Positions 1 through 64,000 of a stretch of DNA of 64,000 nt are shown one piece after another. Both the position numbers and the translations under genes were made by a program. Every line of letters starts with the position of its first letter. Position 1 is the first letter of the stretch. Under the pieces are notes generated by a model. The model was not told where the DNA came from, did not search any database, and was given only the letters and a program-made list of their open reading frames with translations. Source of the DNA: Oryzomicrobium sp. (GTDB taxonomy: Bacteria > Pseudomonadota > Gammaproteobacteria > Burkholderiales > Rhodocyclaceae); assembly GCF_021287045.1 (NCBI RefSeq), contig NZ_JAJTBG010000010.1:62001-126000 (forward strand), in the 5' to 3' direction.

Positions 1-35
1 CCTAGAATGGCCATTCATTTGTCACAGGAGATGCC

Positions 36-770
36 ATGAGTCCTGACCGCACGTTCCCCCTCGTTCCCGCCGCGCCCCGCCGCCACGGCGCCCGCGTCCT
101 GCTGCCCCTGATCGTCGCCGGCACCGCCCTGCTCGGCGCCACGGCGGCCCAGGCGGACACCACCGTGGAGCTCTCCGCCGAAGCCAGCCGCACCGCCCCC
201 AACGACCTGGCCCGGGCCAGCGTGTTCACCGAAGCCAGCGGCGCCACCCCGGGCGAGCCGGGCAAGCAGGTCAACGCCAAGCTGGCCGAGGCGTTGCGCC
301 TGGCCAAGAACTACGGCGCCGTGCAGGTGCAGAGCGGCGGCACCCAGACCTACCCGACCTACGGCAAGAACGGCAAGGTCGAAGGCTGGCGCGTGCGTTC
401 CGAGCTGCAACTGGAATCCGCCGATCCCGCCGCCATGTCCGAATTGCTCGGCAAGCTGCAAGGCGCCAACCTGGGCCTGGGCGCCCTGTCCTTCGTGCCC
501 TCCCCGGTCACCCGGGCCAAGGCCGAGGATGCGGCCACCGAGGAGGCCATCGCCGCCTTCAAGGCGCGGGCCAAGCGCATCTCGGCCACCCTGGGCCAGC
601 CCTACAAGATCAAGCAGTTGTCGGTGAGCAGCCACAACCGCATGCCCGGCCCCATGTTCCGCATGGCCGCGCCGATGGCGGCCGACGTGGCCTCGGCCCC
701 GATGCCGGTGGAAGCCGGCGAGAGCCAGGTGACGGTGACCGTGTCGGGCCAGATCGAACTGGACAAGTAA
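36..770 (+). CDS. SIMPL-domain (DUF541) periplasmic protein
   Basis: The 244-residue product starts with a basic stretch and a hydrophobic segment ending in an AQA signal-peptidase site at about residue 40, so it is probably exported to the periplasm. The rest has the pattern of the SIMPL/DUF541 family: an N-terminal strand starting TTVELSAEA, a middle region with YPTYGKNGKVEGWR, and a C-terminal strand ending VTVSGQIELDK. Family members are poorly characterised outer-envelope proteins, some linked to oxidative stress; no reaction is known. An AGGAG ribosome site lies five bases before the chosen ATG, and a second ATG in another frame at 31 is ignored. It stands alone, convergent with ftsB, sharing the terminator at 801-825. 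Confidence 0.85.
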   Translation: MSPDRTFPLVPAAPRRHGARVLLPLIVAGTALLGATAAQADTTVELSAEASRTAPNDLARASVFTEASGATPGEPGKQVNAKLAEALRLAKNYGAVQVQSGGTQTYPTYGKNGKVEGWRVRSELQLESADPAAMSELLGKLQGANLGLGALSFVPSPVTRAKAEDAATEEAIAAFKARAKRISATLGQPYKIKQLSVSSHNRMPGPMFRMAAPMAADVASAPMPVEAGESQVTVTVSGQIELDK

Positions 771-800
771 CCTGCCAGACGGGCCCCGCCCATAAAAAAA

Positions 801-825
801 GCCGGACTAGCGTCCGGCTTTTTTT
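801..825. terminator. Bidirectional terminator between SIMPL gene and ftsB
   Basis: Perfect 7-bp stem GCCGGAC/GTCCGGC with a 4-base loop, flanked by seven A on the left and seven T on the right, so it can end transcripts from both sides. The leftward ftsB stop codon (807-809) lies inside the hairpin, at the base of the loop. Confidence 0.85.
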
Positions 826-1184
826 ATGGCGGCCTTGGCAGGGGATGCCGGCGGCGAGGGCTTGGCCGGCGGAGCCTCCGCGGTTTTTGCCGCCGCCGGG
901 GATTCGCCGTCGGCCTGCTCCGGCACCTGGACGAAGGTTTCGTCGTTGCGGATCATGCCCAGCTCGAAACGGGCCCGCTCCTCAATGGCGTCGAAGCCCT
1001 GCTTGAGGTCGCGCACTTCCGCATCCAGGCCGGCGTTGCGGGATTGCAGCAGCGTATTGGCCTCGCGCTGCTGTTCCAGCTGCCGGTCCACCTCCCATAC
1101 CCGCAGCCAGCCGCCCTTGCCCAGCCACAGGGGGTACTGGAGCAAGGCCAGGACGGCCAGGAGGGCGACGGATAGCCAGCGCAT
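807..1184 (-). CDS. ftsB: Cell division protein FtsB
   Basis: Small bitopic divisome protein that bridges FtsQ and FtsL at the septum. The 125-residue product has one N-terminal membrane helix (about residues 4-20, rich in Leu/Ala), the family's [11 protein letters not shown] turn, and a coiled coil (about 28-70) followed by the conserved [10 protein letters not shown] segment that ends the domain. It is longer than the E. coli protein (103 aa) because of a Pro/Ala/Lys tail after residue 90. It is the last gene of the leftward pyrG-kdsA-DUF1330-eno-ftsB run, 99 bp after eno; eno-ftsB linkage is common in proteobacteria. Its last codons are part of the terminator hairpin. Confidence 0.95.
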
Positions 1185-1283
1185 GGGGTGTGGAGCGTGG
1201 GAGGCGGTGGTGGGAGGCGGCGGATCAAAAAAGAGCGCGAGGGCTTAATGTCCTCGCGCTCCCTTCGTCATGCCGGCAACCGC

Positions 1284-2904
<1,621 letters not shown>

Positions 2905-2905
2905 C

Positions 2906-3757
2906 TCAGGCTCCTTGCAGCAGGGCGGTTTCGTCGAAGGGGCCGGACTTCACCAGGCGGTCGATGGCCGCCAGGGTGGTGAGCAGGGACTCGGCCCGGT
3001 CCAGGGGCCAGGCGTTGGGGCCGTCGGAGAAGGCCTTTTCCGGGCACGGGTGGGTTTCCATGAACACCCCGGCCACGCCGGTGGCCACCGCCGCCCGGGC
3101 CAGCACCGGCACGAACTCACGCTGGCCGCCGGAGCTGGTGCCCTGACCGCCGGGAAGCTGCACGCTGTGGGTGGCGTCGAACACCACCGGACAACCGGTG
3201 TCGCGCATGATCGCCAGGCTGCGCATGTCCGACACCAGATTGTTGTAGCCGAAGGAAGCGCCGCGCTCGCAGACCATGATGGTGTCGGCGCCGCCGTTGG
3301 CTTCCTTGGCCTTGAGCACTACCTGCTTCATGTCCGCCGGGGCCAGGAACTGGCCCTTCTTGATGTTCACCGGCTTGCCGGAAGCGGCCACGGCGTGGAT
3401 GAAATCGGTCTGGCGGCAGAGGAAGGCCGGGGTCTGGAGCACATCCACCACGGCGGCCACCTCGGACACCTCGTCCTCGGTGTGCACGTCGGTGAGGATG
3501 GGCACGCCGACCTGGCGGCGCACCTCGTCGAGCATCTTCAGGCCGGCCTGTAGCCCGGGCCCCCGGGGGGACTTGCCGGAGCTGCGGTTGGCCTTGTCGT
3601 AGGAGGCCTTGAAGATGTAGGGGATGCCGAGACGATCGCACACCGCCTTCATGGTGCCGGCCACCTCGACGCAGAGGTCGAGGGATTCGGCCGTGCACGG
3701 TCCGGCGATGACGAACAGGGGCTTGTCCAGGCCTACTTCGACGCCGCAGAGCTTCAT
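2906..3757 (-). CDS. kdsA: 3-deoxy-8-phosphooctulonate (KDO-8-P) synthase, metal-dependent type
   Basis: Condenses phosphoenolpyruvate with arabinose-5-phosphate in the KDO branch of lipopolysaccharide synthesis. The 283-residue product has FVIAGPC near the N-terminus, [11 protein letters not shown], the [11 protein letters not shown] segment, ILTDVH, and the C-terminal [17 protein letters not shown]. The Cys of the GPC motif (about residue 21) and the SDGPN segment mark the metal-dependent class typified by Aquifex; the E. coli enzyme has Asn there and needs no metal. Classification rests on these residues only. It sits 30 bp after pyrG. Confidence 0.96.
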
Positions 3758-3787
3758 GGGCTGCCTCCGGAAACGGCGGGCCGGGCC

Positions 3788-11282
<7,495 letters not shown>

Positions 11283-11418
11283 TCCCCGGCGCCGCTGTCC
11301 CACACGCTCGCGCCTTCGGCCGGCCCCATGGGCCGGCCGCTTCATTTTCTGCGCCGGAATCTGCGGTAATTCCGGCGGCCTGACGTACCATTCGTCATTT
11401 TCCCGACCGCCCCGGCCG

Positions 11419-13788
11419 ATGAAAAAATCCTCCGCCCTGCTGCTCGCCGCCGCCCTGCTCGCCGGCTGCATGACCCTGGCCCGCCACAACCTGGACCAGG
11501 CCTACGGCCCGGAACAGCCGGACCGCTTCGACCACGCCCTGCCCGGCCAGGGGCCGATCTCGTACCGGCGCGACATCCAGCCGATTCTCGACAACCGCTG
11601 CGTGGTCTGCCACGCCTGCTACGACGGTCCCTGCCAGCTCAAATTGAGCGCCTGGGACGGCGTCGCCCGGGGCGCCTCCAAGGCCCAGGTCTATGACGGC
11701 ACCCGGCTGCTCGAAGCGCCCCTGACCCGCCTCTTCATCGACGCCGAGCGTCCCTCGGAATGGCGACAGAAGGATTTCCACCCGGTGCTCAACGAGCGTC
11801 CCGGCAACCCGGCCGCCGAGCTGGACGCCAGCCCCCTGGCGCGCATGCTGCGCCTCAAGGCCCGCCACCCCCTGCCGGAAAACACGGTGCTACCGGATTC
11901 CTTCGATTTCGCCATGGATCGGGAACAACAGTGCCCGCGCATCGAGGAATTCGACGGCTTCGAGGCCGACCACCCCCTGTGGGGCATGCCCTTCGGCCTA
12001 CCCGGCCTGAGCGCCGGTGAAACCGCCAAGATCGAGCGCTGGCTGCAACTGGGCGCCCCCTACGAGGGGGCCCCGCCCCTGCCCGCCGGCCTCACCCGCC
12101 AGGTGGCCGCCTGGGAAGCCTTCTTCAACGGCGATTCCCTCAAGGAACGGCTAACGGCGCGCTACCTGTACGAGCACCTGTTCCTCGGTCACCTCTACTT
12201 CGCCGACGGCCCCAAGGCCGAGCAGCGGCACTTCTTCCGCCTGGTGCGTTCCGCCACCCCACCCGGGGAGCCGGTCCGGCTGATCGCCACCCGGCGCCCC
12301 TTCGACGCCCCGGGGGTGGAGCGGGTCTATTACCGCCTGATACCCGAGCGCGAGAGCATCTCGGTGAAGACCCACATGCCCTATGCCCTCAGCGACGCGC
12401 GCATGGCCCGCTGGCGCCAGCTGTTCCTGGCCCCGGACTACCCGGTCGATGAGCTGCCCTCCTACTCGCCCGAGGCGGCCACCAACCCCTTCCTCACCTT
12501 CCGCGACCTGCCGGTGGAAGCCCGCTACCGCTTCATGCTCGACGAGGCCGAATTCACCATCATGGGCTTCATCAAGGGGCCGGTGTGCCGGGGCCAGACG
12601 GCGCTGAACGTGATCGAGGACCACTTCTGGGTGTTCTTCAACGACCCGGCCGCCTACCAGGAAAGCGACGCCGATTTCCTGGAGCGGGAAAGCCGCAACC
12701 TGAGCATGCCTGCCGAGTGGCAGAGCAATGCGCCGGTGCTCGGCCCCTGGCTCAAGTATTCGCGCCTCGAAGCCAACTACCTGGATGCCAAGTCCCGCTA
12801 CCTGGCCCAGCGCCTCGACCGACCGGACAAGCTGACCCAGGCCCTGGTCTGGAACGGCGACGACCGCAATCCCAACGCCGCCCTCACCGTCTATCGCCAC
12901 TTCGACAGCGCCACGGTGCTCAAGGGCATGGTGGGCGAGCCGCCCAAGACCGCCTGGGTGCTCACCTACCCCCTGATCGAGCGCATCCACTACCTGCTGG
13001 TGGCGGGCTACGACGTGTATGGCAACATCGGCCACCAGCTCAACACCCGCCTGTACATGGATTTCCTGCGCATGGAGGGGGAATTCAATTTCCTCATCCT
13101 CCTGCCCAAGGAGAGCCGCATGGCCCTGCGCGACTACTGGTACCGGGGCGCTTCGGAAGACACCAAGGACTATGTCTACGGCCGCTACGCCTTCTTCGAC
13201 GGCGAAACCGGCATCCCCTACGCCAGCGCCGACCCTAAGGACGCCAAGGCCGAACTATTCGGCCTGCTGCGCGACCGCCTGGGCCAAGCCTTGAGCCGCA
13301 CCGACAGCAACGGCCCGGCCGCCCCGCTGGACTCCCGGCTGGCCTCCGACCTGGCCGCCCTCAAGCGGATTAGCGGCGTGCCCCTGGCCTGGATGCCGGA
13401 GCTGGCCTTCCTGCGCATCGACGGCCCGGGGAACAGCGTCGAATACGTCAGTCTGGTGCGCAACACCGGCCACCTCAACGTCTCCCAGCTGCTCATGGAA
13501 AGCAAGACCATCGTCCCTGGGGAACACAGCCTGGACGTACTACCCGGCCTGGTGGGCGCCTACCCCAACGCCATCTACCGGGTGCGCCGGGCCGACCTGC
13601 CGGCCTTTGCCTCGGCCGTCGCGGCCCTTGGCTCGGAAGAGAACTACCGGGCCCTGGTCGATCGTTTCGGCGTGCGCCGCAGCAACCCGGAGTTCTGGCC
13701 GGTGAGCGACGCCCTGCACGCCGAGTTGGCCCGCCGCGAGCCGATCGAGGCCGGCCTGCTCGACTACAACCGACTGGAGAACCGCTGA
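11419..13788 (+). CDS. cti: Fatty acid cis/trans isomerase (periplasmic haem protein)
   Basis: Cti isomerises cis-unsaturated membrane fatty acids to trans, rigidifying the membrane under solvent, heat or heavy-metal stress; it is a periplasmic c-type-cytochrome-like enzyme. The 789-residue length matches the family. The N-terminus is a signal peptide; LLAGC at residue 17 also looks like a lipobox. A haem-attachment motif CVVCH at 61-65 is followed by two more Cys at 67 and 72 (ACYDGPCQ). GSERWLQLGAPYE-like helices after the cytochrome segment and the long all-helical C-terminal part are as in Pseudomonas homologues. No partner genes are adjacent; Cti is usually monocistronic and constitutive. 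Confidence 0.9.
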   Translation: MKKSSALLLAAALLAGCMTLARHNLDQAYGPEQPDRFDHALPGQGPISYRRDIQPILDNRCVVCHACYDGPCQLKLSAWDGVARGASKAQVYDGTRLLEAPLTRLFIDAERPSEWRQKDFHPVLNERPGNPAAELDASPLARMLRLKARHPLPENTVLPDSFDFAMDREQQCPRIEEFDGFEADHPLWGMPFGLPGLSAGETAKIERWLQLGAPYEGAPPLPAGLTRQVAAWEAFFNGDSLKERLTARYLYEHLFLGHLYFADGPKAEQRHFFRLVRSATPPGEPVRLIATRRPFDAPGVERVYYRLIPERESISVKTHMPYALSDARMARWRQLFLAPDYPVDELPSYSPEAATNPFLTFRDLPVEARYRFMLDEAEFTIMGFIKGPVCRGQTALNVIEDHFWVFFNDPAAYQESDADFLERESRNLSMPAEWQSNAPVLGPWLKYSRLEANYLDAKSRYLAQRLDRPDKLTQALVWNGDDRNPNAALTVYRHFDSATVLKGMVGEPPKTAWVLTYPLIERIHYLLVAGYDVYGNIGHQLNTRLYMDFLRMEGEFNFLILLPKESRMALRDYWYRGASEDTKDYVYGRYAFFDGETGIPYASADPKDAKAELFGLLRDRLGQALSRTDSNGPAAPLDSRLASDLAALKRISGVPLAWMPELAFLRIDGPGNSVEYVSLVRNTGHLNVSQLLMESKTIVPGEHSLDVLPGLVGAYPNAIYRVRRADLPAFASAVAALGSEENYRALVDRFGVRRSNPEFWPVSDALHAELARREPIEAGLLDYNRLENR

Positions 13789-13954
13789 CCCGGCGGCGGT
13801 GCCCTTGGGCACTGCCGGGCTTGGCATGTGCCGATGGGAAACGGGCTGCCGCCGCTTCTGGCAGCCCCCTTCTCCCCGCCTAGCGTACCAACCTGCGGGC
13901 ACATACATACCCACAGCCCTCCTGGCACGGCACCCAGACAGGCGACAGAAACAG

Positions 13955-14005
13955 GTGTTGACAAAACATCAACACATGGTGTCAAACCCTATCAACAAGT
14001 GTTGT
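13955..14005 (+). promoter_or_regulatory. Cluster of palindromic operator-like sites before the islet regulator
   Basis: GTGTTGA and TCAACAC form a perfect 7-bp inverted repeat (13955-13961 and 13969-13975). A second one, ACAC/GTGT, overlaps it at 13972-13982, and CAACA-AG-TGTTG lies at 13993-14004. A TTGACA hexamer at 13958-13963 is inside the first palindrome, although no convincing -10 follows at normal spacing. The arrangement suggests autoregulation by the repressor-like protein that starts at 14017. Confidence 0.6.
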
Positions 14006-14016
14006 AGGCTGCCGGG

Positions 14017-14493
14017 ATGAACATTGGCAGCCGCATCCAACACCGCTTTCGGGAATTGCACTGGGAACGCCGCAACCTGTTGGAGCGGGTTCCGGACCTG
14101 ACGCCCCAGGCTCTTTCCAACCTGATCAAGCGCGACAGCAAACGGTCGGAATGGGACGAAGCGATTGCCGCTGCCCTTGGGGTTTCCGTGCTGTGGCTGG
14201 TCTATGGCAAGGATGGCGACGGCACCTCATCCGCCCATAGCGCCGCCCAGCCCCGGGCGACCTATGTCACCGGCTCCGCAGACACGGAGCGTCTGGTAGC
14301 ACGGCTGCAAAAGATCGACAGCCGGACGCCTCAAGGCGCCAAGCTGATCAGCGCCATCGACGCCCTGCTCGATCTGGCCGAGGCGCAAGACGGCACCCCG
14401 CATTCGTCACGCAAATCCGGCAATGCCAGCGTCGCGGCCAAGTCCTGCGGCGCACCGCGTAAGACGGCGGCAAAACAAGCCGGCAACAAGTAG
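14017..14493 (+). CDS. XRE/CI-like phage repressor-type regulator
   Basis: A 158-residue protein whose first 70 residues read as a small helix-turn-helix DNA-binding domain: ERVPDLTPQALSNLIKRDSKRSE (positions about 24-46) supplies the HTH, followed by AAALGVSVLWLVYGKDG, the xLWLxxG ending common in phage repressors of the CI type. The remainder (75-158) has a helix VARLQKIDSRTPQGAKLIS and a Lys/Ala/Ser-rich tail. No peptidase (LexA-type) domain is visible, so it is not an SOS-cleavable repressor of full length. The cluster of palindromes directly upstream suggests autorepression. Target genes are unknown. Confidence 0.75.
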   Translation: MNIGSRIQHRFRELHWERRNLLERVPDLTPQALSNLIKRDSKRSEWDEAIAAALGVSVLWLVYGKDGDGTSSAHSAAQPRATYVTGSADTERLVARLQKIDSRTPQGAKLISAIDALLDLAEAQDGTPHSSRKSGNASVAAKSCGAPRKTAAKQAGNK

Positions 14494-14822
14494 GCCCCTC
14501 CTAGCCGCCGCACATCTTGTGGTTGGCCGACGTACGCCAGTCCACGCTCCCTCATCGTGCCGATGATCGCGGCACGCACGCTGCGTCCCTTTTCCCCAAG
14601 GAGCTGTGCCTACGCGCGTTGACGGCCGAACCATCCCCATGCGTTGACATTAAATTACCCACATGTTTATATGCAGACGTACTGACAACCCGTGGGGTGA
14701 TGTCAATGGCGAGTGGATTCGATATGGCGCGGAGTGCCGCCAGCGCCGGAGAAAGAGCGGCGGGCACAACGGAAGAACTCTTCCGGCCGGGGAAAAGCGA
14801 CAGGGTGCAGTGGCATGCCCTC
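14494..14822. other. 329-bp gap in the islet, promoter-like elements only
   Basis: No supportable gene. It contains a strong rightward promoter-like pair at 14644-14673 (TTGACA, 18 bp, TATATG with an upstream TG) and an ATGTCAA at 14700-14706 that is the complement of TTGACAT at 14644-14650. A reading frame from the ATG at 14706 would run antisense through the regulator at 14823-15095 and shows no family resemblance. Confidence 0.5.
14644..14673 (+). promoter_or_regulatory. Promoter-like TTGACA-N18-TATATG
   Basis: A perfect -35 hexamer and a TATATG -10 preceded by TG (extended -10) in an AT-rich patch. It points at no convincing gene, so it could drive a short RNA or a lost gene of the islet. 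Confidence 0.4.
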
Positions 14823-15095
14823 CTAGGAGCGCAAGCGCTTTTCCAACACCTGAAACTGTTCCACTTCCGGGCTGATCTGGCCATCCCCGGGAGCAACGCG
14901 CCCGGTCAACAGCCAAAGGGAATACTCCGGCCAGCGCGACGCGATGGCGGTAAGGTGCTCTTCGTTGGCGCGCTGCCGGCCTTCGCACACGGCCTTCCAG
15001 GATGCAGCCTTGACGCCCGTCAGCTCTTCCAGCTGCTTGAACTTACGATGCGGCTCGGTTTTCGCCGCAACGACGGCCAGGATTCTTTCTCTCAT
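14823..15095 (-). CDS. Small phage-type DNA-binding regulator
   Basis: A 90-residue protein starting MRERILAVVAAKTEPHRKF from the ATG at 15095 (a TTG two codons upstream is possible). The segment FKQLEELTGVKAASWKAVC reads as a helix-turn-helix, and RWPEYSLWLLTG is the xLWLxTG ending of small phage repressors, a pattern shared with the protein at 14017-14493. The rest is a short acidic/basic tail. It is divergent from the excisionase-like gene at 15218, with two palindromes in the 122-bp shared promoter region, which is the usual layout of a lysogeny switch. Function is inferred only. Confidence 0.7.
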   Translation of the reverse strand: MRERILAVVAAKTEPHRKFKQLEELTGVKAASWKAVCEGRQRANEEHLTAIASRWPEYSLWLLTGRVAPGDGQISPEVEQFQVLEKRLRS

Positions 15096-15097
15096 TA

Positions 15098-15168
15098 GCA
15101 ACTATATTGCTTGACTGATCTAAGCCATTGTCCTAGAGTCACAAGTAAATATTTTGCTTATTCGCAAA
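15098..15168. promoter_or_regulatory. Paired GCAA/TTGC palindromes in a divergent promoter
   Basis: GCAA-CTATA-TTGC at 15098-15110 and TTTGC-TTATTC-GCAAA at 15153-15168 are inverted repeats using the same half-site, about 56 bp centre to centre, in AT-rich DNA between two divergent regulator genes. They are good candidates for operators of the regulator at 14823-15095. Confidence 0.55.
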
Positions 15169-15217
15169 TATAGACTCTGTGGCGCATTGTGGTCCAAAGT
15201 GGTCCAACGGCGAGATT

Positions 15218-15418
15218 ATGACAGACATCCAGATCATTCAGCTGCCGCCTATCCCCATCATGCACTGGCGCAAGTTCGCCGAAGTGGTGGGGCTGGACGA
15301 AGGCGTCCTGCGCGGCATGTGCGAAAAGGACTACATCCCGTCGATCGTTCTGGGAAAGCACCGCTTTATCAACCTGGTCAAGCTCACCCAGCTATGCCTG
15401 GAAAAAGGAGGAAATTAA
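15218..15418 (+). CDS. Excisionase-like small DNA-binding protein
   Basis: A 66-residue protein from the ATG at 15218. MHWRKFAEVVGLDEGVLRG followed by YIPSIVLGKHRFINLVKL has the layout of an excisionase/MerR-type winged helix: a recognition helix, then a strand-turn ending in a conserved lysine-arginine-hydrophobic segment. Similar small proteins occur in filamentous phages and other mobile elements, often next to a divergent repressor as here. The stop codon overlaps the next ATG (TAATG), so the two are translationally coupled. No integrase is visible in the window. Confidence 0.65.
   Translation: MTDIQIIQLPPIPIMHWRKFAEVVGLDEGVLRGMCEKDYIPSIVLGKHRFINLVKLTQLCLEKGGN
15405..15411 (+). promoter_or_regulatory. 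Near-perfect Shine-Dalgarno for the coupled membrane protein
   Basis: AAGGAGG, six bases before the ATG at 15418 and inside the end of the preceding gene. It fixes the start of the 141-residue protein and is much stronger than most ribosome sites in the window. Confidence 0.8.
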
Positions 15419-15843
15419 TGGGCATGCCGCCACGGAACGATTCCCCGCACCACGCGACTACCGGCACCGCCACACATCCTCCCCACTCGTCCTTGGCCGG
15501 ACGGCCGATGGAAGCCCTGCTGTTGAAGGACGACCTGATGTGGATCCAGCCGTCCGACATACCCCGTCTATGGGAGAGGCCCGGTCAAGGCCCCGCAGCC
15601 GACACGGCTACCGACTGCATCCTCTTGGAGCCCCATCCCCATCTCCAGGAAGAGCAAGGTACCGCGACGACCGCGGACATGGCGCCTCTCCCGCCCATTT
15701 ACACAGTGCGAAGCACGGTACAAGAACTGCTCCACGATCCGTTCTCCATTTGGATCATCGGCGTCATCTGCGGTCTGATCCTCAGCTTCGTGGCTCTGGA
15801 GGTCAGCCTGCACGCCTTTTTCGGGGTACCGGTGACACGCTGA
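15418..15843 (+). CDS. Unknown single-span membrane protein of the islet
   Basis: A 141-residue product with no family I recognise. The first 100 residues are Pro/His/Thr rich and look largely disordered, with a short segment MEALLLKDDLMWIQPSDIP. A single strong membrane helix near the C-terminus (about residues 111-132, FSIWIIGVICGLILSFVALE) is followed by a short tail. The strong ribosome site and the one-base overlap with the excisionase-like gene support that it is expressed. It could be a small phage accessory or morphogenesis protein, but there is no sequence evidence for a specific role. Confidence 0.6.
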   Translation: MGMPPRNDSPHHATTGTATHPPHSSLAGRPMEALLLKDDLMWIQPSDIPRLWERPGQGPAADTATDCILLEPHPHLQEEQGTATTADMAPLPPIYTVRSTVQELLHDPFSIWIIGVICGLILSFVALEVSLHAFFGVPVTR

Positions 15844-16190
15844 GAACGTGTAAGTCAGGGAAAAGCCCCGGGAGGTAAATGCGGCGTTGGCGGACATCGA
15901 AACTACGAGTTTTTCTGTCGAATCAGAAAATTCCCGTTTAATCGAACAAAACACCATGATTACAAACCCGTATCCAAAGTGAGGCGCTCACAGGAGATCA
16001 TGGCCTCAAATCCTGCCCAAGAGACACGCCAACGACCCGAACTCCAGGCTCCAGTGATGCATCATCGAACTATCAGCACCCTATGAAGCCCTACCCTTCT
16101 GCGGAAGGAATGGGCGCCCCCTTCACTTCCTCCATCGCCAAACACTAGAAAACCGTCGCATTTCGGGTATAGGCAGTAGAAAAGCAAAAA
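15844..16190. other. 347-bp gene-free stretch between islet and tRNA cluster
   Basis: No gene is seen. The stretch is AT-richer than its surroundings. It contains a perfect palindrome TTTTCTG-TCGAAT-CAGAAAA at 15911-15930, and ATCGAAC occurs at 15941 and 16064 as well as in the neighbouring terminator. This may be the decayed end of the accessory islet. Confidence 0.5.
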
Positions 16191-16218
16191 CCCCGCATAA
16201 TCGAACGATTATGCGGGG
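16191..16218 (-). terminator. Terminator of the tRNA operon
   Basis: A perfect 13-bp stem (CCCCGCATAATCG and its complement, two-base centre) immediately after the tRNA-His 3' end in the leftward direction, followed on that strand by a run of five T (16186-16190). Confidence 0.85.
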
Positions 16219-16226
16219 TTTTGTCT

Positions 16227-16303
16227 TGGGGCGACATACCGGGATCGAACCGGTGACACCTGGAATCACAATCCAGTGCTCTACCAACTGAGCTAATGCC
16301 GCC
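16227..16303 (-). tRNA. tRNA-His (anticodon GTG)
   Basis: Folds as a full cloverleaf on the minus strand: acceptor GCGGCAT pairing with ATGTCGC, the extra 5' G(-1) opposite C73 that identifies tRNA-His, anticodon stem CTGGA/TCCAG with loop TTGTGAT (GTG), T-arm with GGTTCGATCC, and an encoded CCA. Last of three tRNA genes transcribed leftward. Confidence 0.95.
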
Positions 16304-16312
16304 ATTGAAACT

Positions 16313-16389
16313 TGGCGCGCCCGGCGAGGCTCGAACTCACAACCTACGGCTTAGAAGGCCGTTGCTCTATCCAGTTGAGCTACAGGCGC
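16313..16389 (-). tRNA. tRNA-Arg (anticodon TCT)
   Basis: Minus-strand cloverleaf with acceptor GCGCCTG/CGGGCGC, anticodon stem ACGGC/GCCGT enclosing CTTCTAA (TCT, reads AGA/AGG), T-loop GTTCGAG and encoded CCA. Nine bases separate it from tRNA-His. Confidence 0.95.
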
Positions 16390-16411
16390 CTTGCAGGGCA
16401 CGGGGTATACC

Positions 16412-16488
16412 TGGTCGGGGCGGCGGGATTCGAACTCGCGACCCTCTGCTCCCAAAGCAGATGCGCTACCAGGCTGCGCTACACCCCG
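16412..16488 (-). tRNA. tRNA-Pro (anticodon TGG)
   Basis: Minus-strand cloverleaf beginning CGGGGTG, with anticodon stem TCTGC/GCAGA enclosing TTTGGGA (TGG, reads CCA/CCG), T-arm GAGTTCGAATC and encoded CCA. First gene of the tRNA operon, only a few bases after the expected transcription start. Confidence 0.95.
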
Positions 16489-16498
16489 AGAGCCGCGA

Positions 16499-16527
16499 AT
16501 TATAGAGAGGCACCCCGGGTCGGTCAA
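16499..16527 (-). promoter_or_regulatory. Sigma-70 promoter of the tRNA operon
   Basis: On the minus strand TTGACC (16522-16527), 17 bp, TATAAT (16499-16504). The discriminator after the -10 is GC-rich (TCGCGGC), typical of stringently controlled stable-RNA promoters that respond to ppGpp and DksA; the dksA gene itself starts 160 bp away on the other strand. Confidence 0.8.
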
Positions 16528-16599
16528 TAGATTTTTGCAATATTTGTTAGCCGAAGGAGCCAACTGGCGGAAACGAAAAGTTGCATTCCCCCGACGAAC

Positions 16600-16628
16600 T
16601 TGCGACATACTCAGCAATATGCTATTAA
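16600..16628 (+). promoter_or_regulatory. Candidate dksA promoter
   Basis: TTGCGA (16600-16605), 17 bp, TATTAA (16623-16628), 31 bp before the dksA ATG, divergent from the tRNA promoter. Confidence 0.5.
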
Positions 16629-16659
16629 AGCGTACTTTTTACGAACTACGGTCTCCAAC

Positions 16660-17085
16660 ATGGCCCAAGATCTGCTCCACAAGCAATTCCCGCCCTACGT
16701 GCCGAAGAAGGGTGAGGAGTACATGAACGCCAAGCAGCTTGAGCATTTCCGTACGATGCTCGAGACGCTCAAGCAGGAACTGGTGGAAGACATCGAGCGC
16801 ACCGTGCATACCATGCAGGATGAAGCCACGGTCTTCGCCGATCCCAACGACCGCGCCAGCCAGGAAACCGACATGGCTCTGGAGTTGCGCAACCGGGACC
16901 GGGAGCGCAAGCTGATCAAGAAGATCGACGAGACGCTGAACCGCATCAACAATGGCGATTACGGCTATTGCGACAACTGTGGCGTGGAAATCGGCCTGAA
17001 GCGCCTAGAGGCCCGCCCGACGGCCACCTTGTGCATCGACTGCAAGACCCTTGAGGAAATCAAGGAGAAGCAGGTCGCCAAATAA
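16660..17085 (+). CDS. dksA: RNA polymerase-binding transcription factor DksA
   Basis: Binds the secondary channel of RNA polymerase and with ppGpp controls rRNA, tRNA and amino-acid promoters. The ATG at 16660 gives 141 residues. Key features are the coiled-coil tip with two acidic residues ([10 protein letters not shown]), the [17 protein letters not shown] coiled-coil arm and the four-Cys zinc site (CDNCG and CIDC). An upstream in-frame ATG at 16600 overlaps the candidate promoter and is less likely. Its own 3' hairpin is at 17111-17134. Confidence 0.96.
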
Positions 17086-17110
17086 GGCGTCCCCTCTTTC
17101 TTTCCCGACA

Positions 17111-17134
17111 ACGGGCGGCCTGCGGGCTGCCCGT
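17111..17134 (+). terminator. dksA terminator
   Basis: Ten-base-pair stem ACGGGCGGCC/GGCTGCCCGT (one G-T pair) followed by TTGTTTT, 25 bp after the dksA stop. Confidence 0.75.
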
Positions 17135-17225
17135 TTGTTTTGGTGGCCCAGGGATGGGAACCGCCGAGGAACCCGGTTGCAAATCGCTCCGACCGACCCA
17201 CGAAACGCACCAACCAATGAAAAAA

Positions 17226-17244
17226 GGCACCCGAAGGTGCCTTT
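17226..17244 (-). terminator. pnp terminator
   Basis: AAGGCACC/GGTGCCTT stem with a 4-base loop, A-run on the left and T-run on the right; it lies 20 bp after the leftward pnp stop and can also act on rightward read-through from dksA. Confidence 0.85.
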
Positions 17245-17263
17245 TTTCTTGGGCGAGACCGCC

Positions 17264-19378
17264 TTACTGCTGTTGTTGCTGAGCAGAAGCCTCGTCCGCA
17301 GCCACGGCCTTCATGGACAGGCGGATGCGCCCCTTCTCGTCGGTCTCGAGCACCTTGACGCGCACGACCTGGCCTTCCTTGAGGTAGTCGGTCACTGCGT
17401 TGACGCGCTCGTTGGCGATCTGGGAGATGTGCAGCAGACCATCCTTGCCGGGCAGCACGCTGACGATGGCGCCGAAGTCGAGAATCTTCAGCACGGTGCC
17501 TTCGTAGATAGCGCCCACTTCCACTTCAGCGGTGATGTCTTCGATGCGCTTCTTGGCAGCCTGGGCAGCCTCGCCATTGACGGAAGCGATGGTGATAGTG
17601 CCGTCGTCCTGGATGTCGATGGTGGTGCCGGTTTCCTCGGTGATGGCGCGGATCACGGCGCCGCCCTTGCCGATCACGTCGCGGATCTTCTCCGGATTGA
17701 TCTTCATGGTGTAGAGGCGCGGGGCGAACTCGGACATCTCGGTGCGGTGGCCGCCCACGGCGTCCTTCATGATGCCGAGGATGTGCATCCGGCCTTCCTT
17801 GGCCTGGGCCAGGGCGACCTGCATGATCTCCTTGGTGATGCCGGTGATCTTGATGTCCATCTGCAGGGCGGTCACGCCGTTGTCGGTACCGGCCACCTTG
17901 AAGTCCATGTCGCCCAGGTGGTCTTCGTCACCCAGGATGTCGGACAGCACGGCGAAACGGTTGCCTTCCTTGATCAGGCCCATGGCGATGCCGGCCACGT
18001 GAGCCTTGAGGGGCACGCCGGCATCCATCAGCGCCAGGCAGCCGCCACAGACGGAAGCCATGGAGGAGGAGCCGTTGGACTCGGTGATCTCGGACACCAC
18101 GCGCATGGAGTAGCCGAACTCGTCGGCCGCCGGCAGGACCGCCAGCAGGGCGCGCTTGGCCAGACGGCCGTGGCCGATCTCGCGGCGCTTGGGCGAACCC
18201 ACCCGGCCGCATTCGCCGGTGGCGTACGGGGGCATGTTGTAGTGCATCATGAAGCGGTCGCGGTACTCGCCGGCCAGGGCGTCGATGATCTGCTCGTCGC
18301 GGCCGGTACCCAGGGTCGCCACCACCAGGGCCTGGGTTTCGCCACGGGTGAACAGGGCGGAACCGTGGGTGCGGGGCAGCACGCTGTTGCGCACGGAGAT
18401 CGGACGCACGGTGCGGGTGTCGCGGCCGTCGATACGGGGCTGGCCGGCCAGGATGCGGCCACGCACGATGGAGGCTTCCAGGGCGAAGAACAGGTCGGCG
18501 ACGATGCCCTCGTCGGCAGCACCCTCACCTTCGCACAGGGCGGCGATGGCTTCGGCCTTCAGTTCCTTGACGCGCTGGCTGCGAGTCTGCTTGCTGGTGA
18601 TGCTGTAGGCCTCTTCCAGCTTGGCCTTGATCACGCCTTCGAGCTTGGCCACCAGGGCTTCGTCACGGGCGGGGGCCTGCCAGTTCCACTCGGGCTTGCC
18701 GGCTTCTTCCACCAGGGCGTTGATGGCGTTGATGGCGGCTTGCATCTGCTCATGGCCGAACACCACGGCGCCCAGCATCACGTCCTCGGACAGTTCCTGG
18801 GCTTCGGATTCCACCATCAGCACGGCGGTTTCGGTACCAGCCACCACCAGATCCAGCTTGGAATCCTTCATGGTGGAAGCATCGGGGCACAGCACGTACT
18901 GGCCGTTGATGTAACCCACGCGGGCGGCGCCGATCGGGCCTTGGAAAGGAATGCCGGCGATCGCCAGGGCAGCGGAGGCACCGATCATGGCAGGAATGTC
19001 GGCGTCCACTTCCGGGTTCAGGGACATGACCGTGGCCACCACCTGGACTTCGTTGTAGAAGCCTTCGGGGAAGAGCGGGCGGATCGGGCGGTCGATCAGG
19101 CGGGAGGTGAGGATTTCCTTCTCGGAAGGACGGCCCTCGCGCTTGAAGAAGCCACCGGGAATCTTGCCGGCGGCGTAGGTCTTCTCTTGATAATCGACGG
19201 TCAGGGGGAAGAAATCCTGGCCGGGCTTGGCATCCTTGGCGGCGACGACGGAAACGAGGACGACGGTGTCGTCCATGGACACCATGACGGCACCGGTGGC
19301 CTGACGGGCGACTTCGCCGGTCTCGATGGTGACCTGGTGGGTACCGTAGGCAAAAGTTTGCTTGGCAACGTTGAACAC
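17264..19378 (-). CDS. pnp: Polyribonucleotide nucleotidyltransferase (PNPase)
   Basis: Processive phosphorolytic 3'-5' exoribonuclease and degradosome component. The 704 residues carry two RNase PH domains (GQTFAYG-like start with [16 protein letters not shown]; second domain [14 protein letters not shown], then the active-site region [14 protein letters not shown]), KH ([20 protein letters not shown]) and S1 ([20 protein letters not shown]) domains and a glutamine-rich end. It follows rpsO leftward, the order found across proteobacteria, where PNPase autoregulates its own leader after RNase III cleavage; a terminator-like hairpin (19503-19539) sits in that leader. Confidence 0.98.
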
Positions 19379-19502
19379 GAAACTTTCCTTTCTCGCTTTT
19401 ACAGTTTTTTCAGCAGTTATTCGTCGTGGTGCGGGTCAAATTCTACCGCGAAGCATTCGGCCGCCGGCGGCCAAAGCTCATGAAAACAACGGGTTAAAAG
19501 CG

Positions 19503-19539
19503 AAAAAAGCGGCCCGGCCCACGGGCCGACCGCTTTTTT
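19503..19539 (-). terminator. rpsO terminator / pnp leader hairpin
   Basis: GC-rich stem (AAAAAAGCGG and CCGCTTTTTT arms with CCGGCCC/GGGCCG inside, one bulge) 28 bp after rpsO. It probably ends most rpsO transcripts, with read-through feeding pnp. Confidence 0.75.
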
Positions 19540-19567
19540 CGTTGGTGCACAAGTCGTCCAGACCGGA

Positions 19568-19837
19568 TTACTTGCGCAGACCCAGGCGTTCGATCACGGA
19601 ACGATACTTTTCCACGTCGGTGCGCTTCAGGTAGTCCAGCAGCTTGCGGCGGCGGGACACCATGCGCAGCAGGCCGCGGCGGGAGTGGTGATCCTTGGCG
19701 TTCGCCTTGAAGTGGCCGGTCAGGTCGTTGATCCGGGCGGTCAGCAGAGCGATCTGCACTTCGGAAGAACCGGTGTCGCCGGAGACGCGCTGGAAGTCGC
19801 CAACGATCTTGGCCTTTTGTTCGGTGGTGATAGCCAT
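19568..19837 (-). CDS. rpsO: 30S ribosomal protein S15
   Basis: Primary 16S rRNA-binding protein. The start at 19837 gives [17 protein letters not shown] and 89 residues, the family length. Signature segments [28 protein letters not shown] and [12 protein letters not shown] are all present. An ATG five codons upstream overlaps the AAGG ribosome site and is not used. rpsO-pnp order is standard. Confidence 0.98.
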
Positions 19838-19990
19838 CTTGTTACCTTTCAAACGTCAAACCATTTTATTTCGGATGCTGGCACCACCCCGGTTTGAGAG
19901 AGCCGGCGCCCCGATCGATCTTCCGCCCAGGGCAGAAGAGCGCGCGATTATACGAGGGTTCGTCGCCACTGGCAACGAGAACGCGCGCCC

Positions 19991-20917
19991 TCAGGCATTG
20001 CCCTCGGCAGCCTGGACCATGCGCTTGGGGCGCAGCCAGCCGTCGCTCCCCTGCTCGCCCATGCCCAGCAGCACGCCATTGGCGTAGATGCGCACCTTGC
20101 CGATATCGCCGGCTGCTTCCCGGGGTACCGGGTTACCGTGGGACAGGGGACCGTGCTGGGCCGGCGTCACATCCACTCGTGGCAGGGTGGAAAGCAAGGC
20201 ATCCACCGGGGCCAGACAGGCGGCGCGGGCCGCCTCATCCAGGCCGTCCAGCTGCGCCAGGGTCGCCGCCCCATCCAGGGTCAAGGTTCCAACCCGGGTG
20301 CGGCGCAAAGCCGTCAGGTGGGCACCGCAACCCAGGGCGGCACCGATGTCCTCGGCCAGCACCCGGATGTAGGTTCCCTTGCTGCAGCTGACCGCCAGGC
20401 GGGCCCGAACAAGGTGCCCCGCTTCATCGCAGGCCGTGTCGAGCACGTCCAGGGCATGGATGGTGATCTGGCGGGGCTGACGCTCGACCTCCACCCCCTG
20501 GCGGGCCAACTCGTAGAGAGGCTTGCCGTCGCGCTTCAGGGCCGAGTACATGGGTGGCACCTGGGTGATGGGGCCGGTGAAGCGGGGCACCAGGGCGAGC
20601 AGGTCCGCCGGCACGGCCGTTACCGGCCGGCGCTCGCGTATCTCGCCCTCGGCATCGCCGGTGTCGGTGGTAACGCCGAAGCACACCTCGGCCTCATAGG
20701 TTTTATCCGCATCCAGCAGGTCGGCGGAAAACTTGGTGGCCTCGCCGAAGCACAGGGGCAAGAGCCCGGTGGCCATCGGGTCCAGGGTGCCGGTATGGCC
20801 GGCCTTGGCCGCGGAAAAAAGACGGCGGGCCTGCTGTAGGGCGGTGTTCGACGACAGCCCCTGGGGCTTGTCGAGCAGCAGGACACCGTCGACCCGCTGC
20901 CAGCGCTTCTTCTGCAC
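19991..20917 (-). CDS. truB: tRNA pseudouridine-55 synthase
   Basis: Makes pseudouridine 55 in the tRNA T-loop. The 308 residues show DKPQGLSSNTALQ, the catalytic-Asp motif GHTGTLDPMATGLLPL, KTYEAEVCFGVTTDTGD and the C-terminal PUA-like region. It starts with GTG directly after the rbfA stop codon (TAA then GTG), so it is expected to be translationally coupled; no independent ribosome site is needed. Confidence 0.96.
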   Translation of the reverse strand: MQKKRWQRVDGVLLLDKPQGLSSNTALQQARRLFSAAKAGHTGTLDPMATGLLPLCFGEATKFSADLLDADKTYEAEVCFGVTTDTGDAEGEIRERRPVTAVPADLLALVPRFTGPITQVPPMYSALKRDGKPLYELARQGVEVERQPRQITIHALDVLDTACDEAGHLVRARLAVSCSKGTYIRVLAEDIGAALGCGAHLTALRRTRVGTLTLDGAATLAQLDGLDEAARAACLAPVDALLSTLPRVDVTPAQHGPLSHGNPVPREAAGDIGKVRIYANGVLLGMGEQGSDGWLRPKRMVQAAEGNA

Positions 20918-21316
20918 TTAGCCCTGCCCTTCGTCGCCGGATTTGCCGTCCCGGGCTTCCGACTCCCGGGTCACCGCCACGGCTTCGTCGATCAGCTTGG
21001 AAAGGTTGGCGCCCCGGTCGATGGAATCGTCGTAGACGAAATGCAGTTCCGGCGTGGTGTGGATGCGCACTCGGCGGCCGATCTCGCGGCGCAGGAAGCC
21101 CGAGGCTTTCTTCAGGCCGGCCTGGATTTCCGGCACCCGCTCGACCCCCAGCAAGGTGGTGAAGAAGACCTTGGCGTGGGCGTAATCCGGGGAAATCTCC
21201 ACGGCGGTGAGGGTGATCATGCCGATGCGCGGGTCCTTGACCTCGCTGTGCAGCAGCTCGGCGAGTTCGCGGCGGATCTGTTCGACGACACGGTCCGCCC
21301 GGCTAAAACTTTTCAT
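20918..21316 (-). CDS. rbfA: Ribosome-binding factor A
   Basis: Cold-shock 30S maturation factor with a KH-like fold. The 132 residues include RVVEQIRRELAELLHSEVKDPRIGMITLT-type family start (positions 9-37), SPDYAHAKVFF and the LHFVYDDSIDRG motif. It lies between infB and truB, the conserved order, but a strong hairpin (21367-21402) separates it from infB. Confidence 0.95.
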   Translation of the reverse strand: MKSFSRADRVVEQIRRELAELLHSEVKDPRIGMITLTAVEISPDYAHAKVFFTTLLGVERVPEIQAGLKKASGFLRREIGRRVRIHTTPELHFVYDDSIDRGANLSKLIDEAVAVTRESEARDGKSGDEGQG

Positions 21317-21361
21317 GGCGTTTCCTTCCGTTCCGGCGCGGCTTTTCGGCCTACGCCAATG

Positions 21362-21402
21362 AAAAAGGCGCGGGGCGGAGGGTTGCCCCCCCTCCCCGCG
21401 CC
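21362..21402 (-). terminator. Intercistronic terminator between infB and rbfA
   Basis: On the minus strand GGCGCGGGG (21394-21402) pairs perfectly with CCCCGCGCC (21367-21375), with AGGG/CCCT pairing inside, followed by five T. It looks like a complete intrinsic terminator inside the nusA-infB-rbfA-truB operon. Confidence 0.75.
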
Positions 21403-21419
21403 TCGCGGTCGTGGTCCGG

Positions 21420-24314
21420 TTACAGCGTCCGGGCGACCTCGAGGATTTCGTAGACTTCCAGCTGGTCGCCTTCCTTGACGTCGTTGAAGCTCTTGAACTG
21501 GATACCGCACTCGTAGTTCGACTTCACTTCCTTGACGTCGTCCTTGAAGCGCTTCAGGGACTCCAGCTCGCCATCGTGGACCACCACGTTGTTGCGCAGC
21601 ACGCGGACGCGGGAATTGCGCCGCACCACACCTTCGAGCACATAGCAGCCGGCGATGGTGCCGATCTTGGAGGCCACGAACACCTGGCGGACTTCCACCT
21701 GGCCGATGATCTGCTCCTTCTTCTCCGGCGACAACATGCCGGAAAGGGCGGCCTTCACCTCATCCACAGCCTCGTAGATGATGGTGTAGTAGCGGATATC
21801 CACGCCGAAGTTCTCGGCGGCCTTGCGGGCGTTGGCATCGGCGCGGGTGTTAAAGCCGATGATCACCGCCTTGGAGGCGGAAGCCAGGTTGACGTCGGTT
21901 TCGGAGATGGCCCCCACGGCGGCGTGGATCACCTGCACCTTCACCTCGTCGGTGGACAACTTGTTGAGCGACTGCACCAGAGCTTCCTGGGAACCTTGAA
22001 CGTCGGCCTTGATGATCAGCGGCAGGGTCTTGACCTCGCCCTCGGCCATCTGCTCGAACATGGATTCCAGCTTGGCGGCCTGCTGCTTGGCCAGCTTGAC
22101 CTCGCGGAACTTGCCCTGGCGGAACAGGGCGATTTCGCGGGCCTTCTTCTCGTCGCTGATGACCATGGCCTCGTCGCCGGCCGACGGCACGTCGGACAGA
22201 CCCTGGATTTCCACCGGGATTGACGGGCCGGCTTCCTGGATCGGCTTGCCATTCTCGTCGAGCATGGCACGGATGCGGCCGAAGGTCTGGCCGGCCAGCA
22301 GCACGTCGCCACGCTTCAAGGTGCCGGACATCACCAGCATGGTGGCCACCGGGCCCTTGCCCTTGTCCAGGCGGGCTTCGATGATCAGGCCCTTGGCGTG
22401 GGTGTCCTTCTGAGCGGTCAGTTCCAGCACTTCGGCCTGCAGCAGCACCTGCTCCAGCAGTTCGTCGATGCCGGTGCCCTTCTTGGCCGAAACCGGGATG
22501 AAGGGCGAATCGCCACCGTAACTTTCGGGCACCACGCCCTCGGCGATCAGTTCCTGGGTCACCCGCTCCGGGTTGGCATCGGGTTTGTCGATCTTGTTGA
22601 TCGCCACCACGATGGGCACGTTGGCGGCCTTGGCGTGGTGGATCGCTTCCTTGGTCTGGGGCATCACGCCGTCGTCGGCGGCCACCACCAGGATGACGAT
22701 GTCGGTGGCCTTGGCGCCGCGGGCACGCATGGCCGTGAAGGCCTCGTGACCCGGGGTGTCGAGGAAGGTGATCACGCCGCGCTCGGTTTCCACGTGGTAG
22801 GCGCCGATGTGCTGGGTGATGCCGCCGGCTTCGCCTGCCGCCACCTTGGCGCGACGGATGTAGTCGAGCAGCGAGGTCTTGCCGTGGTCCACGTGGCCCA
22901 TCACGGTCACCACTGGAGGACGGGGCATTTCGGGAGCCTCGGGGGCCTCGGTGCCTTCGAGGAAGGCTTCCGGATCATCGAGCTTGGCAGCAAGAGCCTT
23001 GTGACCCATTTCCTCGACGATGATCATCGCCGTTTCCTGGTCCAGCACCTGGTTGATGGTGACCATGGAGCCCATCTTCATCAGGACCTTGATCACTTCG
23101 GTGGCCTTCACCGACATCTTGTGGGCCAGATCGGCCACGCTGATGGTCTCGGGCACATGGACCTCGCGCACCACCGGCTCGGTGGGCGCCTGGAACGAAT
23201 GGGAATCCTCGGAGGAATGCCGACCGCCCCGACCCTGGCGGCCCCCACGGGGGTCCTTCCAGCCGGAGTTGGCGCCGCCGGTGCCGCGGGTCTTGACCCC
23301 GGGACGGCCCTTGCCGGGCGCTTCGCCGCGACGGTCGCGGTTGTCGCCGGGACGCGGCGCGCCCTTGGCGGCGGGCTTATCGTCGCGGCCCTTGGCTTCT
23401 TCCGGAGCGGTCTTGGCCTGGGCGGCGGCGGCAGCCTGCTTGGCGGCCTCGGCCACCTTCAGGGCGGCAGCCTTTTCCTCGGCCTGCTTGCGCATGCGCG
23501 CCAGCTCGACTTCGCGCTCCTGCTTTTCGCGGAATTCGCGGGCCTGGATCTCGGCCAGGGTAGCGGCACGGCGGGCCTCTTCCTCGCGCAGGCGCACTTC
23601 CGCTGCATCGAGGATCGGCTTCTTGCGCACCATCACCGTGGGTTTGGTAGCTTTAGCGGGCTGCGCGGCCGGAGCCTCGGCAGCCTTGGCCTCCTTGGAC
23701 TCGACCGGAGCCGCCGGAGCCTGGGGCACAGGCTCGGGTGCAACAACCTCGGGCTTGGCTTCGGCAACGGGGGCCGTGGGTTCGGCTTCCGCCACGGCAG
23801 CCACCGGCTCGGGCTCAGGCTCGACGGCCTGGGCGGGAGCAGGTTCAACCGCCACGGGAATTTCGACCGCCTCGGGGGCGGGAGCAGGCTCGATAGCCTG
23901 CGGCGCCGGAGCGGGAGCTTCCTGGACCGCGGTCACCGGGGCCTCCATGGCCACAGGCGCTTCAGCGGCGGGCGCAGCGGCTTCGCCAGCAGCCGGCAGC
24001 TCGGTGGCGACATCGCCGGCGTCGCGCTTGATCAGCACGCGCTTCTTGCGCACTTCCACCTGGACCGTACGGGTCTTGCCGTGGGAGTCCTGGGCCTTGA
24101 TTTCCGAAGTCTGCTTGCGAGTCAGGGTGATCTTGGTCTTGTCGCCGTCCCCGTGGGAGCGGCGCAGGTAATCGAGCAGGCGGGTCTTGTCCTGCTCGGA
24201 AAGCAGGTCACTCGCCGCGTGCTTGTCCACACCGGCCTTCTTCAACTGTTCGAGCAGCGCCGCCGCGGGCATTTTTAGCTCGCTGGCAAACTGGTCTACG
24301 CTCGTTTGCGCCAT
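21420..24314 (-). CDS. infB: Translation initiation factor IF-2
   Basis: GTPase that loads initiator tRNA on the 30S subunit. The 964-residue form has the IF2 N-terminal domain ([20 protein letters not shown]), a second N-terminal helical domain, a long Ala/Glu/Pro-rich linker (about 100-330), an Arg/Gly-rich stretch, and the GTPase from about residue 465 with [14 protein letters not shown] (G1), [16 protein letters not shown] (G3) and [11 protein letters not shown] (G4). It is longer than the E. coli alpha form (890) because of the linker. It follows nusA after 19 bp. Confidence 0.97.
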
Positions 24315-24333
24315 TCTTTACTGTCCTCCGTGC

Positions 24334-25806
24334 TTACTCGAACCAGTGGGCCCGGGCCGTAGTGATGAGGGCCTTGGCCCGTTCCGGGTCGATGCCGGTC
24401 ATGTCGGTGAGTTCGTCGATGGCCAGGTCTGCCAGGTCATCGCGGGACTTAACACCGTTCTGGGCGAGTTTGGCCGCCAGTTGCTTGTCCATGCCATCGA
24501 GGGACAGGAGGTCGTCGGAGACCTGCTCGAGCTGTTCTTCGGTGACGATGGCCTCGGTGAGCAGGATGTTGCGGGCACGCTCACGCAGCTCGTGCACCGA
24601 CGCCTCGTCAAAGGCTTCGATCTCGAGCATTTCGGCCAGGGGAACGTAGGCCACCTCTTCGAGGGAGGAGAACCCTTCCTCGATCAGCACGTTGGCCACG
24701 TCCTCGTCCACATCCAGCTTTTCCATGAAGAGCAGCCGGGTGGCGGCCTGTTCAGCCTCGGCTTTCTTCTCGGATTCTTCCTCGGTCATGAGGTTGATGT
24801 TCCACCCGGTGAGCTCGGAGGCCAGGCGAACGTTCTGCCCGCCGCGGCCGATGGCGATCGCCAGGTTTTCCTCATTAACCACCACATCCATGGTGTGCCG
24901 GTCCTCGTCAACCACGATGGACAGGACTTCCGCAGGCGCCAGGGCGCCGACGACGAACTGGGCCGGGTCGGCGGACCAGTTGATGATGTCCACCCGCTCG
25001 CCACCGAGTTCGTTGGTCACGGCATTGACGCGGGCACCGCGCATGCCGATGCAGGTGCCGATCGGGTCGATGCGCTGGTCATTGGACTTGACGGCGATCT
25101 TGGCGCGCACGCCGGAATCCCGGGCGGCGGCCTTGATTTCCATGAGGCCGTCGTCGATCTCGGGCACCTCGATCTCGAACAGTTTGATGATGAATTCAGG
25201 GGCGGTGCGCGACAGGATGATCTGGGGACCGCGGGCGTTGCGGTCGATGCGCAGCAAATAAGCCTTGACCCGGTCGCCGACCCGCAGGTTTTCCTTGGGG
25301 ATCATCTGGTCGCGGGGCAGCAGGGCCTCGATCTTGCCGGATTCGATGATGGCGTTGCCGCGCTCGATGCGCTTGATGGTGCCGGTAACCAGGTGTTCCT
25401 TGCGGGCCAGGAAATCGGTCAGCACCTGCTCGCGCTCGGCGTCGCGGATCTTCTGCAGGATCACCTGCTTGGCGGCCTGAGCGCCGATGCGGCCGAAGTC
25501 CACCGGCTCCAGGGGCTCTTCGATGAAGCCGCCCAGCTCGATGGCAGGATCGATCTCCTTGGCATCTTCCAGGGAAATTTGCAGGTCCGGGTTTTCCAGG
25601 GCCTCTTCGTCCACCACTTCCCAGCGACGGAAGGAGTCGAAATTACCGGTGGCACGGTCGATGGTCACCCGCACGTCCGACTCTTCGGCGATCTTCTTCT
25701 TCGTGGCGGAAGCCAGCGCCAGCTCCAGGGCTCCGAACACGATTTCCTTGGTGACGTTCTTCTCGCGTGCCAGCGCATCCACCAGCAGCAACATTTCGCG
25801 GCTCAT
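24334..25806 (-). CDS. nusA: Transcription elongation/termination factor NusA
   Basis: Binds RNA polymerase and nascent RNA, acting in pausing, termination and antitermination. The 490 residues contain the N-terminal domain ([18 protein letters not shown]), S1 domain ([17 protein letters not shown]), two KH domains ([18 protein letters not shown] and [15 protein letters not shown]) and two acidic C-terminal repeats as in E. coli. It lies between rimP and infB in the conserved order, 24 bp after rimP. Confidence 0.97.
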
Positions 25807-25830
25807 TCTTTCACCTCCTCTATTCGCCGG

Positions 25831-26271
25831 TCAGTCGAACTTGGGAACCAGCCGGGCTTTTTCGATGTGGGCATACTCCAGCTCCACATCGCCGGTTTCC
25901 GTTCGCAGGCTTACCTTGCCATCCTGCAGGCCGAGCAGGATGCCGTTGAAATTTCGACGATTTTCCTTCGCCACGCGCAAACGGATCTGAACTTCCTGGC
26001 CGGCGAAACGGGTGTAGTCGCCCTCCTTGACCAGGGGACGGTCAAGACCAGGGGACGACACCTCAAGGCGGTCGTAGTCGATGTTTTCGACCATCAGCAC
26101 CCGGGTCAGCTGGTTGCTGACGGTGACGCAGTCGTCCACATTGACGCCGCCATCCTTTTCCGGCTTGTCGATGAACACTCGCAGCAGTCGCCCCTTGGGG
26201 GACAGCTCGAGTAGCACGAGCTCGTATCCAAGGCCCGTGACGGTGGTATCCAGCAGTTGTCGCAGATCCAT
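25831..26271 (-). CDS. rimP: Ribosome maturation factor RimP
   Basis: 30S assembly factor of 146 residues. Recognised by LELSPKGRLLRVFIDKPEKD, VNVDDCVTVSNQLTRVL and the LEVSSPGLDRPL motif followed by the C-terminal SH3-like domain with GILLGLQDGKVSL. First gene of the leftward rimP-nusA-infB operon. The ATG has no evident Shine-Dalgarno, and a terminator-like hairpin ends only 16 bases upstream of it, so expression may be controlled in the leader. Confidence 0.95.
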   Translation of the reverse strand: MDLRQLLDTTVTGLGYELVLLELSPKGRLLRVFIDKPEKDGGVNVDDCVTVSNQLTRVLMVENIDYDRLEVSSPGLDRPLVKEGDYTRFAGQEVQIRLRVAKENRRNFNGILLGLQDGKVSLRTETGDVELEYAHIEKARLVPKFD

Positions 26272-26282
26272 GCGCTACAAAT

Positions 26283-26304
26283 AAAAAATGGGCGAAACGC
26301 CCAT
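26283..26304 (-). terminator. Intrinsic-terminator hairpin in the rimP leader
   Basis: On the minus strand ATGGGCG (26298-26304) and CGCCCAT (26288-26294) with a 3-base loop, then a T run, ending 12-16 bases before the rimP start. It is downstream of the promoter at 26394-26422, so it lies inside the operon leader and could act as an attenuator. Confidence 0.7.
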
Positions 26305-26393
26305 CCAAAAAAAGATGATTTAGCCGGCCGGGGCAGCGTCATTCGGCAACGCCGCGCCCACTGCATATTCCAGCCTACGTACAAAGCCTTTGA

Positions 26394-26422
26394 ATTATAT
26401 CCGGAAAGCCCCTGACCATCAA
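26394..26422 (-). promoter_or_regulatory. Promoter of the rimP-nusA-infB operon
   Basis: Minus strand: TTGATG (26417-26422), 17 bp, perfect TATAAT (26394-26399). Predicted start near 26387 gives a leader of about 115 nucleotides containing the hairpin at 26288-26304. Confidence 0.75.
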
Positions 26423-26426
26423 TCGC

Positions 26427-26451
26427 TGCGGTGCCGCAAAACGGCACCGCA
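26427..26451 (-). terminator. Hairpin after rluB
   Basis: TGCGGTGCCG/CGGCACCGCA stem with a five-base loop, 36 bp after the rluB stop and just upstream of the rimP -35 box. No T-run follows, so termination is less certain than for the others. Confidence 0.5.
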
Positions 26452-26486
26452 GGACGTTGCAACCCATCGAACGGGGCAAAACGCGG

Positions 26487-27842
26487 TCAGCGCGGCCGGC
26501 GGGACGGACGCCCACGGTCGGGCTGGTCATGGCCGGTATAGACACCGGTCATGCCGCGCCGGAAAGCATTGTTGTTGGCGCCCGGCACCGACATGCCCAC
26601 GGACTGGAAGAGCGCCGCCACGTCGTGCTCGGTCAGCTCCATCCACTGGCCGCGCTTGAGCCGGCTGGGCATGATCAGGGGGCCATAGCGCACCCGCATC
26701 AGGCGGCTGACGGTGACGCCGACCGCCTCGAACATGCGCCGCACCTCCCGATTGCGCCCTTCGGACAAGGTTACGTGATACCAGCGGTTGGCCCCCTCCC
26801 CACCCGCATCCACCAGAGTGGAGAAGCGGGCCGGGCCATCTTCGAGCTCGATGCCGTCCACCAGTTGATCCTGGGCTTCGTCCGACAGGTCGCCGAGAAC
26901 GCGTACTGCGTACTCGCGGATGATGTTGTAGCGCGGGTGCATCAGCCGGTTGGCCAGCTCGCCTGAGGTGGTGAACAGCAGCAGGCCGCTGGTGTTGAAG
27001 TCCAGGCGGCCGACGGCGATCCAGCGGCCGCCGCGCAGCACCGGCAGGGCCTCGAACACGGTTTCACGGCCGTCCGGGTCGTCCCGGGAGACGATCTGGC
27101 CCTCGGGCTTGTGGTACATGATGACCCGCGGCACCCGGTTGGCGAACTTGAGGTTGAGCAGCTTGCCGTTCACCTTGACCCGGTCGGTGGGCCCCACCAG
27201 CTGGCCGACCTCGGCGGGCAAGCCGTTCACGCTGACCCGGCCGGACAGGATCCACTCTTCCATCTCGCGGCGCGAACCGACACCGGCCTGGGCCAGCACC
27301 TTGTGCAGCCGCTCGGGCTTGGCCGGCTCCATGGCCATCTTGGCCTTGTTGCGGGCGGCGTTCGCCTGGGGAGAGCCGCGCTTTTCCTCGCCCGGGGCGC
27401 TGATACGCTTGGCCCGGCGCACCGGACCGCGCTTGGCCTGGGGGCCGTCGCCCTCGGTACGCCACTCGGGACGGCCATCCTTGCGCCCGCCGGAACCGGG
27501 GCTTCGCCCCTCCCGGGACTCGGCCACGTTGCCGTTAACTTCACGACCCTCGCGACCTTCACGCCCCTCACCATCCTTGTGCCGGCGGCCGTTGCGGCCA
27601 AATGGCCGCCCCTTGCCTTCGGGGCGGGGCGGACGGTTGTCCGGGCCGCCGGTGCCGGCGCCGGCCGGACGGCCTTCGAAGCCGGGGCTGGATTGCCCTT
27701 CGGCCACTGCGCCTGGCTTGGGCGGACGGTTGCGGAAGGGCCGGCGGGGACCCTTGCGCCCTTCGGGACGGCCGCCAGCGGTGCCGCCCTGGCCTTCGCG
27801 GGGTGCGCCGTTCTTCGGGCCTTTAGATTTGTTGTAAGGCAT
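26487..27842 (-). CDS. rluB: 23S rRNA pseudouridine-2605 synthase RluB
   Basis: Modifies U2605 of 23S rRNA. The 451-residue product has an unusual 170-residue N-terminal extension very rich in Gly, Arg, Pro and Lys, probably disordered and RNA-binding. Then come the S4-like domain ([20 protein letters not shown]) and the catalytic domain with the Asp in [16 protein letters not shown] (about residue 281) and the C-terminal [13 protein letters not shown] and [14 protein letters not shown] segments of the RsuA/RluB family. A second basic tail ends the protein. Its start overlaps the scpB end by 20 bp. Confidence 0.93.
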
Positions 27843-28428
27843 CGGCTAGATCCAGATTCGGGTTGATGTCTTCGAGGGGCGGCAGCTCGGTCAGGCTGCG
27901 CAGCCCCAGGTCGTCGAGGAATTTCTTGGTGGTGGCGTAAAGGCCGGGACGCCCCGGGGTTTCTCGGTAGCCCACCACGTCGACCCAGCCCCGTTCTTCC
28001 AGGGCTTTGATCACCTGGGTGGCCACCGCCACTCCGCGGATTTCTTCGATGTCGCCCCGGGTCACCGGCTGGCGGTAGGCGATGATCGCCAGGGTTTCCA
28101 TCACCGCCCGCGAGTAGCGCGGCGGTTTTTCCGGGTGGATGCGCTCCACGTAGGGCAGGTATTCGGCCTTGGTGCGGAAGCGCCAGCCGGAGGCAAGCTG
28201 GACCAGCTCCACAGAGCGGCCTTCCCATTCGACGCGCAGGTCGTCAAGGAGTTTGCGCAACAGGTCGTTGCCGTAGTCCTCGTCAAACATGCGCTTGAGT
28301 TCATTCAGCGTCAAGGGCTCCTGGGTGCTGAGCAATGCCGCCTCCAGGATGCGCTTGAGCTCGGCCGTGTTGCTCGGCCCGTTCTTACTCGTCCGCTTGC
28401 TCGACGACTTCGTCGTTGGATTGGCCAT
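27823..28428 (-). CDS. scpB: Segregation and condensation protein B
   Basis: Winged-helix partner of the SMC-ScpA condensin. The 201 residues include [26 protein letters not shown] (N-terminal WHD, about 24-49), [30 protein letters not shown] (second WHD) and the [23 protein letters not shown] segment. The first 20 residues are Ser/Thr/Lys-rich and the true start could be later. Overlaps scpA by 44 bp on the same strand. Confidence 0.92.
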
Positions 28429-29323
28429 CGGACAACCTCACGTAGATGGGCTGGAACGCCTCGGTCTGGGTCAGGGCAATGAGCTTTTCCCGCGCCAGTT
28501 CGAGCATGGCGAGGAAATGCACCACCAGGACCGGCACGCCAAGGGCCGTGTCGAACAACCGGGTGAATTCGACAAAACCGCCCCGGTCGCGCAGTTCGCG
28601 CAGGATGATGCCCATGTGCTCGCGCACCGACAGCTCTTCGCGGCGGATGGTGTGGGCCTTGGTCAGTTTGGCCTGGCGCAGGATGACCTGCCAGGCGCGC
28701 TTCAGGTCCGCCGGACTCACGTCCGGATAGCGCAGGGCGTCGCTCTTGTCCACCCAGACCTCGGCCCAGAGAAAGTCCCGGTCGGCCTGGGGCAGTTCGT
28801 CCAGGGCGAAGGCGGCGCGCTTCATCTGCTCATACTCGATCAGGCGGCGCACCAGCTCGGCCCGGGGGTCCTCCACCTCGTCGCTGTCCTCGGTCTTGGG
28901 CCGGGGCAGCAGCATACGGCTCTTGATCTCGATCAGCATCGCCGCCATCACCAGGTAATCCGCCGCCAGCTCCAGGTTGGTGGTGCGCATCGCCTCCACG
29001 TACTCCAGGTACTGGACCGTGAGCGGCGCCATGGGGATGTCGAGGATGTTGATGTTGGCCTTGCGGATCAGGTAGAGCAGCAGGTCGAGGGGGCCTTCGA
29101 AAGCATCGAGGAAGACCTCCAGGGCATCCGGGGGGATGTACAAATCCTGAGGCACCTCGGTGAGGGGCGCGCCGTAGATGCGCGCCACCGCGTCGATGGT
29201 CTCGATGGCCTGGGCCGCCTGCTCGGCAGCCGCCTCCACCAGCCCCTCCGGGGCGGTGTCGAGGATGTCCGGTTCCTCGGGGGCGTCCGGACGGGGCGGC
29301 GTGGCGGGGGCCTGGGCAGTCAA
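28385..29323 (-). CDS. scpA: Segregation and condensation protein A
   Basis: Kleisin subunit that closes the SMC ring. The frame is open well upstream into trpS, but no ATG fits between trpS and the conserved part; the TTG at 29323, 17 bases past the trpS stop, is the best start and gives 312 residues. The conserved core begins [34 protein letters not shown]-type (about residues 96-129), followed by [23 protein letters not shown] and the C-terminal winged helix. The N-terminal 60 residues are acidic and Ala-rich. Confidence 0.88.
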
Positions 29324-29339
29324 CGTGTGGAACCGGAAA

Positions 29340-30542
29340 TCAGTTGTAGCCGAGGCCCATGGCCTCGCGCACGTCTCGCATGGTTTCCTGGGCGAGCTTG
29401 CGCGCCTTCTCGTTGCCGTCGGCAACGATGTTGCGCACCAGTTGCGGGTCGTCCAGGTACATCTGGGCGCGCTCGCGCATCGGGGCCTGCTCCTTGAGGA
29501 TGCCGTCGATCACCGGTTGCTTGCACTCCAGGCAGCCGATGCCGGCGCTCTTGCAGCCCTTCTGCACCCATTCCTTGACCTCGCCGCCGGAATAGACCTG
29601 GTGCAACTGCCACACCGGGCACTTCTCGGGATCGCCCGGATCGGTGCGGCGCACCCGCTGCGGGTCGGTGGGCATGCGCTTGATCTTGGTGCGCACGGAC
29701 TCTTCGTCCTCGCGCAGGGTGATGGTGTTGCCGTAGGACTTGGACATTTTGGCCCCGTCCAGGCCGGGCATTTTGGAAGCCTCGGTGAGCATGGCCTCGG
29801 GCTCCTGCAAGATCATCTTGCCGGTGCCTTCCAGGTAGCCGAACAGGCGTTCCCGGTCCACGTTGGACAGGTGCTGCACCTCGTCGAGCAGGGCCTGGGC
29901 CTGGCCGATGGCCTCGGCGTCGCCTTCCTGCTGGTAGCGGGTGCGCAGCTCCTCGTAGAGCTTGGCCTTCTTGCTGCCCAGCTTCTTCACCGCCTCCTGG
30001 GCCTTTTCGGCAAACCCCGGCTCGCGGCCGTAGAGGTGATTGAAGCGGCGCACCAGCTCCCGGGAAAACTCGATGTGGGGAATCTGGTCCTCGCCCACCG
30101 GCACGTACTTGGCGCGGTAGATGAGGATGTCGGCGCTCATCAGCAGCGGGTAGCCGAGGAAGCCGTAGGTGGACAGATCCTTGTGGGAAAGCTTTTCCTG
30201 CTGGTCCTTGTAGGTCGGCACCCGCTCCAGCCAGCCCAGGGGCGTCATCATCGACAGCAGCAGGTTGAGCTCCGCGTGCTCGGGCACCTTGGACTGGATG
30301 AAGATCGAGGCCTGGGACGGGTCCACCCCGGCGGCCAGCCAGTCGATCACCATGTCCCACACCGAATCCTCGATCACCTGGGGATTGTCGTAGTTGGTGG
30401 TGAGCGCATGCCAGTCGGCCACGAAGAACAGGCAGGGGTACTCGTGCTGGAGCTTGACCCAGTTCTTGAGCACGCCATGGTAGTGGCCAAGGTGGAGCGC
30501 CCCGGTGGGGCGCATGCCGGAAAGGATGCGTTCGACGTACAT
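29340..30542 (-). CDS. trpS: Tryptophanyl-tRNA synthetase
   Basis: Class I synthetase of 400 residues. The HIGH equivalent is GALHLGHYHG near the N-terminus and the KMSKS loop is AKMSKSYGNTI. It is longer than the E. coli enzyme (334) and carries the extra Cys-containing segment CPVWQLHQVYSGGEVKEW and CKSAGIGCLECKQ, typical of the longer betaproteobacterial form. It is followed by scpA after 17 bp and preceded by the M50 protease gene. Confidence 0.96.
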   Translation of the reverse strand: MYVERILSGMRPTGALHLGHYHGVLKNWVKLQHEYPCLFFVADWHALTTNYDNPQVIEDSVWDMVIDWLAAGVDPSQASIFIQSKVPEHAELNLLLSMMTPLGWLERVPTYKDQQEKLSHKDLSTYGFLGYPLLMSADILIYRAKYVPVGEDQIPHIEFSRELVRRFNHLYGREPGFAEKAQEAVKKLGSKKAKLYEELRTRYQQEGDAEAIGQAQALLDEVQHLSNVDRERLFGYLEGTGKMILQEPEAMLTEASKMPGLDGAKMSKSYGNTITLREDEESVRTKIKRMPTDPQRVRRTDPGDPEKCPVWQLHQVYSGGEVKEWVQKGCKSAGIGCLECKQPVIDGILKEQAPMRERAQMYLDDPQLVRNIVADGNEKARKLAQETMRDVREAMGLGYN

Positions 30543-30585
30543 GGTGGTTCCGGTAAAAGGAAAGCGGTGGAATGTAGGCTGAAGG

Positions 30586-31257
30586 CTACACGGGCAGCTG
30601 GAACACCGCCGCCAGCAGGCGCAGGGCCAGGCCGACGATGGGCACCAGCACCGCGCTCAACACCCCGGTGAACAACAGCAGCAGCAGGATGGGGAAACCC
30701 CAGCGTTCGAGCTGGGCAAACTTCCAGGCGGCCCGGGTTGGCAGCAGGCTGACGGCGATGCGCCCGCCGTCCAGGGGCAGCAGGGGCAGCAGGTTGAGGG
30801 CCATCAGCACCAGGTTGATGTTGATGCCGGCCTTGCTCATTTCGGCCAGAGGCAGGCTATAGGCGTTCATGGGCATTTCCCAGGCCAGCTTGAGCAGCAG
30901 GGCCCAGATGCAGGCCATCACCACGTTGGCCGCCGGGCCGGCCGCCGCCACCCACAGCATGTCCTTCTTGGGATGGCGCAGACGGCCAAAATCCACCGGC
31001 ACCGGCTTGGCCCAGCCGAACAGGATGGCATCGCCGCCGAGCATGTAGCTGCTCACCAGGATCAGCCCCGGCACCAGCAGGGTGCCCACCGGGTCGATGT
31101 GGCGCAGCGGGTTGAGGCTGATCCGCCCGGCCTGCCAGGCGGTGGGATCGCCGAAGTAGCGCGCCACGTAGCCATGGGCCGCCTCGTGCAGGGTGATGGC
31201 GAAGATCACCGGCAGGGCGACAATGGCGATGGTCTGGATCAGGCTGTTGATATCCAT
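30586..31257 (-). CDS. Site-2 (M50) family zinc metalloprotease
   Basis: Integral membrane metalloprotease of the short M50 subgroup. The start at 31257 (MDINSLIQTIAIVALPVIFAI) gives 223 residues. The active-site motif HEAAHG (about 24-29) lies in the first membrane helix and the third ligand motif NLLPLLPLDGGRI in a later one; at least five hydrophobic helices are visible. The PDZ domain of RseP-type proteases is absent. The gene regularly sits between trpS and a YciO gene; the substrate is unknown. Confidence 0.88.
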   Translation of the reverse strand: MDINSLIQTIAIVALPVIFAITLHEAAHGYVARYFGDPTAWQAGRISLNPLRHIDPVGTLLVPGLILVSSYMLGGDAILFGWAKPVPVDFGRLRHPKKDMLWVAAAGPAANVVMACIWALLLKLAWEMPMNAYSLPLAEMSKAGININLVLMALNLLPLLPLDGGRIAVSLLPTRAAWKFAQLERWGFPILLLLLFTGVLSAVLVPIVGLALRLLAAVFQLPV

Positions 31258-31309
31258 GTCAGATGTGGGGGTACGGCCGGGGATTCTAACAAACCCGCGG
31301 GCATCGCCC

Positions 31310-31942
31310 TCAGGGGCACTCGAGCCCGAAAGGGGCCGGATCGCCACGGCCGGCGCGCACCAGGGCCGGCGCGCCACCGGTCAGGTCCACCACCGTGGTC
31401 GGCTCGATACCGCAGGCGCCGCCGTCGAGTACCAGATCCACCTGGGCATCGAGGCGTTCCAGGATCTCCTCGCCGTCGTTGAGGGGCAGCTCCTCGCCGG
31501 GCAGAAGCAGGGTCGACGTGAGCAGGGGCTCCCCCAGTTCCACCAGCAGCGACTGGGCGATCACGTTGTCCGGCACCCGCAGGCCGATGGTTTTGCGCTT
31601 GGGGTGCAGCACCCGGCGCGGCAACTCCTTGGTGCCTTCGAGGATGAAGGTGTAGCTGCCCGGCGTGGTGTTCTTGAGCAGCCGGTACTGGGCGTTGTCC
31701 ACCCGGGCGTAGTGGGCGATCTCGGACAGGTCGCGGCACATCAGGGTGAAGTGGTGGCGGTCATCCACGCCGCGGATGGCGCGAATGCGCTCGATCGGCG
31801 TCTTGTCCCCCAGGTGGCAGCCGATGGCGTAGCAGGAATCGGTGGGAAAGACGACGATGCCGCCTTCGCGCACGATCTCGGCGGCCTTGGCGAGCAGACG
31901 CGGCTGGGGGTTCTGGGGGTGGATGGCGAAGTACTGGGCCAT
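31310..31942 (-). CDS. YciO/YrdC-family threonylcarbamoyl-AMP synthase-like protein
   Basis: 210-residue YrdC-fold protein. GGIVVFPTDSCYAIGCHLGD is the nucleotide-binding start, then KNTTPGSYTFILEGTKELPRR and GLRVPDN. It matches the YciO branch rather than TsaC itself; TsaC makes the threonylcarbamoyl-AMP used for tRNA t6A37, while YciO has only weak activity in E. coli. The adjacency to a PHP protein (rnm/yciV type) and trpS copies the E. coli-style neighbourhood. Confidence 0.88.
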   Translation of the reverse strand: MAQYFAIHPQNPQPRLLAKAAEIVREGGIVVFPTDSCYAIGCHLGDKTPIERIRAIRGVDDRHHFTLMCRDLSEIAHYARVDNAQYRLLKNTTPGSYTFILEGTKELPRRVLHPKRKTIGLRVPDNVIAQSLLVELGEPLLTSTLLLPGEELPLNDGEEILERLDAQVDLVLDGGACGIEPTTVVDLTGGAPALVRAGRGDPAPFGLECP

Positions 31943-31990
31943 GGAGATGAAGAGTGGAGAGCAGGTTGCCGGTTCAAGCGCGGGGGCGGA

Positions 31991-32818
31991 TCACATCCGC
32001 TCCCATACCGGGGTCAGATTGTTCGGCAGGGGGGCGATGCGCCCCAGGTCGGAATAGCTCTCGCCGGGGCCGTGAAAGTCCGAGCCGCGGGAGGCGAGAA
32101 AGCCGAATTTGCGCGCCACGTGGGCGAATTTGTCCGTCTGGTCCGGGCCGTGGCTGCCAGACACCACCTCGATGGCATCGCCGCCGCAGTCCTTGAAGGC
32201 TTCGAACAGCAGCCCCAGGTCCTTGTTGGACAGCCGGTAGCGGCCCGGATGGGCCACCACGGCCAAGCCGCCGGCGCCATGGACCCAGCCCACCGCTTCC
32301 TCCAGGGAAACCCAGCGGTGCGGTACGTAGCCCGGCTTGCCCGGCACCAGGTAATCGTCGAAAACGCTCTTTACGTCCTTGGCGATACCAATCTCCACCA
32401 GGTAGCGGGCGAAGTGAGCCCGGGAAATCAGGGTCGGGTTCTCGCAGTAGGTCATCGCCCCGGCGAAGGTGCCACGGATGCCGATGCGCTCCAGCTCGGC
32501 GGCCATGCGCCGCGCCCGTTCCTCGCGGCCGTTGCGGATGCCGCCCAAACCCGCCACCAGGGCAGGATTGGCCGGATCGACGCCCAGGCCCACCATGTGG
32601 ATCGGCGTTTCGGCCCATTCGATGGAAATTTCCACCCCGGGGGAAAAGCGCAGCCCCACCTCGTCCGCCGTCGCCGTAGCCTCGGCGATGCCGGCCAACT
32701 CGTCGTGGTCGGTCAGAGCCAGCCAGGTGACGCCGTTGCCATGGGCACGACGCACCACTTCCGCGGGCGAAAGCAATCCGTCGGAACAGGTGGAATGGCA
32801 GTGGAAATCACAGTTCAT
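31991..32818 (-). CDS. rnm: PHP-domain 5'-3' exoribonuclease/phosphoesterase (RNase AM/YciV type)
   Basis: Polymerase-and-histidinol-phosphatase fold protein of 275 residues. Metal ligands are seen in MNCDFHCHSTCSDG (His-x-His and Asp), LTDHDELAGI, VEISIEW, VAHPGRY and GSDFHGPG. E. coli RNase AM trims 5' ends of 23S, 16S and 5S rRNA and acts on short oligonucleotides; assignment here is by family only. It is followed by the YciO-type gene. Confidence 0.85.
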   Translation of the reverse strand: MNCDFHCHSTCSDGLLSPAEVVRRAHGNGVTWLALTDHDELAGIAEATATADEVGLRFSPGVEISIEWAETPIHMVGLGVDPANPALVAGLGGIRNGREERARRMAAELERIGIRGTFAGAMTYCENPTLISRAHFARYLVEIGIAKDVKSVFDDYLVPGKPGYVPHRWVSLEEAVGWVHGAGGLAVVAHPGRYRLSNKDLGLLFEAFKDCGGDAIEVVSGSHGPDQTDKFAHVARKFGFLASRGSDFHGPGESYSDLGRIAPLPNNLTPVWERM

Positions 32819-33140
32819 GGCGCAGGTGATGGACGCAAGCCAGGCGCAATGGCAACGGACAACGGGCCGCCACTATGGAGCCCGTCGCGGGCGCAGTCGA
32901 GAATTAGAGTGCGGAAAGCGAAAAACGTCCGTGCGAAATGCCGGCATGGCCGGAATAAAAAATCCGGCGGCAAGCGGCAGGAACGACAGGACGCGGATCG
33001 GGGTGAAGCGGCCTACTCACGCTCCACCTAAACGGCACTGCCCGCCGGAGCCCGGCGGGCAAGGGAAATCAGACTGCGATCATACCACAGCGGGCCTTCC
33101 GGCCCGCCGCGCCGGGCGCACCGGGATGCCCAGCCACGCC
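32819..33140. other. 322-bp gap between rnm and bfr
   Basis: No gene seen. A perfect 10-bp hairpin TGCCCGCCGG/CCGGCGGGCA (33039-33061, loop AGC) lies about 80 bp after the bfr stop and may end its transcript. A TATGAT on the minus strand (33079-33084) could be a -10 box but has no -35 partner. Confidence 0.5.
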
Positions 33141-33614
33141 TTATTCGTCGTGCATCTGGGCCTGGAGATAATTTTCCAGCCCAACCTGCTCGATCAGGGT
33201 GAATTGGGTTTCCAGCCAGTCCACCCGCTCTTCCTCTTCTTCCAGGATGTCTTCGAGCATCTCCCGGGTCACGTAGTCGCCCACGCTTTCGCAGTAGGCG
33301 ATGGCGTCGCGCAGCAGCGGCAGCATCTGGTGCTGGAGCTTGAGGTCGCACTCCAGCATTTCCTGGGGCGCCTCGCCGATGTAGAGCTTGCCGAGTTGCT
33401 GCAGGTTGGGCAGCCCTTCGAGGAACAGGACCCGTTCGATGATCTTGTCGGCGAACTTCATCTCGTCGATGGACGAGTGGTATTCCCGGTCGTTGAGACG
33501 CTTCAGCCCCCAGTTCTTGAACATGCGGGCGTGCAGGAAATACTGGTTGATGGCGGTCAGTTCGCTGGTGAGGATTTTATTGAGGTGCTGGATGACCTTC
33601 TTGTCGCCCTTCAT
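33141..33614 (-). CDS. bfr: Bacterioferritin subunit with incomplete ferroxidase centre
   Basis: 24-mer iron-storage subunit, 157 residues, aligning without gaps to E. coli Bfr over its length. The haem ligand Met52 is present (SSIDEMKF). Of the six ferroxidase ligands, Glu18, Glu51 and Glu127 remain, but His54 is Phe, Glu94 is Gln and His130 is Arg. It is therefore predicted to bind haem but not to oxidise iron on its own; two-subunit bacterioferritins with one deficient partner are known in Neisseria and others. A competent partner is not in the window. Bfd lies upstream on the same strand, 133 bp away. Confidence 0.93.
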
Positions 33615-33747
33615 GGCCCGGTGCTCCTGAGTGATCGGATTTCCTCAAGGGTAGCACAGGGCACCCGCGGAAAAAGCCGCGGTTGTCAGCCCCCGCCCAT
33701 CGTGCGGGAACGATGTGGGCACAATGAAGAATAAAGGAGCGATGCCC

Positions 33748-33954
33748 TCAGGCGGGTTGCAGCAGGCCGGCGAGGGCGAAGCCGGCACTGCCGCCGGTTT
33801 CCTCGCGCAGTTGGGCCTTCACGTCCTTGCAGCACTTGCCGCAGCAGGTGCCCACACACAGGTTCTCGCGCAGTTCGCGATAGGTCGTGGCCCCCTGGGC
33901 GATTTCCCGGGAGATGTCACGGCTGGTCACGGCATGGCAAACGCAAACGTACAT
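33748..33954 (-). CDS. bfd: Bacterioferritin-associated ferredoxin
   Basis: 68-residue [2Fe-2S] protein that delivers electrons to the bacterioferritin haem for iron release. The four cluster cysteines are in MYVCVCHAVT (Cys4, Cys6) and VGTCCGKCC. Family start with DISREIAQGATTYRELRENL is typical. A Fur-type operator overlaps its promoter (33999-34034), so it is expected to be induced under iron limitation, the usual regulation for bfd. The short Ala/Gly/Leu tail after the domain is not conserved. Confidence 0.94.
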   Translation of the reverse strand: MYVCVCHAVTSRDISREIAQGATTYRELRENLCVGTCCGKCCKDVKAQLREETGGSAGFALAGLLQPA

Positions 33955-33998
33955 GGCGGCACTGCTTTCAAGAATTGGCGGACCGGGGGCAGATCCGT

Positions 33999-34034
33999 TT
34001 TGAGAATTATTATCAAACCAATCCGTAAATGCAA
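33999..34034 (-). promoter_or_regulatory. bfd promoter overlapped by a Fur box
   Basis: Minus strand: TTGCAT (34029-34034), 17 bp, AATAAT (34006-34011). The 19-bp sequence 33999-34017 is an inverted repeat TTTGATAAT-A-ATTCTCAAA with one mismatch, which fits the 7-1-7 Fur consensus (TGATAAT-N-ATTATCA) at 14 of 15 positions, and covers the -10. Confidence 0.75.
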
Positions 34035-34225
34035 GTAATTCTTATCCAAGAATTGTAAGTGCTGTCGTAAGCGCTGTCCGGGTGTCCGCACCCGCCCGGA
34101 TCGGCCATCGCCCCACTCCACCGAGCCCGGCGGCCGTTCCGGGAACGGGAGCGCTCCGGTATAGTCCCAGCCCAATCCATGATCCACGACCACCGGCCCG
34201 ACTACGGCCCGCCAAGGAGAATTCC

Positions 34226-34603
34226 ATGCCCCACGTCCCCGACGATCTGCGCTACGCCCCCGGCCACGAATGGGCCCGTCTCGAAACCGATGGCACCCTG
34301 ACGGTAGGGGTGTCCGACCATGGCCAGGACCTGCTTGGCGACATGGTCTTCGTCGGCCTTCCCGAAGTAGGCAAGGCCGTGGCCGCCGGCGATCCGGTGG
34401 CCGTGGTGGAATCGGTCAAGTCCGCCGCCGACGCCCACGCACCGGTCGCCGGCACGGTGATCGAGGTCAACGCGGCGGCCGCCGACGCCCCCGAATCGGT
34501 CAACAGCGACCCGTACGGCACCTGGCTGTTCAAGCTGCGCCCCAACGACCCGGCGGAATTCGCCACCCTGATGGACGCCGCCACCTACCGGGCCAGCCTG
34601 TAA
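34226..34603 (+). CDS. gcvH: Glycine cleavage system H protein (lipoyl carrier)
   Basis: 125-residue lipoyl-domain protein that shuttles the aminomethyl group in glycine cleavage. Start chosen at the ATG at 34226, preceded by AAGGAGA five bases upstream, giving MPHVPDDLRYAPGHEWARLE. The lipoylated lysine is Lys65 in AVVESVKSAADAHAP, and the C-terminal DPYGTWLFKLRP is typical. gcvT and gcvP are not next to it, so it is detached from the usual operon here. Confidence 0.93.
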   Translation: MPHVPDDLRYAPGHEWARLETDGTLTVGVSDHGQDLLGDMVFVGLPEVGKAVAAGDPVAVVESVKSAADAHAPVAGTVIEVNAAAADAPESVNSDPYGTWLFKLRPNDPAEFATLMDAATYRASL

Positions 34604-34643
34604 CCTCAACCTGTAGCCTGCAACCGCCGCCGGAGAACCCGCC

Positions 34644-35168
34644 ATGCCGATCTATACCCTGCCCGGCAAGACGCCCCGCCTCGACCCAGCAGCCTGGGTC
34701 GCCCCCAACGCCACGGTGATCGGCGACGTGCGCCTGGCCGCCGGGGCCAGCGTGTGGTGGAACGCCGTGCTGCGCGGCGACAACGACCCGATCAGCATCG
34801 GCGCCAACACCAACATCCAGGACGGCTCGGTGCTGCACACCGACGAGGGGGTGCCCCTGACCCTGGGCGAGAACGTCACCGTCGGCCACATGGTGATGCT
34901 CCACGGCTGCACCGTGGGCGACAATTCCCTGATCGGCATCGGCACGGTGATCCTCAACCGGGCGGTGATCGGCCGCAACAGCATCGTCGGCGCCAACACC
35001 CTGATCCCGGAAGGCAAGACCTACCCGGACGGCGTGCTCATCCTGGGCAGCCCGGGCAAGGTGGTGCGCCAACTCGAACCGGAGGAAATCGCCCGCCTGG
35101 CCCAAAGCGCCGCCCACTATGTGGACAACGCCAAACGCTATGCCACCGGCCTGACCGCGGCCGACTGA
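34644..35168 (+). CDS. Gamma-class carbonic anhydrase/acetyltransferase-like protein (YrdA/CaiE family)
   Basis: 174-residue left-handed beta-helix protein. Hexapeptide strands run through [53 protein letters not shown]. The three likely zinc His residues are in LHTDEG, VGHMV and MLHG. Proteins of this family (YrdA, PaaY, CaiE) bind zinc but many lack measurable carbonic anhydrase activity. It follows gcvH by 40 bp and is probably co-transcribed. Confidence 0.9.
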
Positions 35169-35184
35169 CGCAGCCGGTCGTAAA

Positions 35185-35220
35185 AAACGAAACGGGCACC
35201 CTCGGGTGCCCGTTTCGTTT
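35185..35220. terminator. Bidirectional terminator between the carbonic-anhydrase-like gene and fliW
   Basis: Perfect 17-bp stem with a two-base centre (arms 35185-35201 and 35204-35220) preceded by an A-run; it serves the rightward gene and the leftward fliW. Confidence 0.9.
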
Positions 35221-35250
35221 GCCGGGGGCGCCATGCCCCAGCCCAGCTAT

Positions 35251-35685
35251 TTAAACCCGGGTGCTGAGGTTGCTCAGGGTCACCTTGGGTTCGATGCGCG
35301 GCAGCACCTTCTGCAGGCCCACGCGCTCGCGCACGTTGATCAGGAGGGGCGAGCGGGCGCTGACCCCCAGTTTGCCCTCTTCCTTGAACAGCACCACCAT
35401 CACCGCCACGTCGTCCGGCGAGGCCAGTTGCAGGGCCGACGTCTCGTCGTCGCTCAACTCGACTTCGTATTCGAAGCCCAGGGCGGTGGGATCGATGATC
35501 TGGAAGGCCACGCCCGGATCGTCCAGGGATTGCAGGGTGTAGGTGACCGGCGGTGTGCCGGCCGACTCTTCGTGGATCAGCTGGTAGCGGCGACTGCCCT
35601 CGAACCCCAACATGCCCTGGGGAAAGTCGAGGACGGTGTTGGGATTGATCTCCACGGTGCCGAACAGATGGGTGGCTACCTGCAT
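35251..35685 (-). CDS. fliW: Flagellar assembly factor FliW
   Basis: 144-residue FliW, which binds flagellin and allosterically relieves CsrA repression. Start at 35685 (MQVATHLFGTVEINP). Family segments VLDFPQGMLGFEGSRRY, VAFQIIDPTALGFEYE and LGVSARSPLLINVRERVGLQKVL are clear. Classical FliW works with CsrA and flagellin; neither gene is nearby in this window, so it is an orphan here. The divergent promoter region is shared with the histidine kinase gene. Confidence 0.93.
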   Translation of the reverse strand: MQVATHLFGTVEINPNTVLDFPQGMLGFEGSRRYQLIHEESAGTPPVTYTLQSLDDPGVAFQIIDPTALGFEYEVELSDDETSALQLASPDDVAVMVVLFKEEGKLGVSARSPLLINVRERVGLQKVLPRIEPKVTLSNLSTRV

Positions 35686-35822
35686 GAAACTCTCCTGAAG
35701 CGAAGGTGAAAGAGGGGACGGCGCGCCCGCGGGCGGCGCGGCAATGCTTTCATTTTGCATCAAAGCTGCCGAAAATGCCCACGACTCCATGCCCCTCACC
35801 GCATTCCACCGGACCTCCGCCC

Positions 35823-38965
<3,143 letters not shown>

Positions 38966-38969
<4 letters not shown>

Positions 38970-41305
38970 CCATGCCATACGAGAAGCAGCCGGCAGCTCC
39001 GACGGAACGACAAGAAAACCGACAGGGAGAGGTGCACCACGCCATGGATGCACAGGACGATACGCTGGACATCATCGAAGACGAAACACCCGTAGCGGGA
39101 CAGGAAACCGGCCGACAGGAGGCCTGGAAGATCCTGGTGGTGGACGACGACCCGGAAGTCCACCACGCCACCCTCTTCGCCCTGGAAGACACCCAGCTGC
39201 TCGGCCGCCCCCTGGCCTTCCGCCACGCCTACTCGGCGGAAGAAACCGAAGCTCTGCTGCGCACCGAACCCGACGTGGCGGTGATCCTGCTCGACGTGGT
39301 GATGGAAAATGAACAGGCCGGCCTCAACCTGGTTCGCCTGATCCGCCAGGACCTGGGGCTCCACGACGTGCGCATCGTGCTGCGCACCGGCCAGCCGGGC
39401 TACGCCCCGGAACTGTCGGTGATCCGCGACTACGACATCAACGACTACAAGACCAAGTCCGAGCTCACCCGCACCCGGCTGGTCACCACCCTGACCACGG
39501 CGCTGCGCTCCTACGAGCAGATCCGCACCATCAGCGCCAGCCGCCGCGGCCTGGACCTGATCGTCCGCTCCGCCGCCGACCTGTTCGCCCGGCGGGTGCT
39601 CAAGGGCTTCGCCGAAGGCGTGCTGACCCAGATCGCCGCCCTCCTCGGCCTACGCCCCGAGGGCCTGCTGTGCGCCCAGCACGAACCCTGCGCAAGCAAC
39701 GCCGCCCCCGCCGTGCCGGACGACGAACTGATCATCGTCGCTGCCGCCGGCCGCTACGCGCCGTGCATCGACGCCCCTCTGGACAGCCTCCACGACGGCC
39801 ACATCGTCGCCCTGATCCGCCGTGCCCTGAACGAGCGCTGCCACCAGTTCGGCGAGGACTACACCGCCCTGTTCTTCCCCTGCCCCCACGGCCGGGACGC
39901 GGCGGTGTTCCTGGAAACCGGCGTGGCCCTGTCGGAAACCGACCGTACCCTGCTCGAAGTGTTCTGCGTGAACATCGCCGTGGGCCTGGAAAATGTCGGC
40001 CTGTTCAACGACCTCAACTTCTACGCCTACGCCGACCCCCTGACCCGGCTGCCCAACCGGGTGGCCTTCGTCCAGGCCATCGACGACGCCCTGCGCGAGC
40101 AGCACGACGACCGCCAGTCCCGTTCGGTGGTACTGCTCGACATCGACGGTTTTTCCGAGATCAACGACGCCCTGGGCCATCAGCAGGGCGACCAGCTGCT
40201 GCTGGCGGTGGCCCAGCGCCTGGCCAGCCTGCCCGAGCAGGTGACGGTGGCCCGGGTTTCCGGCGACGTATTCGCCCTGCTCGGCCCCAGCGCCCTGCTC
40301 GAACCGGGTCGGACCCTTGAACTGTTCGCCCAGCCCTTCCAGCTCGGCGAGACGCCCTTCCTGGTGTCGTGCACCCTGGGGGTGGCCGACCTGGCCGAAG
40401 CCGGCGGCAGCGGCCTGGAAGCGATCAAGAACACCAACATCGCCCTCAACCGGGCCAAGGCCGAACGGCGCGGCGGCTACCATCTCTACCGCAGCGACAT
40501 GTCCAGCGCCGCCCGGGAACGGCTGCTGCTGCACTCCGACCTGCGGGCCGCCCTGGACCAGCAGGGTCTAGGGCTGTCCCTGCACTTCCAGCCCCAGCTG
40601 TCGATGGTGGACAGCCACCTCACCGGCGCCGAAGCCCTGATCCGCTGGCAGCGCACCGACGGCAGCCGCATCCCGCCGGACCGCTTCATATCCCTGGCCG
40701 AGCGCTCCGGCCTGATCATCCCCCTGGGCAACTGGGTGGTGGACCAGGCCCTGGCCCAGCTGCGCCGCTGGGAGGAGCAGGGCATCCTGCTGCCGCGCAT
40801 GGCCATCAACATCTCCCTGCCCCAGTTGCGCCACCCGGATTTCCTGCCCTTCCTGCGGGATTGCCTGGACCACTACCGCATCGATCCCCAGCGCATCGAG
40901 CTGGAAATCACCGAGAGCGTGGCCATGCAGGAAGTGGACCTGGCCCGGGAAGCCCTGGCCCGCTGCAAGAACCGGGGCCTGTGCATCGCCCTGGACGATT
41001 TCGGCACCGGCTTCTCGTCCCTGGCCCACCTGCACCGCCTGCCCCTGGACCGGCTTAAGATCGACCGTTCCTTCGTGGGCGACCTGGCCGCCCCGCAGCA
41101 ACAGGAAAGCGCCGGCAGCTCGATCGCCGAAATGATCGTGCGCCTGGGCCATACCCTTTCCCTGGCGGTCATCGCCGAGGGGGTGGAAACGCCGGAACAG
41201 CAGACCTGCCTGCAAAACCTGGGCTGCGACGAGGCCCAGGGCTACCTCTACGGCCGCCCCATGCCCGAGAACGAGTTCGTCGCCTGGGTCGCCGCCCGGC
41301 GCTGA
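38966..41305 (+). CDS. Response regulator with DUF3369, degenerate GGDEF and EAL domains
   Basis: 779-residue regulator coupled to the kinase upstream. Domain order: receiver (about 54-180; acidic pocket VVDDDPEV, phosphoacceptor Asp in AVILLDVVMENE), DUF3369 (about 190-340), GGDEF-fold (about 350-495) whose active-site motif is SGDVF rather than GGDEF, and EAL (about 515-775). EAL residues are intact: AEALIRW, NISLPQL, ELEITES, ALDDFGTGFSSL, LKIDRSF and AEGVETPEQ. The EAL domain is thus predicted to hydrolyse c-di-GMP while the GGDEF domain cannot make it; the degenerate domain might bind GTP. Signal and target are unknown. Confidence 0.9.
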
Positions 41306-41577
41306 TCCCCCGCAGCCCCTTGCCGCCCATCGCGCCGGCAGGGGGCGGGGGCAAGGGCGGCATCCAGAACCCCGCCGCTCGCCCGCGATCTCCCTGGAAA
41401 CCGATACCGGGCCGGCGGAAATTTCCACCGCCGGCCTACCGCCGATTTACGCCCCGGCACCTCGTTTCCGGGACCTCGCCCCACCCCAGCTCCATGTCGC
41501 CGACTTGCCCCGGCGGCGAGTTTTGGCCATAGTGCCGCCTCCATTTTGCATTTGTCTCCCACTCGTTTCCGTCATAC

Positions 41578-43932
41578 ATGCTGCCTGCCATCGAACACCG
41601 CATTGCCGAGGAACTCGGCGTCAAGGCCGCCCAGGTCATCTCCGCCGTCAACCTGCTCGACGAAGGCGCCACCGTGCCCTTCATCGCCCGCTACCGTAAG
41701 GAAGTCACCGGCGGGCTCGACGACACCCAGCTGCGCACGCTGGAAGAGCGCCTGGGCTACCTGCGCGAGCTGGAAGAGCGCCGCACCGCGATCATTGCCT
41801 CCATCGACGAGCAGGGGAAACTGACCCCGGAACTGAAGGCCGAGGTGCTCGCCGCCGAGACCAAGCAGCGCCTCGAAGACCTCTACCTGCCCTACAAGCC
41901 GAAGCGCCGCACCAAGGCCCAGATCGCCCGGGAAGCGGGCCTCCAGCCCCTGGCCGACGCCCTGCTGGCCGACCCGACCCTGACCCCGGACGAGGAAGCC
42001 GCCAAGTACCTCAACGCCGAGGCCGGCGTTGCCGACACCAAGGCGGCGCTCGACGGCGCCCGGCAGATCCTCATGGAGCAGTTCGCCGAGGACGCCGCCC
42101 TGCTCGGCCAGCTGCGCGAATACCTGAACGACCACGGCGTGGTCGTCTCCACCGTAGTGGAGGGCAAGGAGAACGAGGGCGCCAAGTTCCGCGACTACTT
42201 CGACTACTCCGAGCCCATCGCCGCCGTGCCCTCGCACCGGGCCCTGGCCCTGTTCCGCGGCCGCAACGAGGGCGTGCTGCAAGTAGTGCTCAAGCTCGAC
42301 ACCGAGCTGGACGACGAGAAGCCCGCCGCCGGCAACCCCTGCGAGGGCCGTATCGCCCTGCGCTTCAACGTCAAGGACCAGGGCCGCGCCGCCGACAAGT
42401 GGCTGCTCGACACGGTACGCTGGGCCTGGAAGATCAAGATCTTCCTGCACCTGGAACTGGAGCTGATGAACGAGCTGCGCGAACGGGCCGAGGAAGAAGC
42501 CATCCGCGTCTTCGCCCAGAACCTCAAGGACCTGCTGCTCGCCGCCCCGGCCGGCCCCCGCGCCACCCTGGGCCTGGACCCGGGCATCCGCACCGGGGTC
42601 AAGGTCGCCGCCGTGGACGCCACCGGCAAGCTGCTGGAAACCGCCACCATCTACCCCCACGAGCCGCGCCGCGACTGGAACGGCAGCCTGGCCACCCTGG
42701 GCGCCATCTGCCAGCGCTGCAAGATCGAGGTGGTGGCCATCGGCAACGGCACTGCCAGCCGCGAAACCGACAAGCTGGTGGCCGACCTGATGAAGCTGGC
42801 CCCGGAACTCAAGCTGACCAAGATCGTGGTGTCCGAAGCCGGCGCCTCGGTGTATTCCGCCTCCGAATTCGCCGCCCGGGAATTCCCCGATCTGGACGTC
42901 TCCCTGCGCGGCGCCGTGTCCATCGCCCGCCGCCTGCAAGACCCCCTGGCCGAACTGGTCAAGATCGAGCCCAAGTCCATCGGCGTCGGCCAGTACCAGC
43001 ACGACGTGTCGCAAAGCAAGCTGGCCAAGAGCCTGGACGCGGTGGTGGAAGACTGCGTGAACGCCGTGGGCGTGGACGTGAACACCGCCTCGGTGCCCCT
43101 GCTCACCCGCATCTCCGGCCTCAACGCGTCCCTGGCCGCCAACATCGTCTCCTACCGGGACAGCCACGGCGCCTTCAGCGACCGCAAGGCACTGCTGGAA
43201 GTGCCGCGCCTGGGCGACAAAACCTTCGAGCAGGCCGCTGGCTTCCTGCGCATCATGAACGGCGCCAACCCCCTGGATGCCTCGGCGGTGCACCCGGAAG
43301 CCTACCCGGTGGTGGAAAAGATCCTGGCCGACATCAAGCGCGGCATCAAGGACGTGGTGGGCAATTCCCAGGTGGTGAAGGGCCTCTCCCCAACCAAATA
43401 CACCGACGAGAAATTCGGCCTGCCCACGGTCCAGGACATCCTCAAGGAACTGGAAAAACCCGGCCGCGACCCGCGCCCCGAGTTCAAGACCGCCAGCTTC
43501 GCCGACGGCGTGGAAGACCTGAAGGACCTGCGTCCGGGCATGATCCTCGAAGGCGTGGTGACCAACGTGGCCGCCTTCGGCGCCTTCGTGGACATCGGCG
43601 TGCACCAGGACGGCCTGGTGCACGTCTCGGCCCTCTCCAACAAGTTCGTCAAGGACCCACGGGAAGTGGTCAAGGCCGGCGACATCGTCAAGGTGAAGGT
43701 GCTCGAAGTCGACATCCAGCGCCAACGCATCGCCCTGACCATGCGCATGGACGACGAGCTGCCCCGGGAAGGCAAGCGGGATGGGGCCCGCAGCGATGCC
43801 CCCCGTGGAAGCCAGAATCCGCGCGGCTCTCAGGGCAGCCATCGCGGAAACGCCCAAGGGGCGCGGAGTTCCAGCTCAGGCGACCTCGGCGGCTCCGCCA
43901 TGGCCGCCGCCTTCGCCAAGCTCAAGCGCTGA
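41578..43932 (+). CDS. tex: Tex family transcription accessory protein
   Basis: 784-residue cytoplasmic nucleic-acid-binding protein, conserved in bacteria; homologues affect transcription and, in pathogens, virulence. The order is the N-terminal Tex helical domain, a YqgF-like RNase H fold ([22 protein letters not shown]), helix-hairpin-helix segments ([20 protein letters not shown]) and a C-terminal S1 domain ([27 protein letters not shown]). The last 70 residues are a Gly/Ser/Arg-rich tail. It stands alone between a 272-bp gap and a 514-bp gap. Confidence 0.95.
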
Positions 43933-43950
43933 CCCGGCGACGCTCCCACA

Positions 43951-43986
43951 GCCCACGGCCTGGCCCCGCCAGCCCGTGGGCTTTTT
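43951..43986 (+). terminator. tex terminator
   Basis: GCCCACGG (43951-43958) pairs with CCGTGGGC (43974-43981), followed by TTTTT. Confidence 0.8.
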
Positions 43987-44446
43987 CATGGGCACTACAA
44001 ACGCGGCAAAGCGCCCCCCCCCCCGACACCAAGCCCCCCAAGGGGCGCCACGTAACGACTCGGCAAAATCGCTTTTCCTTGGAGAACATCGGAGCCCCCT
44101 TGGTGCCTGGGTAGTTCGCCTGGCTTTTACCGGGCACGCGGCAAGGCCGATAGGTAACGCCCAAGCCCACCCAGCACCAATACTTGAATTTTTTTAATGT
44201 TTTGAGATCAGCGAATCGTCAAACTCAAGAACTGGCGCCGACCTTGTATTTTCAGCCAGCCGAATACATGAATATTTTTAATACATTGCTCAACCAAGGG
44301 TCGCCAAACGCCTCGCCCTTCACCCTGGGGCACAACCAGGGGTAACACATCTCCCACCGCGCCTTCGCCCCATGCCGGCGAACGGCCGCCCTGCTATCAT
44401 CGCCCTCCTTCCCCGGCCCCGCCGGCACCGCACTGCGAGCACCGCC
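43987..44446. other. Long gap after tex with a C11 tract and AT-rich repeats
   Basis: No gene is supported. The region holds an 11-C homopolymer (44014-44024) and, further on, an AT-rich 28-bp direct repeat (44179-44206 and 44263-44290; 21 of 28 identical, 84 bp apart) in DNA that is otherwise near 65% GC. This AT content is unusual for the window and could mark a protein-binding site or the scar of a lost insertion. Confidence 0.5.
44179..44290. repeat. AT-rich imperfect direct repeat
   Basis: Two 28-bp copies (44179-44206, 44263-44290) sharing AATAC-N-TGAAT-N-TTTTTAAT. The centres are 84 bp apart, eight helical turns. Confidence 0.55.
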
Positions 44447-44797
44447 ATGATCAAGGTTTACGGCATCAAAAATTGCGACACCATGAAGAAGGCCATGACC
44501 TGGCTGACTGACCATGGGGTCGATTATGAATTCGTCGATTACAAGAAAGCCGGCGTGGCTGCCGGGCAGCTGCCGGCCTGGGCCGCCAAAGCTGGCTGGG
44601 AAACCCTGCTCAACCGCAAGGGCCTGACCTGGAAGAAGCTGCCGGAAGAGCGCCGCGCCGACGTGGACGAGGCCGCCGCCCTGGCTCTTATGGCCGAACA
44701 GCCGAGCATGATCAAGCGCCCGGTGATCGAGGTCGGCGACCGGCTGGTGGTGGGCTTCGACCCCGAGGTGTTCGCCCGCACCTTCGCCGCCTGCTGA
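44447..44797 (+). CDS. ArsC/Spx family protein (YffB-like)
   Basis: 116-residue thioredoxin-fold protein. Begins MIKVYGIKNCDTMKKAMTWL; the single Cys10 lies where arsenate reductase has its catalytic residue, followed by DHGVDYEFVDYKKAG and KRPVIEVGDRLVVGFDP. The family includes ArsC, Spx and the E. coli YffB of unknown role; resistance motifs (Arg triad) are not obvious, so arsenate reduction is not claimed. hslO follows 21 bp downstream. Confidence 0.88.
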   Translation: MIKVYGIKNCDTMKKAMTWLTDHGVDYEFVDYKKAGVAAGQLPAWAAKAGWETLLNRKGLTWKKLPEERRADVDEAAALALMAEQPSMIKRPVIEVGDRLVVGFDPEVFARTFAAC

Positions 44798-44818
44798 CTT
44801 TTTGACGAGGACGCTCCC

Positions 44819-45742
44819 ATGACCCACGCCTCCCCCTCCGCCGGCGCGCCCCAAGGCAGCGTCGGCCAGCCGGACAGCGACTACGTCGCCCGTTTCATCT
44901 TCGACGACCTGGACATCCGCGGCGCCGTGGTGCGCCTCGGCCCGGTGTGGCAGGCCCTCCAGGCCGGGCGCGGCTACAGCGCCCCGGTGGCGCGCCTGCT
45001 CGGCGAGATCACCCTGGCCACCACCCTGGTCGGTTCCCAGCTGAAGCAGCTGGGACGGCTCACCTTGCAGATGCGCGGCGACGGGCCGGTATCCCTGCTC
45101 ATCGTCGATTGCGACGACCAGCTGCGCCTGAAAGGCATGGCCCGGGCCGGGGAAAACGTTCCCGCCGGCCCGGTGCCGGCCCAGTTGGGCGATGGCCAGA
45201 TTTTGCTCACGTTGGAGCTGGAATCGGCCCGCCAGCCCTACCAGAGCTACGTGCCCCTGGAAGGCGACACCATGGGCGCCGTGTTCGAGCACTTCATCGC
45301 CCAGTCCGACCAGCAGCCCACCCGGCTGTGGCTGGCAGTGAGCGAGGAGTCCTGTGCCCTGCTCTTCCTGCAACGCATGCCCAGCGAGGGCGGCGTGGCC
45401 CGGGAAAGCGTGGATGAAGATGGCTGGGACCGGGTGACCCACCTGGCCTCCACGGTGCGCGACGACGAGCTGCTCGGCCTGGCGCCGGAAGTGCTGCTCG
45501 GCCGCCTGTTCGCCGAGGAGACGGTGCGCCTCTACCCATCCCGGGGGGTCACCTATTACTGCCCCTACAACCGGGGCAAAGTGGCCGACATGCTGCTCGG
45601 CCTGGGCCGCAGCGAGGTGGAATCGGTGCTGGAAAGCCAGGGCGTGGTGGAAATCCACGACGACATCTGCAACCACACCTACCGCTTCACCGCCGAGGAC
45701 GTGGCGGCCTTGTTCGACACCGCCGGCAAGACCCGGCATTGA
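44819..45742 (+). CDS. hslO: Hsp33 redox chaperone with a degenerate zinc centre
   Basis: Hsp33 is a holdase activated when oxidation releases zinc from four C-terminal cysteines (CxC and CxxC). This 307-residue protein matches the family along its length (FIFDDLDIRGAVVRLGPVWQ, GEITLATTLVGSQLKQLGRL, then linker and RLFAEETVRLYPSRGVTYYC). But only Cys248 and Cys284 remain: CxC reads C-P-Y (Tyr250) and CxxC reads D-D-I-C (Asp281). Spacing of the two retained Cys (36) equals that in E. coli (Cys232 to Cys268). The redox switch should therefore be altered or lost, while the folding domain is intact. The same strand precedes it with an ArsC-like gene. Confidence 0.93.
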   Translation: MTHASPSAGAPQGSVGQPDSDYVARFIFDDLDIRGAVVRLGPVWQALQAGRGYSAPVARLLGEITLATTLVGSQLKQLGRLTLQMRGDGPVSLLIVDCDDQLRLKGMARAGENVPAGPVPAQLGDGQILLTLELESARQPYQSYVPLEGDTMGAVFEHFIAQSDQQPTRLWLAVSEESCALLFLQRMPSEGGVARESVDEDGWDRVTHLASTVRDDELLGLAPEVLLGRLFAEETVRLYPSRGVTYYCPYNRGKVADMLLGLGRSEVESVLESQGVVEIHDDICNHTYRFTAEDVAALFDTAGKTRH

Positions 45743-45848
45743 TGCAAACGGCAGCGGGGCGGGGCATCGAACGCCCCGCCCCGCCGCCGTTTACCGCTTT
45801 CGTCAATGGCTCTTGCGGGACCGCTCACGCGGCCCACGGCCGTTGCCC

Positions 45849-46097
45849 CTAGGCGCCGATCGCCAGCAGGCCCACCACCAGGATGACCAGCATCCCGCCG
45901 GCCATCCAGCCGGTGCGGCGGTAGAAGCGGGCCGCTTCCCGCTCGATCTCTTCCAGCTCCCGGAACATGCAGTCGAAGGCCCGCCCCGTTTCCAGGCCGA
46001 GGCGCGATGCCCCCACCCGGGTCAGGAAGTTCTCGACGCATTCCTCGCAGCCTTCCCCCCGCGAGCCCTGATCCGCGCATGTGGTGGTCGCCGTCAT
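45849..46097 (-). CDS. Small Cys-containing tail-anchored protein
   Basis: 82 residues with a GAGGGA ribosome site before the ATG. The N-terminal part has Cys7, Cys17 and Cys20 (GCEECVENF) plus Cys43, a helix ELEEIEREAARFYRR, and a C-terminal membrane helix (WMAGGMLVILVVGLLAIG) with almost no residues after it, as in a tail-anchored protein. No family recognised. Adjacent to a DUF2325 gene on the same strand; function unknown. Confidence 0.65.
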   Translation of the reverse strand: MTATTTCADQGSRGEGCEECVENFLTRVGASRLGLETGRAFDCMFRELEEIEREAARFYRRTGWMAGGMLVILVVGLLAIGA

Positions 46098-46272
46098 GGT
46101 TCCCTCTCCCCGAAACCGCCGGCAGCCCCCTGGCCACCGATACGCGCCTACTCTGGCCCGCCCGTGCTACACAGGCATGACAACCCGGCGGGCGCTCGCA
46201 GAGCGAGCCGGAGCGCCGCCCCCTTTTACTGGCCGCTCGGCCATGGACGCTCACACCCCACGCGGCACCACC

Positions 46273-46533
46273 TCAATGACTGGTCAGCACACCCTTGCGC
46301 CGCACGTAGTCGATCTGGATGGCGTGTTCCCGGGCCAGCTTCTTCATGCGCTTGGCCAGGTTGTGGTTGATGTAGTCGAGCACGATCACCATGTGGTCGA
46401 TCCGGGAGGGAAACGGCCGTGTCAGGTCCGAAGTCTTGCGTCCGGTCCAGTGCACGATGTCGTCGTAGCCCCGAGCCTCCAGGGCGCGACGGGTCGGTTC
46501 GATGTGGTCACCACCAACGATGAGCGCTCGCAT
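46273..46533 (-). CDS. DUF2325 domain protein
   Basis: 86-residue Rossmann-like domain starting MRALIVGGDHIEPTRRALEARGYDDI, with RIDHMVIVLDYINHNLAKRMKKLA and the ending VRRKGVLTSH. The family is widespread in anaerobes and betaproteobacteria, often next to redox, metal or nitrogen-oxide genes; no reaction is known. nnrS lies on the other strand 298 bp beyond its start. Confidence 0.8.
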   Translation of the reverse strand: MRALIVGGDHIEPTRRALEARGYDDIVHWTGRKTSDLTRPFPSRIDHMVIVLDYINHNLAKRMKKLAREHAIQIDYVRRKGVLTSH

Positions 46534-46831
46534 GACGGTTTCGGGCCTCCCAGCCCTGGCCGGTGCCGGCCGAATGAAGACCCGACCGAGTGTAGAGAGG
46601 GACGCTTTATGGCCGAACGAAATTAAACCTTTATAAAAATGCGTTTTCCGATATATGCCAATGAAGCAGATCTGCGCCCCCCGGGAGAGAACCCAGCGGC
46701 TCCGCCGGACAGGGCAAAGCAGCCCGGCCAGCCGAAGCGCCGCCCCGGCAAAAACCCCGGGCAGATCAAAGCAGCGCCGCCCCCGGGCGTGATACATCTG
46801 TGCGCAACGTCACTTTTGCACCGCTACCGCC

Positions 46832-47989
46832 ATGAAGCTTGCTGACCACCCCCTCTGGCTCGTCGGCTTTCGCCCCTTCTTCACTCTCGCCTGCCTGGCC
46901 GGGGTGGTCCTGCCCCTGGTCTGGGCCGTTCTATTCACCGGCGAGTGGCACCACGCCCCGGCCCTGGCCCCGGTGCAATGGCACGCCCACGAGATGTTCT
47001 TCGGCTTCGGCTGGGCGGTGATGGGGGGCTTTCTGCTCACCTCGACCAAGAACTGGGTCAATGTGCGCGGCTACCACGGCGCCCCCCTGATCGCCCTGGT
47101 GGCGGCCTGGCTGGTGGAGCGCTACGCCCTGTGGGCGGGGGCGGACTGGCCCCGGCCCCTCTTCCTGCTGGCCGGCAACCTGTTCCTGCTGGCCATCGTC
47201 GCCATGCTGGCAGCCACCCTGGTGGTACACCGCAAAACCGACTCCTACAAGGACAACGCCATCTTCCTGGTGGTGCTGCCCCTCTTCCTCATCGCCAAAA
47301 ACTTGCTGCTCGACGCCGGCACCTTCGCCCTGGGAGTGACCATGACCCTGGGCCTGTTCCGGATGGCCTTCCTGGTGATGCTGGAGCGGACCGTGACCGC
47401 TTTCATGAAGGGCGCCTTCCAGGTCACCCTGCCCCGCCATGCCGCCCTGGACATGCCGATCAAGGGCCTGGGCCTCGTCCTGGTGGCCGCCGGCTGGCTG
47501 CCGCCGCCGCTGGTGGCGGCCGTCGCCCTGGCCCTGGCGGCCCTGCTGCTGGCGCGCTTCGTCCTCTGGCAGCCGCGGCTGGGGTTGAGCCGGATCGACG
47601 TGGGGGTGATGTACCTGGGTTATCTGGCCATCGTCGCCCAGTTGCTGCTCGAAGCCCTGGCGGTGATCCACCCGGTGGCCTGGGTGGGCACGGTGTCGGT
47701 GCACACCTTCACCTTCGGCGCCATGGGGCTGATCATCCCGGCCATGCTGGTGCGCATCTGCCAGGGCCACACCGGGCGCAAGGTGGTGTTCACCCGGGCC
47801 GACAAGGCGGTGCTGTGGGTGATGATCGCCGGCTTCGTGCTACGCGTGGCGGCGCCCCAGTTCTACCCAGCCGCCTACGGCCACTGGATTCACCTGGCCG
47901 CCCTGTGCTGGGCAGTGGCCTTCGCGGTGCTGGCCTGGCGCTTCGTGCCCCTGCTGTTCCGCCCGCGCATCGACGGGCGAGAGCACTGA
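46832..47989 (+). CDS. nnrS: NnrS family haem/copper membrane protein
   Basis: 385-residue integral membrane protein with about twelve helices; NnrS relieves nitrosative stress and is expressed with denitrification genes. Recognised by MKLADHPLWLVGFRPFF, GEWHHAPALAPVQWHAHEMFFGF and GTVSVHTFTFGAMGLIIPAMLVRICQGHTG-type segment (near residues 288-316), which contain the conserved His residues. No FNR/NnrR palindrome with good match is visible in the 298 bp upstream, and no nir or nor gene is nearby. Confidence 0.88.
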   Translation: MKLADHPLWLVGFRPFFTLACLAGVVLPLVWAVLFTGEWHHAPALAPVQWHAHEMFFGFGWAVMGGFLLTSTKNWVNVRGYHGAPLIALVAAWLVERYALWAGADWPRPLFLLAGNLFLLAIVAMLAATLVVHRKTDSYKDNAIFLVVLPLFLIAKNLLLDAGTFALGVTMTLGLFRMAFLVMLERTVTAFMKGAFQVTLPRHAALDMPIKGLGLVLVAAGWLPPPLVAAVALALAALLLARFVLWQPRLGLSRIDVGVMYLGYLAIVAQLLLEALAVIHPVAWVGTVSVHTFTFGAMGLIIPAMLVRICQGHTGRKVVFTRADKAVLWVMIAGFVLRVAAPQFYPAAYGHWIHLAALCWAVAFAVLAWRFVPLLFRPRIDGREH

Positions 47990-48017
47990 GGGGCCTTCCG
48001 CCCCGCCTCAGCCAGCC

Positions 48018-49430
48018 TTACAGCACCTTGCCCGGGTTCATCAGCCCGGCCGGGTCGATGGCCGCCTTCACCGCCCGCATCAGGTCCAGTTCCACCGCGG
48101 ACTTGTAGCGGCGGATTTCCTCCCGCTTCAACTGCCCCAGGCCGTGCTCGGCGGAGATGGAGCCTTCCAGGGCCACCACCCGGTCGTGCACCAGCCGGTT
48201 GGCCTCGGGCTGGCCGTCGATGAACACGGCGTTGGCCTGGGCCTCGGGCTTGGACAGGTTGTAGTGCAGGTTGCCGTCGCCCAGGTGGCCGAAGGCGACG
48301 ATGCGCACCCCGGGAAAGGTCCGGGTCAGTTCCTCGCCGGCGGCGTCGAGAAAACCCGGGATGGCCGACACCGGCAGGGAGATGTCGTGCTTGATGCTGA
48401 TCCCGTCGATCTTCTGGGCCTCCGAGATGTTCTCGCGCAGAGCCCACAGCTGGCGGGCCTGGTCGCCGCTCTGGGCGATGGCCCCGTCGCTGGCCTCGCC
48501 GGCCTCCAGGGCGGCTTCGAGCAGGGCCTCGACCTCGGCCATCAGGGCCTCTTCGCTGCCGCCGTCGCTGGCTTCCAGGAGCACGTACCAGGGACTGGAT
48601 TCCGCCAGAGGGTCCCGGGTGTTGGGGATGTGGCGCAGCACCAGTTCCAGGCAGACCCGGGACACCAGCTCGAAGGCCGTCACCCGGGCCCCCAGGCGCT
48701 GCTGGGCGCGGGAGAGCAAGCTCACCGCCGCCGCCGGATCGGGCACCGCCAGCCAGGTGGTGACGGCGGCCCGGGGCAAGGGAAAGAGCTTGAGGGCGGC
48801 GGCGGTGATGAAGCCCAGAGTGCCTTCGGCGCCGACGAACAGGTGCTTCAGGTCGTAGCCGGTGTTGTCCTTGCGCAGGGCGCGCAGGCCGTTCCAGATG
48901 CGCCCGTCGGGCAGCACCACCTCCAGGCCCAGGGTCAGCTCCCGGGTGTTGCCGTAGCGCAGCACCTGGACGCCGCCGGCGTTGGTGGACAGGTTGCCGC
49001 CGATCTCGCAGGTGCCTTCCGACGCCAGGGACAGGGGGAACAGGCAGCCCGCCTCCCGGGCCGCCTCCTGGATGCTCGCCAGGGTGCAGCCGGCCTCGGC
49101 CACCAGGGCCAGGTTGGCCGGGTCGATGCGGCGGATGCGGTTCATGCGCGAGAGGTTCACCACCAGGGCGGCGCCGCTGGCATCCGGCGTGGCGCCGCCG
49201 CACAGGCCGGTGTTGCCGCCCTGGGGCACCATGGCCACGCCGTGGGCGGCGCACAGCTTGGCGATGTCGGCGACCTCGCCGGTGGAACCGGGACGCACCA
49301 CGGCCCGGGCAGCGCCGCTGTAGCGGCCGCGCCAGTCGGTCAGGTAGGGCGCCGTGTCGGCCGGGTCGGTGAGCACCTGGCCGGGGCCGACGATGGCCGC
49401 TAGGGCGGCGAGGAAGTCATGGTCGTTCAT
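48018..49430 (-). CDS. FAD-linked D-2-hydroxyacid dehydrogenase (GlcD/Dld type)
   Basis: 470-residue flavoprotein of the FAD/PCMH family. FAD-binding motif PQGGNTGLCGGATPD (about residues 60-74), the CEIGGNLSTNAGG region, then the substrate domain and the C-terminal HGLGQLKREEIRRYKS and MNPGKVL signature. The closest styles are D-lactate, glycolate (GlcD) or D-2-hydroxyglutarate dehydrogenase; substrate cannot be decided from sequence. The first base of its start codon overlaps the stop of the patatin gene (four-base overlap). Confidence 0.88.
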   Translation of the reverse strand: MNDHDFLAALAAIVGPGQVLTDPADTAPYLTDWRGRYSGAARAVVRPGSTGEVADIAKLCAAHGVAMVPQGGNTGLCGGATPDASGAALVVNLSRMNRIRRIDPANLALVAEAGCTLASIQEAAREAGCLFPLSLASEGTCEIGGNLSTNAGGVQVLRYGNTRELTLGLEVVLPDGRIWNGLRALRKDNTGYDLKHLFVGAEGTLGFITAAALKLFPLPRAAVTTWLAVPDPAAAVSLLSRAQQRLGARVTAFELVSRVCLELVLRHIPNTRDPLAESSPWYVLLEASDGGSEEALMAEVEALLEAALEAGEASDGAIAQSGDQARQLWALRENISEAQKIDGISIKHDISLPVSAIPGFLDAAGEELTRTFPGVRIVAFGHLGDGNLHYNLSKPEAQANAVFIDGQPEANRLVHDRVVALEGSISAEHGLGQLKREEIRRYKSAVELDLMRAVKAAIDPAGLMNPGKVL

Positions 49431-50449
49431 ACGTAGCTCTCGATCGTTTCGCGCAGCATGGGCAGCAGGCGGTGCATGGCGTCCCGGCCCGTGTCGATGG
49501 CCTCGGCGCCCCGGTGGTAGTCCATCAGCCCCAGGTTGTGCAGGCGCGGCGCCACCACCAGGTCGGCGGGCTCGCCGGCCAGGCGGCTGCTGGCGATGCG
49601 CGACTGCATGATGTTGATGGACAGGGACACCACGTCGAGCATGGGCGGCTGGGGCGGCAGCACCGACCGGCTCGGGACAGGATCATTCGGATCGGCCGGA
49701 TTGCCGCCCGCACCGCTGTCATCGCCACTCCCGTCGCGCCCCATCCATTGGCGCACCGCCGAGGTCAGGCGCTGCCCCAGGGAACCGCCCGGGGCGCGAG
49801 ACGTGCGCTGGCTCATCACGTTGCGGTACTGGGGGCCGACCCGGTCGGCGCCCAGGTCCACCGCCACCACGATGTCCGCCCCCAGGGCGCGGCACAGGGA
49901 CACCGGCACCGGGTTCACCAGCCCGCCGTCCACCAGCCAGCGGCCGTGCAGGTACTTGGGGGCGAACAGCCCGGGCAGGGCCATGGAGGCGCGCACCGCG
50001 TCGGCCACGCTGCCGTCGCGGAACCAGATCTCCCGGCCGTTGGCCAGGTCCGTGGCGACACAGGCGAAAGACACCGGCAGGGTATGGATGTCCCGGTCGA
50101 TGAAATGTTCCGAGAAGAACTGGATGATCTTCTCGCCCTTGAGCAGGCCGCCGGTCAGCGACACGTCGAAAAAGCCGAGGACCCCCTTCCAGGTCAGGGA
50201 GCGCACCCAGTGTTCGAGCTTGGTGAGTTCGCCCGAGGCCGCCGCCGCGCCGACGAAGGCGCCGATGGAGGTGCCGCAGATGATGTCCGGCGACAGGCCG
50301 GCCTCGTCCAGGGCGTGCAGCACGCCGATGTGGGACCAGCCCCGGGCGGAGCCGGAGCCCAGGGCCACGCCGATGCGGGGCCGGGCCGGGGTAACGGCAG
50401 CGGTGGCGGCCGTTGCGGTCAGGAGGGATGGGGCGGGCAGCTCGTTCAT
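49427..50449 (-). CDS. Patatin-like phospholipase (RssA-like)
   Basis: 340-residue serine lipid acyl hydrolase. The oxyanion loop GSGSARGWSHIG, nucleophile Ser in GTSIGAF and catalytic Asp in LVDGGLVNPVP are intact. A second in-frame ATG lies three codons upstream (50458). The Gly/Asn/Asp-rich insertion near residue 250 is likely a disordered loop. Upstream of, and overlapping by four bases, the dehydrogenase gene at 48018-49430. Confidence 0.86.
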   Translation of the reverse strand: MNELPAPSLLTATAATAAVTPARPRIGVALGSGSARGWSHIGVLHALDEAGLSPDIICGTSIGAFVGAAAASGELTKLEHWVRSLTWKGVLGFFDVSLTGGLLKGEKIIQFFSEHFIDRDIHTLPVSFACVATDLANGREIWFRDGSVADAVRASMALPGLFAPKYLHGRWLVDGGLVNPVPVSLCRALGADIVVAVDLGADRVGPQYRNVMSQRTSRAPGGSLGQRLTSAVRQWMGRDGSGDDSGAGGNPADPNDPVPSRSVLPPQPPMLDVVSLSINIMQSRIASSRLAGEPADLVVAPRLHNLGLMDYHRGAEAIDTGRDAMHRLLPMLRETIESYV

Positions 50450-50619
50450 GGCGACCATCGTGCCACAGCTGCCGGGCGCCGGGGAGGCCCGCCGGAGGCG
50501 TTGCGACCCATCCCCGTAAAAACGACACTGCCCGGAAAGCCACGACTGGCGCGGCGTTCCGGGCAGGGGCCTACAGATTTGCAGACCGGCCGATTTGCAG
50601 ACCGGCCAGGTTACAACGG

Positions 50620-51969
50620 TCAGAGCGGTTCGGCGTACAGGTCGTGTTCGTCGGAATCGACGATGCGCACCTGGATGAAGTCGCCGGGCTCGGCGTCGTG
50701 GAAGCCGTCCAGGATCACCAGGCCGTCGATTTCCGGCGCCTCGCCGGCGGAGCGGGCCAGGGTGCCGTCGTCGTCCACCGCATCCACCAGCACGGTCATT
50801 TCCCGGTCGATCTTGGCCGCCAGCTTCTCGGCGGAGATGTCGGCCTGGACTTCCATCAGCACCTGGCGACGCTCCTCGCGCACTTCCAGGGGCGGCAGGC
50901 CGGCCAGTTCGTTGGCCTCGGCGCCTTCCACCGGCGAATAGGGGAAGCAGCCGACCCGGTCGAGACGGGCGGTTTCCAGGAACTGGAGCAGCTGCTCGAA
51001 GTCCTCGTCGGTCTCCCCGGGGAAGCCGGTGATGAAGGTGGAGCGGATGGTGATGTCCGGACAGATCGAACGCCACTTGGCGATGCGCTCCAGCACGTTC
51101 TCGGCCGAGGCCGGGCGGCGCATGGCCTTGAGGATGCGCGGGCTGGCGTGCTGGAAGGGGATGTCCAGGTAGGGCAGGATCTTGCCCTCGGCCATCAGCG
51201 GAATCAGGTCGTCCACGCTGGGGTACGGGTACACGTAGTGCAGGCGCACCCAGATGCCCAGCTCGCCGAGGGCCTCGCACAGTTCCTTGAGACGGGTCTT
51301 GACCGGACGGCCGCCCCAGAAGCCGGTGCGGTACTTCACGTCCACACCGTAGGCGCTGGTGTCCTGGGAGATGATCAGCAACTCCTTGACCCCGGATTCG
51401 GCCAGGGCCTCGGCTTCCTTCAGCACGTCGCCGATCGGGCGCGACACCAGGGGGCCGCGCAGGGACGGGATGATGCAGAAGGTGCAGCTGTGGTTGCAGC
51501 CCTCGGAAATCTTCAGGTAGGCGAAGTGGTCCGGGGTCAGGCGCACGCCGGCCGGGGGCACCAGGTCCACGTAGGGGTCGTGGGGCTTGGGCAGGTGGGT
51601 GTGCACGTGGCCCATCACCTCGTCGGCGGCGTGGGGGCCGGTCACCGCCAGCACCGACGGGTGGGTGGTCTGGACGATGTCGCCCTTGGCGCCGAGACAG
51701 CCGGTGACGATCACCTTGCCGTTTTCGGACAGGGCCTCGCCGATGGCGTCCAGGGATTCTTCCACCGCCGCGTCGATGAAGCCGCAGGTGTTGACGATCA
51801 CCAGGTCGGCGCCGTCGTAGGTCGGGGCGATCTCATAGCCTTCGGCGCGCAGCTTGGTCAGGATCTGCTCGGCGTCGGAACCCGCTTTCGGGCAGCCCAG
51901 AGAAACAAAGCCGACGCGGGGTGCCGCGCCGGCCGGAATGATGATGCCGGAATTCTGCTCGTTGCTCAC
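50620..51969 (-). CDS. rimO: Ribosomal protein S12 methylthiotransferase
   Basis: Radical SAM enzyme that methylthiolates Asp88 of S12. 449 residues: N-terminal MTTase domain ([22 protein letters not shown]), radical-SAM triad [11 protein letters not shown], and a C-terminal TRAM domain ([18 protein letters not shown]). The C-x-W-like start AGSDAEQ carries the usual family pattern. It follows phaR closely (3 bp between the end of phaR and its start). Confidence 0.95.
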
Positions 51970-51972
51970 GTT

Positions 51973-52590
51973 CTATCCTGCTTTTTCGGTTTTCTTGCCA
52001 TCGGGCTTGTTGCCCGGGTTGGTTCCGGCGGCGCCGGGGGCTCCAGGCGCGCCGGGAGTCCCTGGAAAAGGAAAGCCGCCGCTGAACATGTTCCGCGTCT
52101 GGCTCTCGATCTGGGCCTGCATCTGCTGGAACATCTTCTTGCTCTGGTCCATGTAGGCCGACATCATGCTCTGCATGGCCGGCCCCTGGAAATTGAGGAA
52201 CTGGGCCCACATGTCGGACTGCATCTGCTTGTTGTCGCCGTACATGGAGCGGGACTGCTCCTGCACCTTGCCCTGGAAGTCCACGAAGGCCCGCATGTTG
52301 GTTTCCAGGTACTTGCTCAACATCGCCTGCATGGCGTTGCCGTAGAAGCGGATCATCTGGGCCAGCACTTCGGTGGAGAAGATCGGCACGCCGCCGGTTT
52401 CCTCTTCCAGGATGATCTGCAGCAGGATGCTGCGGGTCAGGTCCTCGCCGCCCTTGGCGTCCACCACCTTGAATTCCTCGAAGCGCAGCACCAAGTCCTT
52501 GACGTCGGCCAAGGTGATGTAGGCGCTGGTCTTGGTGTCGTAGAGACGCCGGTTGGGGTACTTCTTGATCAGTCGAGTCTGGTCCGACAT
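51973..52590 (-). CDS. phaR: PHB synthesis repressor PhaR
   Basis: Regulator that binds polyhydroxybutyrate granules and DNA. 205 residues from MSDQTRLIKKYPNRRLYD; the N-terminal DNA-binding domain YPNRRLYDTKTSAYITLADV is the family hallmark. The middle is Met/Gln-rich (FLNFQGPAMQSMMSAYMDQ), and the end has an unusual Gly-Pro-Ala repeat (GTPGAPGAPGAAG). phaB is upstream on the same strand. Confidence 0.93.
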   Translation of the reverse strand: MSDQTRLIKKYPNRRLYDTKTSAYITLADVKDLVLRFEEFKVVDAKGGEDLTRSILLQIILEEETGGVPIFSTEVLAQMIRFYGNAMQAMLSKYLETNMRAFVDFQGKVQEQSRSMYGDNKQMQSDMWAQFLNFQGPAMQSMMSAYMDQSKKMFQQMQAQIESQTRNMFSGGFPFPGTPGAPGAPGAAGTNPGNKPDGKKTEKAG

Positions 52591-52715
52591 TAGGCAGGCT
52601 CCGGAGGGCAAGGGAGGAAAAGCGGACGGCGCCGAACGGCGCAGAAGACGCCAGGAAGCCGGCCGTTTTCGGGTCGATCGGTGCGAGCGGCGTAATTATC
52701 GGATTATACACAAAG

Positions 52716-52743
52716 CGAAAGCCCCGCCGGAGCGGGGCTTTCG
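52716..52743 (-). terminator. phaB terminator
   Basis: CGAAAGCCCCG (52716-52726) pairs with CGGGGCTTTCG (52733-52743), 6-base loop; 25 bp after the leftward phaB stop. Confidence 0.8.
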
Positions 52744-52767
52744 TGCCATCAAAAAACAAGGCGGGGC

Positions 52768-53511
52768 TTACTGGTAGTAGAGGCCGCCGTTGATGTTGAT
52801 GGTGGCGCCGGTGATGAAGCCGGCCAGGTCGGAGGCCAGGTAGGCACACAGGGCGCCGATCTCTTCGGGCTTGCCCAGGCGCTTCATCGGCACGGAGTCG
52901 ACGATGGTCTGGAGGATCTCCGGCTTGATGGCCATGACCATCTTGGTGGCGACGTAGCCCGGGGCGATGGCGTTGACCGTCACGCCCTTGGCGGCCAGTT
53001 CCTGGGCCAGGGCCTTGGAGAAGCCGATCACGCCGGCCTTGGCGGCCGAGTAGTTGGACTGGCCGGCCTGGCCCTTGACGCCATTGACCGAGGAGATGTT
53101 GATGATCCGGCCCCAGCCGCGCTCGGCCATCTTGGCGGATACCTGGTGGGTGACGTTGAACAGGCTGTTCAGGTTGGTGTTGATCACCGCGTCCCACTGG
53201 CCCTTTTCCATCTTGGCGAAGAACTTGTCCCGGGTGATGCCGGCGTTGTTGACCAGGATATCCACCGGGCCCACCTTGGCTTCGACTTCGGCCACCATGG
53301 CCTGGCACGACGCGTAGTCGGACACGTCGCCGGCCACCGGCACGAAGTCCTTGAAGCCGGCCTCGGCCTGCTCCTTGAGCCACTCTTCCGGATTGTCGAA
53401 CTGCGGGTGGTAGTTCGCTGCCACCTTGTAGCCTGCCTTCGCCAGTTCCTGGCAGACCGCCGAGCCGATGCCGCCCATGGCGCCAGTGACGAGTGCGATG
53501 CGTTGCGTCAT
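52768..53511 (-). CDS. phaB: Acetoacetyl-CoA reductase
   Basis: NADPH-dependent SDR enzyme producing (R)-3-hydroxybutyryl-CoA for PHB. 247 residues: cofactor loop GAMGGIGSAV, NNAGITRD, active-site Ser/Tyr/Lys in ISSVNGVKGQAGQSNYSAAKAG. The gene lies 165 bp after phaC. No phaA thiolase is present between them, so this cluster is phaC-phaB-phaR. Confidence 0.95.
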   Translation of the reverse strand: MTQRIALVTGAMGGIGSAVCQELAKAGYKVAANYHPQFDNPEEWLKEQAEAGFKDFVPVAGDVSDYASCQAMVAEVEAKVGPVDILVNNAGITRDKFFAKMEKGQWDAVINTNLNSLFNVTHQVSAKMAERGWGRIINISSVNGVKGQAGQSNYSAAKAGVIGFSKALAQELAAKGVTVNAIAPGYVATKMVMAIKPEILQTIVDSVPMKRLGKPEEIGALCAYLASDLAGFITGATININGGLYYQ

Positions 53512-53676
53512 TGCATTTCCTTCCTTGGTTATAGGTTCATCCCATCTGCACTGCTCATTGCCGCGGCCCTCGCGGGCCGCCGGCGTACTGCGGCTCCCGC
53601 CCCCGGGCGCGCCGGGGTCGGGAAAAACTTCAAATCGGGTGGCGTCGGCCCGGATCGGGCCGAACCGAGGCTGAAA

Positions 53677-55410
53677 TCAGGCCTTTTCCTTGACGTAGCG
53701 CCCGGGGGCCGGCTCGATTTCGGCGTAGCCGTTGCCGCCGGCCTTCTTGGGCGCTGCCTTTTCGCCCCCCTTGAAGTCGGCCAGCCAGTCGGCCCAGTCG
53801 AGCCACCAGCTGCCCTTGTGCTCGGTGGCGCCGGCCAGCCAACCCAGGGCGTCGGCGGAAAGGTCGTCGCTCTTCCAGAAGCTACGCTTGTTTTTTGACG
53901 CCGGGTTTACCACGCCGGCGATATGGCCCGAGGCCCCCAGGACGAAGCGCTTCGGCCCGGACAGGAGGCGGGTGCTCTGGAAGGAGGACTGCCAGGGAAC
54001 GATGTGGTCTTCCCGGGTGGCCAGGATGTAGACCGGCATGTCGAGCTTGCCCAGGTCCACCTTGACGCCGCACATGTCGAGCTTGCCCGGCACCCGCAGG
54101 GCGTTGTCCCGGTACATGTTGCGCAGGTACCAACAGGCCATGGGGCCCGGCAGGTTGGTGGAATCGCTGTTCCAGTAAAGCAGGTCGAAGGCGGCCGGCT
54201 TCTGGCCCTTCAGGTAGTTGTTGGCGACGTAGTTCCAGATCAGGTCGTTGGGACGCAGCGCCGAGAAGGTGGTGGACAGCTCCCGGGCCGAAAGCAGGCC
54301 GCCCCGGCCGATGGTGGCCTCCCAAGTGGAGATCAGCCGGTCGTCCACGAAGTGGGCCAGGTCGCCGGTATCGGAAAAATCGAGGAAGGTGGTGAGCAGA
54401 GTCAGGGAGGTGGCCGGGCTATCGCCCCGGGCCTTGAGCACAGCCAGGGCCGAGGTCAGCAGGGTGCCGCCGACGCAGAAGCCGAGCACGTTGAATTCCC
54501 GCACCTTGGCGACGCCGCGCACCGCCTCGATGGCGGCGATGGGGCCCTTTTCCAGGTAGTCGTTCCAGGAGAAGTGCCCCAGGTCGGCCTTGGGGTTGCG
54601 CCAGGAGACAAGGAACACGGTGTGCCCCTGTTCCACGGCGAAGCGCACCAGGGAATTGTCCGGCTGCAGGTCGAGAATGTAGTACTTGTTGATGCAGGGC
54701 GGCACGATCAGCAGCGGCCGCTTGCCCACCTTGGCGGTGAGGGGCTTGTACTGGATCAGCTGGATCAGTTCGTTCTCGAAGACGACGCTGCCCTCGCTGG
54801 TGGCGATGTTCTTGCCCACCTCGAAGACCGACTCGTCGGTCATGGAGATGCGGCCCTTTTCCAGGTCGCCGATCAGGTTGCGGATGCCGGTGGTGATGCT
54901 GGCCCCGTTGGTGGCCAGGGCCTGCTTGACGAATTCCGGGTTGGTGGCGGCAAAGTTGGACGGCGCCAGGGCGTCGGCGTACTGGCGGGCCATGAAGCGC
55001 AGCTTGTTCTTGGCCTTCTCGTCGTCGGTGGGCACCAGTTCCACCAGTTCCCGGACGAAGCGGGCATTGAGCAGGTAGGCTTGGCGCAGGTAATCGAAGA
55101 GCGGGCTTTCCGCCCATTCCGGCGCGGCGAAGCGCCGGTCGCCGGGTTCGGCCTCGACCCGGTAGGGCTCGGCCTCGGGTTTGCCGGCGGAAGTGGCCAG
55201 CATGGATTGCCACAGGCGGGCGTGGCGCTCCAGATGGTCTTTTTGCAGGGCGGCCAAGGCCTCGGCCTCGGGCCAGCGCGGGGCCGCTTCGGCCCCCTCC
55301 CCTCCCCCCGCCTGGGACGTCAGCAGGGTTTGCAATTGCTGTGTCGCGACCTGGCTCCATTGTTGGAACGGCGGCATGGCAAACGGAAAACCTTCCGGCC
55401 CTTTGAACAT
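53677..55410 (-). CDS. phaC: Class I poly(3-hydroxyalkanoate) synthase
   Basis: Polymerises (R)-3-hydroxyacyl-CoA into PHA granules. 577 residues from the ATG at 55410 with a CGGAG ribosome site. The lipase-like box is GFCVGGT (active Cys about residue 312); the catalytic Asp is in TREDHIVPWQS and His in GASGHIAGVVNP. The KNKRSFWKSDDL and GSWWLDWADWL segments near the C-terminus are typical of class I. The N-terminal 70 residues are weakly conserved. Confidence 0.96.
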   Translation of the reverse strand: MFKGPEGFPFAMPPFQQWSQVATQQLQTLLTSQAGGGEGAEAAPRWPEAEALAALQKDHLERHARLWQSMLATSAGKPEAEPYRVEAEPGDRRFAAPEWAESPLFDYLRQAYLLNARFVRELVELVPTDDEKAKNKLRFMARQYADALAPSNFAATNPEFVKQALATNGASITTGIRNLIGDLEKGRISMTDESVFEVGKNIATSEGSVVFENELIQLIQYKPLTAKVGKRPLLIVPPCINKYYILDLQPDNSLVRFAVEQGHTVFLVSWRNPKADLGHFSWNDYLEKGPIAAIEAVRGVAKVREFNVLGFCVGGTLLTSALAVLKARGDSPATSLTLLTTFLDFSDTGDLAHFVDDRLISTWEATIGRGGLLSARELSTTFSALRPNDLIWNYVANNYLKGQKPAAFDLLYWNSDSTNLPGPMACWYLRNMYRDNALRVPGKLDMCGVKVDLGKLDMPVYILATREDHIVPWQSSFQSTRLLSGPKRFVLGASGHIAGVVNPASKNKRSFWKSDDLSADALGWLAGATEHKGSWWLDWADWLADFKGGEKAAPKKAGGNGYAEIEPAPGRYVKEKA

Positions 55411-55564
55411 CGATTCGCTCCGGCTGAGGGCCCGCACGGAGGGTGCGGGGCAGGAATTTCATTCTGCATAGCCCGCCCGAAGCGTGTCAATGGCTATCGT
55501 CCGGAAATCGAGACAAAAGGCCAAAAGCCGCGACAGGAGCCACGGACCGGGCATCCGGGGCGGC

Positions 55565-55570
55565 TATAAT
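55565..55570 (+). promoter_or_regulatory. Candidate -10 for the small membrane protein
   Basis: TATAAT 120 bp before the ATG at 55690; a -35 is not clear. Confidence 0.4.
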
Positions 55571-55689
55571 CCCCCCTCGCCCGGCAGCCCGTTGGCTGCG
55601 CGGCCGTCCCGCCGCCCACCCCTCACGCGGCATGCGCCGCTCGGCCGCACAGGGGCGCACCTTCCCACCGATCACACGCAGAACACCAG

Positions 55690-55932
55690 ATGTCCGTCAC
55701 TCTCATCGTCGTCATCGGCTGGCTGTACGTGGCCACCCTGGCCGCCTTCACCGAACCGAGCGTGGTGGGCGGCATCATGACCTTCCTGCTCTTTGGCGCC
55801 CTGCCTTGCGGGCTGATCCTGTATTTCGCCGGCAGCAAGGTCCGCCGGCAACGCCGCCGCTACCAGGAGATGATGGCCGAGCGGGCGGCCCGGAACGACG
55901 CTCCGGACGAATCTCGGGACGGCAACGCCTAA
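55690..55932 (+). CDS. Small two-span inner-membrane protein
   Basis: 80 residues: two hydrophobic helices (about 3-20, 26-46) separated by FTEPSVVGG, then a basic-acidic cytoplasmic tail KVRRQRRRYQEMMAERAARN. Similar small proteins with TEPSVVGG are common near PHB or envelope genes in betaproteobacteria; function unknown. Confidence 0.78.
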   Translation: MSVTLIVVIGWLYVATLAAFTEPSVVGGIMTFLLFGALPCGLILYFAGSKVRRQRRRYQEMMAERAARNDAPDESRDGNA

Positions 55933-56086
55933 ACACCCGAGGCGCCTGAGCCCGCCCCAGCCGGACGGCAGCATTCGATTGGGAAGAAGATCGGCCCGGC
56001 CTAGGCCGGCAGGACCAACGGGCCGCAGAAAGCGCGCTACCGGCAATGCCGCGGCGGTCCGGAATGTCCGAATCCGCCGCCGTGCC

Positions 56087-56884
56087 TCACGCGTGGTCGA
56101 CGAAGACGCGCACCAGGGCGATGGAGCCGATGCCCGCGCCGATCAGCAGCACCTGCTGCAAGGTGGCCTTGATCTCGGGCCGGCGGTGCAGCCCCGGGAT
56201 CAGGTCGGCCACCGCCACGTAGAGCATGCTCGCCGCCGCCAGGGCGAGTAGCGAGGGCACCCACTCCTGCACTTCGGACAGGGCGTAGTAGGCCAGCAGG
56301 GCGCCGATCATGGTGGCCACGCCGGACAGGATGTTGAACCACAGGGCCTTGGCACGGCTGTAGCCGGAGTGGATCAGGACGACGAAGTCGCCCAGTTCCT
56401 GGGGAATCTCGTGGGCGATGATGGCGAAGGCCGTGACCAGGCCCACCGACGGGTTTTCCAGAAAGGCGGCGGCGATCAGGATGCCGTCGACGAAGTTGTG
56501 GAAGGTGTCGCCGATCAGGATCAGCAGGCCAGAGCGGCCATGGTCGTGCCCGTGGCCGTGGTGGGAAACGGCCGGATCGTGGGCCTCGCAGTCGTGGCCG
56601 GTGGCGTGGCCGTGGCAGTGGCGCCACAGGACCAGTTTTTCCAGGATGAAGAAGAGCAGGATGCCGCCCAGCACGGTGGCTGCCAGCCCATGGACGTCCC
56701 GGGTGTTTTCGATGGCGTGGGGCAGGATTTCCAGGAACACCGCGCCGAGCAGGGCGCCGATGGCGTAGGAGATCAGGTGGGGAACGGCCGAGGCCCGGGT
56801 GCCCATGCCGATGAGGGCCGCCGCAATGACCGACAGGATGCCGCCGGCAAAGCTCAGGGTAAGGATCCAGCCCAGGGAAGACAT
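56087..56884 (-). CDS. ZIP family divalent metal transporter
   Basis: 265 residues with eight predicted helices. The metal-site helices are GDTFHNFVDGILIAAAFL (His, Asn, Asp) and IAHEIPQELGDFVVL (His-Glu, Glu). A histidine-rich loop (CHGHATGHDCEAHD, then HGHGHDHG) lies between the third and fourth helices and probably binds zinc. Related to the GufA/ZupT branch; the exact metal is not settled. Confidence 0.88.
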   Translation of the reverse strand: MSSLGWILTLSFAGGILSVIAAALIGMGTRASAVPHLISYAIGALLGAVFLEILPHAIENTRDVHGLAATVLGGILLFFILEKLVLWRHCHGHATGHDCEAHDPAVSHHGHGHDHGRSGLLILIGDTFHNFVDGILIAAAFLENPSVGLVTAFAIIAHEIPQELGDFVVLIHSGYSRAKALWFNILSGVATMIGALLAYYALSEVQEWVPSLLALAAASMLYVAVADLIPGLHRRPEIKATLQQVLLIGAGIGSIALVRVFVDHA

Positions 56885-57074
56885 GGTGGCGACGCGGAAA
56901 AAGCCTGGGATTATACCCGCCCTGTTCCGCCCCCTCGGCGTATTTGTTAGCCGCCTACCTTTCCCCGGTGGGGCCGCCGGCGGGCGCGGCCGGCTGACAC
57001 GATGAGGCTGGCGGACGATGCCGCGGCCCGGACAGGACGGCCTCGCGCACCGGCCGCCGGAGGATGAGTCCGGT

Positions 57075-57821
57075 TCAATCCAGCCAGATCAAGCTGGCCA
57101 TGCGCCCAGTGCGCGCCTCGCGGCGGTAGGAAAAATAGCGGTCCACCTGGCCGAAGGTGCATTCCCCGCCGCCATAGACGCGGGTCACCCCGATCCGCCC
57201 CAGGCGCAGCCGGGCCAGGGCGTACAGGTTTGCCAGCCACTTGCCCGGGGCCCCGGGGGCGAAGGCCGCCGCCGCATCCCCGTCCTGGCCGACGAAGGCG
57301 GCGCGGACCTCGTCGCCGACCTCGAAGGCCGTGGGGCCGATGGCCGGCCCCAGCCAGGCCAGCACCCGTTCCGGTGCCGCGCCCATGGCCGCCACCGTCG
57401 CTTCGAGCACGCCCCCGGCCAGGCCCCGCCAGCCGGCGTGGGCCGCCGCCACCACGGTGCCGGCCTCGTCGCAGAACAGCACCGGCAGGCAGTCGGCGGT
57501 CATGATCGCCGCCACGCCGCCGCCCCCCGCCACCGAGCGGGCCAGGGCCGCGTCCGCCTCGCAGCCTTGGGCATCCTGCCCGGCCACGGCCACCCGGGTA
57601 CCGTGCACCTGGGTCAGCCACAGGGGCTCGGCCGGCAGCCTGGCGTGTACCGACACCGCCTGGCGGTTGGCGAGCACCGCCCGGGGGTCGTCGCCCACGT
57701 GGTCGCCCAGGTTGAGGCTGGCATAGGGAGCGGCGCTGACCCCACCGTGGCGGGTCGTCTGCCAGGCATGGACGTTGGCGGGGGCCGGCCAGTCCGGTGC
57801 GAATCCTTCAGGGTGCGGCAT
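57075..57821 (-). CDS. pgeF: Multicopper-like purine nucleoside/peptidoglycan editing protein (YfiH/PgeF)
   Basis: 248-residue YfiH/laccase-domain protein. Zinc-site motifs are TADCLPVLF, AAHAGWRGL and the final CTFGQVDRYFSYRRE region. Known as PgeF for removing misincorporated peptidoglycan residues, with a separately reported purine-nucleoside phosphorylase activity. Its start overlaps the rluD end by 14 bp on the same strand; the rluD-pgeF pair is conserved. Confidence 0.92.
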   Translation of the reverse strand: MPHPEGFAPDWPAPANVHAWQTTRHGGVSAAPYASLNLGDHVGDDPRAVLANRQAVSVHARLPAEPLWLTQVHGTRVAVAGQDAQGCEADAALARSVAGGGGVAAIMTADCLPVLFCDEAGTVVAAAHAGWRGLAGGVLEATVAAMGAAPERVLAWLGPAIGPTAFEVGDEVRAAFVGQDGDAAAAFAPGAPGKWLANLYALARLRLGRIGVTRVYGGGECTFGQVDRYFSYRREARTGRMASLIWLD

Positions 57822-58929
57822 GGCGCAGGGCCTCCAGCAAGGCGGTGAAGTCGTCGGGCAAGGGGCTCTCCCAGGCCATGGGCTGGCCGGTGGCGGGATG
57901 GATCAGCCCCAGGCGCCGGGCGTGCAGGGCCTGGCGGGGAAAATCCCGGGCGGCGGCGGGCAGGTTGGCCCGGCCCTGGCCGGTACCGTAGACCGGGTCC
58001 CCCACCAGGGGGTGGCCGATGTGGGCCAGATGCACCCGGATCTGGTGGGTGCGCCCGGTTTCCAGGGAGCACTCCACCAGGGTGGCGCCGGGCAGGCGCT
58101 CCAGCACCCGGTAATGGGTGATGCCGGGCTTGCCGCCGGGCACCACCGCCATCTTGATCCGTTGGGTGGGATGGCGGCCGATGGGAGCGTTCACCGTGCC
58201 CCCCGCGCCAATCGCCCCTTTCGCCAGGGCGGCGTATTCCCGTTTGACGGTGCGGGCCTGGAGCTGGCGCACCAGGTCGGTCTGGGCTTCCAGGGTCTTG
58301 GCCACCACCATCAGCCCCGAGGTTTCTTTGTCCAGGCGGTGCACGATGCCCGCCCGGGGCAGGGCGGCGGCGCCGGGGTGGTGGTGCAGCAGGGCGTTGA
58401 GCAGGGTGCCGCTCCAGTTGCCGGCGGCCGGATGGACCACCAGCCCGGCGGGCTTGTCCACCACCAGCAGGTGGGCGTCCTCGTACACCACCGCCAGGGG
58501 AATCGCCTCGGGAGCGAACGCCTGTTGCTCGGGCAGGGGCGCGGCCGCCAGGCGCAGGGCCTCGCCGCCCCGCACCTTGCGTTTGGGCTCGTCCACCGTG
58601 ACCCCGTCCAGGGTCGCCAGGCCCTCCTTGATCCAGGCTTGCAGGCGGCCCCGGGAGTGCTGGGGCAGCAGCCGGGCCAGGACCTGGTCGAGGCGCAGGC
58701 CGGCGCATTCCGCCGGAATGGTCAGGGCCGTGGCCTCGCCGACACTGGCATTGGCGGGGACGATGGCGGCGGCGCCATCGGCATCGTCGTCCTCATCCTC
58801 GGCCAGCAGCGGGGCTGCGCTATAATCGCCGCGATCTTCAATCGGCTGGCCGCTCCCCTCGCCTTCGGCGGGATGCGGCTCTCGGGAATTCTCGGAAAGG
58901 CTCAATTTAGTGGAACGCGTGGAACACAT
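57808..58929 (-). CDS. rluD: 23S rRNA pseudouridine synthase D
   Basis: Makes pseudouridine 1911, 1915 and 1917 in helix 69. The catalytic Asp is in GIVHRLDKETSGLMV; S4 region LRLDQVLARLLPQHSRGRLQAWI precedes it. The conserved part begins near the segment LTIPAECAGLRLDQVL; the start is uncertain because the upstream 65 residues are acidic and poorly conserved. The ATG at 58929 is the first reasonable start (TTG at 58905 is an alternative); it overlaps the divergent bamD start in a CATG. Confidence 0.9.
   Translation of the reverse strand: MCSTRSTKLSLSENSREPHPAEGEGSGQPIEDRGDYSAAPLLAEDEDDDADGAAAIVPANASVGEATALTIPAECAGLRLDQVLARLLPQHSRGRLQAWIKEGLATLDGVTVDEPKRKVRGGEALRLAAAPLPEQQAFAPEAIPLAVVYEDAHLLVVDKPAGLVVHPAAGNWSGTLLNALLHHHPGAAALPRAGIVHRLDKETSGLMVVAKTLEAQTDLVRQLQARTVKREYAALAKGAIGAGGTVNAPIGRHPTQRIKMAVVPGGKPGITHYRVLERLPGATLVECSLETGRTHQIRVHLAHIGHPLVGDPVYGTGQGRANLPAAARDFPRQALHARRLGLIHPATGQPMAWESPLPDDFTALLEALRHAAP
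58821..58826 (+). promoter_or_regulatory. Candidate bamD -10 box inside rluD
   Basis: TATAAT lies within the coding sequence of the variable rluD N-terminus, about 90-105 bp before the bamD start; the -35 match is poor. Confidence 0.45.
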
Positions 58930-59749
58930 GGCCCGGAGTGTAACGACAAAATCCCTGGCCCGGATGGCGGCCGTCGCCCTGGTGGCCCTGGCCAGCCTCA
59001 CCGCCGGCTGCGGCCTGCTGCCCGAAGTGAAGGACGAGACCCTGGGCTGGTCGGCCAACAAGCTCTATAGCGAAGCCAAGGATTCCATGAACGACGGCGC
59101 CTGGGACAAGGCGATCAAGCTGTTCGAGAAGCTCGAGGCCCGCTACCCCTACGGCCGCTACGCCCAGCAGGCCCAGATCGAAGTGGCCTACGCCTACTTC
59201 AAGAGCGGCGAACAGGCGTCGGCCATCGCCGCCTGCGACCGCTTCATCAAGCTCCACCCCAGCCACCCCAACGTGGATTACATGTATTACCTGAAGGGTC
59301 TGGCCAGCTTCAACGACGACCTGGGGGTGATGGGCCACGTCAGCATGCAGGACGAGACCGAGCGCGACCCCAAGGGCATGCGCGAGGCCTTCGACGCCTT
59401 CCGCCAGCTGGCGATCCGCTTCCCCGACAGCAAGTACACCCAGGACGCGGTGCTGCGCATGAAGTACCTGGTGAACGCCATGGCCTCCAACGAGGTGCAC
59501 GTGGCCCGCTACTACATGAAGCGGGGCGCCTACCTGGCGGCGGTGAACCGGGCCCAGTCGGCGGTGCTCAACTATCCCGACGCACCGGCCATCGAGGAAG
59601 CCCTGTTCATCATGGTCAAGGGCTACGACAGCATGGGCATGACCGACCTGCGCGACGACGCGGAACGGGTGATGAAGAAGAACTTCCCCAACAGCACCTA
59701 TTACGCCCAGGGCCTGGACCGCAAGGTGCCCTGGTGGAAGCTGTGGTGA
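58928..59749 (+). CDS. bamD: Outer membrane assembly lipoprotein BamD
   Basis: TPR lipoprotein of the BAM complex. The ATG at 58928 (or GTG at 58910) precedes a signal peptide and lipobox LTAGC. Tetratricopeptide repeats include AWDKAIKLFEKLEARYPYGRYAQQAQ, EQASAIAACDRFIKLHPSHPNVDY and PDSKYTQDAVLRMKYLVNAM, matching ComL/BamD. 273 residues from 58928. Divergent from rluD. Confidence 0.95.
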   Translation: MARSVTTKSLARMAAVALVALASLTAGCGLLPEVKDETLGWSANKLYSEAKDSMNDGAWDKAIKLFEKLEARYPYGRYAQQAQIEVAYAYFKSGEQASAIAACDRFIKLHPSHPNVDYMYYLKGLASFNDDLGVMGHVSMQDETERDPKGMREAFDAFRQLAIRFPDSKYTQDAVLRMKYLVNAMASNEVHVARYYMKRGAYLAAVNRAQSAVLNYPDAPAIEEALFIMVKGYDSMGMTDLRDDAERVMKKNFPNSTYYAQGLDRKVPWWKLW

Positions 59750-59807
59750 GAACGGCCATTGCCCGCCCGACCCACGCCTGACGGCGGGTCGGAGCAAGCG
59801 ATGCAAA

Positions 59808-59841
59808 AATCCCCCCGGTGCGAACCGGGGGGATTTTTTTG
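59808..59841. terminator. Terminator between bamD and fabF
   Basis: AATCCCCCCGGT (59808-59819) pairs with ACCGGGGGGATT (59824-59835), 4-base loop, followed by T-run; A-run on the left gives bidirectional function. Confidence 0.9.
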
Positions 59842-59891
59842 TGCCATGCCGCCGCGCTCATCAGGCGTCCGGCGGCCCGCACCACTTGCCG

Positions 59892-61205
59892 TCACTCCGC
59901 CAGGCGTTTGAAGATCAGGCAGGCGTTGGTGCCGCCGAAACCGAAGGAATTGGACAGGGCATAGTCCACCCGGCGGCGCTTGGCCTCGCCCGGCACCAGG
60001 TCCAGGCCGGCGCACTCGGGCGACGGGGTTTCCAGGTTGCGGGTGGGAGGCACGATCTGGTCGCGCAGGGCGAGAACCGACAGGATCGCCTCCACGCTGC
60101 CCGCCGCACCGAGCAGGTGGCCCATGGACGACTTGGTCGAGGAGATCGACAGGCCACCGCTCCGGGCATGGTCGCCGAACACCCGCAGGATGGCGGCGAT
60201 CTCCGCCAGGTCGCCGGCGTGGGTCGAGGTGGAATGGGCGTTGAGGTAATCCACCGCCGCCGGGGCGATGCCGGCGCGGCGCAGGGCCGCCGCCATGGCC
60301 CGGGCCGCCCCGTCGCCGTCTTCCGGGGGCGAGACGATGTGGTAGGCATCGCCGGAAATGCCGTAGCCCACCACTTCGGCGTAGATGTGGGCGCCGCGCC
60401 GGCGGGCGTGGTCGTAATCCTCCAGCACCACGATGCCGCTGCCCTCGCCCATGACGAAGCCGTCCCGGGCCACGTCCCAGGGGCGCGAGGCCCGCTCCGG
60501 GTCGTCGTTGAAGGCGGTGGACAGGGCCCGGGCGGCGGCGAAGCCGGCCATGCCCAGTTCGCAGATGGCCCCTTCGGTGCCGCCGGCCACCATCACGTCG
60601 GCGTCGTCCAGGGCGATCATCCGCGCCGCATCGCCGATGGCGTGGGCGCCGGAGGCGCAGGCCGTGACCGCGGCGTGGGTCGGGCCGCGAAAGCCATGGT
60701 TGATGGCAATGTGCCCCGCCGCCAGGTTGATCAGGCTGGAGGGGATGAAGAAGGGCGAGATGCGCCGCGCCGACGAACGCTCCAGGGTACGGGCCGCTGC
60801 CTCGATGGCCGGCAGGCCGCCGATGCCGGCGCCGACCATGACCCCGGTGCGGTTGCGCGACTCCACGTCGTCGGGCCGCCAGGCCGCGTCCTCGATGGCC
60901 TCATGGGCCGCCGCCAGGGCGTAGAGGATGAAGGCATCCATCTTTTTCAATTCCTTGGCGTCGGCCCATTCGGTGGGATCGAAGCCCCCGTCGGCGCGCT
61001 TGCCTTCGGGCAGCTGGCCGGCGATCTTGCTGTTGAGGTTGGCCGTGTCGAAGCGCTCGACCCGACGCACGCCGCTCTTGCCGGCCAGCAGGTTGGTCCA
61101 GGTAGGCGTGACCCCCACCCCCAGAGGGGTCGCCAGGCCCAGGCCGGTGACGACGACGCGGCGCAGGCCGAGGGGATGGGGCAGCACGTGGGCGGATTGG
61201 CTCAT
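59892..61205 (-). CDS. fabF: Solitary 3-oxoacyl-ACP synthase II (FabF-type)
   Basis: 437-residue condensing enzyme. Catalytic residues are present: Cys in TACASGAHAIGDAA, His in NAHSTSTHAGD and His in KSSMGHLLGAAGS. FGFGGTNACLIF ends the domain. The start is at 61205. Not linked to acpP or other fab genes, so it is a second FabF-type copy or a dedicated KAS; substrate range unknown. Confidence 0.9.
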   Translation of the reverse strand: MSQSAHVLPHPLGLRRVVVTGLGLATPLGVGVTPTWTNLLAGKSGVRRVERFDTANLNSKIAGQLPEGKRADGGFDPTEWADAKELKKMDAFILYALAAAHEAIEDAAWRPDDVESRNRTGVMVGAGIGGLPAIEAAARTLERSSARRISPFFIPSSLINLAAGHIAINHGFRGPTHAAVTACASGAHAIGDAARMIALDDADVMVAGGTEGAICELGMAGFAAARALSTAFNDDPERASRPWDVARDGFVMGEGSGIVVLEDYDHARRRGAHIYAEVVGYGISGDAYHIVSPPEDGDGAARAMAAALRRAGIAPAAVDYLNAHSTSTHAGDLAEIAAILRVFGDHARSGGLSISSTKSSMGHLLGAAGSVEAILSVLALRDQIVPPTRNLETPSPECAGLDLVPGEAKRRRVDYALSNSFGFGGTNACLIFKRLAE

Positions 61206-61332
61206 GCAGGAGTCTCGCAAAGAAAGGTGGGTAGGCCGCGCCGGCATAGGGCGCCCGGGCGGAAGCAGCGGAGAACGCTGGGAAGGCAGTGGCAGCCGGA
61301 AAGATGGAGGGAGGGAGGCAAAGGGAGCCAGG

Positions 61333-61842
61333 TCAGTCGCCCGCCCCACCTTCCCACAGGGCCCGCACCTGGGCCGCCCGGGCCTCGACCCGGGCGGTGG
61401 CCGCCGGGCCGGGCCGCAGGCGCACCCGGTCCACGGTGATCGGCTGGCCGGTGCGCCGGTCCACCACCTGGGATTCGATGACGTGGCCGTCCCCCGGCGT
61501 CACCTGCTGCACGGCCAGCCCGTCCGGGGTCAGGTACTTGTTGCCCCAGTCGAACAGCACCACCAGCACGGGAAAGAGGTCGGCCCCCATGGGGGTCAGC
61601 AGGTATTCGCAGCGGGGCGGCCGGTCGCTGTAGTTGCGCCGCTCCAGCAGCCCCCGCTCCACCAGGTGCTTGAGGCGGCGGGTCAGGGTGTTGGTGGGAA
61701 TACCCAGGCTTTGCTGGAACTCGTCGAAGCGCCGGCAGCCCTGGAAGGCGTCCCGCAGGATGAGGAGGCTCCAGGATTCGCCGATGCAGCTCAGGGCCCG
61801 GGCGGTGGGGCACTCCATGGAATCGAAGCTGGTGGTGCGCAT
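61333..61842 (-). CDS. HxlR-family transcriptional regulator with extended tail
   Basis: 169 residues. Winged helix-turn-helix of the HxlR family: CPTARALSCIGESWSLLILRDAFQG, RRFDEFQQSLGIPTNTLTRRLKHLVERGLLERR and the wing YSDRPPRCEYLLTPMGADLFPVL. The C-terminal 55 residues are an extension beyond the usual 110-120. Divergent from an MFS transporter, which is a common HxlR target; a short AAGTAACTT palindrome sits at 61859-61867 just upstream of its start. Confidence 0.88.
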   Translation of the reverse strand: MRTTSFDSMECPTARALSCIGESWSLLILRDAFQGCRRFDEFQQSLGIPTNTLTRRLKHLVERGLLERRNYSDRPPRCEYLLTPMGADLFPVLVVLFDWGNKYLTPDGLAVQQVTPGDGHVIESQVVDRRTGQPITVDRVRLRPGPAATARVEARAAQVRALWEGGAGD

Positions 61843-61858
61843 GGGGCGGAGCCTAATC

Positions 61859-61867
61859 AAGTAACTT
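61859..61867. promoter_or_regulatory. Palindrome AAGTAACTT, possible HxlR site
   Basis: AAGT-A-ACTT inverted repeat in the 221-bp region between the divergent HxlR and MFS genes; the length and position suit an HxlR operator, though the match to known boxes is only resemblance. Confidence 0.4.
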
Positions 61868-62063
61868 CAAATATGCAAGCAAATATCCGAACGGCTCATC
61901 CTGGCCCGCGCACCCGCCACCAGGCGACGTCCTGGCGGGGGCGCGGGATAATGGATAGGCGGCAGCCGCAGCCCCGCCGGCCGCCTTCACGGCAGGGGGC
62001 GAACCCGCGTCCCGGGTGCCTGTCCCACCAGGCAGCCGCCCCGCAATACAACAACAACGCACC

Positions 62064-63506
62064 ATGACACCCCCCAACGCCTCCGTTCCCGCCACCCCGC
62101 CCCACTCCCCACGCCTGCTGCTGTGGCTGGTGGCCATCGGCTTCTTCATGCAGACCCTGGACGCCACCATCGTCAACACGGCCCTGCCGGCCATGGCGGA
62201 AAGCCTGGGGGAAAGCCCCCTGCGCATGCAGTCGGTGGTGATCGCCTACGCCCTGACCATGGCCATGCTGATCCCGGCCTCGGGCTGGCTGGCGGACCGC
62301 TTCGGCACCCGGCCGACCTTCATCGGCGCCATCGCCCTGTTCGTCGTCGGATCGGTGCTATGCGCCCTCTCCCCCAACCTGAGCCTGCTGGTGGCGGCCC
62401 GGGTGGTGCAGGGGCTGGGCGGGGCGCTGCTCCTGCCGGTGGGCCGGCTGGCGGTGCTGCGCACCTTTCCCGGGGAAAAATTCCTGCCGGCCATGAGCTT
62501 CGTCACCATCCCCGGGCTGATCGGCCCCCTGCTCGGCCCGCCCCTGGGCGGTTGGCTGTCGGAGGCGGTGTCGTGGCACTGGATTTTCCTCATCAACGTG
62601 CCGGTGGGCCTGGTGGGCTTCTTCGCCACCCTGGCGGTGATGCCCGACATCCGCGGCCGCTCGCCGGACCGCTTCGACCTGGCCGGCTATCTGCTGCTGG
62701 CCCTGGGCATGGTGCTGATCTCCCTGGCCCTGGACGGAGTGTCCGAACTGGGACTGCGCCGCGCCACGGTGCTGGTGATGCTGGTGGCGGGCTTCGCCGC
62801 CCTGGCCGCCTACTGGCTGCGGGCGGCGCGCCATCCCCAGCCCCTCTTTCCGCCCCGGCTGTTCCACGTCCCCACCTTCAGCGTCGGCCTGCTCGGCAAC
62901 CTGTTCGCCCGCCTGGGCAGCGGCAGCATGCCCTACCTGATTCCCCTGCTGCTCCAGGTAAACCTGGGCTTTTCCCCCAGCGAATCGGGCTTGATGATGA
63001 TCCCGGTGGCGGCGGCCGGCATCTTTACCAAACGCCTGATCACCCCGTTGATCCAGTATTACGGCTACCGCCGCATCCTGGTGGGCAACACCTTCCTGCT
63101 CGGCCTGGCCATGGCCAGCTTCGCCTGGATCGCTCCGGGAGAGCCGACCTGGCTGCGTTTCTTGCAGCTGGTGTTCTTCGGCATGGTCAATTCGGCCCAG
63201 TTCACCGCCATGAACACAGTGACCCTGAAGGACCTGGATTCGACCCTGGCCAGCGGCGGCAACAGCCTGTTGTCGATGGTGATGATGCTGTCCATGAGCA
63301 TGGGCGTGGCCTGCGCCGGGGCGATCCTGGACATTTTTTCCGACCTGCTCGCCGCGGGCGGCCCCGGCACCGCCCAGCCGGCCTTCCAGGCCACCTTCGC
63401 CACCATGGGGCTGATGACCACCCTGTCGGCGGCCATCTTCTGGCAACTGACCCCCGCCACCCCGCACCGCCCCGGGGAGCGCAGCGCGGCGGCCGATCTG
63501 GAATGA
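62064..63506 (+). CDS. MFS drug/solute exporter (DHA2-like)
   Basis: 480-residue major facilitator protein with about fourteen hydrophobic helices. The N-terminal FFMQTLDATIVNTALPAMAESL matches motif D1 of the DHA2 drug/proton antiporters, and LADRFGTRPTFIGAIALF motif A. Substrate unknown. It faces the HxlR gene, which suggests inducible efflux. Confidence 0.88.
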   Translation: MTPPNASVPATPPHSPRLLLWLVAIGFFMQTLDATIVNTALPAMAESLGESPLRMQSVVIAYALTMAMLIPASGWLADRFGTRPTFIGAIALFVVGSVLCALSPNLSLLVAARVVQGLGGALLLPVGRLAVLRTFPGEKFLPAMSFVTIPGLIGPLLGPPLGGWLSEAVSWHWIFLINVPVGLVGFFATLAVMPDIRGRSPDRFDLAGYLLLALGMVLISLALDGVSELGLRRATVLVMLVAGFAALAAYWLRAARHPQPLFPPRLFHVPTFSVGLLGNLFARLGSGSMPYLIPLLLQVNLGFSPSESGLMMIPVAAAGIFTKRLITPLIQYYGYRRILVGNTFLLGLAMASFAWIAPGEPTWLRFLQLVFFGMVNSAQFTAMNTVTLKDLDSTLASGGNSLLSMVMMLSMSMGVACAGAILDIFSDLLAAGGPGTAQPAFQATFATMGLMTTLSAAIFWQLTPATPHRPGERSAAADLE

Positions 63507-63556
63507 CCCGGGACCAAACCCCGCGCCAGTAGCCGGGTTTCAGCCTGCCTACGCGG

Positions 63557-63619
63557 AAAGCCGCGCCAGTGCTTGATCTTCGCGGCAGCACTACCAGGAT
63601 CGAGCACTGGCGCGGCTTT
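63557..63619 (+). terminator. Long inverted repeat after the MFS gene
   Basis: Left arm 63557-63578 and right arm 63598-63619 (AAAGCCGCGCCAGTGCT... complementary except one G-T), 19-base loop, followed by TTTT. A 22-bp stem is long for a terminator, and it could also be a repeat element, but the position after the MFS stop favours transcription termination. Confidence 0.6.
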
Positions 63620-63651
63620 TCAGCCTAGGCATTCAGCGATTCCACAAACGC

Positions 63652-63676
63652 CGACGCCCCGCATGGCGGGGCGTCG
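63652..63676. other. Perfect GC hairpin near the 4-OT gene
   Basis: CGACGCCCCGC and its complement, three-base centre, 64 bp after the leftward 4-OT stop; no T-run. May be a transcript end or stem of a small RNA. Confidence 0.45.
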
Positions 63677-63739
63677 AATGGGCTATGCCCGCAACGCGGT
63701 CATGGACCGGCCGTCACGGCATCGGCAGTCGAGAACGGC

Positions 63740-63943
63740 TCATTGCCCCTTCTGCCGGCGCACCGTCACGGTTTCTCCAGCGATGCCCCAGTTGTCGGTA
63801 TTCACCTCGTCGATCACCACCACCGTGGTGGCCGGGTTCTTGCCCATCACCTCCTGGAGCAGCTTGGTGGCGCCGGCAATCAGGGCCGCCTTCTTTTCCG
63901 GGGTGACGTTCTCGTTGGTGATCTTGATGTTGACGTAGGGCAT
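63740..63943 (-). CDS. 4-oxalocrotonate tautomerase family enzyme
   Basis: 67-residue beta-alpha-beta tautomerase. After removal of Met the N-terminal Pro1 is the base; PYVNIKITNENVTPEKKAALI and VVVIDEVNTDNWGIAGETV are the family pattern. Members isomerise 2-hydroxymuconate or have dehalogenase/other activities; the aromatic meta-cleavage genes are not in the window, so the substrate is unknown. Confidence 0.9.
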   Translation of the reverse strand: MPYVNIKITNENVTPEKKAALIAGATKLLQEVMGKNPATTVVVIDEVNTDNWGIAGETVTVRRQKGQ

Positions 63944-64000
63944 GGTCGTTCTCGCGGGGTGGTGAAAAAGAAGGACTGGGATTGGGTGCTGTCCGTCAGG

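Follow-up and report, generated by a model that had tools for sequence, protein, structure and literature searches.

In canonical Hsp33 (HslO), four cysteine thiolates hold one zinc ion, and upon oxidation the cysteines form disulfides, the zinc is freed and the linker is unfolded, as described in PMC4735815 and PMC10598452. The four cysteines are called "absolutely conserved" in PMC4735815 and "fully conserved" in PMC7423844, which gives exceptions at the second in fewer than 10 of 1579 sequences; PMC8004198 stresses a conserved mechanism of Hsp33 inactivation. Reduced E. coli Hsp33 works closed on EF-Tu (PMC8614738). TrypOx from Trypanosoma brucei is, like the protein described here, a divergent Hsp33 homologue, but it differs in being redox-regulated through conserved C-terminal cysteines (PMC7423844). 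In the literature that we searched, whose scope excluded most subscription papers, we found no earlier description of a cysteine-poor Hsp33 in the bacteria considered here.

An hslO gene that lacks two of four zinc ligands

We annotated the following hslO features in the window (the whole stretch of 64,000 nucleotides analyzed here).

44819..45742, forward strand: hslO, reduced-cysteine Hsp33 subfamily, 307 aa (open reading frame, Pfam match and alignment)
44879..45391, forward strand: N-terminal (client- and linker-binding) domain, residues 21-191 (boundary set by us from the alignment)
45392..45535, forward strand: linker region, residues 192-239 (boundary set by us)
45536..45718, forward strand: rewritten C-terminal "redox switch" domain, residues 240-300
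45560..45562, forward strand: C248 (TGC), zinc-ligand position 1 (C1), E. coli C232 by alignment, Cys kept
45566..45568, forward strand: Y250 (TAC), zinc-ligand position 2 (C2), E. coli C234 by alignment, Cys lost
45659..45661, forward strand: D281 (GAC), zinc-ligand position 3 (C3), E. coli C265 by alignment, Cys lost
45668..45670, forward strand: C284 (TGC), zinc-ligand position 4 (C4), E. coli C268 by alignment, Cys kept

The gene is a single open frame from the ATG at 44819 to a stop codon ending at 45742, with no internal stop or frameshift, and its product matches the Pfam family HSP33 (PF01430) over model positions 1-273 of 273 (217.5 bits against a curated cut-off of 21.4), in agreement with the original prediction that the rest of the protein is intact. 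Solved E. coli Hsp33 chains share about 30% identity with it over the aligned part. The switch motifs read C248-P-Y (P249 is CCC, 45563-45565, between C248 and Y250) and D281-D-I-C284, so that C1 and C4 are kept and C2 and C3 are gone. The distance from C248 to C284 is 36 residues, the same as from C232 to C268 in the alignment to E. coli 1i7f (E. coli numbering from PMC4735815). The frame and the alignment thus confirm the central claim of the original prediction, that two of the four zinc/redox cysteines have been lost and that the other two remain at the E. coli spacing.

Canonical Hsp33 (E. coli; B. subtilis 1vzy; T. maritima 1vq0) shares with the window protein the full-length Pfam family, the domain order, the predicted fold and the C1/C4 spacing; it differs in that the window protein lacks C2 and C3, has its own domain consensus and falls below the NCBIfam cut-off for HslO. 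With C-P-Y and D-D-I-C, the window protein does not have the CxC and CxxC zinc cysteines that mark canonical HslO, and it scores 194.1 bits against the equivalog PRK00114, for which the cut-off is 244 bits. All six reduced forms that we tested score below this cut-off (188.7-232.8 bits) and all four four-Cys controls above it (254.8-280.8). A PF01430 search of the genome for a second, canonical Hsp33 matches this one gene only.

The remaining cysteines of the window protein, C98 and C179, both lie in the N-terminal domain. The C-terminal domain has no others, and hence no alternative zinc-binding pair of the kind that the original prediction had named as grounds for doubt. We rejected C98 as a compensating conserved cysteine: it is found in 75/80 two-Cys and 39/45 zero-Cys rows, and it is no replacement for the lost ligands because four-Cys proteins often have it too (65/116 rows).

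Extent of the cysteine loss

We read 117 Hsp33 loci from the Rhodocyclaceae in the broad sense (family f1), where 224 of 248 genomes searched have Hsp33 matches. None of the 117 is four-Cys; 65 have both C1 and C4, four have C1 only and 48 have neither, one of these 48 being a fragment too short to include the second motif. The broad family name reflects 16 f1 loci in which a 120-base stretch is identical to one in a named record, including Azospira oryzae, Candidatus Accumulibacter, Methyloversatilis, Sulfurisoma, Cognatazoarcus and Uliginosibacterium. Some of the 24 genomes with no Hsp33 match are incomplete, and several are listed as 95-99% complete. One internal stop each was reported in the whole-genome search matches of five genomes (G020, G096, G136, G137 and G209; loci L019, L073, L069, L182 and L071), for which reading frame by frame still gave long open frames.

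The loss is shared with a same-genus genome, whose Hsp33 is 79% identical to the window protein and carries the same motifs, and it is the same in kind across the 117 family loci. We reject sequencing error, which the original prediction had raised, because relatives carry the same loss. Together with a decaying gene, against which the low dN/dS (see below) and the absence of a stop or frameshift argue, we regard it as a practically negligible explanation.

Outside f1, 89 other rows were read from the order: 75 have all four cysteines (CCCC), 13 are two-Cys and one, a fragment, covers the first motif alone, its CxC intact. The 13 two-Cys rows come from four families, f16 (six rows, one a duplicate locus), f22 (three), f11 (two) and f43 (two). 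The last of these, which holds Thiobacillus, has matches in 32 of 41 genomes, and the 29 rows read from it comprise 23 two-Cys and 6 CCCC forms; the switch-domain sequence of one row (L466) is identical to that of Thiobacillus thioparus DSM 505 (L295). A metagenome bin named Rhizobium sp. (L310) also has a switch domain identical to the T. thioparus one, and this bin is probably mislabelled.

For the class and the phylum, we used a profile built on the switch domain of reduced forms as query (323 class genomes, 171 with a match; 348 phylum genomes, 214 with a match). Among 58 loci read from these matches, 51 are CCCC, four come from genomes already known to have reduced forms and three are new reduced forms, all from f100, a family of another order. 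In that order 57 of 58 genomes match, and all 31 f100 rows read are two-Cys forms that carry Asn at C3. A further 80 lower-scoring places gave 79 with CxC...CxxC and one cut by a contig end, its CxxC intact. This background covers, among all hits, the 58 top-listed loci and these 80 lower-scoring places.

In a scan of named genomes, the best 80 of 547 confirmed relatives comprise 73 two-Cys forms, seven without C1 and C4 and no CCCC form, a set that is biased because it was chosen as the top matches to a reduced-form query. An earlier scan of named genomes with a single protein as query gave no match. One record, named Ectothiorhodospira shaposhnikovii strain beta1 (L334) for a gammaproteobacterium outside the main clade, holds a reduced form whose four positions read T-x-E and D-x-x-A, and is either a transfer or a mislabelled record.

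Origin of the reduced forms

Trees were built from the columns before the switch domain only (N-terminal domain and linker), so the switch trait does not shape them. In the 201-row tree (five of 206 rows, fragments or a duplicate, were dropped), a single branch (support 99) sets the reduced forms apart from all others. The same holds in a 153-row tree (SH-aLRT 100) and in a careful search of 59 rows (UFBoot/SH-aLRT 100/99, and 100% of 200 bootstrap trees). The window protein groups with the other reduced forms on these columns alone. Based on these trees, the four-thiolate zinc switch was apparently lost a single time, in a subfamily whose Hsp33 fold was retained. The substitution is lineage-wide, as the original prediction had suggested checking, and the reduced forms make up one clade; treating the window protein as a single oddity was too narrow, since it belongs to a whole subfamily that includes members lacking all four cysteines. 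Within the clade, absence of both C1 and C4 takes five changes on the 201-row tree, three of them forced by its starred branches, and on this reconstruction the loss of all four cysteines has recurred.

The f16 genes are nested within those of the Rhodocyclaceae (forks 100/97 and 100/95), and f43 is mixed: its four-Cys row groups with another family of four-Cys forms (100/93). Given this nesting, the mixture in f43 and the presence of f100 in another order, transfer of reduced hslO between families is the simplest reading.

A rewritten switch domain with a conserved predicted fold

Four-Cys proteins have the switch-domain consensus F-x-C-[ST]-C-S-R ... C-[ED]-F-C-N, two-Cys proteins Y-H-C-P-[RE]-D-x-x-K ... 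D-[DE]-I-C-N, and zero-Cys proteins mostly H-x-[WF]-P-x-D ... D-[DE]-L-S-N. The original prediction described the changes as single-codon substitutions and not a frameshift; there is indeed no frameshift, but comparison of the consensus sequences shows that the substitutions are not isolated and that the whole surrounding domain has been rewritten.

We estimated dN/dS over disjoint close pairs (15 two-Cys, 11 zero-Cys and 8 four-Cys). For the switch domain the values are 0.161, 0.137 and 0.071, respectively, and for the N-terminal domain 0.192, 0.168 and 0.098. As the switch domain has no higher dN/dS than the N-terminal domain, it is as constrained as the gene that carries it: the rewritten domain is under purifying selection, at a level like that on the N-terminal domain of the same genes. 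By dN/dS, the rate in reduced-form genes is about double that in four-Cys genes, whichever domain is compared, and given this rate there may be some relaxation in them.

AlphaFold models of the window protein (mean pLDDT 92.8; 96-98 over residues 241-300) and of a zero-Cys member (mean pLDDT 94.5) both match solved Hsp33 structures, including the full-length 1vzy and 1vq0. Compared with closed, full-length Hsp33, the window-protein model has a TM score of 0.78 over 297 columns (1vzy_A), for a fold that is predicted, not solved, and the zero-Cys model a TM score of 0.83 (1vzy). The models suggest that the three-part Hsp33 fold (N-terminal domain, linker and C-terminal domain) is kept even without the four cysteines; they are no proof of metal-free folding, because AlphaFold omits zinc and tends toward folded states. 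Taken with the sequences, they point to a reduced switch domain that has been rebuilt, not abandoned. Loss of a zinc site with retention of the fold is known from the cysteine-free zinc-ribbon ribosomal proteins, in which the metal is structural; the site lost from Hsp33 is instead the published oxidation sensor.

It had also been predicted that this protein must be regulated differently or be constitutively active. The first part stands insofar as textbook four-thiolate regulation is impossible, because half of the tetra-Cys site is gone and the substitution is lineage-wide; constitutive activity finds no support here. A holdase with a broken zinc site and an always-free linker would resemble E. 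coli Hsp33 made constitutively active by single mutations that destabilize the linker (PMC4735815 and PMC10598452), but if the protein were always open, one would expect its lid to decay. Linker and switch domain are instead under purifying selection (linker dN/dS 0.209 in two-Cys and 0.144 in zero-Cys genes) and are modelled as folded, in the closed Hsp33 fold, and we consider this explanation very improbable.

The folded lid is also what one would expect if the subfamily had given up oxidative activation and worked closed, in a reduced-like state, its job being to bind and unfold EF-Tu, for which a folded switch domain would be needed. The domain is conserved and modelled as folded without cysteines, and according to PMC8614738, EF-Tu was bound in E. 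coli by Hsp33 only when it was reduced and its switch domain folded. Such a redox-blind job would have no need of C1 and C4, which most of the two-Cys lineages sampled retain, and we judge this reading unlikely.

The remaining cysteines and candidate metal ligands

In 125 of 129 reduced rows C1 and C4 are kept or lost together, and no row has C4 on its own. The two can be separated, as four f1 rows keep C1 without C4. With about seven changes among the 129 rows, an independent-pairs test of this coupling is not significant. Because the canonical thiolates meet at one ion, the co-occurrence would fit a direct C248-C284 disulfide.

Both remaining cysteines are original zinc ligands, and in the two-Cys protein C248, C284 and D281, with a His, Asp or Glu close by, could still bind a metal, zinc or another, whose oxidative release would still switch the protein, though at a changed affinity or sensitivity. 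An acid (D or E) occupies C3 in 75/80 two-Cys rows, and at least one further candidate ligand is present in 79/80 of them, among the positions counted. The acid is, however, also found in 49/49 rows lacking C1 and/or C4 (124/129 reduced rows in all), which argues that it is not kept for metal; C3 is Asn in the other five two-Cys rows of this set, as it is in all f100 rows read; and the identity of the further ligand varies from row to row. A search for a fixed alternative set of metal ligands gave none beyond the C3 acid. We regard retained metal binding as possible but doubtful.

Gene neighborhood

Three genes flank hslO in the window.

44447..44797, forward strand: ArsC-family (PF03960) gene, ending 21 bases before hslO (start chosen by us; the open reading frame opens at 44372)
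46273-46797, reverse strand: DUF2325 gene, just downstream of hslO
46832-47989, forward strand: NnrS-family gene, just downstream of hslO

We surveyed loci with flanking sequence by tblastn with the window copy of the ArsC gene, a search that could miss a divergent ArsC. The gene lies directly upstream of hslO on the same strand in 54 of 71 judged f1 loci (38/43 two-Cys, 16/25 zero-Cys and 0/3 C1-only; two loci were not judged), in 0/15 loci of other two-Cys families and in 0/96 four-Cys loci. In the named set it is upstream on the same strand in 42/80. This pattern suggests that ArsC and hslO form a family-specific transcription unit. The ArsC gene is not tied to the remaining cysteines, since it is a family trait found alongside both two-Cys and zero-Cys forms. 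The NnrS and DUF2325 genes are found downstream in 3/75 family loci, which is weak evidence of non-conservation as most of these loci reach only about 1.5 kb past the gene.

A proposed mechanism and its meaning

A clade-wide variant of Hsp33 is real, and the sequence facts behind it are firm. The published zinc-release mechanism cannot run as described because two ligands are gone, and since the loss runs through a whole branch of relatives, control of these Hsp33 proteins is probably by some means other than oxidation of four zinc-holding cysteines. We propose that C2 and C3 were replaced in an ancient, separate Hsp33 subfamily, which thereby gave up the four-thiolate zinc switch but otherwise retained its fold. 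Its switch domain would be held by new polar and hydrophobic contacts (made by the conserved P249, D/N at 251, K254, D281 and an aliphatic residue at 283) and would no longer need zinc. In two-Cys members, C248 and C284, placed where the four canonical thiolates meet the zinc, would form a single, one-disulfide thiol switch whose oxidation loosens the linker, probably in combination with heat or some other unfolding stress. Zero-Cys members (such as those in records named Azoarcus and Thauera), for which no such switch is possible, would be thiol-blind, and would open by unfolding stress alone (heat or unfolding oxidants) or work closed. From the sequences and models, we hold this explanation as a whole, a subfamily with a zinc-independent lid, at most a one-disulfide switch and thiol-blind zero-Cys members, to be about evenly balanced between right and wrong.

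We put forward more tentatively, with a little less than even confidence, the broader statement that this subfamily, which fills the Rhodocyclaceae as sampled and also occurs in five further families (one from a different order), has a metal-free lid with a single C248-C284 disulfide, and that part of it has become thiol-blind and is opened by unfolding stress alone. If so, the zinc switch would not be essential to the job of Hsp33, because this subfamily has swapped or dropped it. A clade with two cysteines or none is a natural experiment that splits redox sensing from other possible jobs of Hsp33, such as closed-state action on EF-Tu or heat-only activation, and the name Hsp33 on a gene does not guarantee that its product is the published oxidation sensor.
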